DNA from: Caenorhabditis elegans
Taxonomy: Eukaryota; Nematoda; Chromadorea; Rhabditida; Rhabditidae
Assembly (NCBI RefSeq): GCF_000002985.6
Contig: NC_003283.11
Span: forward strand, 6,944,001 to 7,008,000
Reading direction: 5' to 3'
Length of the DNA: 64,000 nucleotides
The notes under the pieces are model-generated. The model did no database searches. It saw only the letters and a program-made list of their open reading frames with translations, and was not told where the DNA came from. The translations under genes and the position numbers were made by a program. Shown here piece by piece: positions 1 through 64,000 of the stretch (positions are counted from its first letter, which is position 1; each line of letters opens with the position of its first letter).

Positions 1-25
1 AAAATTAATAGATTTTCCAAACTTT

Positions 26-590
26 TTTTATTTAATTTTAATTTTAATTTTAATTTTAATTTTAATTTTAATTTTAATTTTAATTTTAATTTTAATTTTA
101 ATTTTAATTTTAATTTTAATTTTAATTTTAATTTTAATTTTAATTTTAATTTTAATTTTAATTTTAATTTTAATTTTAATTTTAATTTTAATTTTAATTT
201 TAATTTTAATTTTAATTTTAATTTTAATTTTAATTTTAATTTTAATTTTAATTTTAATTTTAATTTTAATTTTAATTTTAATTTTAATTTTAATTTTAAT
301 TTTAATTTTAATTTTAATTTTAATTTTAATTTTAATTTTAATTTTAATTTTAATTTTAATTTTAATTTTAATTTTAATTTTAATTTTAATTTTAATTTTA
401 ATTTTAATTTTAATTTTATTTTTGTTTTTATTTTTATTATTTTTTTTATTTTTTTTAATTTTATTTTTGTTTTTGTTTTTATTTTTTTTATTTTTTTTAA
501 TTTTATTTTTGTTTTTATTTTTATTATTTTTTTTAATTTTATTTTTGTTTTTATTTTTATTATTTTTTTTAATTTATTTTTTTAAATTTA
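26..590. repeat. (TTTTAA)n microsatellite with degenerate T-rich tail
   Basis: From about 26 to 418 the hexamer TTTTAA is repeated roughly 65 times almost without error. From about 420 to 590 it breaks down into longer T-rich units of the type TTTTATTATTTTTTTTAA and TTTTTGTTTTTA, themselves repeated three to four times. It is not the nematode telomere repeat (TTAGGC). No gene is visible in it. Confidence 0.97.
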
Positions 591-2115
591 TTTTTGAGTA
601 AAATATAGTGGGAAGCCACAAATTTCTGGCTTCAAACTAACTTTTTCAAAAATTCCCGTAGCATTTAGAATAAGCCAAAACAGACAATGCAAAAGCAGTC
701 GGTAAAGTTTGAGATGGAAGAATTGCAGAGACATTAAATAATCTGACCAGGGAATGCTGTGAAGTACTGTGTAAGGTATAAAAACAAACAAAACTGAGAT
801 TACTGCATACAAGAGTCTATCTTCAGAACCTGCCAAAGAATTACACAGATTTAAAACACTTTTTCTACAAATTTATATTGTTGTTTTGCAGTGAATACAA
901 CTATAGTTAAAACAAAGACGCTATACAGGGTGGATAATTATGGTGACACGCGCCGCGCTCATTCGCGGCTTGGTCTTGGCCAACTTAATGGTTTAAATTC
1001 TACAGTTTTGTATTGAAAAGATAGAGAAACTAAGTTGTTTTTATTTAACATAAGAAACTTCTTTACTGGTCAAAAAAAAAGAACACTTTCTTACACGTAA
1101 GGCGTTTTGAAAATGATATTAATACCAACTCAAGCTTTTCGAAAGTAAGACGTCTCATTAATAGCCGCTTCAAAACTGAAGAACAAGTTCCAGCTATTCT
1201 CGTTGACAATAAACCGATTGATAAAAGCGATCCGATAAAAGCGAAATATTTGCTAAAATCAATAAAGCTTGATAAAAGCGATCCGATAAAAGCGAAATAT
1301 TTGCTAAAATCTTTGCCTCTTAATTCTCGCCAGAGGCCAACCTGTCCCCCAACTCTCCCCCTCATAGTCAACCCAATTCACCCCCCACGCCCAACAAATA
1401 ACGCAATAACTGTCTACAAGCAGATTCCTTCCTACCTTATATTCAAAGAGTTTTGCACAGTCTGATGGAGTGCACATGAATGTCACCGCTCCTAAAAATT
1501 AATATAGATTTTCAGGCTTGTGCTCAAGCTAATTCACAGGAGCTCTCGCTCCGAAACTGCTTTTTAGGCACTAAATTAATGGAATTTTGATTATTTCTAA
1601 AATGGCGGGGGTATAATACACAAGTTCCATTCTTTCTCTTGTTTTTCTTTGCGTTCAAACTGTAGAAACAATTTATTCATAATGTAAATGGAGAATCACT
1701 GTTATCAAATTTAAAGCCACATCACGATTGCCCATATCGCAGTGGAAAGAAGAAGTGGTACACCATTTGAAGTCTGTGTTGTTAGTTCTGAAACGTTAAT
1801 GTTTGGTTTATACAGATATAGCTTTGTTCACCTTGTACTTTTGTTGTTTGCACAAAAACTACCGGAGTCACATCGGGAGTTGGATCATCCGTTGATTCAG
1901 TGGAAGATTCTAAGAGAAAAATATATCAGCTTTAAATTGTGTAATGAAAAAACGGTACTTGTGTATTACATGCCCTTTTTCAAATTAAATTAAATTGTCA
2001 TTAATTTCTCCAATTAAAATAAACGTGGTATACATTTTTCCTCTTTAGGCTTAGAAAATGTTATTTCCTAAGCCTAAAAATACAAATTGTGGTTCACGTT
2101 TTTATTTTTCATGGC
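591..2115. other. Gene-poor stretch with fragments and a 51-bp tandem duplication
   Basis: No convincing gene. Between 1218 and about 1311 a 51-bp unit containing GATAAAAGCGATCC is present twice in tandem. A short GC-rich palindrome-like patch lies near 945-980. Around 1605-1630 (minus) and 1953-1975 (plus) there are short copies of the 3' end of the gene at 2116-3517, suggesting degraded duplicates. Reading frames here are short, lack good splice context and match no family I recognise. Confidence 0.6.
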
Positions 2116-3517
2116 TTAAAAAATTATTATTAAAATGAGGGCATGTAATACACAAGTACCGAAAAACGAACCAAATGTGGTGGGATGTTCAGTAATATAA
2201 TTTGGTGTTGACGATCTTGAATGTTCAGAAACTGTGGCGAAATTTGTGGTTTTGTCCGGAAAAACAGGATCTGTTGTTGCCTCAGTACCCATTGTTGGTT
2301 CGGATCTTTCTGAAAATAAGTAGAGCATTCAATTTGGTTACTATTGAAAGCAATTTGCAAACACCATGGTAATCAACTAAATCTCATTTTCAAAATTAAA
2401 TCTCACCAAATGTGGTAGGAACTTTAGTTATATAAATTGGTGTTGATGATGCTGTATTTTCTGCAACTGTGCTAAAATTTGTAGATGGTGTCTCAGTTTT
2501 GTCCGAAATAACTGGATCTGTTGTTCTATCCCTTCCAGTTGTTGGTTCGGTATTTTCTAAAATTAAATAATAGAAAAATCGAATTGGTTTTAAAAAGGAA
2601 AACGGAAAACATTGCAACTATTAAAATTGTGTAATTTTCAGTCCCAATTATTCACATAACTCACCAATTGTTGTAGAATGTTCGGTAGGCTTGTGCTCAG
2701 TAGGAGTCAGTGTTTTATTCTCCACAACAAGAGTTGTTGGGCAGTCGTCGGTTGGCGCCTTTGAAGGTTCTGGAAAATCTTTTTTCGATCCCAAAGCAAA
2801 CGATTGAAACACTATTCAATAACTCTCATATACTAGGTTTCAGGATTCACGATAACATATTTTCATTTAGAAAACTAGTGTAATAGATTATACCGAGTGT
2901 TGCGGGTTTCTCTGTGTAGTGAATTTCAGGTGTTGTTTCAGCATGCGTTGAAGTAGTTTGAGTTTCATTTATTGAAGTAGTTGAATCCGAAGGTGCTGAA
3001 AAGAAAACAAATTAGTTAGTTTTGCAGCATATGAAATTAGTTTTTGAAACGTAATAATCACACAGTATATCAAAATTTACAAAAAACTGTTCCCCGTATT
3101 CCTACCGAACGGCTCTGCTGTACTACTATTTTCCGAAGTAGTGAATGGCTCAGAAGATGACACTTGAGGTGTAGTAGTATCTATTTCTGTAAAATCTAAA
3201 TATTCAAATAGGTTTATTATTAACGGTTTACCAGCTGGAGAAGTAGCACACGGCGTCGTTGGGATATTTTGTTTCGGTGTGGAATGTTTTCTTTCAATAA
3301 ACGGTGTGACATGTGAATCATCACTCAAATCTGCTTCAAGGATTTCACATGGAACTTGTGTAATGACTGAAAAGAAAGCATCTCTCACTGATATTTAATT
3401 CAGTTTTTTGAACGATATTAACTTACAGTGATTTTCTGTGACCGGTTCAATTGTTATAGGCGCGGGAGCAGAAAAAACTGCAGCAAAAACACAAAAAATA
3501 ACCAAAAGTCTACTCAT
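2116..3517 (-). CDS. Secreted Thr/Ser-rich mucin-like protein, probable GPI-anchored
   Basis: Seven short exons join in frame to about 290 residues. Exon 1 starts at 3517 and encodes a signal peptide (MSRLLVIFCVFAAVFSA), ending at 3427 before GTAAGT. The rest is low-complexity Thr/Ser/Pro/Glu sequence with a few cysteines, as expected for an O-glycosylated surface protein. The last two exons (about 2565-2408 and 2309-2116) are tandem duplicates: both read E-x-x-EPT, TTDPV, TNF, STP-x-YIT and PTTF. The protein ends in a hydrophobic stretch (VLHALILIIIF) with no charged tail, which suggests a GPI-anchor signal or a membrane stub. Function unknown. It begins a run of four genes of this general type. 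Splice sites fit the consensus throughout; the family name is uncertain. Confidence 0.8.
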
Positions 3518-4542
3518 GATATCGCAATGAATATTACCAAAACAGTTGTATGAATGAGGCAACTCAAGCTTTTTGTATGAAAAAGAGAGCGGAAGTTCTT
3601 ATCAAAAGGCGTATTCATGTCTCAACTCGGCAGTACACGGACAAGCAGTTTTCAAAACAAACAAAAATAACTTTTTTTATTTAAAAATACTATACTGTTG
3701 TGTGATTTACTGTTTCATCATTACATTAGTGGAGTGTATTAGTGACTGTCCTCCTAAGAAGTCTCTATTAGTGTAGAATCCTTTTTTGCTGCGAGACCTA
3801 CCGCTGTTTTTCTGCTAATTTCTGAGAAAATGTTCAGATTAATATGAAACAAGTAAATCAACATGTGGAACTCTAAACTGCTCGACGAAATTTCACAGTC
3901 TAACATTCAAAATACAACCGATTAAACATGCACAACAATATAATAAACATGAAGCAGCTGAAGCAAAAATGTTATCAACCAAGATCTTGTGAAGCCAGGA
4001 AAAGAAGCTATGCTGAGACTAAAAATAGTTTTTAAAATAAAACGAAATTAGTTCAAATAATATTCAAAAAGATGTTCAAGAACATCGTAGGTTCCTATTC
4101 CAATCCTATAACAATTTAATGAGGAAATTTGAAGAAATATCTAAGTTCTCAGCAATTTTACTCTGGAGTACTTAGCAGGTTTTTGTACATTTTCGTGTTT
4201 TTGATGCGTAAATATTCAGAAATTTACTGAACACTTACAAATCATGTTTCCCAATTGTTTAGTAAATCCTCATCAAATGCTATTAATTCTTTAAATTTTA
4301 TCATTTCAATCTGAATAAATATAATCACATGAATTCTCGGTGTTTGAGAAATTCCAAACATGCATATCCTGTTTTCCACCCATTTGACTCACTGTGTTTT
4401 TCGTACCAAAATTCCGCCCATTATACACTTATCAAAACAACTCTGATACGAGAAATACCGGAAGATTCGATTATTTGAAACCGTATAAAAACAACTAGTT
4501 GGATGAAATTATTCAGTCTGCTCTTAACTCCAATTGTAAAGC
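3518..4542. other. Intergenic, including outer part of the left arm of the inverted duplication
   Basis: No gene seen. It serves as divergent upstream region for the genes at 2116-3517 (-) and 4543-4831 (+). From about 4000 the sequence is matched in reverse complement at 5855-6380. A TGATAAG GATA-type site (reverse strand) lies near 4428-4434, about 110 bp before the 4543 start. Confidence 0.7.
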
Positions 4543-4831
4543 ATGTCCTCTAAAATTTTTATTGCTGTCCTCTGCCTTGCAATCGTTTTCTACATGGTCA
4601 CAGCTGTTCCTGTAGAGTTGGTCGAAGCTTCGGCTTCATCTACCGCATCATCGGTCACTAAGAGTTCAAACTCATCTGATCCTACACCTGCTAGATCTAC
4701 AGGTAAATGATTTTAAGAAGTTCATTTTCAAAAAAAAACGATTTACTGTTACAGAAACTACAACAAAGTCTGGAAATGGAGTTAGCATGATTTTCACTCT
4801 TATCCCAATTGCTATTTCCTTGCTCAAGTAA
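4543..4831 (+). CDS. Small secreted Ser-rich protein, probable GPI-anchored (left arm copy)
   Basis: Two exons, 4543-4702 and 4755-4831, give 78 residues. An N-terminal signal peptide (MSSKIFIAVLCLAIVFYMVT, followed by AVP) leads into a Ser/Thr-rich middle with SSTASS and SSDPTPA, and the protein ends in a hydrophobic segment (MIFTLIPIAISLLK) after SGNGVS. That layout fits a short GPI-anchored surface protein, but this is an inference; no known domain is seen. The second exon is 77 nt with a phase-1 junction, exactly as in the paralogs at 5569-5854 and 6885-7389, which ties the three genes together. Too short for many gene finders. Confidence 0.85.
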
Positions 4832-5568
4832 TTATCAAACTTATGATCAATTTTTGTTTTAATAAATAATTTCTAAATATTCAAGTTTTACAATATACAG
4901 CCGTAAAACCAAAACCGGGAATAAACACAATTGACACACACACAAAAAAAGTTCCGGGTCAAAAAGAGTAACTTTTTTCGCTGTTCATCGAATGTTCTGA
5001 AATTCACGCAATTTATGTTATCGACCATGATCTTTCATTTCACGGCAATTTCAAAAACTTTGAATATTCCCATGTACCCAAACACGAAGCCCAGACGCTG
5101 CGACATTGAGAAGTTGACAAAACATTTGATTTTAGCTGAAATTGTGCTATTTTTTCAAAACTTTAAACCTCCATAACTTTTTTTTGAGAAATTTTCAAAA
5201 CGTCTCATTTTTTAGGGTCATTTTGGGACTAAAAAGCAAAGTCTCAGATGTCGGTAATCTACTTTCAAAGATTTTTGGACAATCGACAAAAAATAATTTT
5301 CAACAGATTTTTACCAAAACTTCTCACACTGTATTCTTAACTAAGCAAAATTCGCACAAACTTCAAATGAAAACCTAAAAGAAGCGAGATAGGACAGAAT
5401 CCCCAAAAGGTGACTCCGAGTTAGGGTACTTGAGGTGCTCAAACGTTTTTGAAACTATTTAAAAAAACGGTACTTATTTACCCCCACAGTTTTCGTGAAT
5501 GTTGTGAAATAAGAACTCGAATATTTATAAATTATTTATTGAAACAAAATTGATCAAAATTATGATAA
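4832..5568. other. Spacer between the arms of the inverted duplication
   Basis: Unique AT-rich sequence between two convergent gene copies. It has short reading frames (for example 4931-5176 and 5142-5378 on plus) that lack signal peptide, splice context and family similarity; I regard them as noise. It may hold the polyadenylation signals of both genes. Confidence 0.6.
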
Positions 5569-5854
5569 TTACTTGAGTAACCAAATAGCAACTGGGATAA
5601 GAGTGAAGATCATGCTAACTCCATTTCCAGACTTTGTTGTAGTTTCTGTAATAGTAAATTTGACTTTTAAACATTCTTTTCAAAAATCACTTACCTGTAG
5701 ATCCAGCAGGTGTAGGATCAGAAGAGTTTGAATTCTTAGTGACCGATGATGTAGTAGATGAAGCCGAAGCTTCTACCAACTCTACAGGAACAGCTGTGAC
5801 CATGTAGAAAACGATTGCAAGGCAGAGGACAGCAATAAAAGTTTTGGAGGGCAT
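5569..5854 (-). CDS. Small secreted Ser-rich protein, probable GPI-anchored (right arm copy)
   Basis: Mirror copy of the gene at 4543-4831, convergent with it. Exon 1 is 5854-5695 (160 nt) and exon 2 is 5645-5569 (77 nt), encoding 78 residues. The protein differs from its twin at only a few positions (it starts MPSKTFIAVLC, has TTSS for TASS, NSNSS for SSNSS, PAGS for PARS, and ends near AIWLLK). Both reading frames are intact, so both copies may be active. The upstream region keeps two TGATAAG GATA-type sites (about 5944-5967), whereas the twin has lost one of them. The function is unknown; a cell-surface or secreted role is inferred from the signal peptide and the hydrophobic tail. Confidence 0.85.
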
Positions 5855-6884
5855 TATTTACAACTGGAGTGGAGAGCAGACTGAATAATTTCATATAATA
5901 AGCTTTTTTATATGGGTTCAAATAATCGAACCTTCCGGTATTGCTCTTATCAGAGTTGTTTTGATAAGTGTATAATGGGCGGAATTTTGGTAAGAGAAAC
6001 ACAGTGAGTCAACTGGGTGGAAAACAGGATATGAATTTTTGGAATTTCTTAATCAAATGTTCATTTAGATTGAAATGATAAAATTTAAAGAATTAATAGC
6101 ATTTGATGTGGATTTTCTGAACAATTGGGCAACATGATAGTGTTCAGTAAATTTCTGGATATTTCGGTATTGAAAACACGAAAATGTACAACAACCTGCT
6201 ACACACTTTATGTAGAATAAAGTTGCTGAGAAGTTTCAAATTTCCACATTAAATTGTTATAACATGAAAATACATAAAAACCGTAGAATATGTGGATGTA
6301 TTGGAATTTTATTTTTATTTTATTGGAACTAGTTTTGCTGTATTTTAAAAACTATTTTCAGTCTCGGCATAGCGTCTTTTCCAAGCTTTGCCCAATTTTT
6401 GCCAACTTCTGACAATGTAAATGTTTTTTGTGCAAGAAGCTTGGGTCAAATGCCAAAATATTCTTGGTCCATTTTGTTAATAGGTTAAGTTGCAATTATT
6501 TTCTGGTTAGATGTTTTATAAAATGTATTTTTCAGATTTAATTTACTAAGATTATCCCAGTGTTGAAATGTTTAACTGTTGCAAGACAACCAGAATATGT
6601 TATCAGCTGTACTGGAACTGTCGTCGCACGGAAATTCTCTTAGGAAGGGTCTATCAATATTTTATCAGTCCGATAATGTTTTTGTTTGACATCATTTTGT
6701 TGTTTTATTACGTGCAGAATATTATTAGGAATGCTACAACAAGCAATACATGTATTTTAATTCCGATTCTGCTTATCAACTCTGCTTAACAGAATGTATT
6801 TCGAAAGATGCAAATACACATTTATTGAAAGATATGTGTATAAAAGAATATTTAAAAAATTTAAATCAACCAGTACATAAAAAA
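5855..6884. other. Intergenic, right arm flank and unresolved small frame
   Basis: The first 525 bp or so are the outer part of the right duplication arm. A 73-codon frame at 6568-6789 (+), Cys-rich at the start and hydrophobic later, follows a TTTTTCAG site at about 6530-6537, but nothing else supports it as a gene. Confidence 0.5.
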
Positions 6885-7389
6885 TTAGATGAGTAGAGTA
6901 GCAGCAATTGGTACCATCGAGAAAAACACACTGACTCCATAGGCTGATGCTGTAGTCGTAGCTGGAAATTGAATGATGAATTTAATTAAATTGAACTATG
7001 CTTGCTAAAAGAGTTTTATGAAGGACGAAAAAGTGGTGTTCGCTCACCAATAGTTGATGTTACTGCTGACACTGGCGTAGTGTCAGAAGAACTGTTTTGC
7101 GCGGGAATCACTGTTGTTGCATTTGTTTGTGGAAAAGCAGTTACCGAAGTCGATGATCCTGTAATTTATAGTTCTATCATATTGTTACTGATTATAATTG
7201 CTCTAACTCACCAACGGTTGCATTCAATGTTGGAGTAGTTAAAGAAGCAGGATCTACTGGAGATCCTGTGGAAGGAGCCGCAGTAGGAACGGTGATGACT
7301 GTGCTAGGGCTAGGTGTTTCGTCTGCCGCAATAACCGCATAAATACTAATAAAAATTGTGAAAATTGTGGCAAACAATTTGAAGCTCAT
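6885..7389 (-). CDS. Small secreted Thr/Pro-rich protein, probable GPI-anchored (third paralog)
   Basis: Three exons, 7389-7212, 7158-7048 and 6961-6885, join in frame to 121 residues. The start gives a signal peptide (MSFKLFATIFTIFISIYAVI then AADETPSPS). The middle is Thr/Pro/Ser-rich. The last exon is 77 nt at phase 1 and ends AYGVSVFFSMVPIAATLLI, clearly comparable to the NGVSMIFTLIPIAISLLK tail of the inverted pair, so this is a diverged family member with one extra exon. GPI anchoring is inferred from the small residues before the hydrophobic tail. It lies just outside the right duplication arm and points the same way as the 5569-5854 gene. Confidence 0.85.
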
Positions 7390-8275
7390 TTTGAGAAGTT
7401 GACTTGGAGAAGTGAACTATCAAATTGAAATCAGCAAGACTTAAGTACCAAAAAGCAATCGGATGTGTTTCTTATCTCTGTCATTTTGAAATGAAGGCGG
7501 TGACTTTTGAGTCACTTGCAACACTTGCAGAAAATAAGGAAACTCAATATCAAATTCTTGAAGCAGGAATATTTTGTAATGGAGTAATAGAAGAAGGCGC
7601 AACTGTTCCTTTTATGAATAAGTTCTTGATGGATTGACGGATCTGAAAAATGAATTGAAAATAATAAAAAAGAAGGAGTGTTCGAGAATATGACGATAAT
7701 GATGAGACCACCCCAAGAATGAGGGTGTGAAGCTCTAGTAGACCGTGAGAAAGGCTTCGTTATTTTAAAGAATATAGACGTAAGGTGTTCTTATTTATAA
7801 AAACATGATTTATTGGAAATATGCTTTTGACCACTTTTTAGACAGAAAAGGTTGGCGGCTGTCGGCTATGGTTTTGAATTGAAATAACGAGTTTATTGAA
7901 GTTTTATATTCAAGCCTTCTTCATCTGTATCACTTTCAATTGACATTTTGCATTCCCTTTTCAGTCTTGCACCATACATCCACAATTTGGAAACTCTTTT
8001 GTTAATGAAATTTACAATTTATGCTCTCCTTTACAACTTTGAAATGAAACCCAAAAAACTAATATTTTGTTAGTTAGGAATATTTTCAAATTGCCAAAAA
8101 CGATGTTAGCTTTTAAGACTAAAAAATTAATGCAGTATGCTTGTGGAATTTTGAGAATGTGCCGACAGTGTCATCCTCTATTTCGTAATACTCTCTGAAA
8201 AGTATTTACGATGCTATTAGGGCGAAACCACTTTAATGTGACCATTTTTGTTGTGCGAACTTATAATACCGCTAT
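7390..8275. other. Intergenic region
   Basis: Nothing firmly coding. The frame at 7425-7637 (+) lies opposite the promoter of the 6885-7389 gene and has no family similarity or splice support. The 3' end of the chemoreceptor gene on the minus strand begins near 8276. Confidence 0.5.
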
Positions 8276-9927
8276 CAGTTCTGTTGTTAACACCTTGCAT
8301 ACTTCCTCAGGGCGAGGCGGACGTTTTCATATTTGATTACTCACCCGTTTGCTGAAAATAATCAAAACATAGGGAGTTGACAAAGAGAGCAAGTCGTTTG
8401 CAAATGGGCTTAATAGTTGGGCAATTCGGCTGCTCAATAATAGTTTCGATGGGTCAATGTCCGCTGATATTTTGTTTAGCATCTGAAGTTTTCGTTTTGA
8501 GTTTAAGAAAGTGATAATATTTCAATGACTGTAAACCTATTCTAAAGTGTAACATGAAAATACTCCGTAAATTGATCTTCAAAAAACTTTGTTAAGTTTG
8601 GCTTTTATCATCACTTACAGCAATAGAAAATACTCCGCAGTTGATCACAAATGTTACAAAGGATACCAGAAAAAGACGATAATCGCTTTGTTGACGAGCC
8701 GCTTTGCTATATTTTGATATTTTGAACCAGCAAATTATATTGGCAATTATGCTGAGAAGCACCGTAACTACCATCCAAACAAGTATGAATGAATATAAAA
8801 ACGGAAGATCTGCTTGAGTTCTTGCCACATATGTGTCTGATAATGGATTGTATTCTAAGTAAGCTTGATGAACAAGTAATGGATATGTAAACAAAATGGG
8901 TGTAATAAAAATTAAAGCTATCAGAATATATGTCCCATAGTGCCATATCTAAACAAATTTAACTTTCCAGAAATTGAAGACCCAAATGTTCTAATGACTC
9001 ACTTGAAAATATCTCTTTGGCATAAAAATTAAAGTGAAACGATTAATAGACGTCAGAAATAAATTTGAATAACTCATAAATCCCAAGTGATATTGACAGA
9101 ATATAAAAAATTTGAATGGGAACATTGAACCAGAATCTTTTGATAAAGAATCAAACCAGCCCGAGAGATAACAGTCCTTGCATGTGCTTGCAGGCAGTCT
9201 TGATGTGATATAAAAGTTCCAATACATCCACATATTCTACAAAGTACGTAATTCTAATTCTTCTAGCAGGACGGAGACAATTTCTATAATGCACCTTCGA
9301 GGCGACCTACATTTGTTTCATGCCTGCATATAATACCTTGGAATTTTAAGTAAATTCTAAAAAATTAAAATAAAACTAGATCTACAATTTTCATTTCTTT
9401 CAGTACTCAAAATATTTTCAGACTGGTTTTTAATGTTTTAAGAAAACATTTTTCATTTCAATCACGTTTTTAAATTATTACGAAATTTCCTGTCACGGCT
9501 AGACTGTGAAAAAAAAATCAACAATAATTATTATCTTGTTAATCAAATTAGCGCTTGAAAATTGAAAATTTGGCATTTTCAGTCAACGTTCTTTTGTAGA
9601 GCGAACACTCAAACATTTTATAACTGAGTTGAAACTAATATAACTAGTTTTCAAGTAAATCGAATTACTTAGAACTTGGAAAAGTGTAACTATGACTAAC
9701 ACAGTAAGAACAAATGCGCAGAGGTAATATAAAATAAAAAAAACCACACTTACGAAGAAAAACTGGCAAATATAAAGCTTCAGGAAGTAGTTATCGAAAT
9801 GTTTCCAGTTTTTTGTTAGAAATACAACAGTCAAAGAATAGATAATAGTTGAAATAGTTCCATATATAAATTGAGTGATGAGAAGGCTTGACAGCATCTG
9901 AAAATCATCATCCAATTCGAAGTACAT
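8276..9927 (-). CDS. Seven-transmembrane chemoreceptor, Srg/Srv-like
   Basis: Five exons by eye: 9927-9754, 9236-9003, 8948-8619, 8482-8345 and a short last exon ending near 8276; the first four are all whole-codon lengths. The protein is about 300 residues with seven hydrophobic segments. Family-like features include an early aromatic YGT, NFYITSRLP after TM2, a Cys-rich first extracellular loop, SNLFLTSINRFTLIFMPKRY at the end of TM3, and SPFANDLLSLSTPYVLIIFS for TM7. This pattern fits nematode chemosensory GPCRs of the Srg superfamily; I cannot decide between srg and srv. It would sit in the ciliary membrane of a sensory neuron. The last splice site is the weakest part: reading through it gives a stop after a few residues. 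Confidence 0.78.
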
Positions 9928-12637
9928 TTTGACACGGAGAGAATCACAATTTGGTTGAAGAGGAGATGTGGAAGTGGAACAGAAACGAATATTCTAGAGA
10001 AAGAGAGAAGGAGATAACTAAATTTGTGTGCAATTATTGTCTACCTGCTAAATTAGTTATTCATTATTCATAAATAGAGCAAACAACAGAGAACGAAAAT
10101 CATTCAGATCAACGCCTACAAACAACATCTGTTGTGTTTTCGAAAAACGGATCTGTGAAATCATCATAATAACTAAAGCCCAACTTTCAATGGAAACTTG
10201 AAAAGAAATGGAATGGGTACTTGCAATTTCAGGTATTAAAAAACTAGGGAAGCAAATTTTAAAAAAACTTAACACTAACGCTAGTAGTTTTTGTTTCCAA
10301 AATTACAAAGTGGGAGGATTGGTGAATACGTATAGAAACATTTAATTTCATGATATTGTTTTGACGTAAAATGTTAGACTTGTACTTACGTGAGCCGTGC
10401 ACATAAATACTACCCGACTACAATGTAACCTGACTAGGTTGAATTGGAATAACGGTAATTTTTATGGTAGAGCATACAAATAGCAAGTAAAAGTTTCGAA
10501 TTTTAAGGCTAAGGAGATTGAAAAGTAGGGCGCAAATGTTATCAGCAATAAATAGTTAACCTGGAAATCAAATTTACTTTGAACCGTGTTTTAGTTTAAA
10601 AGCGACAACTTTACAGAAAATCCCATTAAAGGTAGCCGACAAGAACTGGATACATGAAAGAAAAATAAAGTAGTTCTGGTAAATTCCGTGATTTCAAGAA
10701 TAAATTAACAACCAAAATAACAAAAAAGTGCGAAAACAGCATTTCAGTTTGCAGGTTAGCCCACGTCCTTATGACGACTACCAGACTAATTGCTGAGCTT
10801 GCAGAGGAAATATTGATGATGATTAAACTAAGTACAAATCTATTTAGAGTTGGTTTTTTTAAATTGACACATCACCGGAGGAAATATTTCAGTGCATTTT
10901 TAACAAAAAACGATTTTACAGTGAATTCGTTGAACATAACACATACAAAAATGTTTTTTTTGTAATCAGAAATGTTCTATAAAATTGTTGGAATTTTAGC
11001 AGAATTGAGTTTGGTGCATCAACAAAAGCAGTAAATTAACACAACTTGACCTCTTCTGATAGAAAACTGTAGAATTGTATTGGCATACTATCATGTTTTC
11101 CAACTTAGTTGATATGCACAAATTGAATAAAAATTATTCTTATTTCTCAATATTCATCTAGACAGCCATTAATAGCACGAATTTCTCGTTATCATCTGTC
11201 TAGCTTCAAATAAAAAGTAAGGAAAAATAGCTCAAAATATGGCCCAGCTCGAATTGACATGTGAATTTCAGATTCCCATTTGAAATGCTTGAAAGGTGAG
11301 GAAAGTTAAAATAATTGAGATATCATTATGAAGTGTGACAGTAGTTTTTTAACTGTATGACAATTTTGAACAATTGTCTCAAAATAATAAGTTGTCTAAA
11401 GTTGGAGCCGAAATTTATTTTGCAAAAATAGTCCTCGGCGTCTTACTATACTCGTCTTAATGTATAATTTAAACTTTAATTTCCAATTTTTTAGTAAACA
11501 AGTGGATCCTCGGTTTTCGCTTCATGTTGTCCAACCGACAATCTGACACACAAGATCAGTTGTTTATGTGTGCATGAGAGTTCTCGGCTAATTGCGTGAT
11601 TCGCGTTCAGTAGTTTAGTAATACACACGCGAATGGTTCATCGTCTTTTTGTGGGGTCGCCTCCTTCTTGGTCAAAACTACTGGTTGCTCTCATCTCATT
11701 GTGTATGAACGGGCAAAATGAAGAGACGCAGAGAGAAGGCAATGCCAATATGCATAGAAGATGAGTAAGTGAGAAACAGAGACGGGGGATGGGCGGGAAT
11801 GGATAGGGATGGCACGACCCACTGCCGGATTCATGGATTCGCGCATTTTCGACGTTTTGCTTCGAGAGCGAAGTGTGGGAGGATAAGATGATTGTGGTCT
11901 CTGACTATTACGGTAGTAAACAGTTGTTTTCATGAACTTCTAAGACCATTTTTGTCCAAAAAATTATCTGTAGTTTTCAATTAAATTAGTTGAAATCCCA
12001 TTCTTCACTCACCAACGTTTTTTAAAAGTAATAACTATTTTTGTAAAATTTTTTGAGTACAGTCTTCTATGCATTCCACCCGACGTATCCACGTGACGGA
12101 GGCGCCTCTTGACCGTCTCATAGTAAGCCTCTGCACTCCTTGCATTTGCCGTGCTAGTCTTTACGGTGTTAACACTATAATTTATTATCTACTGCTGCAC
12201 TTTTTTACAATCCATCTTTTTGGGAGTCATTTTCGTGTGAGATTTGTAGATACAAGAAAGAGGAGTGACCTTCTTAAAATTGGACATGGCTGAAAAAGTG
12301 TAGGAAACCTTTTCCTATGACAGAAAAATTTAGAATTTCATTAATTCCAAATCTGGCAGCTTTATTTTTGTTTTGACTCTTCTGTTTGGGTTTTCATTAA
12401 AACCAAACTCGCCCAAAAGATCAGCTCCGCATTGCAACATTCGAGAATAATTGACCACACATGCTATTCGACCAAAGATTTTGTTGTTTTCCGTTTTTCT
12501 TGGGAGCATTTTCTAATTCTATTAGTTTCTTTTCAGATACATCAAATTGTCCATCTAATGGAAGTTTACTAGATTAACTAAATCAAATGGTACTGATTTT
12601 ATTTTAGAATCGGGATTTCAATTTTAAAGTTTTTCAG
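9928..12637. other. Intergenic, upstream region of the Kunitz gene
   Basis: 2.7 kb without a supported gene, between divergently transcribed genes. A minus frame at 10057-10275 is hydrophobic but has no splice partners. 11500-11940 is less AT-rich than its surroundings and could hold promoter or 5' UTR elements of the Kunitz gene; frames in it are Arg/Ser-rich and look accidental. TTTTCAG acceptor-like sites occur near 12530 and directly before the Kunitz ATG. Confidence 0.5.
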
Positions 12638-15600
12638 ATGCACTTGTTTCTTTTATTCATACCACATGTTATAGCCGTTAAGGATCTTGCTTGGTATTCT
12701 GCAAATCCGGTGCTGAGCTCATCACATCCAGTAGGCCCAGCTGCTATACAAGCAGCGACAGCCATCGACTTCTGTCAGGTTTGTTGTGTTTTTGAATTCT
12801 CTTTCAAATTCTTTTTCTGATACTTTTTTGTGCCACTTGTCATCGCTCAATCGCGGGTTATTTTCCCTCGGGAGAAGTTACATAACTCAACTTGCAAGCT
12901 GAACTTTAAAACTTTTTTTTTTCTGTTTTTGCCTAACTAGCGCCGCTGAAGTCACAGGGTTAGTAGAAAATTGAAACGAATAAATTATGTAATTCAATCA
13001 AAACTTTTTCAATGGTGCCTTTTTTCAGCTACCAGTCGACACTGGAAAGTGTTCTCAACAACTTGTGCGCTATTATTATGACGCGGCAGTCGATGAATGC
13101 AAGCGATTCACTTTTTCGTAAGCATTGCCATTTTCTCCACGAGACTGAACCTATAAATCACACGGTTTCCAGAGGTTGTGGAGGTAATTCAAATAGGTTT
13201 ATGAGAAGGGCGCATTGTCGGAACAGATGTGTGAAGCAGCCCAATAAACCTGAGGTTCAAGAACTGAAACATAGAAGGACAGTGACTTCGACGACATCGA
13301 CACCATTTCAAACAGTTAACGAGGAAAGTACAGTTGAACCGTCAGCAACAAAACGATTGCCTGTGACGTTACCTGTGAAAAAATTGGAACTTGTTCAGGT
13401 ACGGATTTTCAACAAGACTGAAGTAAGATAACTCTGTTCCTGACCTATTTTTCAAATGCTTGCACATTTTTTTACAGTCAAGTTTTCAGTCGGGTCATGG
13501 AAATGGTTTGTGCCAAGATTGCGATCCACTCTATGGAACTTGCTTAGACGGAAAATGTGGATGTATGAAAGGCTTCCGATCTCTTGGAAAAGTCTGTATT
13601 GGTGAGTGACATTAGAAATGCAACATTTTCAAACAACGGAATGCACTTTGCCAAGACAACATAGTTTTGATATCTCATTTGGTATGAATTAACACTGAAA
13701 CACGGAAGTTGTACTTTTAAACTCAAAATTTGAAAGTTTCAAGAAACTATTCTATTCAAACTTTTTAGATCTCAATGAATGTGATAATGGAGCGGTTTGT
13801 GGTCCGAATGCCCGATGCGTGAACGAAATTGGGTCATTTCAATGTGTTTGTGACGCTGGGTTTAGTACCGATGGGGATTGTAAAATCGGGCAAGAGGCAT
13901 GTATGGATGAATTTGATGTGAATTTAACTGAAGAAGATTGCAACAATGGGAAACAGGAAATCAAGTGAGAACATTAAAAAAATTTATTTGAAAAGGTATA
14001 AAAGGAAGTATCAATTGTTTTTATTTCTTCAAAAACTCAATGTGACCCCAAAGGATTTTTAGATCCTTTAAAAACATTTGAAAATTTCTTAAAGAAGACA
14101 ATGAGAAAAAATCTGTGAAAAAATGTGCAAAAGCTTCGCCGTTTGCTGAATATCTTCCAGCTCTAAAACGTCGGAAAATCAGAATGAGCAGAGTTTTGAA
14201 AACCATACAAAGTAAAACCTTTGAAATGAGTTTTAAATGATTTTTTAGATATTACTATGATGCTGATAGTGTTCAATGCAAACAATTTTTCTATGGTGGA
14301 TGCAAGACAACTTCGAGAAATTTTTTTGCGGATTTACAGGTTACAATTTTCAGTTTAAATCCTACAACTTACTTTTCAAAATTTAAGACTTGTGATGTTA
14401 TTTGTGTGTCCAATCAAAGAGACTATTTAAAGTCAAAAGGTCAATCTCTCTCGCACCATCCAGTTCTCGAAATTTCATCTGATCTCAATAATGGAAACGA
14501 TTTGAAAAGTGAGAACATGACTCTTCAAAGTTTTGAAATATGTTTATACTTTTTAGGTAATCATTACAAAATTGATTTATTCTCGTCACCTTCGTCACCA
14601 GTGACACCAAACCGCCCGTTATCAGCTGATGACTGGCCGCTGAAACCGATTACATTGAAGCCAGCACTGAATCTTGACTTTTCACAAGGAAAGACAAAAT
14701 CAACAGCTGAAAAACACAAAGAAGCAGATGATGCGGAAATCTTGGTACATCAGTTGACACCAGAACATAGTAAGGGTATGTGAACAAACAACAAGTAATG
14801 TTAAGTATTTCAGATTCTTGTGACCTCAAATTTGAGCCCGTCCTTCGAGAAGAGTGCATTTCAGCCGATTGGGCAGAAAAGTTTTTCTGGAACTCAGAGT
14901 TTAAGGATTGTGAGCCATTCTGGTATGACTCTTCATGCGATCCACGTGACCGAGCTGGGAAGAACTTTTTCGAAACTTTTGAAGATTGCAAAAATAAATG
15001 TGATGGCGTCCAATCTCAATATGTGGTACCAATTACAACTGTTCCCGATGAACAAAGCAAAATTGAGGAAGTTGAAACATCAGAAACACCTGGAATTGTT
15101 GATGAGACTACAACTACAGCAGCCCCGGAAGAGGAAAGCGAGGAGAACGGATTTTTCTTCAAAGTAAAACCACAAAACTATCTGGAAGATGTTTTGAGTT
15201 CCGAGACAGAGGAAACTCAACATTATGGGTTCAATCCCAACGAGTTTTTGAAACAAAATTCTCAAAATCAGAAACCTACCGAGATTACTGAGATACTGAG
15301 AATTCTTCCCGCTCAAACTGAACACGACGAGGCTTCTGAGTTGAAGAAAGAAGATAAAATTGAGCACGATATTTTGGAACATCTTAAAAATAAAGAGCCC
15401 ACTGAAAAAGTGTTATCAACTCCGTCAACTTGTGATTTGGAATATGACGATGCCTTGAGAAATGAATGCACTTCGGCAGACTGGACCGAGTTGTACTATT
15501 GGAATGCACAGTTCAAGGTTGGTTTTTTTTTTGGAATTGTTCAAATTCTTTAAAAAAAACAATCGTTTCAGGAATGCGAAGCATTTTGGTACGATTCCTC

Positions 15601-18600
15601 TTGTGGAGATCAAGATTTTAGCAAAAAAAATTTGTTCAAGAATTTCGATGATTGTAATAATCAATGTGTGAAGAAAATTGGAGAAGCTTTAAAAAGTAAA
15701 AGCTTTTATGTTTTCGTATGTTTTAGTATTTTACTTTTAGAAATGGATCCTGAAACAACTACAACAACATCCACTACTACAACTACTACTACTGCACCTA
15801 CCACAACAAAAATGGAAGAACCTAAACGTTCCAACTACAAGCAAAGTGATCCATTAAACTTAATTTTGAATAGTTAGTTTATTTTTCGTGGAAAAATTTT
15901 AGGCGTGTGTTTTTAGAAGCTCTAAATCCGGATGAGTCCTCAGAATTACCAGAGAAGTTTCCGCCAGCTCACGAGCAAGGCTTCGTTAACTTCGCAATAA
16001 AATCAGAAGTCACAGCTACTACTAAATTCGACAGATTGAAATACATGGCTGAGTTCAGAGTAAGTGTTTATAGAACCATGTTAACTTTAACATTTATTTT
16101 TCAGAAGAAATTACTGGCACTTCCTGATAATTTTTCTACAACTCCAAAACAATCTTCTCCTACTTCTTCTCCTACCACAACTCGTATGCGCAGTCCTTCC
16201 ACTCACAAGTCAACTGTCTCACAAGCTACAAAGACTGCATCTTCCACGCCGCAAAGTCCTTCGACCACTACAAGCTTTGATGACTTTGTTGAGAAAGAGA
16301 AGAAAACTGTTCTAGAGACTATAAAGATTCTAGATCGCCCAGAGGATCTTTGCGACGAGCCCCTTCATCCAAAGCTTGAGGAAGATTGCAAAAATGATCA
16401 GTGGGAAATTCAGTGGTTTTTCAATTCTGATCGAGGTGCTTGCAAGTCGTTTTGGTACGGAGGTTGCGAGATTGAGAGTAGAAACTTCTTTCCTGATCAT
16501 GCGGTTCGTTTTTTCGGTAAGATTCTAAGAAACGTTTCTATTATTGCAGAACTGTCGACATTCCTGTGCTCACAAGTATGCTACACCTGCAAGTTTCTCA
16601 TCGAAAGTTTACATTCCGCCCGGCGAGTTGAGCACTCCTGTTCCTCCCCGTAAAGATCGTCTTACCACTAGCCTGAAGCTTACTTACCCTCACTCCGAAG
16701 ATTTGTTTCCTTCAGAAGAACACTCAACAGTAGTTGAACTAGACGGGAATTTCCAGCGTACAGAAAAACAGGAACGCATACGCCTTTTTCCAACAAAAAC
16801 ATTTAGACCAAGAGCCCCTACGCCAACTGCTTCAAATATTGTCAATGTTTCTGAAGGAGAAAAAACTGAAACGGCTCCAGCCTTCTACAGCCATATTGAT
16901 CGAGTCGTCCACGACATGAAAACAGGAGAACACCCGGGATATACAAAACCAGAAGAGTTTGTAAGAAGAATTGAATCTGCGAGCAATGACTATATCAAAT
17001 ATGACTTGCAAAAACCAGACGTAGTTACTATTATCGACAAATCTCCACCTACGGTACCATCAAGAAAAGAAAGAACTGAAAGAACAGAAGTAACCACAAA
17101 ATTACCATCGACTCGATCAATAAATGATCCATGCGATGACGAGTATGATCCGAAATGGGATGAAGACTGTCTAGGGGACACTTGGGTTGTCAGAAGCTAT
17201 TACGATTCGAAGGCTGAAAAATGCAAAGCTTTTTGGTATGGAGGATGCCACACTAGTAGCAGAAATATTTGGTTTGATAAGGAGGTATTTTTGCTGTCGC
17301 AAGTGTTTGTTGAATTTTTGTTTGGATCATTTTTGTAGATAAATGATTCAAAAAATTAATTCAGACATGTCGAACTTCGTGTGCTCACAAATTCCCCACC
17401 GACATGCCCATGTATGGAGGTAAAATTCAAATAACAATTGTTCCATTTTCAATTTAAAATTCAAAAGTTTAGGTGCACAATCTTCGGAAGTGTCTGCCGA
17501 AATTTTGCCGTCTCCTCAAGAAGAAAATTCATCGAAAGAAACTTCATCATCGTCTTCGTCTTCATCTTCTTCTAACACGGTAATTTTCGTTTCGGGATCA
17601 GCGCATTTGGTGCCTGCTGCCACAAAATTATCGAGTCCAATTATTCTGAAAATAAAGGCACACATCTCACCGGAGCATCGATTCAAAGTGGACCTCGATC
17701 AGAAGTTTGCTGATGTTAAACGGGAACATGAGGGCAGAGAGGATTTAGCATATTCGCAAATGGTTCAGCATCCTGTTACAGTTTCAGGTAAGATTTAACC
17801 TAAAGGGATTGACAATGATTTCAAATTTTAGCTGATTGCTTAGAAGTGTACAATGCAAGTTTGTCAAAACCGTGTGGAGATGGAAAATCTTGGAGCAACA
17901 GGTAAGTGAACACGAATTGCACTTAAAATTATTTAAAAAAAAGACAGTTGTAAAAATTCATTCAACTAGATATTTCTACGACAAAGACACTCGCTCTTGT
18001 CGCATGTTTTGGAGCAACGGATGCTTCAGCTCATCGAAAAACAATTTTGATGACTTAGAAACTTGCCAGTGGAAGTGTGAAGGAAGACATCCACAACCTG
18101 CAGGAAGTACGTAAATTATTTTAGAAATGCAATTTAATTTTTGAAACTGTTTGAGAATCTTGTTTGGACAAATTTGATGAACGATATCTGGAGGACTGTA
18201 GACATGGAGAATTTACGAATCGATTTTATTTTGATCATGACCGGAAGAAGTGTGTTGCATTCCATTGGGGAGGCTGTCAATCGAAATCGCAAAACTTTTT
18301 CGCTGATATGACAGTTTGCCAAGATCTCTGTGAATCTCCACCGAGAGAGTTGACACGTAAGTTTTTCGAAATTCGGGGAAGAAACTGTAATTTAGATTTG
18401 TACAGAAGCTTGTCTGCAACCATTCGATACCACGTATGAGACATCGTGCTCAGCTGAGAAACCTCAGCAATATTACTATTTTGACATGTCTTCTGGAATT
18501 TGCAAAATGTTCTGGTTTGGAAATTGCAAGGGAGAGAATCAAAACATCTTTAGCACCTTGGAGGCTTGCCAATGGATCTGTGAGAGAAAACGTGACGAAA

Positions 18601-21600
18601 GGAAACCAGGTAAATTGGAGAGAACTTTCGGAAACCAACTGAAAATTAAAAAAGACCACTATATAGGAAACGTATTTTTCAGCAATTTGTGCTGACAAGT
18701 TTGACACAAAGTACACGGAATCTTGCGGAGACTCTCAATGGACTGAGAAATGGTATTTCGATGTATGTAGACAAGAAACCAGAAATAAAGTTAGAAATAC
18801 ATTAGTGAATTTTCCAGCAATCATCCGGAGACTGTTCATCGTTCTGGTGGGATGAATGCACTTCCTCGTCTCAAAATATTTTCCCAGATGAGAAGTCGTG
18901 TACCTCAAATTGCAAACATCCTGGATTTGAAATTTCGTCAAAGCTGGCTACAGAGGAATCAAAATTCAGATGCCTTGAGCCGGTTGAAATCGGATCTTGC
19001 CAAGAAACGTAACCTCATTATTGATCCCTATATTTCCTCACTAAACAATTTTTAGATATCCTGCATTTTACTACGACCGAGCGTCACGTACGTGTCGTCC
19101 ATTTGCCTATTCTGGTTGCGGAGGAAATTCGAATCGTTTCATGACAGTTTCTCAGTGTGAAAACTTGTGTTTTGCATTTAATTCGATGAATGAAGCCGAA
19201 GTAGACTGTCATCTTCCCATGCACATTGGTTATGGAAAGAATGAGGACAGTTGCCTGCCGCAAGCCGGATTCAGATTCTATTATGATAGGAATTATGGTA
19301 AGCTGATGTTCGATGACATCTTATTACAGCTATGCGAAAGAAAATTTTAAAAACCTATGTTTTGTTTCTAAACAAACGGTTTTCAAATAACTGGAATGTA
19401 ACGACTTCGTAGAAACGACTTCGTATTGAAAAATCAGAAAATTTTTCGAATTATTTGAATTCTGCTTCATTTGAACGCTCGATTAATACTTTTTGCACTG
19501 AAATTTAGGATGACATACTTGGATTTTGTTTAGTTTACTGCTTTGAAATGATACATATTTTCCAGAATTGTTCAACAAAAAAAAACAGTAGGTTTTGGTA
19601 AATATTTGAAGGCAAATACTCATTGACTCCAAAATCATTGACTACCTGTTTTCATTGACTACCCTTGCTCATTGACTACCCTTGCTCTTTGCCTACCTCT
19701 TTCTCATTGACTACCTGTGCTCATTGCCTTCCTGTTCTCATTGCCTACTTGTTGCTCGTTGACTACCTTTCTCATTGCCTACTCTTTCTCATTGCCTACC
19801 CTTTGCTCATTGTCTACTCGTTTTCTTCATCAGTCAAGAGGCACGTACTAGGACCGTATTCCAAGAATACATCATAGGTACATCTTTGTTCATTTATTCA
19901 AAGGGTATACATATTTACAATCATTCAATCTGTACACAACATTTTGGGCAACAATTAGTAGTAGCTGAGTCATGTTTTAATTTATATTAATTCTGATAGG
20001 ACACGCAAAGGCTGGGCAACATTCATTATCCATCAACATTAATGGCAACAATAGCAACAAAATACAACAATTAAAAATTTGAAAAAAAAGTGGCAAAGAA
20101 CGTAAAATCAATAACAATGAAATTTGGCATAAGAAATTCATTCGGAGTCGGAGTCAATCACTCGTTTTTTTTTGCTTTTGAGCATATAGGAACATGACAC
20201 CGTAGTATCAGACGTGTCAGACAAGGATGTTCTGGAGTTGATGGTGGCTTTCGATCTAAGAATGAAATAACCTCCAAAACTCTCTGAACTGAGTATTTTC
20301 AAACTGGCGTATCAGTAGTATCAAACTGGCGTATTAGACAATGACAAAACGAGTAGACAATGAGCAAAGGGTAGGCAATGAGAAAGAGTAGGCAATGAGA
20401 AAAGGTAGTCAACGAGCAACAAGTAGGCAATGAGAACAGGAAGGCAATGAAAACAGGTAGTCAATGATTTTGGAGTCAATGAGTATTTGCCAAATTTGAA
20501 ACCTCGAATTTAACGAGACCCACAGTAACTGTAATTTTTTTTTTAATTTTCAAAAGATAATTTGTTTTACTATTTATTGAAACGACAAAACGTGAGCTTT
20601 GAAGAAAGGAATGTGTATTTCAACACAAAAATTGTATACTTCCAGGTAAATGTTCCCAGATGTGGTATCTGGGTTGTGGTGGGAATGCGAACAATTTCTA
20701 CTCGTATGAAATCTGCCAGCGAACATGCTCACAGTCAGACGTGCCTCGGGAACTGGAACGAAAGACTCGAGCAAGCAGCGAGGGTAGGCCAAAGTTTGGA
20801 ATCCGCAAGATTCGTGCAAAGGTTCAACAGCTTTGATGAAACATTTTTTTCAATTATTTAGTTAAGATACCCATTTGAATCTCTCTCTCTCTTCCTTTCT
20901 CTCACTTCTCGATCTTTGATAATTTCCCGGTTGTGTGTCTGCTTTCCCTTTCTGTTTTTGTATGTTTGTCATTTCAGTTTGATCCACTTTTTAAGTTCTG
21001 AGCTTTTACTAACATCCGTACTTTGCCGTTCGATCTAATAAAGTATTTGAAATAAGAATTGGACTAATTGAATTGACATCGTATGAAAACAGAAAAAGAA
21101 ACACAGTTGTTTAGTATATAAGAAAAATATAGGAACAAAATACAATTTCAGTTTGTTTCGAGCCTCCGGGAGATCGTGGCATTTGCGGTAAGAACTCAAG
21201 CACCAATCCACTTAAACGATGGACATATGGTAATCAGAAATGTACATCATTTACTTATTCTGGCTGCGGAGGAAATCGAAATAGATTTGCAACACAGGAT
21301 ATATGTGAAAATACATGTAATGGGCTTATGAACAGTAATGACCCTCGTAAGTTTGATTACAAGAAAAAATAAACTAATAGGAATATCTTAGGTATTTGCT
21401 CGTTCTCGCCCGATTGGGGTTCTTGTAATCAGCTTCGCTATGTTTGGTTCTACAATTTGACCCGTGGAACCTGCGATCAATTTCTTTACGGTGGCTGTGG
21501 AGGAAATCCAAATCGCTTCGACACTTTTGAAATTTGTCAAAAAGCGTGTGAAGTCACTGGAACAGATCCGTGTATGGAATCTTTGGATCGTGGAAGTTGG

Positions 21601-22352
21601 TGTGAGGCAATGTCAAATAGATATTATTTTAACAAGAGAGCACGCCAATGCAAAGGATTTCACTACACCGGGTGTGGAAAAAGTGGAAATAATTTTTTGA
21701 CAAAAGAAGAGTGTCAGACAAAGTAAGATAATTACCTCAAAATTGAGATTTTTACTATTAAAGTTTTATTTCAGATGTGAGAAACGTTTTCCGCGTGCAG
21801 CGCCGTCAAAAAAGAAGGCGAAGGTTAAACTACCAGTTGGATGTAATCTCTAAGTTTAAAAAAAAATGGTATTCTATTTTCAAATTTAGATTCCGGTGCA
21901 AAGCCGAAAGATAAAACGCCAATGCTACGGCACATCAATTTGAATGGAAATAATCAAACATATTTCAAATCCGAGCCTCAATGGATGGACTATTCCTCTT
22001 GTTATGGTTACAGGTTTATTTCCAGCTTAAAGCAAAAATTATTATATTTGAGCAAAATTCCAGGTACAATGTAACTGGACGAGACACTATTCTGAATGTT
22101 CATTATTGTGCAATTCGTGGCTCTGCAGACTGCATCAGTGAAAGTTATAGGTCTACGGAGGGGGAGGAGTACTGTAATATCTTGAGACCATTTCTACGAG
22201 GCCAAAACTTATACTCTTTCTATTTTGGATTAGATTCAGTGAATCCAATGTACCGCCCAAAGGATGGGCTCTCCGGAAGAATTCAACGGAAAAACGAAAC
22301 GATTGCTGCCGTTCTTGTATTGAAAGCTAACCAGTGCCATGAAATTTGCTAG
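12638..22352 (+). CDS. Giant secreted multi-Kunitz (15 domains) and EGF protein
   Basis: About 29 exons give roughly 2,000 residues. The ATG follows TTTTTCAG directly (trans-splice type) and begins a signal peptide ([14 protein letters not shown]). Order: Kunitz 1 (about 12775-13222); an EGF-like module (13478-13601); a calcium-binding EGF (13769-13900, DLNECDNG start); Kunitz 2 (13900-14405); a linker; Kunitz 3 (14820-15002) and 4 (15430-15668); a long Thr-rich linker; Kunitz 5 (16350-16570), 6 (17130-17385), 7 (17835-18080), 8 (18158-18335), 9 (18400-18580), 10 (18690-18912), 11 (18975-19168), 12 (19208-20735), 13 (21155-21318), 14 (21395-21550) and 15 (21572-21780); then a unique Cys-containing C-terminal part (about 21890-22352). 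Each Kunitz keeps six cysteines. Known relatives are secreted protease inhibitors of the nematode cuticle or extracellular matrix. Polyadenylation signal AATAAA near 22404. Confidence 0.96.
15743..16350 (+). other. Thr/Ser/Pro-rich linker of the multi-Kunitz protein
   Basis: Between Kunitz 4 and 5 the protein has long Thr runs ([20 protein letters not shown]) and Ser/Thr/Pro sequence spread over several exons, like a mucin stalk. It probably spaces two groups of inhibitor domains and may be O-glycosylated. Similar but less extreme linkers separate Kunitz 2 from 3, 5 from 6, and 6 from 7 (the last with a poly-Ser run near 17540-17570). Confidence 0.8.
19610..20487. mobile_element. Foldback-type transposon inside an intron of the Kunitz gene
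   Basis: The intron 19299-20644 splits Kunitz domain 12 and holds an element of about 880 bp with long terminal inverted repeats. The left arm (about 19612-19830) is built from units of the form CTCATTGCCTACC and TTGACTACC; the right arm (about 20337-20487) is its reverse complement, with at least 45 bp of exact match at the outer ends. The left arm has an extra 65 bp or so of repeat units. The middle has no long frame, so it is non-autonomous. The host splice sites are intact. Confidence 0.85.
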
Positions 22353-22464
22353 CATTTTTCTAAGTTAATTATTTGAAATTGTCATTCAAATTCATAGAAC
22401 TCAATAAATTTATTTGTTTTAAAATTCTAACACCCGCATTTTGTAATTAACAAAAAAAATAAAA

Positions 22465-25400
22465 TCAATGATTTGAGGGGGCAAGTGCTTTGGCATTGGT
22501 TGCAAATGATCGAACAATAATTGGAAGAATAATCAACCCATGGAAAAATCCAGTTCCCACAACTAGAACACTAGTACGGGCAAACATTCGAACAGCCGAT
22601 GAAGGAACCATAAGCATCACGACAATGGCAAGTAACGTAGATGTTCCTGCTTGAACAACGGGCCATCCAATTGCTCCCATCGCGTCTCGTATTCTTTCAT
22701 CAGGATCAGAGTATTCAGAACGGTAGATTCGAATTCCCACGTGTGTTGCAAAATCAATACATTGTCCGATAGACATCTGAGAATGGAAAATATTGCTCAA
22801 AGTGATACATTTTAATTTTCTAGCAACACTATCCAAACATACTAAAATATTAACGACAGTCATAGGATCCAAATCAGCTCCCCACAAAGATAATAGTCCT
22901 GCTGTTCCGATATCCATAGAAATGAGAGTGCATACGACCCAGAATACAATGTAGGATTCCGCAATGAACATGATACAAACTGAAAGCAAACTTTTTTCAA
23001 TTTGAAATTGAACCTTGGAGTGAAAATTAGAAAGTCACATACCAATAAACTTGCCGCGAGGGCCAGCTACATTTTTTTAAAATTCTAATTGTTAGGACTA
23101 ATTTCCCGCGTACTCCTTTTTTGTTTTATTGGAAAAAGTGGAAACTCCTTTTTTTAAAATTTTTTAAACGTTTTGATGTATTTATATTTTCAGCTCATAA
23201 TTCTAAAAAAAACTTACTAGCACTCAAAAGAATGATGGCTGTTCCCAGAGAAGAAAGAATAGTCGACTGTAATTCCAGCATTTGATCACTGTAAAAGTTG
23301 TTCTCGTCAAAGACGAGAGCGTCGAATTCGGGATAGCTTGATGTTATGTTACGCCATGTTAGGAGAAGTGATGTTCGAATGTTCCAATTTGAAATTTTAA
23401 AAGCCGTGGTGAACACGAATTTTTCGACTTTTGTTCCACCCTGAAAGAACACAATTTCTATAAAAACAAATCAAAAATTTACTTTTGAGGACTTGTCTGG
23501 AGTGTCCCAAACCAAGTCGGTTTCCCAATGACTGTTGAATGAAACTTTCAGGAATGATTTTAGTGTTTCGTAGAATCTAAATAGTTAAATTGAATTTTGA
23601 TTAAAATTCAATTTCTCCTTACTTTGCATCTTCTTGGAAGAAAAATTGCCGATAATTGTTGAACTCGTTGAGCCAGAAGTTTGTCGAATTTGGACCCATG
23701 GAGTATGGTGTTGATTCAAGTTCGTTTACCATTTGGAGCATTCTGTCCACCTGGAAGTTTGTATTTTTCGAATAAGCGTTCAAATTGAGAGCATACCATT
23801 TCCGGATTTTTACTAAAGTCAGGTGCGTTGTTGACATAGATTCTTCCAATTAAACCTTCTGCCCAAATTTTCTTTTCAGCCAAGTTGAGATAAGGAACAA
23901 GTGGAGAATCGTCAACAACCAATTGAGAAGGTGTCAAATTTGGAGTGAGCTGGGAACATCCGTAGAAAGCTATCGCAATGTACACAACATATAGGTTGAG
24001 CTGAAAGATTTCGCGAAAAATTTTTAAAGAGTTACACTTTTTTTAACTGACCATGCAGAATCTAACAGATGGGCGGCAGATGAATGGCGCGAATATGTTT
24101 TCAAAAAAGTATCTTGTTGGTGAAATTGCATTTTCGTTTTTAGCCTTAGCAATTTCTTCTCGATCACAACGTTTCCAGACAAACACGCAATGATATCCAG
24201 CTGCTTCTCTCTTTGCTCCCATAGCCATAACTGCCGCAAAAAACGTTAGCTGGTAAAACCAATCAAACATGATAGCCAACGCAATGAATTTACAAAAAAT
24301 TGCTATAGCAGGAGTTGTTGAGTATGTTCCAATACCAAAAGAGAGCACTGAAGTAAGTGAAGTAACTGTGATTGCACTTCCAGCTTCCTCCAGAGCTAAC
24401 CCCATTCTTTTTTTGGCATCGAGAGTTCTTCTGGTATCTTGCCAAGCACCCAGCATAACATAAACGTCATCAACTCCAATAGCCAAGGCGATGAATGGCA
24501 TAACAGTGACCTGATTGATAAATGGTACTCCTAGAGCAAATAACAATCCACCAGCTGATACAATTGCCATTGAAGAGACAAGAATTCCGATCATGGCTTC
24601 AATTGGTTTTGATGTCACCCAATTGTCAGTCATACTGAAAGGATATTAAGTGATTTTGTTTGAAAATTTTCGAATTATCCGTATCAAAAATAATTACCAT
24701 GATGCCACTGTGAAGCACAAAAGTAAGAGAATTGTAAGAGAAATAAACGGCATGGTGTACGTGGAATTTTTCTGCATTTCATCTTTCAGAATTGACAAGC
24801 TGAACATTGAAGTGTCGAATGTCGTTTGGTTCTCCAATAAAGCTGTTAAAGATTGTTCGAAGATTTTGGACATTTCTTCTGATGTATGCTAAAATTGATT
24901 TTTAAACCAAAGCTGTGGCTGTGAAAATTACCTCATTATAAGCTGGAATTTGATATACAAAATGCACCATATCGATACTTTCTATTCCTAAAGGACCACC
25001 TGGTTGCACTCCATAAAAATGAGTGGGCAAGAAAAACTTATTATCGAAAAATTTCATTGTGGGATATTCGATCTTGATTCGCGGGTCTTTTCGGAGCTGA
25101 AATTTTTGGAGTAGAAATTGAATCAAACTAAAAAGCATACCTTTTCACTCCAAAAAGTATCCAAAAATATTGTTGCAATAGTGTTACTCAGCTCGCATTG
25201 CTTCATTCGTGAACATACTTCTTTTCCAAAGTTTATCTGAATTTTTTAAATAATTTTGTGATTGATTTTTGATAATATTCCTTCAACTCACTATCTTCCC
25301 ATCAACTTGAATTTCCATTTTCTCAAGTACATACTTGTTCAGCTGGATCAACTTTTGTGCCAAGTCCTTTTTCAGTAAATTCTTATCTTCGGAAGATGTT

Positions 25401-25986
25401 TGAATTGTAATAGATACAAATGAACTGTAAAAAAATTTTTATTCGTTTTTTAATAGATTCATCGTAGTTTGTAAATTTATCGCCAACTTCTGAGCATCTA
25501 AACATTAAAGAAATTCAGGCTCTACAGACTTTGATCGAGGTCCGCGGTGGAACATTGCACTAAAGTTAACAGTTTTGGAACTATACATTTTTGGAGTATG
25601 TCAATCTGTGTTAAGATAGTTTGAAAAGTTTTTTAAATGTTTTGAATCAATATTTTATTCATTTTACCTTTATCTTCACTTACTTATTCTTTGAATCTCC
25701 ACTAAAATCTTTATGTACTTGATATTCCTCGCGAGAAAGTGAGTGTTCGGGAGAGTACAAGAATCGCAAGTCATCCTGAATATAGACTAATCTCATTACG
25801 GATACATTCCTGGACCCCTACCTCGGTTCGCATATTCAGAATACCGAAGGAAAATATGATAGTCAGTATGAGGGGTCCCAATGTGAAAAATCGTGGTCTA
25901 TCGTAAATAAAAAGACCATACTGGTAAAACAGGTGAGCCAGGTATTCTTGGAGAATACCTGACGGATTTCGAATCCTTAGCTTCAT
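22465..25986 (-). CDS. Patched-related (PTR) membrane protein with sterol-sensing domain
   Basis: More than a dozen exons, start at 25986 (MKLRIRNPSGILQEYLAHLF) and stop at 22465; roughly 850-900 residues. The first membrane segment follows YDRPRFFTLGPLILT and precedes a large extracellular loop (exons to about 24780). Next comes a sterol-sensing-type block at 24633-24043, with PFIALAIGVDDVYVMLGAW and the later ALEEAGSAITVTSLTSVLSF. A second extracellular loop and the C-terminal membrane block (MSIGQCIDFATH, then GAIGWPVVQAGTSTLLAI) complete the RND/patched fold. The GVDD motif matches the proton-path acidic residues of RND-type proteins; the second block has CIDF where many have a second acidic pair. 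Nematode PTR proteins act in molting, osmoregulation and cuticle formation. It ends 112 bp from the convergent Kunitz gene. Confidence 0.95.
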
Positions 25987-27866
25987 ATTGAAAGATGTAC
26001 CTTAAATGAACTAAAATCTGACCTGAAAAGAAAAGAAACGGAACATGCAAATTGTTTGAAAAAATGAGGAAAGGAGGATCTCGTTCTAAACTAGCGCGAA
26101 ACTTTTTTTGTGGACTGTCAGAAGATGCATAAGCAAATAGTGAGAGGCGAGACGCCGCGGCAGAAAGATTGTGAGAAGAAGAGGTGCTGACCTTGTTTCT
26201 AGCGGATTGTTGAATGAATAGAGACGTCAGACACATGAATCTCCCGGATGACACCCAGAGAGACTGAGACAGTCCCTGGGCATTGGTAATTGGCGTTCGG
26301 AAGAACAGGAAGAGAGAGAGATAGAAAGAGGGAGAGAAAATAAGCGCGCATCCTGACACGATGAGAAGTGATCGATGGGCATGGTAGATACTGGTGGAGG
26401 ATTGTAGCGGATAAAAAGGCAATCAGCTTTTAGCAAAAAAAGTGAGTCATTGATAGCCGACAGTTTATATGGGAGGAGAGAAAAAAAAAGTTGAAAGGCA
26501 AATACGATAACTGTCTATTGAAAAAAACCCGCTTTGAAAAAAACACTGGAAGAATCCCGATTATCAATAGTTGGGTCTACGAGAAAATTCAATAGGTACA
26601 TAAAAAACTTGGTTGAGTTACACAATTCCATTGCTTCACTTTGACAGCTCACTACTATGTTTTTTCGTTTTGTCGAATGTTGTAAGTTTGGCGCTTTTTT
26701 TATTTATCAAACCTGTTTTAATAACACCGAAAAAACTGAACAACGATCTGTCCAAACAGAAACTCATAGGAGAAATAAGGAAAGTTGCAAATAAGGTTTT
26801 TCCTGGCAGATCGAACTTAAAGACATTCAATAAAAATGTGGCCTAGAAGCAAACAAAGTTTCACAATTTTTGTTTAAAAATTAAATTAATCTCAATGTCA
26901 CCCTTATCAATATTTAATCACTAAAATATTTTAAAATTTCAGACAAACTTTTGGAAAAAGTAAGCTCAAAAATAAAACAATGCGAGCTGAGTAACTCAGG
27001 GTCCATTTTATATGTTATATTTTCAATTAAAACAATTTCCAATCAACTTTTATTATCGTTAATTATGTTACTTGAATAAATTTTCCATTTTTGTTGTAAA
27101 ACTCACTTTTTGCAAATAACAAAAACTGTACAGTTTTTTCGTTTTAATAATACTGCAATCTACGTATTGGATGTTTTCAGTTTTTTTAACTTCCACTGCT
27201 CATCAACGTCAATTCAAATTCAAATTAGTGAAGCGAACAAGAACTGCTGTTATTGTGTTTTCTTAATGTTCTTTTAATTTTTTTCTAACAGATCTAAACA
27301 CGAAAAAAGTTGTCAATCCGCATGGAGAGGCGGTACGAATTCCAAATGTGTTTTGAAGTGAACATTTTACTGATTGTGAGTCATAATGAAGAGCACACGT
27401 CAACAGTTGATAAATTGAGATGCGTATAAAAGTAGCTGAAAAGTAGTGGCTGCTGCTGTCAACTAAAAATCAGTTACGAGATTTTTGACGTTTTTGTTAG
27501 AAAATACCCCATTTGTTATATTGTAAGGTCTAAACGGAAGTGTTAACAATCAAAAAAAAAACTTTAAATTATTTTCTACGCGCCCACTTGTAATTACGGT
27601 CTGAATTGATATCTTGAATGTCATAAGATCGGATCTGGTGCATTTTGGTTCGAAAATAAGTTCGTTTCTCAAAATTACATTGTCTATAACTTTCAAGCTT
27701 TGTGATCAATCAGAAACTACGACTGAAATCTTTTTCAAATCTGTCAGAATAGTAAACCCTAGTTAACCACACAAGTTTTCTTTTTGCAAATTTTTAAAGT
27801 TCAACAGACCGCAAACACATTTTTCATTGAACATTGTTGATAATTTCAATGTAAATTTCTTTCAGT
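25987..27866. other. Divergent intergenic region, upstream of the PTR and first srx genes
   Basis: About 1.9 kb. 26080-26450 is GA-rich and includes AGAGAGAGATAGAAAGAG (about 26313-26332), looking like PTR promoter or 5' UTR sequence. Frames in it (25898-26422 minus, 26613-26846 plus) have no family similarity. The srx start at 27867 is just after TTTCTTTCAG, suggesting a trans-splice or 5' UTR splice acceptor. Confidence 0.55.
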
Positions 27867-29149
27867 ATGCTTCTCAACGACATCCAACTCACCGGTTTGG
27901 TCCTGTTTCCTGTTGCACTTTTGGGAACATTTTTCAATTGGACAGCGGTGTTTGTGTTGCACAAGTTGCCTTCGTTCAAACATGCTTTTGGGTATCTTTC
28001 TTCAAGTCAAGCGGTCGCTGATGCAATTCATTCGACATTTTTCATGCTTTACTTTTGCCCAATGGTTATTACGTATGTTTTTGAAAGTTCTATTAAAATT
28101 TGAACAACCCCAAGTAGAATATCTAGTTAGAATTTCAATACGGTTGAGGGTTAACGAAGCACGCGGAGTTTCCTGCGGGACACATTTCCAGCGTCTTCCC
28201 GTTTGGTCCGATCTTAAATATTTCAACTCCAGAAACACAGAAACAATAAATGATTTTCAGCCTTATTATTACTATGAACTCTTTTTCAGAGGCAGCGAGT
28301 TTCTAACCGAGTACTCTGAGCACTGCGGATTCATTCTCCTTTTCAGTTATGAACTTTCCGTTCAAATTCATCTCGTAATTTCCTTGAACAGATTCTTCGC
28401 CGTGTGGACTCCATATCGTTACAAAACAATGTTTAGTGAAAGAAACACAAAAATAATAATATTTCTCATCTTTATTCTCACTCTCGGATTCTCATTTTCT
28501 TTTTATGAAGGTTTACTGAAACGTTTAATTGTAAAACTAAAAAATCAATGTTTGCAGTGTTGTGCTCTCTGGAATATAATTTGAAAACTGGGTTCTTCTT
28601 CTTCACCGATACTCCACTATGTAATACTATTGGCTGGTACGCAGATTTTTGTAAATACTTTACCATCATAGTTTGCATTGTATTGATAGACATTGCAACT
28701 TTGTGGAAAGTGCGAAGTATTAATAAAAAGGTAAAAAAGGCCCCGTGGACATTTAATCCCAAATCCTTTCAATTCCAGGTACACACAAGTGTCAATTCAC
28801 AAACCCACCGAAAAATGTCTGCTCGTGAAATCAACTTTCTGAAGCAAACTATTTTTCAAGGATTTATTTTTACTCTAGAACTTGTGTCTTACTTCATCCT
28901 TCCTGCTCATCTCACAAACAAATGGGCTATCTTTTTCGCCACGTCATTTGCCTGGGTAGCTGTGCATGCACTCGACGGGTAAAGTCTCAATAATATATTC
29001 ATTGAAACAACCTTATTTTCAGATTCATTATAATGGTGTTCAATCCGGATGTTAAACGTTACCTATTCTCTTGTGGCCATGCGACTCTGCACACAAGTCA
29101 AGGATCTTATATTTCGCGTCCACAGGACATTTCATCGAATAAATTTTAA
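27867..29149 (+). CDS. Seven-transmembrane chemoreceptor, srx class (first of three)
   Basis: About six exons: 27867 to about 28070, about 28290-28510, about 28558-28730, about 28780-28979 and 29022-29149. Typical srx features are GTFFNWTAVFVLHKLPSFKH after TM1, FGYLSSSQAVADAIHSTFF for TM2, LVISLNRFFAVWTPYRY closing TM3, GWYADFCKYFTIIV in TM5, REINFLKQTIFQG before TM6, and FNPDVKRYLF after TM7. This is an intact candidate odorant receptor of about 320 residues. It heads a plus-strand tandem with two further srx genes, spaced by 0.4 and 1.6 kb. The class assignment rests on remembered family patterns, not on an alignment. Confidence 0.88.
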
Positions 29150-29522
29150 ATTTCAAGATATTAACATATGCTAGTATTTTTTAACTCCGAATAAATTATT
29201 TTTTAATGAATTGTCAAACTAAATATGTCCCTGTTAAAATCTGATTGTAATCTGGATATCTTTCTTTGTATGACCAAATACGACGAGCATGTCAATTTTT
29301 CAAACAGTCTACGTTTTGAAAAAAGTAGCTTTTACTGATTTTGATGTTGGCCCCAATTGAATTAAATCTAGAATGACGCTTTTCCTAGACTGAACTTTAT
29401 TTTTCTACCATTTACATAGTTATAATTATGGTATAGAATTCATTTCCAGTCTCGAATGCAAGATGCAATTATTTTTCGGCTATTCAGTAGATAGCTTTTT
29501 TCTTTCAGATTTACCCGATTGA

Positions 29523-30736
29523 ATGGAAAGCTCTACCTTGCTTGGGGCTTTCACATTTGTTGTAAGTTTTTTGTTTGAAAATTCGGACAAGTCAAATTTT
29601 TAGAGTGCATTTTTTGGTTTTTTCACTAACTGGTCTGTTGTATTCTTCTTTTATGATGTTCCATCTCTTCGAAGCTCTTTTGGCGTACTCTCAGCCCATG
29701 GATCGTTTTCAACTGCAGTTTATTGCACTTTCGCCTTGATTTGTGTGTCACCAACCATGATGTTGTAAGTTTGATTTTAACTTTTGTACCAATGGTTTTC
29801 ATTCAGGGAAAACCAATTCCTCACAAAGTATTCATATGTATCAGGATATTTTCTTTATTTATTTTATGATCTAGCAACGGAAACTCATTTATTGATATGT
29901 TTAAATCGATTCTTTGCTCTATGGTTTCCTCACAAATATTCAAAACTATTCAATATTAAGCATACTTTAATTTTCATAGTAATTTCTGTTAATTCTTACC
30001 GATAATTGCCAGAGACTCACATTTTTGGCTGATTTCGGACTGCATATGACTGTTGTTGTTATCATAATTGTATTTAACTCTCTTACATTTTATCAGTTTC
30101 ATAGGAAAACAAAGCCGTAAGTTAGATAATTTACCTGAACAGTTTCAAATTAAACTTTTGAATCGAACATTGATAAGTATGTATACAAAGTTTCTAATTT
30201 CTTTTTTACTTTTTTTAAAATCAAAAATTTCACTTCCTTATCGCATGGTTTAAACTCAAAATTCAAAACATTTTAGTACAAAATACATAATTATTCCAAG
30301 TTGTATTTTGAGGCTAGCTATTATAGTCTAAAACCCATTTTGCACCTTTTCAATTTTTAAATTTTAGGTTACGAGCACATTAAATACAATGTCATCGCAA
30401 CGGAAAGCAAAAGCTGAGAGGAACTTCTTACAACAATGTTTCTATCAAGAAAGTGCGTATGCTTTTGCGCTGTTGACATACTTTCTTCTGCCAGGAGTCA
30501 TTGAGAGTGATTTGATGCGTTTTTTGATTTTATTGCTTCCGTGGTATTTTTTGCATGCCTTCGAAGGAATGGTGACGATAATGTGCAATCCCGATCTCAA
30601 AAAGATTTGTTTCAAAAAATGGAAACTGTGGTTTGTACTGTGGTTTCTCTGCCCTTATTTTTTTCAAAATATTGTTATTTTTAACTTTGTATTTTCAGCG
30701 CCAGTAAACCCGACCAACCTAGAAATGCACCAGTGA
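29523..30736 (+). pseudogene. srx-type chemoreceptor, damaged
   Basis: Starts MESSTLLGAFTFVV at 29523, then GFFTNWSVVFFFYDVPSLRS, a TM3 end LICLNRFFALWFPHKYS, a TM5 LADFGLHMTVVVIIIVF, and AERNFLQQCFYQESAY before TM6. The piece between TM4 and TM5 (second extracellular loop, roughly 40 residues in the sister genes) is missing: after TLIFIV the frame stops at TAA near 30002, and the only way across is an unlikely 34-nt intron. The next junction (about 30114 to 30368) also changes phase relative to the first srx gene. The intron found before the C-terminal tail in the sister genes is absent here (30570 region). Two independent lesions make a pseudogene the better reading, although a shortened splice form cannot be excluded. 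Confidence 0.7.
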
Positions 30737-32346
30737 GATCAGGAGAAGCATGGAGGTCATCAACTTTTCACGTTTTTAAATTCTAGCTTTCAGGTGGCTT
30801 TCCTAGTTTGTTCTGTTTCCCATGATTGGTGAGAAATAAAACACAAATACGTGTAATTCTAGTGATTAATTTTCCAGTATTATTTGTTATTTGACTTTTC
30901 GCGTGTAAATTGATAAATAATATTTTCTTTGTAAAATCGTAACAAAAAGTAATTTATAAAGACCTGGTTTCATGTTATAAGTATTCGATTTTGACAATAT
31001 TGTTACCTTCGTATGTTGTACACCAGAAGATTTACTACTAGAGAGAAATTTGGAGAATTTTTAAAATTTATTTTTAAAACCATTTTCTGACAGTTTTTCG
31101 AAAAGGTTTACTTGGTTATTTTAGCTCTGATTGTTTTGGTGAACTAGAACAAGATTAATCAATTTTAAATTATTGTAGTTTTATAAGCAGTATTTTCTAA
31201 TGGGGTTATTCAAGTAATGTAGCAAAATGTATTTAAATACATTTGTGACGTCACAAATGTATTTAAATACATGTTTTTATCTACTTGAATAAGGTTGTGA
31301 CGTAATTTTTCTACACTTTTTAATTTTCCGACACTACTTGAATAACCTCATAAAGAAAACAAAATTATTTCATTTCACGGGAACATCAGGCTAGACATAT
31401 GACAGGTTTTTCGTTATCGTGTTTTTAAAAAAATAACGTTGTTAAATATCTTAATGCATTGATCAGTCACTTCTTCACAGTCACTTCGATATCAATTTGA
31501 ATGAAATTAAAAGTCTGGTTAAAATTTTGCCTTTATGATTTCATTATTCAATAAAAATTGTCTTACGGGAAAGTAGAGTTGAGACATAATTTAATAACAA
31601 AAAAATACAGCTTCTTTGACTCAATGATCAAATCCTTATTTGATTTGAAATTACGTCCACCGAATAAAAACTATTTGAAAACAAGAATTGGTTAAGGCCA
31701 GCTTGTTTAAATCAATACTCCCGGTCAAAATAAAAGTTATAAAGCCTTTTTTGATTTGATGATGGTTCGATGTTTTCAGTTATTCAATTTATAATTAAAA
31801 CTATAAATTATTTTTAAGAAACTTCAAGAGAATGAATTAAGTTTATACCAAAGCTCTCCTGATGGGAGCGCCAGAATCTATTCCCAAAAACATGAAGAGC
31901 ACAATGGGACTTTTTTCTAAAGCAGAATTCCAAAGAATGTTTCACACCAACGTTGCACGAAATTCATATTCAATTCATATAGAATGTGCCGTTAATTTTA
32001 CTGTCTGAAACGGTAGTTGGCTTAAAATTTACAAATTCCACATTTGGCCGTAACCTTTTTCGCAACGAGCTTGTTCAAAAACCATTTCAAAAATATGGTA
32101 TTAACAACCAAACTTATTATATTTATCATTAATATCAGCCGTCGTCATTAATCCATAATTCATTACAATTTTCAATTATCTCACCGTTGTTTTTGTGTTT
32201 CTATTCCAGCAAAACTAATTCATTCCGCTCTCAATCGTATCCAGTTATTTGTTCTTTCAGACATAGTTGACTTATTTCTTCCTGCTTCCAATTCGTTCTA
32301 ACTTGAGCTGCGGCGAGTTCATTTAAAATTTTAACAAATATTAGTT
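30737..32346. other. Intergenic between srx genes, with a MITE
   Basis: Apart from the palindromic element at 31201-31352, no gene or structured RNA is seen. The rest is AT-rich with short accidental frames. Confidence 0.55.
31201..31352. mobile_element. Palindromic MITE
   Basis: About 150 bp bounded by inverted repeats GGTTATTCAAGTA (left, 31203 on) and TACTTGAATAACC (right, ending about 31348). Inside the left half lies a perfect palindrome of about 46 bp around TGTGACGTCACA, with ATGTATTTAAATACAT on both sides. The size, terminal inverted repeats and lack of coding capacity fit a miniature inverted-repeat transposable element; a TA target duplication is possible but not proven. Confidence 0.75.
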
Positions 32347-33468
32347 ATGCAGGAACATTTCATTGTGGCTATCATAACTTTTTTAGTAAGTTAAACTTGT
32401 CTATAATTTTTTATTTACTTTGGAATTCACAGGTGACATCTTTGGGAACAGTAGCGAATCTCGCAGTATTTGTTGCTGCCCGAAGAATAAGCTCTATGAA
32501 TAGTTCATTTGGTGTTATCACAAAAAATCAAGCAATTTGTAATACAATTATGTGTTTAATCTTCTTGATTTATATACTGCCATTACAAATTTTGTAAGTA
32601 AAACATTTTTGAATAAATTTTTTGGCACTAAATTTTTTAAACATGAATATTAATATTTCCAATTCAATTTCTTTTCAGTCCCGTAAAAATTTTTGTAAGA
32701 TATTCGCATTGTGTTGGAACGGCAGCAATGGCAGTCTACGAAATATCAAATCTTTCTCACTTTTTGATTGCTTTTAATCGATTTTGTGCAGTATTCCTGC
32801 CTTCGTATTATGAGAGAGTGTTTAGCCCGTTTGGTACAAAAGTTATGACATATATAATTTGGGTGGTTTCAACAATCTGGTGTGTGGTATTATATGAAAT
32901 TGTTGCCTGTCATTTTAAATATGATGATGCTTCTTGGTCACTTGCATTTTTACCATCAAAAAAATGTACGCGGTTAACATGGTACTCTGATTTTACATTC
33001 AATACTTCACTGGTTGTTATGACTCTTTGCACTAACTTGATAACAGCAATACAAGCTGGAAGAAAAAGCAGAATGCTCATGAATGCTGCTGGAATTCGAA
33101 TGTCAAAACGACAGAGACAAAGAGAATTAAATTTCATAAAGCAAACATTTTTTCAAGGAACAACTATTTTCACTGGACAAGTTACATATTACATCATAGC
33201 ACCATTGCTATCCAACTCTATTATAATTTTCATCGTTGGAACTTTATGGGCATTCATGCATGCAGTCGAAGGGTGAGATTATCTTTTTTTTTAATTTTTA
33301 ACTTATTTTCAAAATTTCAGAGGAATAATTTTAGCATCTAATCAAGAAATGAGAAATACGTATAGGAAAAAGAAACGTGAGTTTTAGTGAAAGATAAACA
33401 TAATTTTTTGGAATAATTTCAGAATCTACTACAACTTCTGTCTTTGTGTCAAGCGTGTCTGTGGGTTG
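32347..33468 (+). CDS. Seven-transmembrane chemoreceptor, srx class (third of three)
   Basis: Five exons: 32347-32385, about 32433-32594, about 32680-33272, about 33321-33376 and 33422-33468. It begins MQEHFIVAIITFL; TM1-2 has ITKNQAICNTIMCLIF, TM3 ends LIAFNRFCAVFLPSYY, the second extracellular loop has the FKYDDASWSLAF type sequence lost from the damaged neighbour, TM5 starts LTWYSDFTFNTSLVV, and RELNFIKQTFFQG precedes TM6. The frame is intact at about 300 residues. The short Ser/Val-rich C-terminal exon is typical for cytoplasmic tails of this class. Same strand as the two preceding srx genes, so a local tandem duplication. Confidence 0.88.
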
Positions 33469-33753
33469 ACGTGGAAATCCTTGGGTTTTGAGATTTTTTA
33501 AACGTTGACTGTAAATGGTTATTTGTTCAGTTTTTAATAAATTATTGAAACATTTTCAAGAACTTCGAATTAAAAAATCATTTTACCTCGCAGCATGTGA
33601 TTCTTCTGTAGATGATTTACCATAAAAATGTGTTTACATCGCTGGTGATGTCTCATGATTTCGAACTTCTCATTAAATACAACTTTATTATAACAAACTA
33701 ACTAGTAAGAGGTAATACCTATTTATAAACATCTTCATATTCATGACTTCATT

Positions 33754-35116
33754 TCACGCATTTTCCCAGGAATCTTGTAGTTGATCGAAATATCTATTCA
33801 TAGAAACGCTTCCGCGCATGTCTCCTCCAAATGTATCTCTCAATGGTTCCAGATTGACTTTTCCAGTTCTCAAGCAACCTATCCGGATCCTGAACGTGTT
33901 TGTCTGAACCTTCCATTTGTGACAGAAACACGTCATGATCTGTGGAATAGCGAAACTGTAGAAAAATATACTCGCGTCAAGAGCCAGAGAACAAATTGCT
34001 TGGCGTTCGGGCGAGATGTCGAAGCTTGAAAAGAGGACGCTAATGACAAGACAAACATTCATAAACCCCATGTACAAAATGATAAAGTTTAACATCTGAA
34101 ATGTGAGTCTGGTGAAATGTGCAGAAAATTTAGGCCTTACATGTAACGATTTTATGTTTTCAGAAATTTGAAATCGTTTTGCCAATGAGTACTTTCCACC
34201 TCGTTGGAATCGAATTGAAACGTTGCTGTGACACTCTTCGTACTTTTTCAAGTTCCACGTTCGAAGAAACTGATTAGTCTGAAAATATTTGATATAGGTT
34301 TGAAACTGAAGCATTGTAAACTGACTAATAAAGCAAACAAATTTAAGATCATCAAAAATGCAACCACAAATATTGTATTGTTTTCTGAAATAATGAGAAT
34401 TTTATTTAAGAAGTTGACTATAAAAATATGTTAAAAATACGTTTTTTTAAGCCATTCTATAATTAATAAAACGTACTATTCTGCAAAAGGATTGCGCCGA
34501 TAATACCAATAAAATTCAAGAGAAAAACCAGAGCATATGAAATGTAAGCTCGACTATTTGCTTCATAGTCTTTCAGGTACCGGGTGGCAAAACAACGTTC
34601 CAGAATTGAAAACGGCAGTGAGCACATTGCAGCTACAATACAATACACCGAAAAAGTCATAGCGCCGTTAAAAACAACGTTTGAACCAATATCAAAATCT
34701 GAATTTTTTATTACACAGAAACTTTTTCTTGCATTTTTGTTCCATGAGATCAACATACCGTCCGTAAAACCAAGTAAAGAATGAAGACGCATTACTATAA
34801 TTGCAAGGTTGTCAAAGAAATGAATAACATATTGTGTTCCAGAGACCAAAGTAAAGTTGAAATGAAACTGTTGAGCTGAGAATAACACCCATATATAAAA
34901 CATCATGTTTATTGTACTGAAAAGATAATTGCGGATAGTTTGATTAACCATTTACCCATAGTAACACTACAGTTATATTATTGTTTTTAAACTACAAAAA
35001 AATCCTTACTCAGCAACGTAGAACGCAGTTTCTCCATAAAGAAAATTTCTCATATGTGGGTAGAAATGATCATTGACTTGAAAATGTGACAAATTGAAGT
35101 AATGGAGGAGCAGCAT
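33754..35116 (-). CDS. Seven-transmembrane chemoreceptor, SRE class
   Basis: Five exons fit exactly: 35116-35010, 34916-34477, 34384-34326, 34278-34141 and 34095-33754, total 1086 nt, 361 residues. The first exon starts MLLLHYFNLSHFQVNDHFYP and includes NFLYGETAFYVA. Diagnostic SRE features are ERCFATRYLKDYE at the end of TM3 and LAKRFQISENIKSLH in the third intracellular loop. The 361-residue length is normal for SRE receptors. An apparent upstream methionine at 34951 lies in intron 1. Splice donors are GTAAGG, GTACGT, GTCAGT (weak) and GTAAGG, all with TTTCAG-like acceptors. Predicted chemosensory GPCR; it is convergent with the third srx gene (285 bp apart). Confidence 0.92.
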
Positions 35117-36646
35117 TGACAATGTGAATTATAGCTAACTCTGAATAAAAACAAATTAACAAAGAAATCAGTGACTAAAAAGAAGTAAAGGAAATGAGAA
35201 ATGTTTTACCAAAAGATTAGAGCTAGAACCTGTGAGAACATGTCTACAAACTAGAGATAGGTGCACGTGTATCCATAAAACTTGTTTTTATGTGAAAAGT
35301 CAGTTTGTTTTTTTTTAATGTGAATAGATATAAGATGAGTGAGTTAATTGAATGAAAAATATATCTTCCGTCTTCGAAATAAGTTTCGTTTGACGACGAG
35401 GGAACTCGGATGAGGAAAAAAATATCAGACAGGGGGATCGTAGTAATCCAATGCTTGGGTGGTGTCTCATTTAGTCCACGGGAATTCTATAAGCAGAAGT
35501 AGCCATTTTCTATTTTAAAGTTATTTTTTAAAGGTCTTTTGAGTGATTTTTTTTCAAAACTGTCAAAATTGAATTAAAGTATTATAATTCAACTTCTCGG
35601 TTTATGGCGAGGTTTTTTTTTTAAACAGTTCACATTTTGAGAATAACGAGAATTGCTCATTTCTAAAAAAGGAGTTTTCAAAAAACATTTAGTTTACTGA
35701 TGTTTCAAACATATTTGAGGAATAGTAGGAAATTTGAAAACAATGTGTTTGAAATTAAAAAAAAAACGATATTCAAAAAAAGAAGTCAGAATACCAGAAG
35801 CGGAACGAAAAAATTCAATGAAGCGAGCTTTTTCATTTTTCTTTATTCCAGATGTCTCATACATCAGAAACTGCAATATGTTTCAGTCTACACAATATGA
35901 GGTGCTACAAAAAGCTAAAACTAAATTTTTGGTTGATCTACGTGTGTGGGAAATTATTTTCCGTATTATTCCCACAGAAGTCACAGAAAAAACATCGCGC
36001 TTGCGCACAGTTTCCCATATTCTCAGCAAAAATTATACAACAAATACGTGCTGAAGGAAATGAGGATTTTGATGTTGAACTAATCCGAGAGTGAAAAATA
36101 GCACATGTTGATATCATAAATACAAAATCAGATTTTTATAGAATATCCATTAGGTCCAAAATTATTAATCTCATAAAAGGGAGAAGAGGAAAAAGGTATC
36201 GATTTCGGAAAATCTGCAAGTTCTCAGAACAGCATTTTTAAATCCTATTGTATTACAATTTGATAGATCAATGTATTTGACTTTTAAGAAACAAGAGATT
36301 TGTAATTATTATAACAGAAAAATTTTCCTGTATTCAAAAATGGAGCAGAAGTAATACTGTCATTGACCATTGAAAAATTCTGATTTCGCCAAATTAGATA
36401 TTTTGTGAACACTGCAAAATTATTAATTTTTGGAACTACAATTAATCAGGTTTATTTTAAGATAAAGTTTCAAAAAACGTCTTACAGGACACTTCTATTT
36501 AAAAAAAAAGTGTAAGTATGTTCAAAAGTTGAACTTTCGAAACTTCTGCAACATGCCCTGAATTCTTTCAATAAAAAAATCAACATTTTGTTTAATTTTC
36601 AAAAAAGTTTTATTTTGGTTAAACATTATACGTTTTAAAATTATCT
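35117..36646. other. Intergenic between SRE receptor and first NHR
   Basis: 1.5 kb. Overlapping plus-strand frames at 35734-36094 end in an acidic segment (RAEGNEDFDVELIRE) and contain splice-like sites, so a small unrecognised gene or gene remnant is possible around 35820-36094, but I cannot assign it to a family. The rest is AT-rich noise. Confidence 0.4.
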
Positions 36647-38153
36647 TTAAATTCTTTGTGTCATGACCATCCGCCGAAAGTCGTCGTCAACTGTCACATT
36701 ATAAACACCACACATGTGGACCTCCTCTTGAAACCATTGATCTGCTTTCTGAAATATTGTTCAGTGAACTTGACACTTGACAATTTCTGTCAATTTTTGA
36801 TCAGTCAGAAGGATTACTGATGTTTTGCAATGAATCGTGAGTTGAGTTTTGAAAAAAAAAACAACTATCTTCAAATTAAATTTTCAATTTTTTCCAGATT
36901 AAAAATTCCGCTCATTTCAAAACCTTTCATTACTCACCTCCATTAAGAGCAGCGCTTCTATAACTTTCAAAATCCTCTCCGGGTCTGAATTCTTTTCCAA
37001 ATAATATCCTTTCAATTCCATTTGAATAACTTTTCTAAATCTATGACACATTTCCACACATTCATCTGATATATTTGTATATCCTGGATCCATGAGCATT
37101 AGAGCCAACAATGCCATATGCTCCATCTGATCGAATTTTAACTCAAAAAGTGGATAGGCAACGTGAGAATAATATGAGTTCCAATACGGTTCGAATATCC
37201 GTAATACCTCTGTATCTTTCATTCGTAGGCCCGTCATGCAATCCTTATAAAATTTTGAGATCTGTTGTGCTGGTTTTCCATTTGGAGCGAAAAATGTGTG
37301 AACATCTGATTTTTGCAAAGCAGTGATTGCCGATTCAAATAATGTCCACTTTGGGTAAAAATTTGAAAATAGATTGAATTTGTCAATATCATCCAAAACC
37401 TTAAGCTCCAGAAATGTTCTCTCCAAAAGGTTCCATACTATCCGCGAGTCAATAATTGCAATACTTGAGTACTCGTAAAAATTTACTTTTTTCGCTGGGC
37501 TGGTTTTGTGAACAATTTTTCTTTCTTTTGTAAGCCATCGATAATTTTCAAGAGCTGTGAAGATACGATCATTGTTTCGCAGAGGAATGCTGGTAGTCTA
37601 AAAAATTCCAATCGAGTTCCAGCCTTATAAGGGAAAATAGAGAAATACTCACTTCTAATCCACTCACGCTTAATCGACAAGGATTGTTGTCTCGCTTTTG
37701 TTGAACTTCTGAAAACCCAATCATTTTAGTTTAAAAAATCAGAAGTTTTTCACAATATTAAAGTTACATTTTTCGTGGCAACATTTGGTAAATTTTTATT
37801 GTTTGAAAATTTATCAATACTAGTTAATTTTTTTTAGAGAGCAATTACAATAAAATTGTAACTGAATCACCTTGTTACACTTTGATCTGCTGAAATTCTT
37901 AATTTAAACTCACTTGAAATCATCATTCCAGCTTTCAGGCACAGTTTCATTCTGCAATATCTACAAGGAACACGATCAGTTTCACAATTGCACTCTGTCA
38001 GTTGCTTGGGCGAATTTACATATCTTCGGAAAAATGCTGCACATGCCCTGAATACCCAATTCTTTATTGTGTTAAAAAATGGTGTAACTACCTGCACGAT
38101 GGACAACCGAAATGGTATTCAGTCGATGGACCGTCACAAATCTTGCACAGCAT
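36647..38153 (-). CDS. Nuclear hormone receptor (supplementary NHR), cluster gene 1
   Basis: Starts MLCKICDGPSTEYHFGCPSC at 38153. The zinc-finger DNA-binding domain is split after the first finger (exon 1 ends 38092, exon 2 starts 38047 with the P-box ACAAFFRR) and continues to CRYCRMKLCLKAGM. A short hinge exon (about 37710-37650) follows, then a ligand-binding domain with FSNFYPKWTLFES and VFxPYW-type motifs (here IFEPYWNSYYSHV), MEHMALLALMLMDPG and a last exon ending FRRMVMTQRI at 36647. Expected role: ligand- or cofactor-dependent transcription factor in the nucleus, binding DNA through the two C4 fingers. It is the first of six NHR genes in the same orientation; its ligand-binding domain is closest to the gene at 51260-53069. 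Complete, with no breaks. Confidence 0.95.
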
Positions 38154-39410
38154 TGCATAAAAAATATTACTGAAAAAAAGTGATTTTTGTGTGTGGGCGG
38201 ACATAAATCACGTTCTCTGATTTAATTTTGAGAACTTGGTGGGTTGTTGGAGGTAATTGCAAAGATCAAAGAAGTACAGTAGACCAAAATTTGAAACCGC
38301 ACGTACGTACATGCATGTTTTCATGATTAATGATATCAAATAAAGACCAATAATTGCAAATGGTTAAACACTTTTTGATGCGACCACAATGAAACAAAAT
38401 AAAAAATCGCAGCGGAAAAAAATCCATTCGTGATTAATTAATCAAATTTCGGTTTCAAAGCAACGAACATAATGGGATGTGAACTTTTGAATTAAACATA
38501 TCCATTAAAGATGGTGAGAAGAGAATGAATGAAAGGACTAGGAGATGTAATGGAGAGATAGACTAGAGAGAGTGCGTGTGGTAAATAGTATTAGACGGGT
38601 AAAGAAGGTAGACTATAAAGTACACAACAGTAACAAAAATGAGCATTGAACAAATTGACCGTTTTGATGAGAATAGTCACAAAATGGTTTTGAATGATAA
38701 CAAATTTCTGTTTTGAAACATTTTTTCTGTTCTTATTGTGTTTCTTTAAACGATTTAGCAACACTTGGTTTGTGTTTTGAACGCGATTTGTGGTTTGGTT
38801 CGCCTAATTTTGCTTATTTGCGCATTATGTTGTTTTCCCTTCTGGGGTTGGTTGTACTTACCTCAGCTGTCGGTAATCAAACATTTCACAACTAGCAGAC
38901 CATAAATGTTGAGTTTTTGACCTTTGAAATTTACGACAGTTCAGGTGACGTCTTTTCCCGCTCGGTCTCCAGAGATTGCGGGATTTTTGACTTACAAAAA
39001 TGCGACACATAAAGAAGAAAATTCTAAAATATAATTTTTGAACGTTTTTATAAATATTTTTTATTCATTTTTCAATAATTCTTTTCTATTTTGAAAAACA
39101 CGGCGAATAAATTTTTTTGTTAAATTAGTTCACGATTTCCATTAGTTTCTATATACATTTTTAAAATCTTGAATAAAAGCTATTAGGCTTGAACTGAAAA
39201 CAAACCAGTAAAAATTATCTAATTGCAGTCTTCAGTAGTCTGTCTCTGTTACTTATACTTTGAAAAGCTGCACGGAAAATAGTATTGTCTCGTAAGTGAT
39301 CAGACCCCAAAATCTTTGGAGTCCTAAACTTTGAAAGGTTGAATATTTATATGCTACTGACATATGCTACTTGAGACAGCAATAACTTTATTAAGATAAA
39401 ATACATGTAT
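38154..39410. other. Intergenic between NHR genes 1 and 2
   Basis: Contains a GA-rich stretch (38520-38610) and AT-rich DNA. A plus frame at 38713-38895 starts hydrophobic but has no splice or family support. Nothing else seen. Confidence 0.55.
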
Positions 39411-42010
39411 TTAATGTTTAATACCTAGATATATTTGTACGTAATTTTCATCCATTATCATTTTATGAGACCCGCACATCCAAAATTGATAGTGTAGCTT
39501 TTCCTCATGTTTATCCAACAATCGAAGAGTTTCCATTATATCAGCTAGACGAACTTCTGAGCAATTGTTATTCGATTGATAACTGTTCAATTCCCGTAGT
39601 ATTACTTTTCGAATATTTGTACACAAGTTCACGCCATCGTCACTAATATCTGAGTACGCTGAAATTATTAATTAAATTTCAATTCATGAAAAATACACCC
39701 ACCGCCGTCAAACAACAGTAGAAGAAATATAGCCATATATTCCACTTTGTCGTAGTTCATTTTATAAACTGGTTCAGCAAAATCTGCGTAATAGTAGTCC
39801 CAAAATGGAGAAAATACTTTGACAGTCTCCACATCAGAAATTTTATTTCCTTTTTGCATTGAACTTCCATAAAAGTAAGCACACTTTTGGTAGTATGCAT
39901 TTGACCCGATGTAATTTTTAAATTGTTCATACTGAGCTGAGTAGTCTATTGCCGGTTCCATGAGAAGTTGCCATTTGATATAAAAGTTTGAAATCATTGA
40001 GTTTTTGTCTTCTTTACTCAATCGAGATACATCCGAGAATATTGACTCTCCGAGTTTCCATAACAAATTTGTATTAAAATTAACCATTTTAGTGATTTGT
40101 GTAAGATTATAATCGAAATAATCATCACCGCGTAATTCTTTTCGTCTTTGGTCAAAATCTACCCACTTCGCGACCGCACGATACATGTTGTTACACGATT
40201 TTGGGATGATACTATTCTGAAAAAGGGATTGCATGTGATAATTTTAGCTTTTCCAAACTTACTGAAAGTTTTGAGATCATTATAGTGGTACCCGGAAACG
40301 TATTTAAAATTTTGTTTTTTTCACGTGGTGGTTGAACTTCTGAAAAAGCTTTATCGTGTTTTAAGTTTAAAAAAATTTACTTTAGAACAGTAAAATCTTC
40401 GAGGCTACACCAAGTCAATGCATTTTTTCAGAAAATTCGCAATAATTTTTTTTAATCGAGAAGTTAAGAAAACAGAAGGAACTTACGTGTTTTACACATT
40501 CCTATTTTCATACATTTTAACATCCGACAATATCTACATGGATGTGAAGAAATAAGTCTTTGATCGCATGTGCAACTTATTTCTTGTTTTGTAGAATGTA
40601 CATATCTTCGGAAAAATGCTGCACATGCTCTGTAATCATTAACTATATATAAAAAAATAGTGTGGGTCTGTCCATAGTTTGTAGTCTATGTAGTCTTTGT
40701 AGTCTGTGACGTCACACCTAAATGCCACTGAAAATTGTGGGCGGGGTCCTGCGCCCTTCGTGTCGAGACCCATCATGGTGAGACCCATCGTGTCGAGACC
40801 CCTAATTTTTGGCGGGAATTCAAATTTTTTGTGAAAATATTTGGCGGGAATTCAAATTTTTTGTGAAAAATTTTGGCGGGAATTCAAATTTTTTGTGAAA
40901 AATTTTGGCGGGAATTCAAATTTTTTGTGAAAAATTTTGGCGGGAATTCAATTTTTCAGTGAAAAATTTTGGCGGGAATTCAAATTTTTTGTGAAAATTT
41001 TTGGCAGGAATTCAAATTTTTTGTGAACAATTTTGGCGGGAATTCAAATTTTTTGTGAAAAATATTTTGGCGGGAATTCAAATTTTTAGTGAAAAATATT
41101 TTGGCGGGAAATTCAAATTTTTAGTGAAAAAATTTTGGCGGCAAATTCAAATTTTCTGTGAAAAATATTTTGGCGGGAAATTCAAATTTTCTGAGAAAAA
41201 ATTTTGGCGGGAAATTAAAATTTTCTGAGAAAAATATTTTGGCGGAGAAAGTTCGACAAAATTCTGGAATGTTCCAGAACTTTCTAGAAACCTCGAGAAA
41301 ACTCTGGAATGTTCCAGAACATTCTGGAAAATTCGAGAAAATTCTGGAATGTTCTAGAACCTTATGGAAAATTCGAGAAAATTCTGGAATGTTCCAGAAC
41401 TTTCTAGAAAATTCAAGAATTTTCTGAAATTTTCCAGAACTTTCTGAAAAAAATTGAGAAAATTCTGAAAATTTCAATTTCGTGGAAAAATTCAGAAAAA
41501 TTCCGCAAAGTTCTAGAACCTTTCAGAAAGTTCAAAAAAACTTCAAGTTTTGATACTCCTGGAATATTCTGAAGTTTCAAAAATTAAAAAAAAGATCAAA
41601 AATTGTTAGAATTTCCAGTAAAACGCTCGCCAAAATCTTTCGGAGAGGACCGGAAAAGGGTCATATGATTTTAAGAACGTGTTGAAAATTATACGTTCAA
41701 GTAATTTAGAAATAGCTCCATGAAACTTGAGGTTTTAGAGTTGTAATTGCTTAAAGCTTAGTTATATAATATTTATGTTGCTCGAAAACTTCCGGAAAAC
41801 AGAGAAAAAAGCTTCCATCTGCAGAGAAAGGCTCAGAAATTTCAGAATTTGATTTTAGTTTTGAGAACGCCAGTCGGAGCACGCGCTTCAGCGCGTGCGA
41901 ACGGCTGGTTAATATATAATAAAAAATCATTCCAGCTGTAAACTTTACCTGCAGCAACTGCCACCATAATGTGGCTCCGATCCGTCAGCTCCGCACACTA
42001 GACATAACAT
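39411..42010 (-). CDS. Nuclear hormone receptor, cluster gene 2, with a transposon-filled intron
   Basis: Exon 1 (42010-41949) encodes the first zinc finger MLCLVCGADGSEPHYGGSCC. Intron 1, interrupting the DNA-binding domain at the same place as in its neighbours, is about 1.3 kb and contains a Helitron-like element. Exon 2 (about 40632-40488) gives ACAAFFRRYVHS to CRYCRMLKCMKIGM. A hinge exon starts VQPPREKN (about 40340). The ligand-binding domain exons include IIPKSC, LLWKLGESIFSDV, FYIKWQLLMEPAIDYS, VFSPFWDYYYADF and VEYMAIFLLLLFDGG, and the last exon ends at 39411. It is one of four closely similar tandem genes (with those at 42180, 43965 and 46256). A nuclear transcription factor role follows from the family; ligand and targets are unknown. 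Confidence 0.95.
40807..41250. repeat. Minisatellite of E2F-like GGCGGGAA units
   Basis: Fourteen units of about 30-36 bp of the form TTTTGGCGGGAATTCAAATT then TTTTGTGAAAAA. Eleven units keep GGCGGG exactly; three vary (GGCAGG, GGCGGC, GGCGGA). Later units change to GGGAAATTC. The core TTTTGGCGGGAAA matches the known E2F/DP consensus. Part of the Helitron-like element. Confidence 0.93.
41262..41424. promoter_or_regulatory. Dense array of heat-shock elements (alternating GAA/TTC)
   Basis: Over 163 bp the sequence is 10-bp periodic, with GAA at 41267, 41277, 41287 and so on to 41417, and TTC at 41262, 41272, 41282 and so on to 41422. About 30 of 33 five-base positions match; the exceptions are near 41292, 41302 and 41362. 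This is the inverted nGAAn arrangement bound by heat shock factor trimers. A weaker, irregular continuation reaches about 41560. Whether it drives any gene is unknown; it sits in an intron of NHR gene 2. Confidence 0.9.
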
Positions 42011-42179
42011 TCGTCTAATAATAAAAACTGAAACTGCAAACATTATTAAAGTTTATAGTTTTAGATAACAAAGAAAATATTTCAAAGGGTCATTTGGAAC
42101 CCCAAATAATCATTTAATAAATATGAAAATTTTTTTCAAAGTGGTTTATTAAAGCAGTAAAAAAAATAACCGTATTCAA

Positions 42180-43755
42180 TTAAATTTTCTTGATCTGAAA
42201 TATTTTCTTATGATCTTCATCGATTTCGAGGTTATGAAATTCACAGAGAACGGACTCCTCTTGCAGTTTTCCTTCGGCTTTCTCCAAGAGTCTCACAGTA
42301 TCAACAGTTTCAGCCAATCGATATCGTGAGCAATTTTTATCAGATTGATATCCTTGCAATTCCCGTAAGATCACTTTTCGAATGTTTTGACATAATTTCA
42401 CGCCATCATCACTGATATTCATATATGCTAAAAAAATAAATTGAATATTAAAGTTGGAGTAGCGCCAGTGAGGAATTTGTTCAATCCCACTTCCATTATA
42501 CCAAAATGAGCAAATATCATAGTAAAACTTTTCAAAATTTTTTTAGTTTTTCAACTGTTTTTTGAAACAGTGGTAATTACTAGTCGTGCGTTTTGCAACT
42601 TTTTTGTAAGTCGCCGATCGAAAAAATATTTTATATCAATAAAAAGTTTACAAAAAGGTTTTGAAAAGTTTTACTATAGTATTTTGTCGTATTACCACCG
42701 TAGGGATAATTTTTTGCATTTTCCCCACTGGTGCTACTCCACCTTTAATAATCTGCTAACGTAAGAAAAAAAATATATTTAACATCAACTGTTTTCCTTA
42801 CCACTATCAAAGAGAAGGAGTAGAAATATTGCCATGTACTCAATTTTATCAAACTTCTTCAAAAAGATGGGATGAGCTATTTCTGAATAATGCCAATCCC
42901 AAAATTTCGAGAATATTTTAATTGTGTCCTCATCGTCAAGTCGCTTTTCTTCTGGCATAGAACTTCCATAAAAATGAGCACATTTTTTGTAATACTCTAT
43001 TGATCCTATAAAACTTTGGAATTGTTCTTGATTCAGCGAATAGTCAATTGCACACTCCATTATAATCCACTTTGGAAAGAAATTTGCAATCATTGAATCT
43101 TTGTCAAAGCTGTTAAACTTTGAAACATCCGAAAATATGACTTCCCCGAGATCCCATAGCAATTTTGAATCCATTTTTGACAACTTGGTGACTTGTGTGA
43201 GATTGTGATCAAAAAAATTTTCACCACGAAGCTGTTTTCTCGTTTGGTCGAGATCCACCCAATTGGCAACAGTTCGCAATATATTATCACATGATTTTGG
43301 AATTACACTGGTCTGAAAGTTGTTCTTTAGACAGGAATTTATTGATCAACTTGAGTACTCACTGGTAGAGTTGAGATCACTGGCAAATATCCTGGATAGT
43401 AGCCTCGAACTTTGTTCTTTTCTCGGTTTCCTTGAACTTCTGAAAGATATTCATAATTTTTTTTTCTTAACTGCATAGAAACCTACTGCACATAGTCATC
43501 CCAGTGGCAATGCATTTTTCCATCCGACAATGTCTACATGGATGTGAAGATGGAAGTCTATGCAGACATGTGCATTCAATAACCAGTTTCTGAGAATGCA
43601 CATATCTCCGGAAAAATGCAGCACAAGCTCTGAAACAGATTAATTTTATGACCTATGAACGCGTCTGCCGGGAAGTCTCCAAAAATTACCAACCTGCAAC
43701 TTTCTCCTCCAAAATGCGCCTCAGCTCCGTTAGCTCCACACACTTTGCATTGCAT
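42180..43755 (-). CDS. Nuclear hormone receptor, cluster gene 3
   Basis: Starts MQCKVCGANGAEAHFGGESC at 43755. The DNA-binding domain is split after the first finger (donor about 43694, acceptor about 43632), with ACAAFFRRYVHS and CRHCRMEKCIATGM. The hinge exon begins EVQGNREKN (about 43440). The ligand-binding domain includes VIPKSC, LLWDLGEVIFSDV, FFPKWIIMECAIDYS, IFSKFWDWHYSEI and IEYMAIFLLLLFDSG, then a last exon from AYMNISDDGVKLCQN to the stop at 42180. An intron of about 360 bp before the last exon carries a palindromic MITE. Close relative of the genes on both sides; start 170 bp from the stop of gene 2's exon 1 side and in the same orientation, consistent with serial tandem duplication. 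Confidence 0.95.
42449..42749. mobile_element. Palindromic MITE in an NHR gene 3 intron
   Basis: About 300 bp with terminal inverted repeats: TTAAAGTTGGAGTAGCGCCA at the left and the reverse of TTAAAGGTGGAGTAGCACCA at the right. The inversion extends inward (AGTAAAACTTTTCAAAA against TTTTGAAAAGTTTTACT; about 42520 and 42660), so nearly the whole element can fold on itself. No coding capacity. Confidence 0.82.
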
Positions 43756-43964
43756 TCGCTTGAAACCTGGACTGAAATTAATGGAATGAGTGCTAATCAT
43801 CAGCTGTCGAAAAGGCAATTTATATAGGGAAACCCCGTATGATGAAAAAAAAATCAAAAGTCAAAAAAAAGTGCAATTTTATTCCATTGGTTTTCAGAAA
43901 GAGCAGAGTGGCTTTGACAGACTTCCTGGTTTTTATACAGAGATCATAATTCCCTTCTTGAAAA

Positions 43965-45651
43965 TTAAAGCTTTTTAATATGCATAATAGTTTTGAAATC
44001 CTCGTCTAAAGAAATATCAATCACATCACAAATGACAATTTCTTCTTGCAATCGTTTCTCTCCTCGTTCAAAAAGCGAGAGTTTTGAGATCACATCCATA
44101 AATCTCATTTCAGAGCAATTATTGTCCATTTGATATCCTTTCAGCTCACGTAGAATCACTTTTTGCAAGTTACGACACAGCTTTGCAGCTTCTTCACTAA
44201 TGTTTAAATAGGCTGAAAATTTACATAATGAGTTCGTTGAACTTTTGATATTAGGAAAAGAGAAATTGCATATCAGATCAATTGGATCGCAAAACGGGTT
44301 GTTCCCCGTTATGTTATCAGTACTAATTTTCATTATCGACATATAAAATCTTTGATCTCTGAGGGTCAACTGTCGCAAATTTTTGAAGGGTTCAAGAAAA
44401 CAACTTTGAGACCAAAACAGTTATGAATGGGCCACGAAAGCAGACAAACATTTTTTGGGCCTATTTTGGGCCCTTGTTGTTCGAAAGAGGGAATTTTTTT
44501 CAGCTTTACTAGACTAGGCTCTGTACTCACCATCATCAAAAAGGATTAATAAAAACAAAGCCATAAACTCGACTTTATCACACTTCTCCTGATGTATAGG
44601 CTCTGCGATTTCTATATAAAACCTGGTCCAATATGGACGAAAAATTTGGATTATTTTATCATCATCCAGTCGTTTTTCTTTTGGCATTGATGATCCGTAA
44701 AACACCAGTAGCATATTATCCAACCCGTCTGTTTCGATCATTTTCCAATGGTGCTCATAATTCTTACAATATTCTATGGCAGCCTCCATAAGCATCCATC
44801 GTGGGAAAAAGTTGCAGAGGAGGGCATCTTTATCATCCGAGTTCAAGAGTCCAATTTCAGAAAATATTGATTCGGCAAGATCCCAAAAAATAGTAGTGTC
44901 TTGTCTGACCCTATTTGAGAATTGAGTGAAATTTAAATTATACATAGATCCCCCATACAAATCTCTCCGTTTTTTATCCAAATCTGGCCAATTCTTCACA
45001 GTACACGTAAGTTTTGAGCAAGACCTTGGAATGATATTGCACTGAAAAAATATCACTAAAATTATTAACAATTCTGAAAAATACTTACCGATAATAATGA
45101 GATATTGGTAATTGCACATGGCAAGAACACATATTCTTTGTTCTTTTGTCTGGTTGCTTGAACTTCTGAACGAGAAATTCTTATTTCCAACTCAGAAAAT
45201 TAATGAAATCAAAGTTTAATCAAACGTCATAAGGAATAGTTGTAAAACCAAATGAAAGATGCTAGGCTTTTTTTCAACTAGTTTATTTTTCCAAGAGGTG
45301 TTATATATTGCCTTGTGAATTTCAAAAAAAATTATATGAGAAATTAATGAATTCGTGACTACGCATGTGTGCAGAATTAAACTTTAAAAACTCACTGCAT
45401 TTTGCCATTCCAACTTCAACACATTTTAGCATTCGACAGTATCTACAAGGTCCAGATGAATCGAATTTCTGAGAGCATGTACATTCAATCTGTGGCTTTT
45501 TTGAATTTACATATCGTCGGAAGAATGCAGCGCATGCTCTGAAATTTTTACTTTTTTTAAAATTAACATCAACATGTTACAACAATTACCTGCAAGAAAG
45601 TCCACCGAAATGGGATTCTGAACTCTTGGCACCGCACACTCCGCAGCTCAT
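43965..45651 (-). CDS. Nuclear hormone receptor, cluster gene 4
   Basis: Starts MSCGVCGAKSSESHFGGLSC at 45651; the acceptor for the second zinc-finger exon is near 45540 (ACAAFFRRYVNSKK, then CRYCRMLKCVEVGM). The hinge exon begins EVQATRQKN (about 45170). Ligand-binding domain parts are NIIPRSC, FWDLAESIFSEIGL, FFPRWMLMEAAIEYC, IFRPYWTRFYIEI and VEFMALFLLILFDDG; the last exon runs from AYLNISEEAAKLC to the stop at 43965. An apparent upstream extension of that last exon (from 44378) is intronic. Family role: nuclear, DNA-binding transcription factor; ligand unknown. Same orientation and same exon plan as genes 2, 3 and 5. Confidence 0.94.
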
Positions 45652-46255
45652 TTACCGCATTCAGCTGTTGAATATTCTGAAGACGAATGAAATTATATAG
45701 GGAAATTGAAAAATCAGGTGGGGTGGAATAGAATTAGGGTTAGATTTTGGAGAGACCTCGTGACGACAGACGAATCACAAAGCGCCGAGTCTATTTTTAA
45801 GGAACCGATGTGTTGAAAGTGCAGCTTGTTAAAATTTCTCGCATGAAATGAAATAGTGGATAATATTAATGAGAGGTGAAACATCGCAAGCGGCGGAGAT
45901 TGGTGCGTCTTTTTGGGGTTTGTCGGGAAGGTACACGCACCTTTATCTTCCCTCAGATCTTATTTACATCGCCTTCTAGGTCTCTTTCTATTCATCTGAT
46001 AATAGTGGGACTACGCTGATGTTCAATTATTAGAAATATCAAAGTTTTCAGACAATAAGATTAAAATATTCCAACACTTTTCAACCAAAAAAGTAAATCT
46101 ATGGGACAAAACCCATATTTTATATCTACGAATAAACAGTTATCTCACAAAAAAACCCCCGTTTATTAAATAAATAACAATAAAACCAGTGAAAATGCAA
46201 TTATGAGCAAGATAAATTTGAGATCATAAGTAATAATATTTTTTGTACATGTAAA
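45652..46255. other. Intergenic between NHR genes 4 and 5
   Basis: About 600 bp containing the upstream region of gene 4 and the 3' flank of gene 5. No frame or RNA structure of note. Confidence 0.6.
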
Positions 46256-47861
46256 TTATAGCTTTTTCACTTGGAAAATTGTCCTGAAATCTTCGTGTAG
46301 TGTAACATTATTAAACCCGCAGATAAGCACTTCTTCTTGTATTTTTTCCTCGGCTTTTTCTAGCAACAACAAAGTATCCATTGTTTCCACAAAACGCATT
46401 TCGTCGCAATTGCTGTCAGTTTGGTATCCTTTTAGTTCTCGTTGAACCACTTTTCGCACATTTTGACACAACTTTACGCCTTCCTCACTGATATTTGTGT
46501 ATGCTGAAATGTTAAACAATTTTTAGAGAATTAATCCACCCTTAAATATTTTGCAATTTTTTAAATTTTGCAGAAAAACTGTAATTTTTGAAAACTAAAA
46601 ATTGAAATGACAAATCACGAACAAAACATTTTACTCTGCTTAATCCTCCGATTTGGATTTTTTTTTCAGACTCGCATCTTTGAACCAATCATCGGATAGG
46701 TAACAGTGATTTCATGTTTAAATATTGTTGTTGTAGATGTTTTGTAGCAATGTGTAGCAAATTAAAACCTACCATCATCAAAAAGTAGCAACAGAAAAAT
46801 AGCCATGTACTCAATTTTGTCGAGTTTTTTGAAATGAATCGGAACAGCGGTCTCGTAATAATGGAAATCCCAGTATGGTTTGAATATTTTTAAAATTTCG
46901 TGATCCTTTAATCGTTTTTCTTTCGGCATCGATGATCCGTAAAAATGAAGTAACATATCCGTATAATCTTTAGATTTGATATAAGCCTTTGATTCTTCGT
47001 AATCTGGACAAATCGCTACAGCTGAATCCAACATCATCCATCGAGGAAAAAAATTGCAAAGAATTGAATGCTTATCAGCCTCACTCAAAAGTTTTACATC
47101 TGTAAATATTTTCTCTCCAAGATCCCATAAAAGATGCGTGTCTCGCTTGACGAAGCTTGAAAATTGTGTAAAGTTTATTTCGCAAATTTTCTCTCCGTAT
47201 AAGTCTTTTCGCATCTTTTCAACTTTTGTCCATTTACTCACTGTACACGAGATATTTGAGCAATCACGAGGTACTATGCGAGCCTAGAATATATGGTTTA
47301 TTGAAATTTTTAAAATAAAAACTTACTGATAACAAAGATATTGAAGAGATATGTCCAGGTAGACTAGATGTGGTAATTTTATTTTTCTCTCTGGATCCTT
47401 GCACTTCTGAAAAAATTTACTTGTCAGGCTCTCGGGAGCAACTATTGGAGAAACTGAAACACACAAACGTACACTAGAGTTGAAAGTGAAAGAGTAAAAA
47501 TACAAGCTATTGGAAACGCTATGATGCATTTTTGAAAAGAGGTAGCTATTTACGACTTTTTTTTCGATATTTCGTATATCATATTTAAACATTTCATCCA
47601 TAAAAACTTACTACACTTTACCATTCCCGTTGCCATACATTTCAGCATCCGACAGTGTCTGCAGGGATGTGAAGTTGCCAACCGGTGCTTACACGTACAT
47701 GAAATGTCCAACTTCCTTGAGTGTACATATCGTCTGAAAAATGCTGCGCATGCTCTGAAAAATTATCGATTTTTATTTTCAATTGAATACAACGCTCACC
47801 TACATGAAATTCCTCCGAAATGGGGCTCCGGTCCTTCTGCCCCGCACACCTGGCACAGCAT
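46256..47861 (-). CDS. Nuclear hormone receptor, cluster gene 5
   Basis: The ATG at 47861 follows AATTTTCAG directly, a trans-splice type acceptor, and reads MLCQVCGAEGPEPHFGGISC. After a short intron come ACAAFFRRYVHSRK and CRHCRMLKCMATGM (about 47758-47610). The hinge exon starts EVQGSREK (about 47405). The ligand-binding domain has IVPRDC, LLWDLGEKIFTDV, FFPRWMMLDSAVAIC, IFKPYWDFHYYET and IEYMAIFLLLLFDDG; the final exon runs from AYTNISEEGVKLCQN to the stop at 46256. Intact. It is the most upstream of the four closely related genes; the next NHR upstream is 3.4 kb away and of a different subtype. Confidence 0.95.
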
Positions 47862-50800
47862 CTGAAAATTGCAATTTTATTTTAAAATTATATTTATTGC
47901 ATAAAAAAGAAACCATTATAGTTTGAATTTATGAATAAATACAGACGAATTGGTTGGTGTTTTATAGAACATTTCGAGATTTAAACAGAAATCTGTAGAT
48001 CAAATTACTTGGTCTAGACTTGTGATTACTAGAATCATTAAAGAGGAAGTACATCTATAACAGCCGAATAAAAGCTGAAAAGCACATGCTGATCAGGCTC
48101 AGCACGTCCATTGCATTGACACACCCATGGCTGTCCATCGCACGCACCGACCGTGAAAAATGGAAAGAGTTTGTCCGCAGTTGCCTCGCAACTTGAACCC
48201 AACGGACATCAAAGTAAAGTATCAAAGTAAGTACCAAAGTACACACAATGTTCTTGCACTGTGCGTTGGGAGCAGGATTATTAGTAGCAGGCTTAAAATT
48301 ATTAACCGCAGTGATACGGAAAACTTGTCAAAATTTAGAGTTTTCATAGCTAAAATTAGACTTTTTAAAAGTTTTGGAACTTAAAACATTTTTATTCTCG
48401 AAACAATTTCGATCATCTATAAAAACTATAAAACTATAAAACTATTATTTACAAATAATTTACAAAACTATTAGGAGAGTGCAATATAAATAGCAACATT
48501 CTAATATGGAGAATACGGTATCTAGTGAACTTTCAAAAAATAATATAGTTCAAAAATTTCCACCACAGACAGATTTAAAGATATAAAGATACCCCTGAGG
48601 ACTCGCCGCTGGGCCGCTCAAGGTGAGAACGGCCGAGTGACGTACTGACATGGTTGTCAAATGGGCAAAGACAAAGGTCTCTCCCGTTCCACAATTATGG
48701 GATACCATACAGCTGTGTAACTAAACGTCGCAGCTTGCGAGAAACGTACCAATTGTAAGCTTTCAACTATACTATGGTTTTCTGTTTGTTGGGAGCATGT
48801 TTGATGCACAAAAAGTTTTACTGTGGATATCCACAAAAGTTAGCAAATGTTGAAAAAATGTCAAAGTTCAATCCAATGTAAATGGAAACTTTTTCAATTG
48901 AACTCGGAAGTGACTTTTTAAACTTTTTCACCATATCAATGATATCATTTTCAAAATGGGCGTTTTCATGTTTTTAAGTCATAGAAAAAGCCAGATAATA
49001 GTTTTACAGGGCTTTTTCGTTTATCAAAAACGAATTTTCTGCACTCTTGAACTATTAATATGTTAGTAATAATAAAAATGTTAACGGATATGGTAAATTT
49101 AAAATTGAACGTCAGAAAATTTAATCGAAATTTTCCAATCTTGCTATTGTCTTTTTTCAAGCCTAGATTAAATCACAAATGATATTGAGTTGAAATTTGA
49201 AAAATGAAATGGTCTATGAACATCTGTTCTGATTTTTTGGTACTCAGTGGGACTACTCATAAAATTGGAAAATTGGAAACAACTTCTTGAAAAAAACATT
49301 CAAATCGCTAATTGGGAAATGTCCTACCAATTTCAAGGTGACGAGTCATTGTCGTGAAACAACCCAAAATCGATAAATTGGAAATTGGTATTTGAGGTCA
49401 AGATTGCAAGTAAAGTAAGGTTCAAGTAAAAAACGCAACAAAAAACAATACAATCTTTAATATATAAACCCTTTCTTCTCTATTAATAAACACTAAGAAA
49501 AACTTAAGAAAAAAATCTGAGAACTTTCTGAGAACTTACAAAGAATTCAATTTGTTTCACTGTGATATCTTATCAGTATGTGGTTTATGCCGCCAAAAAT
49601 AAGTTTATTCGTGTCAGTATGTAATTTAGTAAAGTGTTATGTTTTTATTTTCAAAACTATAATGTAGAGTTTTCAAGTTGACAGAGAATTTAAGATTTCT
49701 ACGTTTACAAAAATGCGCACATGTCTTGAAGGTGACCGAGAATTTACAAACTCAAGCACCAATCACTACAAAAGGCATATAGTAGGCACGGTAGGCACAA
49801 AAGCCCAAAAAAATGCTTAACTATTTTAGAAGCTCTGAGAAAAGGTTTGCATCTTTCATTTCCTTTTTCATAGCAAAATATTGAACTGGTGAACTTTACG
49901 AACAGGTTTTGCAAAAAGTCACGTGAATTCGGCAAACGATGTTCCTCGAAAACATAGGATTAACGAATTTTGTTTACTATATTTTCAAGAGATTTTAATT
50001 ACTAATTACCAAAAAACTCGAATCGTTGAAGAAAACTGAAATAAACTAAATAAAAATGAAGACAGTACTTGATGATACAAAAGACGGAGAAGGTACAAGA
50101 TAAGATACCACGTCACCAATGCCACCAGACTAATCATTGAACAGGAAACATGTGTTAGTGAAAAGGAAGTATAAACTTGCGATCAACTTTCTGCTGAACC
50201 TCATCATATGTTTCAATTTGTCTGTGCCTCAATTTTGTTCTATGATCTCTTTGCATCTCTCTGTGATTGTACTTTTTTTCTCTGAATGCCTACTTCCTCT
50301 TCCCTATTTGCACATCTCGCCAATGTTTTAAAGTTGCGCCGTTGCCACGTCTACGGCGAGAAATATCTCTAGTTTGCAATTGGCGTGAATATAAATAGCA
50401 CAGACTACTAGGTCTCACTTATTGGAAAAGTTTGCATAATATATTCAAAATTAAAAGTGATGTGTGAAAAATACCATTGCTGTATTTATCACAAATATCG
50501 AAAATTTACAAGTGCATTCACATCAATATCAAAATGTAAATTGGAACCCACTTAAATTCTGCTGTTTTTTATTAAAATAAAATTTCAGAGCCCTATCATA
50601 TGACACTATTTCTGATACATTTTGAATTTTTTTTCAATTAAAAACGACAATAAATAAAACAATAATCTTAGCTGATTTATAAAACTTGCAGTTTTAAGCT
50701 TGCCAATTCAATAGAAACTAAACAAAAAAGTTGCATTCTGTATTAAAACACTCAAGAATTAAGATGCGTTCGATCACTAAAGCAAAATAACAGCTTGAGG

Positions 50801-51259
50801 TACAAGATCTAGAAACCACACATCAGGCTAGAATAAACATAGTACAAGTCTAGATGATTATGAATCAAGAACGATTATATCACCTGCTCAAGGTTCGTGA
50901 ACCTTTTTTGCATGATTAGATATCACGGGGGTAATTGAAAAGACCTAAGTTTTCAAAGCTGAACAAAATACATGGTAGAATTCTAAAATGCAATTTTGGT
51001 TTGGGCTAACTTCTGCGACGTTTTCTTGGAGTATGTTGCTCTAAAAAATATATATTTAAATTGGTTACGTTTCAGTATATGTTCTCAATACAACATTTTT
51101 GGCAACATTGAAATTGAAAATGAAATTTTAAAACCTAGAAAATTTTGATAGACTGTGGAGAACTTTCCAAAATATAAGATAACTGTTTTTCCATTCATTA
51201 GTAATCAAAGATCTAAATACGGAAAATTTTATTCACACCGAATATGATATTTTCTTATT
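47862..51259. other. Long gene-free stretch within the NHR cluster
   Basis: 3.4 kb with no supported gene. A GC-rich inverted repeat (ACTCGCCG and CGGCCGAGT around 48601-48638) stands out against the AT-rich surroundings. Short tandem AAAACTATA units lie at 48420-48445. Frames such as 48055-48246, 48160-48384 and 50137-50331 have no family similarity or splice support. Confidence 0.55.
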
Positions 51260-53069
51260 TCAGTATTTCTCCCACATTATCATGTTTTTCATGTCGTCAT
51301 CAACTTCAAAGTTGTAAAATCCGCACAAAGCAATTTCTTCTTGACATTTTCGTTCTGCCTTCTGCAATAAAAGCTTGCATTGAGATCTGGTAGTCATGGC
51401 TAGACTTACCTCAATTATGTTCAGAGTGTCCAAGGTTTCAAAGAATCTGCTCGATGTTGTACATGTCTCATTAAAATGTGCGCTCAGCTCTCGACATATG
51501 ATTTTTCGCATAGAATGGCATAGTTCTGATAATTCGTCGCTGATATTCGTATAACCTGAAAATGTGCTCTTAGAACTTTCAAAATTTTTTCAGTGGATGC
51601 AATTAGTTCGGCTTCAAGGTTGGCAAGACGACAAGACAATAGAGTAGATTTTCTTCTTGGTGCTATATTTTTAAACTCAGGAACTAAAATTCTTGGCTTC
51701 AAAACCAAAACTTATTGTTAGACCCAACATTATTAAATATGCCAAAGAATATCTATATCTTATGTTTTTAATTTCAAAAACTTACTTCCATCCCAAAAAA
51801 TAATTCCAAACAGTGCCATGTTTTCCATGTCGTTGAGTTTCAATGCAAGAAACGGGTCAATAACTTGTTCGAAATGATATTTCCAGTACGGTTCAAATAC
51901 CCTTAACCACAAATTAAAAATAACCACTCTAGTGGCTAAATACCTTATTATATCCTCTTGACTTATTGCTGAATTATCTCTCACGGTGTTGACATAAAAT
52001 TCGTTAATTGATGTACACATTGCTCCGGATGGAGAATAGAAATTCTTTGAATCATTATATTTTGTTGCAAGCATTGTTACCTCCAAAATACTCCATTTCG
52101 AATAAAAGTTGTTGAACAAAATTCTCTGAAACTTTCATACCTACTAACTGTGTCTACAATTTAAAATCTAACCTTATCCATTTTGCACAGCTGATTAAAC
52201 TCAGGGAATGTATCCTCGCATAGTTTCCACATCAGCTTAGAATCCGTTTTTACTTCCAATGATAATTCGTAAAGATTCACTTGCATTGTTCCAGTTGTGC
52301 TGGGTGTCATGTTGTATATAGCTTCTCTTGTCATTTCGAGATTTTTGTAGTTTTTAATAATTAACTTTATGAGTTCCGAGTCTCTAGGTTGAAGTCCGTA
52401 CTGAAAACCAAAACTTCAAAGGTTTTGAAATCTGTATAGTCTTCTTGAATCCCGTAAAATTTTTAGAAAAAAAATCACCTCAATACTTGAAAGAGTAGAC
52501 TCTGGAGACGATGACCCTTCAATCATTTTTATTTTAAACGGATTATTGACATCTCGAGGTCCTTGTACTTCTGAAAATTGTTCTATAAAAGACTCTCAAC
52601 ACGCGAACTACTAACTTGATGCTTCCATGCCCACTGCCTTGCACTTTTTCATGCGACACAGCCTACACGGGTATTGGCTTTCTGAAATAAGATATTACGT
52701 TCTTGGCTGGTTATGAAGAAAAACATTTGATTCGATGTATAATATATTTTAGAGAATGCATCGTTTCAAATATAAAATATTGAAGCGTTTTTTTTTTTGT
52801 TTTTTCTCTGAACGTTTTTGCTCTAATTTAATCACGATTTTCCATATAAATATACGAATTTTCCCAATTTATTTTTCGGTTAGAAAGATAATGAAATGCT
52901 ACATATCCCAATAATTATAAAATTTACCTTTCTTTGATAGGCATTTGCACAAAATTGTCAGCTTTTTTGAGTTTACATATCTTCTGAAAAACGCAGCACA
53001 TGCTCTGCATGCAATTGCTCCAAAATGATACTGAGCCGATGACGCATCACAAACCATACAATTCACCAT
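51260..53069 (-). CDS. Nuclear hormone receptor, cluster gene 6 (different subtype)
   Basis: Starts MVNCMVCDASSAQYHFGAIA at 53069 and runs without intron through CRACAAFFRRYVNSKK, unlike genes 1-5, which all have an intron at that point. The second finger is completed in the next exon (CRLCRMKKCKAVGM, about 52680-52620). The hinge starts EVQGPRDVN. The ligand-binding domain exons include LMWKLCEDTFPEFNQLCKMD, FNNFYSKWSILEVTM, a small intron inside the VFEPYWKYHFEQV region (donor about 51949), MENMALFGIIFWDG, and two last exons ending at 51260 (MIMWEKY). Closest in style to gene 1. The small introns near 51910-51950 and 51365-51410 are clearly marked by GTAAGT-like donors and AG acceptors. Complete frame. 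Confidence 0.92.
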
Positions 53070-54818
53070 TTTTGTTGCTTTTCAAACTTATCTGAAATCT
53101 GAAATTTTCAAATTGAAAAACTCGAACAAAAAAGACAGAGAATTAGATTTAATCGCTCAAAAAGTGACGACATGAAAATAATCGACCGGTCGATTTATTG
53201 TGTGAGAGGTAGAGACAGAGGAAAAAGAGAGAGAGAGAGTGGAGCTAAAAAATGTTATTAAGGAAAGTTAATAAAATTTTCAGAGTCCCTTATCAATAAC
53301 ATTTCCCTTTTTTACACTTTTACGCATCGAACTACGCACAATCTACAACCTACACGTGTAGGCAAACTATAATAGTTTGTGCATTTGAAATGAGCAGAGT
53401 TCGAGAATGTGCACAAACAGAAATGTTATCTGCCTTTTGTGTTTTTGACATTTTCAACTGTACTTCTTGTATGTTCTTGCGTCATAATTTGAATTGCATG
53501 TTCAGTAATTTCAAAAAATGCCAACTTCATGTTTTATCAAGCATGTTTCTCTCCCGCACTCTCATTTTTGCTTTGTTTTTGGTGTTCTCTAACTTAATGT
53601 GATGGTTCTCATTATTCTTCAAATCACATTCGTTGATGGTTATTGATACTTACTAATTCGGACTAATTTGCAATTTTACAAAAAAACGAAACAGAAAAAA
53701 AGGAAAATCGATAGTTCTTGCTATCTGGTTGAAGAAACACGTGCACTAATTCTCATATTTGCTTTTCTGCCTTGTCGACAAGGCTTTCCGAATTGAACCG
53801 TAAAATGGAGTGGTCTCTGGTTCACATGATTTTCTGAACCAAGCAGAATCACTTCAAAGATTATTAATCGTTTTTATTGGTTTGTCAAAAGTTACTACTC
53901 ATTTTTTCAAACCTTAAAAATATACAAATTCGGAATTTAAGAGCTTTTTTGAATCTGTAGATTGCCAAAACTGATATTTAGTGAAAAGTAGAAAAAAATA
54001 ATTTGAAAAATACAGAAAATGCATCGAAGGAAATATTATTTGTTCACATTCATATCTAAAAATGTCAGAAAACTTATTTAGGGTAAATAGAACATATTAA
54101 AGACGTACGACTTTTCCAGTAGCTAGAGATTATTCTATTACCCGTATCCTAAAAACTTATTCTAAGAAATGATTTCTGATCACTCCATATGATTACTTGA
54201 TTTCTTAAACTTGCACTACAAAGAACGTTTGTTTTCACTACAACAGCTTTAGAGCAAACATACTTCGTTTTCTTCTCTGGTTTCCCTAAATCACGAATTA
54301 TTACATAAACTTTATTCACTGTAATTAGACAATATCAAATTTAGGAATTCATCAAAAACAATATAAAAACATAGAAAACGATGGACGATCATTTACAAAA
54401 AGTACATGAAACTGATCAGTTCTTGTTTCTATCTCTCTGTCTTTTGCACTCTGCGTCTCTCTTTGCCAATCTCTATCCAATTTCATCTATTCACAAGTCT
54501 CCCTTCGCAGTCTATTTATCCATTTTATTCTGTCTGTTCGCATTTTTTCTATTCCGTTTTTGATGGTTATTGATATAGACTTTTTCAAATTGCAATTAAA
54601 GAAACAAAAAATTAGTTAAAAATGTCACGAAAGTGACCAACAAGAAGTTTGTAGTGTACGTAATAAGTGAAAATCAATAATGCCTGTTATCGGTGGGCAA
54701 GAAAGCACGTGCAATTGCCCCTTTTTTGTGTTTGTTCACACTTCAAAATGGTATTTCCCTCGTTGAACCTCTCTTGTTAGTTTTTATCGGTTTCAAACAA
54801 AATGTTCAAATTTTCCAG
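53070..54818. other. Divergent intergenic region between two NHR genes
   Basis: 1.7 kb serving as upstream region for the genes on both sides. Pyrimidine-rich patches (53390-53600 and 54420-54560) and two CACGTG or CACGTGCA-like motifs (53739 and 54704) occur in similar surroundings and may be duplicated promoter pieces. Frames here look accidental. Confidence 0.5.
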
Positions 54819-56606
54819 ATGACCAGACAAACTACGTCGCAAACTTGCTTGATCTGTGGAGATTCTGCTGATTCTCTCCATTTTGGGGCATTGTCATGCA
54901 GGTAAGTGTGAAATAAATACTAATTCTTATAGATCTTTTTATTTTGGCTTACGTACTTGCTAATATCATTTCGTAGATTGGTAGGAACCCAAATAAGCAC
55001 GATGAAGGCGTAGATCACCCAGAACGCTGACTATTTGTGCCCAAATGACAGTCATAGTTGTTAATTGTTCAAAAACTGTACACTTTCTAAACCTGATTTA
55101 TTTCCAATTATACTGTTCTACGCTTTAAAAATAGACGAAATTTTGCTGATAAATTCGAAAAACTTTCAAATTGGGTGTTACTATCAATAAACTACAGTAT
55201 GCAAAAAATTGTTCCTTCAAAAACTGTCAGATTAAAAATTTAGTTTATTAAAATATTTCCAGTTTTGAATGTAGGGTTTTTCCCATCAAAAAGCCAGAAC
55301 TTGATTTTGCTAAAACTTCTAAATCAGTTTTTATTTTCAGAGCATGTGCCGCGTTTTTCCGTAGGAAGGTGGCCGGTCGCCGAAATATTTTTCGACGTTG
55401 TGATCGTCAATGCAAAGTTGACACCGGGATGAGGAAACTGTGTGCCAGCTGTCGATATGACAAGTGCTTAAAAGTTGGAATGAGAGAATCAGCGGTACTT
55501 TCAAGACTTGCAAAGAAGAATCAGAATTATAAGAAATCAATTGTTGGGTCGCCGGATGCATATGAGCCATCTACCTCAACGTCTGACAGTGTTTTGGAGA
55601 ATCTTCAAAGTGCTTATCACAAACTTGAAGAAACGAGAAAACGAGTTTTTAACATTTCTGTAAGTTTTAAAGTGATAGTTTATTCGAATTTTAAGAATAT
55701 TCAGGAAACACACGTCTCCCAATGTTGCAATTACAAGCGAATGAATGACGTGTTCTTTGAAGACATAAAATTAGTAATGGAGCATTTGTTGGAGACATTC
55801 AAAAAATCAGATATTTCACAGGAACAGGAAGTATTAATTTTACTTTTTATTTACTCAATGTTGAAAAATTTTTTATCTAGAAAAATTGAAAATTTTCCTA
55901 TTCAAATTGTCACAATTCTAGAAGCTCCTTTGCGTACACTTCATGGTTCCATTCATTCTCTTTGAAGGTGGTTACAAATCCACAAGTGAGTTATTTTTAA
56001 ACAATACATCTTTAAATTTGTCTGAAATTTCAGACAGTGACTTATTCTACCTGCCAAGTGGAGATTTCATTGATGAGAACAGAATCGAAGAGTACTACAG
56101 TAATCCGGATGACCAAAATGATAATAGCGCAAAATCTGCTGCGGAGTAAGTTTTACTTGTAGTGCTCCCAGTGCTTATATTTTGAATTTGCAGAGTTTTT
56201 CGACCCTACTGGAAGTTAAACAAGCAAACGCTCAAGACCCATTTAGATGATGTTCAGCTGGATCTTCCCGAATTTTTGTTCATCACTGCGTTAATATATT
56301 TCGATGATGGTATGTTTCAGCTGTTATCTAAAATTTAATAAAAAATTTATTTCAGGACTCCTAGACCAAAACGAAGAATGTATTGAAGTTTGCAAACAGA
56401 TGAAAGCAAAAATAATCGAAGAACTGACTGATTACGAGAAAAACGTTCGGATCAACGAAGATCATTCGTATCGAGTTGGTCAGATTATAATGGTTCTACA
56501 CGGTATTCAACGTACCATGAACATGATTCACGAGACAAAGGAGATTTCATTGGTGTATAATGTTTATGATATGCATTCCAGTATTTTTGGAAATATGGCA
56601 GAATAG
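54819..56606 (+). CDS. Nuclear hormone receptor, divergent plus-strand member
   Basis: The ATG follows TTTTCCAG directly (trans-splice or 5' UTR acceptor). Exon 1 (54819-54900) gives TCLICGDSADSLHFGALSC; a 440-bp intron splits the zinc fingers at the same site as in the minus-strand cluster; exon 2 starts ACAAFFRRKVAGRR and includes CASCRYDKCLKVGM. The hinge is Ser/Thr-rich. The ligand-binding part is spread over several exons: ETHVSQCCNYKRM, KLLCVHFMVPFILFEGGYKS (after an intron ending near 55920), DSDLFYLPSGDFIDE, VFRPYWKLN, and a last exon to the stop at 56606. A different subfamily from the cluster on the minus strand, with a longer finger linker (RRNIFRRCDRQCKVD). Nuclear transcription factor; ligand unknown. 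Confidence 0.93.
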
Positions 56607-59600
56607 ATCTAGTGTATAAACTTTTGATGATTAATGAACTTTTCAAGAAATATATTATGTTCGAGGGAGCGTTAAATTTTGATTTGAAAGTTGATAAAAA
56701 GATAACGGCGTAAATTCATTTTGTGACTTATGGCTAAAAATTTTAATGTGCATTTTTTGATCTACAGCTGCTGTGAAAAATAGAAATAGAGAAAACTCAC
56801 TGGTTTTCATTGCTGCCAGCCTGTGCCAGGTCTGCACGGAAAACATCAATGGAAAAATTCCAATAATTAAAAATGGCCAAGAAATATTACGCAATGGGAA
56901 TTTCGACTATTGCCCAATTCTAGTTGTAAAAAATTCTTTTTTGAAATTGATCCTAAATTACCAAATTTTGTAACACTTCACACTTTACAAGCTATTTGAA
57001 AATGTTCGCTTAATATTTGGTCAACTGCCAAGTTTACAATATGTTTGCAATATATTTTAGTTTACAATATAGTTTACAATACAATATTACAATTTATAAT
57101 ACAATAATAACAATGTGTGTTTTTTTACAAATGTTGAACAGCGTCCCATTTTTTAATCCCTATAATGTTTAAATAAAGATACTTGGAACAAAGTAAAAAA
57201 AAAACACTTTTGCAAATAAAAAATAGCAAAAAAAAGGGGGTTTTTTTTTAAATATTTTTTCAAATACTATTTGGGCGTTTGTAGAGCTATAGAAATAGTT
57301 TCAAGTTGTCAAACTGTCTTGAACTTTAACAAGATGTAAAATGTTCACATATGAAACATCCATGAATATTCGAGATGTTTACCGCTGTGTTTGTGGTTTA
57401 TTAAGTTTTTTTTTTCAATTTTTGCACTTTGACCTTGGTTCTGGAAATCGTTCACGCGAAGAAACGTTGTGAATATTCAATGAAGTTAGTTTTCCGCCAT
57501 GCGGTGAAATTTGAAGGTTAGAATGATGTTTCATTTTTTCATGACCCGCTCATAAATCAATGGACTTTCTGATCTGGTATATTGCTCACTGTCTCTGTTT
57601 AAAAAACAATGTCTAGTGTTATACCGTGAGAGAAGCCACAAAATAAGCTTCTTCAAAAAAAACAACGATGAGCACAATGTCAATATTTACGTTTTGTTGC
57701 AAAACAAAATGAAGATAACGGCAGACAGAATGGTCCTACACAGCCACTAAGTCCATGGATGAGTGATGAATGAACTTTTGGCAAAGGATTAGTGCTTGCT
57801 CACAAAGTTTACTACTTTTTTCAAAGAAAGATATGCAACAGAATGTGGAATCGTCATTTTTTTCTGAACAATACTCGAAGTTTAATATTCAAATCGTGCA
57901 TTTTGCAATAATTCTACTGAATTAAACATTTGCCGTTGTAGCGTAGATCATCGCAAATCAGTTGTTTTTCAATTACGTCTGAAAAGTAGAAACTTCCTTT
58001 TCTACGAACCTGGTGATCAGGAATGCCCTGGTTTTCTGCTCAACACCTTCAGGTACATGTAAACTGATGCTTCATTTGTTTTCCGTGTAAAGTTTTTGTA
58101 GGTGTTAGGTTTCATTCCATGTGATCTTTTGAAACCATTTGGTAAACCCCCAAACAAATGTGTTTTAGTCTTTTCAATTGTATGCTAACATTTTTTTCGA
58201 AATGCTTTTAGGCTGGTAGCTCCATTCAATATTTTCCTAATCCTCTGTAAAAAAGAAAGAGAAGAATAGTTTTTTGTAATTGAAAATGTAAGTTTGCCAC
58301 CTAGTTCTGCAAAATTTTTGATGATTTCTAACTTTTCTTTAGCATTTTTCAAACACAAAATAATCACTTCCTAAAAATGGAAAAATGCTGGAGCTTCAAA
58401 TAATTATCTATTGACCTTTTTTTCAAGTTTATTTTTTTAGGCTTTGTTTTTCTTTATTTGTTTCAAAATTTTTTTTTTGTTTTTTAGTAATTTTTAGATT
58501 TTTAAAGTAACAGTATTAATTAATTTTCAACTATTTTCAACTATTATGTACAAAAACAAGATTTTTGATGAACAGGCTTTTTGATACTCCCAGCATATAA
58601 TTAATTAAATTCAAAAAACAAATCACGCTATCATTTCCAACTCATCAGATATGAAAAAATGTTTTCTCAATACCGCAGTCTATTAAAAAAAAACGCCTGC
58701 CTACCTCACTAGGAAACCAACTACGCGTACCATGGGACCTGAAAATGTGAGCTTAACATCTAACTTAACTTTTTTCCGAAAACTTAAAAGAAACTTGCGG
58801 ATTTTGGTACTATTAATTGGTGACTATTTTTAAATAATATGTATTATTATTTAGCATGAATTTTCAAATAGCAATAGTATGATTTAACCCAAAATCTAGA
58901 ATTTCAATGTTATTTTCAGCTGATTAAATTTCGATTTTTTTTAAATCGATTTTTATATTGGGAATCGTGATGCATTTTCATAAAATTGTTAAATTTCAGA
59001 AATTTAGTCATGGATAATAATAATTTATAGGTATCGCACACGAACCAATCCCCCGTGTTCAGTTTTTTTGATTATCAGTTGTTCTGATTTCTCTCCGTTC
59101 CATTTGTTTGCTCACATTCGAAAAAGCATTCACTCACGCCAAAACGTCAATTTGGGAGGGTTGAAAATGAGGAAAAACAGATATCTCGAATGTGGCTGTT
59201 TTCTTTTTTTTTCTTTTGAAAATGTTTCCGCTCCTCTTTTTCTCGTGACCTTTTGATCCATGTTTCTCAAAGGAGAAATTTCGAATTAGCCATCTCTATC
59301 TCATAGATGATTTTCGAAACAAGGGGACAACCAAATGTGCGGCTATGTATAACATTGCTGAAGCTGCTCATTTAAAATTCCGCGTGGCAAGTACTAGAAA
59401 AGCACTCAACTTCATCTTCTTATTTTTGTTTCTTTTTAAATTTTCTAGCACCCGTCCTGTTTCCGTTTCCAACCCACACGTGACACCACTTTTTGGTCTT
59501 CACATATTGTTTGAGATCTTCCCCCGGAAACCAGTCGCATCTAGTAGCAATTGGACTCTGTGCAAACCCGAGAGTTCAGTATTTCTTACTCGTTTCCTTT

Positions 59601-60150
59601 CTATTGTCCTCTCTTTTACCTTCAAGAAGGTTTTCATTCCACAGCACTCCCACACATGGATATCTATTCTTCTTTCTACATCTCTACGTGAGCATCGCCA
59701 ATTCCCAAAGTCCCAAAAGTGTACAAATTGGACGTTGATTAGTGGAAATCATACGACTAACGGCTCATGAAAATTCTCTATTTAGTGTCTCACTTTTCAA
59801 CTATACAAGTTGATTTTTAATTTCTAAAAAATATTGTTTCCGATATATTATTTTTATTTTTGTTCTCTTTCTATGTACAAGTATCAGCATGTTAAACTAG
59901 ACTCACAAATTGCTCAAAAGAACTAGGTGCAAAATGAAAGCATATATGCTGGAATAATTTTGTTATTCTCAATTACCTAGTCTACTTTACCTTGAAAAAG
60001 ATATTTTCGGCCAAGTTCCGTTTCTTTTTCCATAAATAAAAGTTTGAAAACCTGGTATCTAATTAAGAATTTGATGGTAGTCTATCAATTTTGTCCTTCA
60101 ATTTCCATTTTCTTCTATCAAATTTTCCACTCAAGAATTAATGTTTCAGA
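56607..60150. other. Gene-poor intergenic stretch
   Basis: 3.5 kb with TTTACAATA-type low-complexity repeats at about 57040-57115 and A- or T-rich tracts. The frame at 59345-59770 (141 codons) is made of Phe/Ser/Leu-rich pyrimidine tracts with no family similarity and lies in the upstream region of the chemoreceptor at 60151; I do not accept it. Nothing else is supported. Confidence 0.5.
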
Positions 60151-61767
60151 ATGTCGGACTGCGAGCAGATGACAGATATGACCACATCTTTGTGGCTCCG
60201 GCTATCCCTTTTTGTGAATCTCGGCATCACGATAATCTCGTTTCCAGTTCTGTTAACTGCTTTACACTATATAAATTCTCAGCAACTGTTTCATCGGAAT
60301 ACAAGGATTCAGATTAAAGTTCACATATTTGCATTGTTGGTTCATTCCACAGGAAGGTGAGTTGTTTTTTGAATTCGTTTGGGAAATAATTGAGATGTTA
60401 AATTCTGTCCTGAAAAATTGTTTCTAATTAATGAATTTTAAAATTAATGAAATACTGTAATATTACTTTTTTTTCATATTTCAGTTTAAAAATCTAGGGG
60501 ACAGTTTTACGCGTTACGCTAATGGTGCGAACAAAAATGTTCGGCGTTCGAAAATGATTTTTTTTTAATGTGGTAATAATCTAGGATATCCTTTTTCAGT
60601 TTTATCGTTTCAAATTATCTTTGTGCAAAAAAAGCCAGCACGTGAGACACCAATAATGGTTGCCACATTTTGAACCTCCCAAAATTATTTTTGTCACTCT
60701 TCCATTTTTCATAATGATACGCTAGAATGGCAAAAAGAAGTTAGTAGCAATTTGGAGTTAGTCAGTTAAATTATTGTTTTCTAGTATTTGGGCACGTGTT
60801 CGAATTTATTAAAAAACGACAGTTTGTTATTTAGGGACTACAAATATTTATATTTCTATATGGATAAACAGTTTAATTTGGTTTTTTTTTTCAGATTTGC
60901 TCTTCATTCCCTGGACCTCATAAACTATTTTTCAAATACTGGTTGTGATGCTCTACCCGATTTCTATCGATGTCTTGTTGTTCGAGGACTTTATAACTTT
61001 GGAATGGCGCTTGCAGCAATGTGCTCAACAAGTCTTGTCATCGAACGAGCAATAGCACTTCACTATAACTCGACTTATGAAATGTGTGGAAGAGGATTCG
61101 GTGTTCTTCTAGGATTTCTTCAACTTTTCCTCGCATTTGCATTCTTGTTTAAACTCTACTTTGATGCCTCATTTACACCAGTCCCAAATGTTACTCTTTA
61201 TTATTGTCAGACTCTAGCTTCCGGTCACGGATCCGTCTGGACAATTAATGCTCCACTATATGCAGTTATGATTGCTCAGTGTGTATGTAGATTGGCGTTT
61301 TGGTACATCGGAGTGCAAACTAAAGTAAGTATCTTTGACATTGAAGAATCAAATAAAATCAGTTTTCAGAGGAAGAGAAACACCCAGAAACTACAAACAC
61401 TGAGCACTCGGTATACTTTGGAGCAAGGAATTCGATCTATAAAAGCACTGAATATGTTCATTAACGCCAATTGTTTCGTATTTTTCTTTTTCTCGTTTAT
61501 TGGAACTTCATTACATTTTAATTCGAGTAAAATGAGCAGACCAACGTACTTTGCTCTCGTGGAAGTGATTCATTTTATTCCAACTTATGGAATTCTACTT
61601 TCAATTTACATTTATTTTTCTTTGAAAAAGGTAAATCAATTCTAGTTAGAAAGTAATGTTAATCTTAAATTTTTCAGCTTGACTCAAAGCAAAAGACATC
61701 ACTCACAAAAAGCATGCAGATGGATCCGAGTCGTTATCTGATCGAATTCAAAAAACAAATTGGTTAA
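60151..61767 (+). CDS. Seven-transmembrane chemoreceptor, Sra/Srab-type
   Basis: Four exons: 60151-60358, about 60896-61324, about 61370-61630 and about 61678-61767; about 330 residues. The ATG follows ATGTTTCAGA, suggesting an acceptor just upstream. Features: MSDCEQMTDMTTSLWLRLSL at the N-terminus, FALHSLDLINYF and a conserved Cys in the first loop, SLVIERAIALHYNSTYE at the end of TM3, LSTRYTLEQGIRSIK in the third intracellular loop, then FVEVIHFIP-like TM7 (VEVIHFIPTYGILLS). These fit the Sra superfamily; srab is my first guess, sra the alternative. The first intron is about 540 bp, long for these genes. The frame is intact through all exons. Predicted sensory-neuron GPCR. Confidence 0.83.
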
Positions 61768-62340
61768 GCCACGTACATATTTTATTTTATTTTATTTTTG
61801 TTCTGTGAACATTTTCATTACCAATGTATTGTGATAAATGAAGACTAAAAGGTCTTCCTAATTTTTTTTGGAGAACATTTTTTTTCTTACTTTTTCTGTA
61901 GTTGTTGCAACAGGAGTATTCAAAGCAATTTGTTTAATTAACCTAAAATTAATTAGATGATAAATGTTGCCAGAAACCCGGAAGTGCAACTTGGAAAATA
62001 TTATTCAAAATCTGGAACTTGACAATTGTAATAAATTGAAATCACGATGCACTAAACAAATTTGTTACTTAATCTAAAGTAAAAGTTATTTTGATACACA
62101 AGGTCCTGAGAGATTTTAAATCACGTTTCCAACATCAAACTTTTCACACACTACGAGTTCGAAGAGTTCGATCTTTGAAATGATCACTACCAATAAAAAA
62201 TAATTCAACTTAAAAACTAGTTCGGATCAAATCAAACACATACCATCATCAAATATAACCCTCATATCGTCAGATTATCCTTTTCATTCTCCTTCATTCT
62301 ACCATTTCTACCATTTCTACCATTTCTGTTTAACCGGACA
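61768..62340. other. Intergenic
   Basis: About 570 bp. The only notable feature is a threefold TACCATTTC repeat (about 62299-62326) just before the next start codon, in a pyrimidine-rich stretch. Confidence 0.6.
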
Positions 62341-62713
62341 ATGTGCCGATTTCTCGTCGCCCTCCTTTTTACGGCAATTTCTGTCTATGCAGGAGCTCCA
62401 ACAGGTTTGTTGCATTCAGTTTTAGATCTAAAAATAAAATAATTCAGCCGAGGAAGCAAAAGCTGAAGTAGTTGCCGCCGGTGTCTCTGAGGCCGCCGCT
62501 GATGGAATTTTAAAGATTGCGGAGACCTACAAGGGCCAATTCGAGGCAGCAAAAGGTGATCGGGAAGCTGGAAAGAATGTTTTTCACACATTCCACGCAG
62601 AGGTTGATAAGTACATGGAAACACAATCGGAAGACGACCAGATTGCTTACAAGGCATTTGTTGATAAGAAGAAGGCCGAGCTTCAAAAACGTAACAGTAC
62701 ACCAAAGGCTTAG
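62341..62713 (+). CDS. Small secreted helical protein, nematode-specific
   Basis: Two exons, 62341-62404 and 62448-62713, give 109 residues. A signal peptide (MCRFLVALLFTAISVYAG) precedes a mature part rich in Ala, Glu and Lys that should be all-helical (AEEAKAEVVAAGVSEAAADG ... YKAFVDKKKAELQKR) and contains no cysteine. It resembles the small secreted nematode proteins of the SXP/RAL-2 or Ani s 5-like group, but the family call is tentative. It would be secreted, for example by gut or hypodermis. A minus-strand frame across the same bases is a shadow. Confidence 0.85.
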
Positions 62714-63611
62714 ATAATCATGGAAGATCTATATTTGGTTAATAATCTGCTGAGAAAGTATTTGTCATTTATATGTCTTCTAAAATTAATTATTTGGATA
62801 AAGTACTACATATTCAGATTTATATGAAGATAGAGAACCAGGGAGTTTTGTATAATGGTAAAAAATGGCTTGAGTCGAATATTTAGAATTTAAATCTCGA
62901 AGCCTTTGCCCAAGGTTTTAAGACTTCTCCCATCACAAATTCAAGCAAAAAGCCCTTCTTACAAAAATAGTTTTTTTTAATATTAAGTGAAAGTTTATGA
63001 AACATCTCCACCTCGGGAATGCGGACAGGCGTTTCAAGCTTATTTTTATTTTAGTTTATGATTTAATTTTGTTCAAGCCTTGCATACACCAAATAATGAA
63101 ACGCAAAAGCGAGAGAAATTTTAATTTTTTAAAGCGCAAATCAATATAGCAGTGGACATTTGTAAGCGCATTCGGAAGCAGCACTTCCGAAGTGGTTCAG
63201 AAAAAGGGTTTTAGGACTTTTCGCTTGCTATATCAGTTTGTTTCTTCACGATTTTTAAATAAGTGAATAAATTTTCAAAAAACAAATAACTTCGCATAAA
63301 GATGAATATAATTATTTATTCGGATGTCACAAGATTATTCAGAATTAAAAAATGTAACGGAAACAAACGTTCAATACGCTCCCAGTGGTGTTACAGGCTG
63401 AAGATTTTGATTTAGTTTCTTGATCTCCTACTTTTGTTCATATTTTTCTATCAAGTTTGTGTCTTGTGCAGTTCATTTGAAAAACACGAAATTTTTTCTG
63501 ATCGAGATCTCAAAATTGATATCGATGGCGAACAATTTCGGTTCATGCCTTCGGCCCGGTCATCCTATAAAAGAGTCTGATAGAACCAAAATATAATAAG
63601 AAAGTTTAAAC
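62714..63611. other. Intergenic with promoter of the last gene
   Basis: Upstream DNA for the gene at 63612. No other gene seen; 62880-63300 is AT-rich without structure. Confidence 0.6.
63566..63573 (+). promoter_or_regulatory. TATA box
   Basis: TATAAAAG, 39 bp upstream of the ATG at 63612, followed by TCTGATAGA, a possible GATA-factor site. Position and sequence fit a core promoter for the small secreted-protein gene. Confidence 0.65.
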
Positions 63612-63886
63612 ATGAGAACACTTCCTATTCTTCTTCTTGTCATAGTCGGCGTTGTCTACTGTTATCCATTGAACGAGGACAATGTCGATTTGGAATCGGA
63701 TGTTGCCGAGATGGAGGGAGCTGAGTTGGACAGAGTGAAGAGAGCAAGTGATCATAAACTTGAGAAGAAGTTGGATGAAATCGTGAGTTACTACCATATT
63801 TGATGGTAACTAATGAAAATTCAAAATTTCAGATGGAAAAGGTCGAGAAGATCAAGGACAAGATTGAAGAGAATAAGGAAAAACGT
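63612..63886 (+). CDS. Small secreted proprotein, cut by the window end
   Basis: Exons 63612-63782 and 63833-63886 are in frame (57 and 18 codons) and end in CGT|GTAAGT, so at least one more exon lies beyond the window. A signal peptide (MRTLPILLLVIVGVVYC) is followed by an acidic propeptide-like part (NEDNVDLESDVAEMEGAELD), a furin-type RVKR site, and a Lys/Glu-rich helical segment (MEKVEKIKDKIEENKEKR). The layout suggests a secreted precursor cleaved after RVKR. The family is not recognised. Strong TATA box upstream. Confidence 0.8.
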
Positions 63887-64000
63887 GTAAGTAATTAAAG
63901 CGTATTAAAGTTGACTTGGTTTGCTTAAAAATATTTTATAAAAAATTGTATAACACATGAAATTTATGTTTTATATTAATAGTATGTTTTAAACTCATCT

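Follow-up and report, generated by a model that had tools for sequence, protein, structure and literature searches.

In the first intron of a nuclear-receptor (NHR) gene of Caenorhabditis elegans, GAA and TTC alternate every 5 bp for 163 bp, and the locus raises the question of where such an array of heat-shock elements (HSEs) came from and whether it would make the gene responsive to heat. The window, that is, the whole stretch of 64,000 nucleotides that was analysed (C5:6944001-7008000), was compared with the genome of 100,286,401 bases in 7 contigs. The features on which the argument turns are as follows.

39411-40243, minus strand: open reading frames for the ligand-binding domain of the same NHR gene (Hormone_recep)
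40487-40629, minus strand: exon 2 of the NHR gene, encoding the remainder of finger 1 and finger 2 (RACAAFFRR...), with the donor at 40486 placed by eye
40630-41948, minus strand: first intron of the NHR gene, 1319 nt long with 46 nt of host sequence (GTAAAG...AATTACAG)
40636-41908, plus strand: complete non-autonomous Helitron of 1273 bp, TC...CTGG, flanked by A (40635) and T (41909) of the host
40636-40806, plus strand: 5' terminal region of the Helitron, with a CRE-like TGACGTCA at 40707-40714 and 15-bp repeats at 40754-40806
40807-41245, plus strand: tandem array of 32-35 bp units with 11 exact TTTGGCGGGAA sites (predicted E2F/EFL-1-type GGCGGGAA), all on one strand
41247-41444, no strand assigned: HSE array with a 40-bp higher-order repeat (TRF and grid count, 35/40 units)
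41879-41898, plus strand: 3' hairpin GCACGCGC-TTCA-GCGCGTGC, 10 nt before the 3' end
41905-41908, plus strand: CTGG, the 3' terminus of the Helitron (CTRR), followed by host T
41949-42010, minus strand: coding part of exon 1 of the NHR gene (MLCLVCGADG...SCC)

The earlier note on this DNA had described an alternation with about three misses, and a count on a 5-bp grid bore this out; between 41262 and 41424, GAA and TTC alternate strictly in 30 of 33 slots, the misses being CTC (41292 and 41302) and TTA (41362). At its longest the run covers 41247-41444, and from 41262 onward its uninterrupted runs comprise 6, 11, 12 and 3 units. Each of these holds at least three alternating nGAAn units at 5-bp spacing, so that the half sites are of the HSF type, as had been claimed, and the array as a whole comprises 24 overlapping HSE trimers. 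Scored as hits minus misses on the GAA/TTC grid, its best segment reached 30, against 3 for the rest of the window (41246-41560 removed), no more than 5 for simulated 64-kb windows (300 in all, 100 for each of the Markov orders 1, 2 and 4) and no more than 6 for simulations matched to the composition of the array (1000 at order 1 and 1000 at order 2); a chance run was ruled out by the two sets of simulations. TRF, which is blind to HSEs, recorded the same stretch as a tandem repeat with periods of 40, 20 and 10, and with 5.5 copies at period 40.

Helitrons begin with TC, end with CTRR, insert between A and T without target duplication, and carry a GC-rich hairpin approximately 10-12 nt before the 3' end. 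All of these marks were recognized around the array, the limits having been set by comparison with an identical copy and a third copy: host A is followed by TCATTAAC at one end and CTGG by host T at the other, while the hairpin at 41879-41898 lies within a segment (41869-41908) that folds with an 8-bp stem and a z of -3.99. The last boundary was placed between CTGG and T because the shared sequence stops two T later and the third copy reads CTGG then TAAAC. With the host letters included, positions 40635-41910 match the minus strand of C5:6499660-6500935 exactly over 1276 bp between unrelated flanks; the twin itself (C5:6499662-6500934; locus L068, 4662-5934) is identical at 1273 of 1273 positions and lies 483,701 bp (~484 kb) away on the same contig, its array having been found first by the array search (C5:6500010-6500324, 100% identity). 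It adjoins an open reading frame that matches the N-terminal domain of epoxide hydrolases (EHN, E 3.3e-25), element and reading frame being on opposite strands. The array was thus rightly placed in what had been called a Helitron-like element. Zero differences over 1273 bp point to either recent movement or gene conversion. The third copy, near-identical and 715 bp long (C2:2387352-2388066; locus L069, 4352-5066), matches positions 1-239 of the element at 98.8% and positions 791-1273 at 99.2%; it retains 2 GGCGGGAA sites and one HSE trimer, and since almost the whole array is gone from it, the array is unnecessary for the persistence of a copy.

The PF14214 (Rep/helicase) profile found no match at the window element, which is therefore classed as non-autonomous, like the majority of Helitrons in C. 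elegans according to Garrigues et al. (2019, PMC6927752). HelitronY4_CE has been described as containing a 15-bp tandem repeat, CCATCGTGG(T/C)GAGAC, and a 40-bp repeat, AAAATTCTGGAATGTTCCAGAACTTTCTAGAAAAATTGGG, which occur also in an intron of R11A5.4 (Glauser, 2014, PMC4039745). Both repeats were recognized in the window element by eye, with some mismatches, and it is assigned to the HelitronY4_CE type by this resemblance, the family name being taken from the printed repeat consensus.

The host gene could be read once the element was removed. When the flanks were joined, the minus strand gave GTAAAGTTTACAGCTGGAATGATTTTTTATTATATATTAATTACAG, an intron of 46 nt bounded by GT and AG, and an open frame continues across it, MLCLVCGADGSEPHYGGSCC being joined to RACAAFFRRY...; the spliced translation matched zf-C4 with an E of 3.2e-11, and the two downstream reading frames, joined by hand, matched Hormone_recep with an E of 4.2e-21. 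The intron interrupts the first zinc finger (C-x2-C-x13-C-x2-C), falling between its Cys-20 and Cys-23. Hence, the array was correctly located in intron 1 of an NHR gene, but the suggestion that this intron separates two zinc-finger exons was refuted by the spliced translation and its zf-C4 match. The element is antisense to the gene and separated from exon 2 by 6 nt of intron, and the HSE array occupies 566-763 bp downstream of the ATG. The inserted end also brings in an additional AG, 13 nt ahead of the exon (40630-40660), and splicing at it would shift the frame. An identity of the gene with nhr-247, str-96 or fbxa-102 was rejected, as 7 printed primers found no exact match in the window. 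Elsewhere in the window, positions 31-595 hold a long (TTTAAT)n hexamer array of approximately 94 copies. With the ends, the identical twin, the empty site and the half sites read directly from the DNA, the array is very probably an HSF minisatellite of a non-autonomous HelitronY4_CE-type element inserted antisense in NHR intron 1.

That Helitrons carry HSF-1 sites in C. elegans was mentioned in the earlier note and is well documented. Garrigues et al. (2019, PMC6927752) report that Helitrons contain 61.4% (11,527/18,766) of the HSEs of C. elegans, that five Helitron families, including HelitronY4_CE, are bound by HSF-1, and that eight HelitronY4_CE copies have more than 100 HSEs each. Upstream of nhr-247, where 96 such HSEs are present, heat induction is given as 254-fold in N2; where the strain lacks the Helitron, the figure is 3.2-fold (p = 0.16; PMC6927752). 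The forward qPCR primer for nhr-247 has one genome match (C5:15324738), and the forward genotyping primer led to the flank of an array at C5:15320786-15321373 that has 99 of 118 units and is 83-84% identical to that of the window; the reverse genotyping primer was not found in the loci examined. The two loci are thus alike in having related HSE arrays beside an NHR gene, and they differ in that the nhr-247 array is longer, upstream of its gene and experimentally tested (PMC6927752). With the published HelitronY4_CE Hac-HSE arrays in general (PMC6927752; PMC4039745), the window array shares the 40-bp HSE and 15-bp repeats, the tandem overlapping HSEs and a non-autonomous carrier; unlike them, it is short (35 units) and lies in a first intron, downstream of the start codon, rather than in an upstream promoter.

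How unusual the array is was judged from the whole genome. A search for other copies, as had been proposed, counted 189 matches to the array, with that of the identical twin among them. Exact 7-unit alternating matches number 1000 + 1038 on the two strands, against 0 + 0 for the reversed pattern, and the window array supplies 6 + 5 of them. Thirty loci were taken from the 189 matches, by similarity and not randomly, and resolved into 22 distinct places, among which the window array and its twin are the shortest (35/40 units); the longest segment at the other places compared ranged from 43/50 to 215/259 units. The description of the array as an extreme tandem version cannot be upheld on these counts, and it is instead a real but short and ordinary example of a published kind.

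Less expected than the HSE array itself is its pairing with an E2F-type array. TRF recorded 40807-41245 as a repeat of period 32 with 13.3 copies, and of the GGCGGGAA octamers in the window, 11 are in the element and 1 is elsewhere. The octamer conforms to the EFL-1 consensus (G/C)GCG(G/C)GAA as printed in PMC3315495, and the sites are hence predicted E2F/EFL-1 sites. The same source mentions, as an unpublished result, that an E2F-type site in the Cer1 LTR is needed for germline expression. Both cases concern a worm transposon with a (G/C)GCG(G/C)GAA site, near the promoter in Cer1; Cer1, however, is an LTR retrotransposon in which one or more such sites stand singly, whereas the window Helitron has an 11-site array beside HSEs (PMC3315495). 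Genome-wide, GGCGGGAA occurs 3811 + 3387 times (reversed pattern, 404 + 450) and the longer TTTTGGCGGGAA 2041 + 1671 times (reversed pattern, 5 + 4), so that 3712 of 7198 genomic GGCGGGAA octamers (52%) sit in TTTTGGCGGGAA repeat context. For EFL-1, at least 20% of sites are reported to be in transposons (Garrigues et al., 2022, PMC8896005). When 56 of the 32-bp units from five arrays, cut at the spacer motif CAAATTT, were aligned, core columns were conserved at 0.89-1.00 and CAAATTT at 0.77-0.98; a special constraint on the E2F core was thus not supported, part of the spacer being about as conserved.

The same pairing was found in larger relatives. The PF14214 profile placed over the genome identified 7 places, 6 of them on contig 2 (L060-L063, L065, L066), and in all six, 3.0 to 3.7 kb upstream of PF14214 and on the same strand, there is a 5' end that shares 89% identity with that of the window element over 166 bp. 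One of these Rep-bearing copies (L066) has a hairpin at the equivalent place and the GAACGGCTGG end in common with the window element. The order 5' end, GGCGGGAA sites, HSE trimers holds in 6/6, with 9, 11, 11, 21, 25 and 27 GGCGGGAA sites and with 11 or 12 HSE trimers per copy, the trimers being similarly spaced across all six. One trimer starts 24 bp before TATATAAGG in 3/6; exact TATATAAGG was absent from the stretches examined in the other 3, the stretch being only 1665 bp in 4/6 of the copies. At the seventh place, on contig 6 (L067, 10 kb), neither array was found. The 5' regions of L065 and L066 also show, by eye, many CRE/ATF-like TGACGTCA among the HSEs, one of which is kept in the window at 40707.

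These copies resemble the published Helitron1_CE, a Rep-bearing Helitron with a heat-inducible transposase and HSEs in its 5' region (Schreiner et al., 2019, PMC6765114), beside which they are set by likeness. Helitron1_CE differs from the window element in that it encodes Rep/helicase and its HSEs are short and scattered. The forward qPCR primer printed for Helitron1_CE (PMC6765114; PMC6927752) has its one genome match on contig 6 (C6:8151283; locus L070, 1501-1740); the reverse primer also matches there, approximately 220 bp on, and the neighbouring reading frame is kinase-like by eye. Against L065 and L066 the best match of these primers has 6-7 mismatches. The contig-6 match may reflect a slip in the primer listing.

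From the side of the HSE arrays, the association is frequent: within 3.3 kb per locus, 19 of the 22 array loci have at least one GGCGGGAA, 18 have at least two and 3 have none. From the other side, of the 7 forward-strand clusters of at least two TTTTGGCGGGAA sites among the first 100 matches listed on contig 1, a single one is accompanied, at a distance of up to 1 kb, by an HSE run of 7 units, and two of them, L071 and L072, contain no HSE trimer. A tight coupling of the two arrays was consequently rejected; it is one-way only, as GGCGGGAA arrays often occur without HSE arrays. In L072, the GGCGGGAA array at 386-760 reaches a GCGGCTGG end followed by T, and this locus is perhaps another Helitron family with its array at the 3' end. 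No passage joining E2F-type and HSE arrays was found in the texts consulted; in PMC6927752, E2F is mentioned once and EFL never.

A transposon must act in the germline to be inherited. It is conceivable, if still improbable, that these Helitrons possess a two-key promoter in which the E2F-type (EFL-1/DPL-1) array licenses germline transcription and the HSF-1 sites provide the heat trigger, and that both arrays, as a composite E2F-HSE enhancer, are disseminated and lengthened by non-autonomous derivatives. This estimate was raised slightly from a lower one because the order of the arrays held in all six copies and not just in the first two. An architecture of this kind reportedly characterizes a developmental HSF-1/E2F programme described by Li and colleagues in 2016. 

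The HSE array itself probably derives from the promoter region of Rep-bearing Helitrons, where short HSEs would have been multiplied as a 40-bp repeat. For the Rep-bearing elements, the module is proposed to act as a promoter, with HSF-1 sites for heat and perhaps E2F-type sites for the germline; non-autonomous copies would retain the module and the two ends, with tandem growth enlarging the HSE part. Multimeric worm HSEs are reported to support cooperative binding of the HSF-1 DNA-binding domain (PMC9148306), and following heat shock HSF-1 would be expected, from the published family data, to load cooperatively onto the array. We consider it likely that HSF-1 binds the window copy.

Whether the half sites of such a minisatellite are of any consequence is less certain. 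Slippage and unequal exchange might simply resize the array without selection, any HSF-1 binding being inconsequential, and this is a serious candidate, somewhat short of an even chance, given that relatives vary from one trimer (the contig-2 copy) via 35 units to 215. Against it, the HSE trimers recur at like spacing in the six Rep-bearing copies, and at the 10-bp period of the window array, 6 core phases are 90-100% conserved across the sub-units while the 4 spacer phases are conserved at only 40-65%. In other arrays, one core phase falls to 0.74-0.76 in 4/5 and one spacer phase reaches 0.77. Measured against array-specific 40-bp consensus sequences in 28 period-40 segments (those of fewer than 32 slots dropped, and one period-20 segment outside the sums), mismatches numbered 195/7350 in cores versus 263/4900 in spacers, a twofold difference that is partly ascertained and not uniform; spacers were better kept than cores in 4/28, as passive turnover would allow. 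The half sites may therefore have mattered during growth of the array.

A direct effect of the array on the host was also weighed. Its position only 566-763 bp from the ATG, and the precedent of the related nhr-247 array, would suit a first-intron enhancer making the NHR gene or a neighbour heat-inducible; moreover, the nhr-247 element, as judged by two minus-strand GGCGGGAA sites, points away from its plus-strand gene, so orientation need not matter. This reading is nevertheless considered unlikely. The window array is far shorter than that of nhr-247 (35 versus 99 units) and lies downstream of the start, repressive marks are more abundant on genes that have Helitron HSEs (PMC6927752), and, as a rough guide only, 556 HSF-1 summits contain Helitron HSEs compared with 60 induced genes within 2.5 kb downstream (PMC6927752). 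Because bound summits so far outnumber adjacent induced genes, clear induction of the NHR gene by heat is itself thought doubtful. The published genome-wide assignment covered HSEs up to 2.5 kb upstream of start sites (PMC6927752), and an array downstream of the start codon hence falls outside that count. Receptor output might alternatively be lowered, either through heat firing the plus strand of the element and yielding RNA antisense to NHR exon 1 or through the insertion upsetting splicing near the 3' splice site. The opposite orientation of element and gene would accommodate the former, and the element end 6 nt from the exon, with its second AG, the latter; we regard this as quite improbable.

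Understood as an HSF minisatellite of a HelitronY4_CE-type element, the array is one more case of a known theme, the scattering of HSF-1 sites by Helitrons in Caenorhabditis, in a first-intron antisense site of the kind that the published upstream count would miss. Two identical elements, one in and one beside a gene, together with a third copy that is nearly array-free, offer a natural comparison. Repeats of this type supply about half of the genomic GGCGGGAA octamers, and the paired arrays raise the question of whether transcription of worm Helitrons depends on both a germline and a heat input; if the two-key reading is true, a host gene with an insertion in its first intron would come under both inputs.
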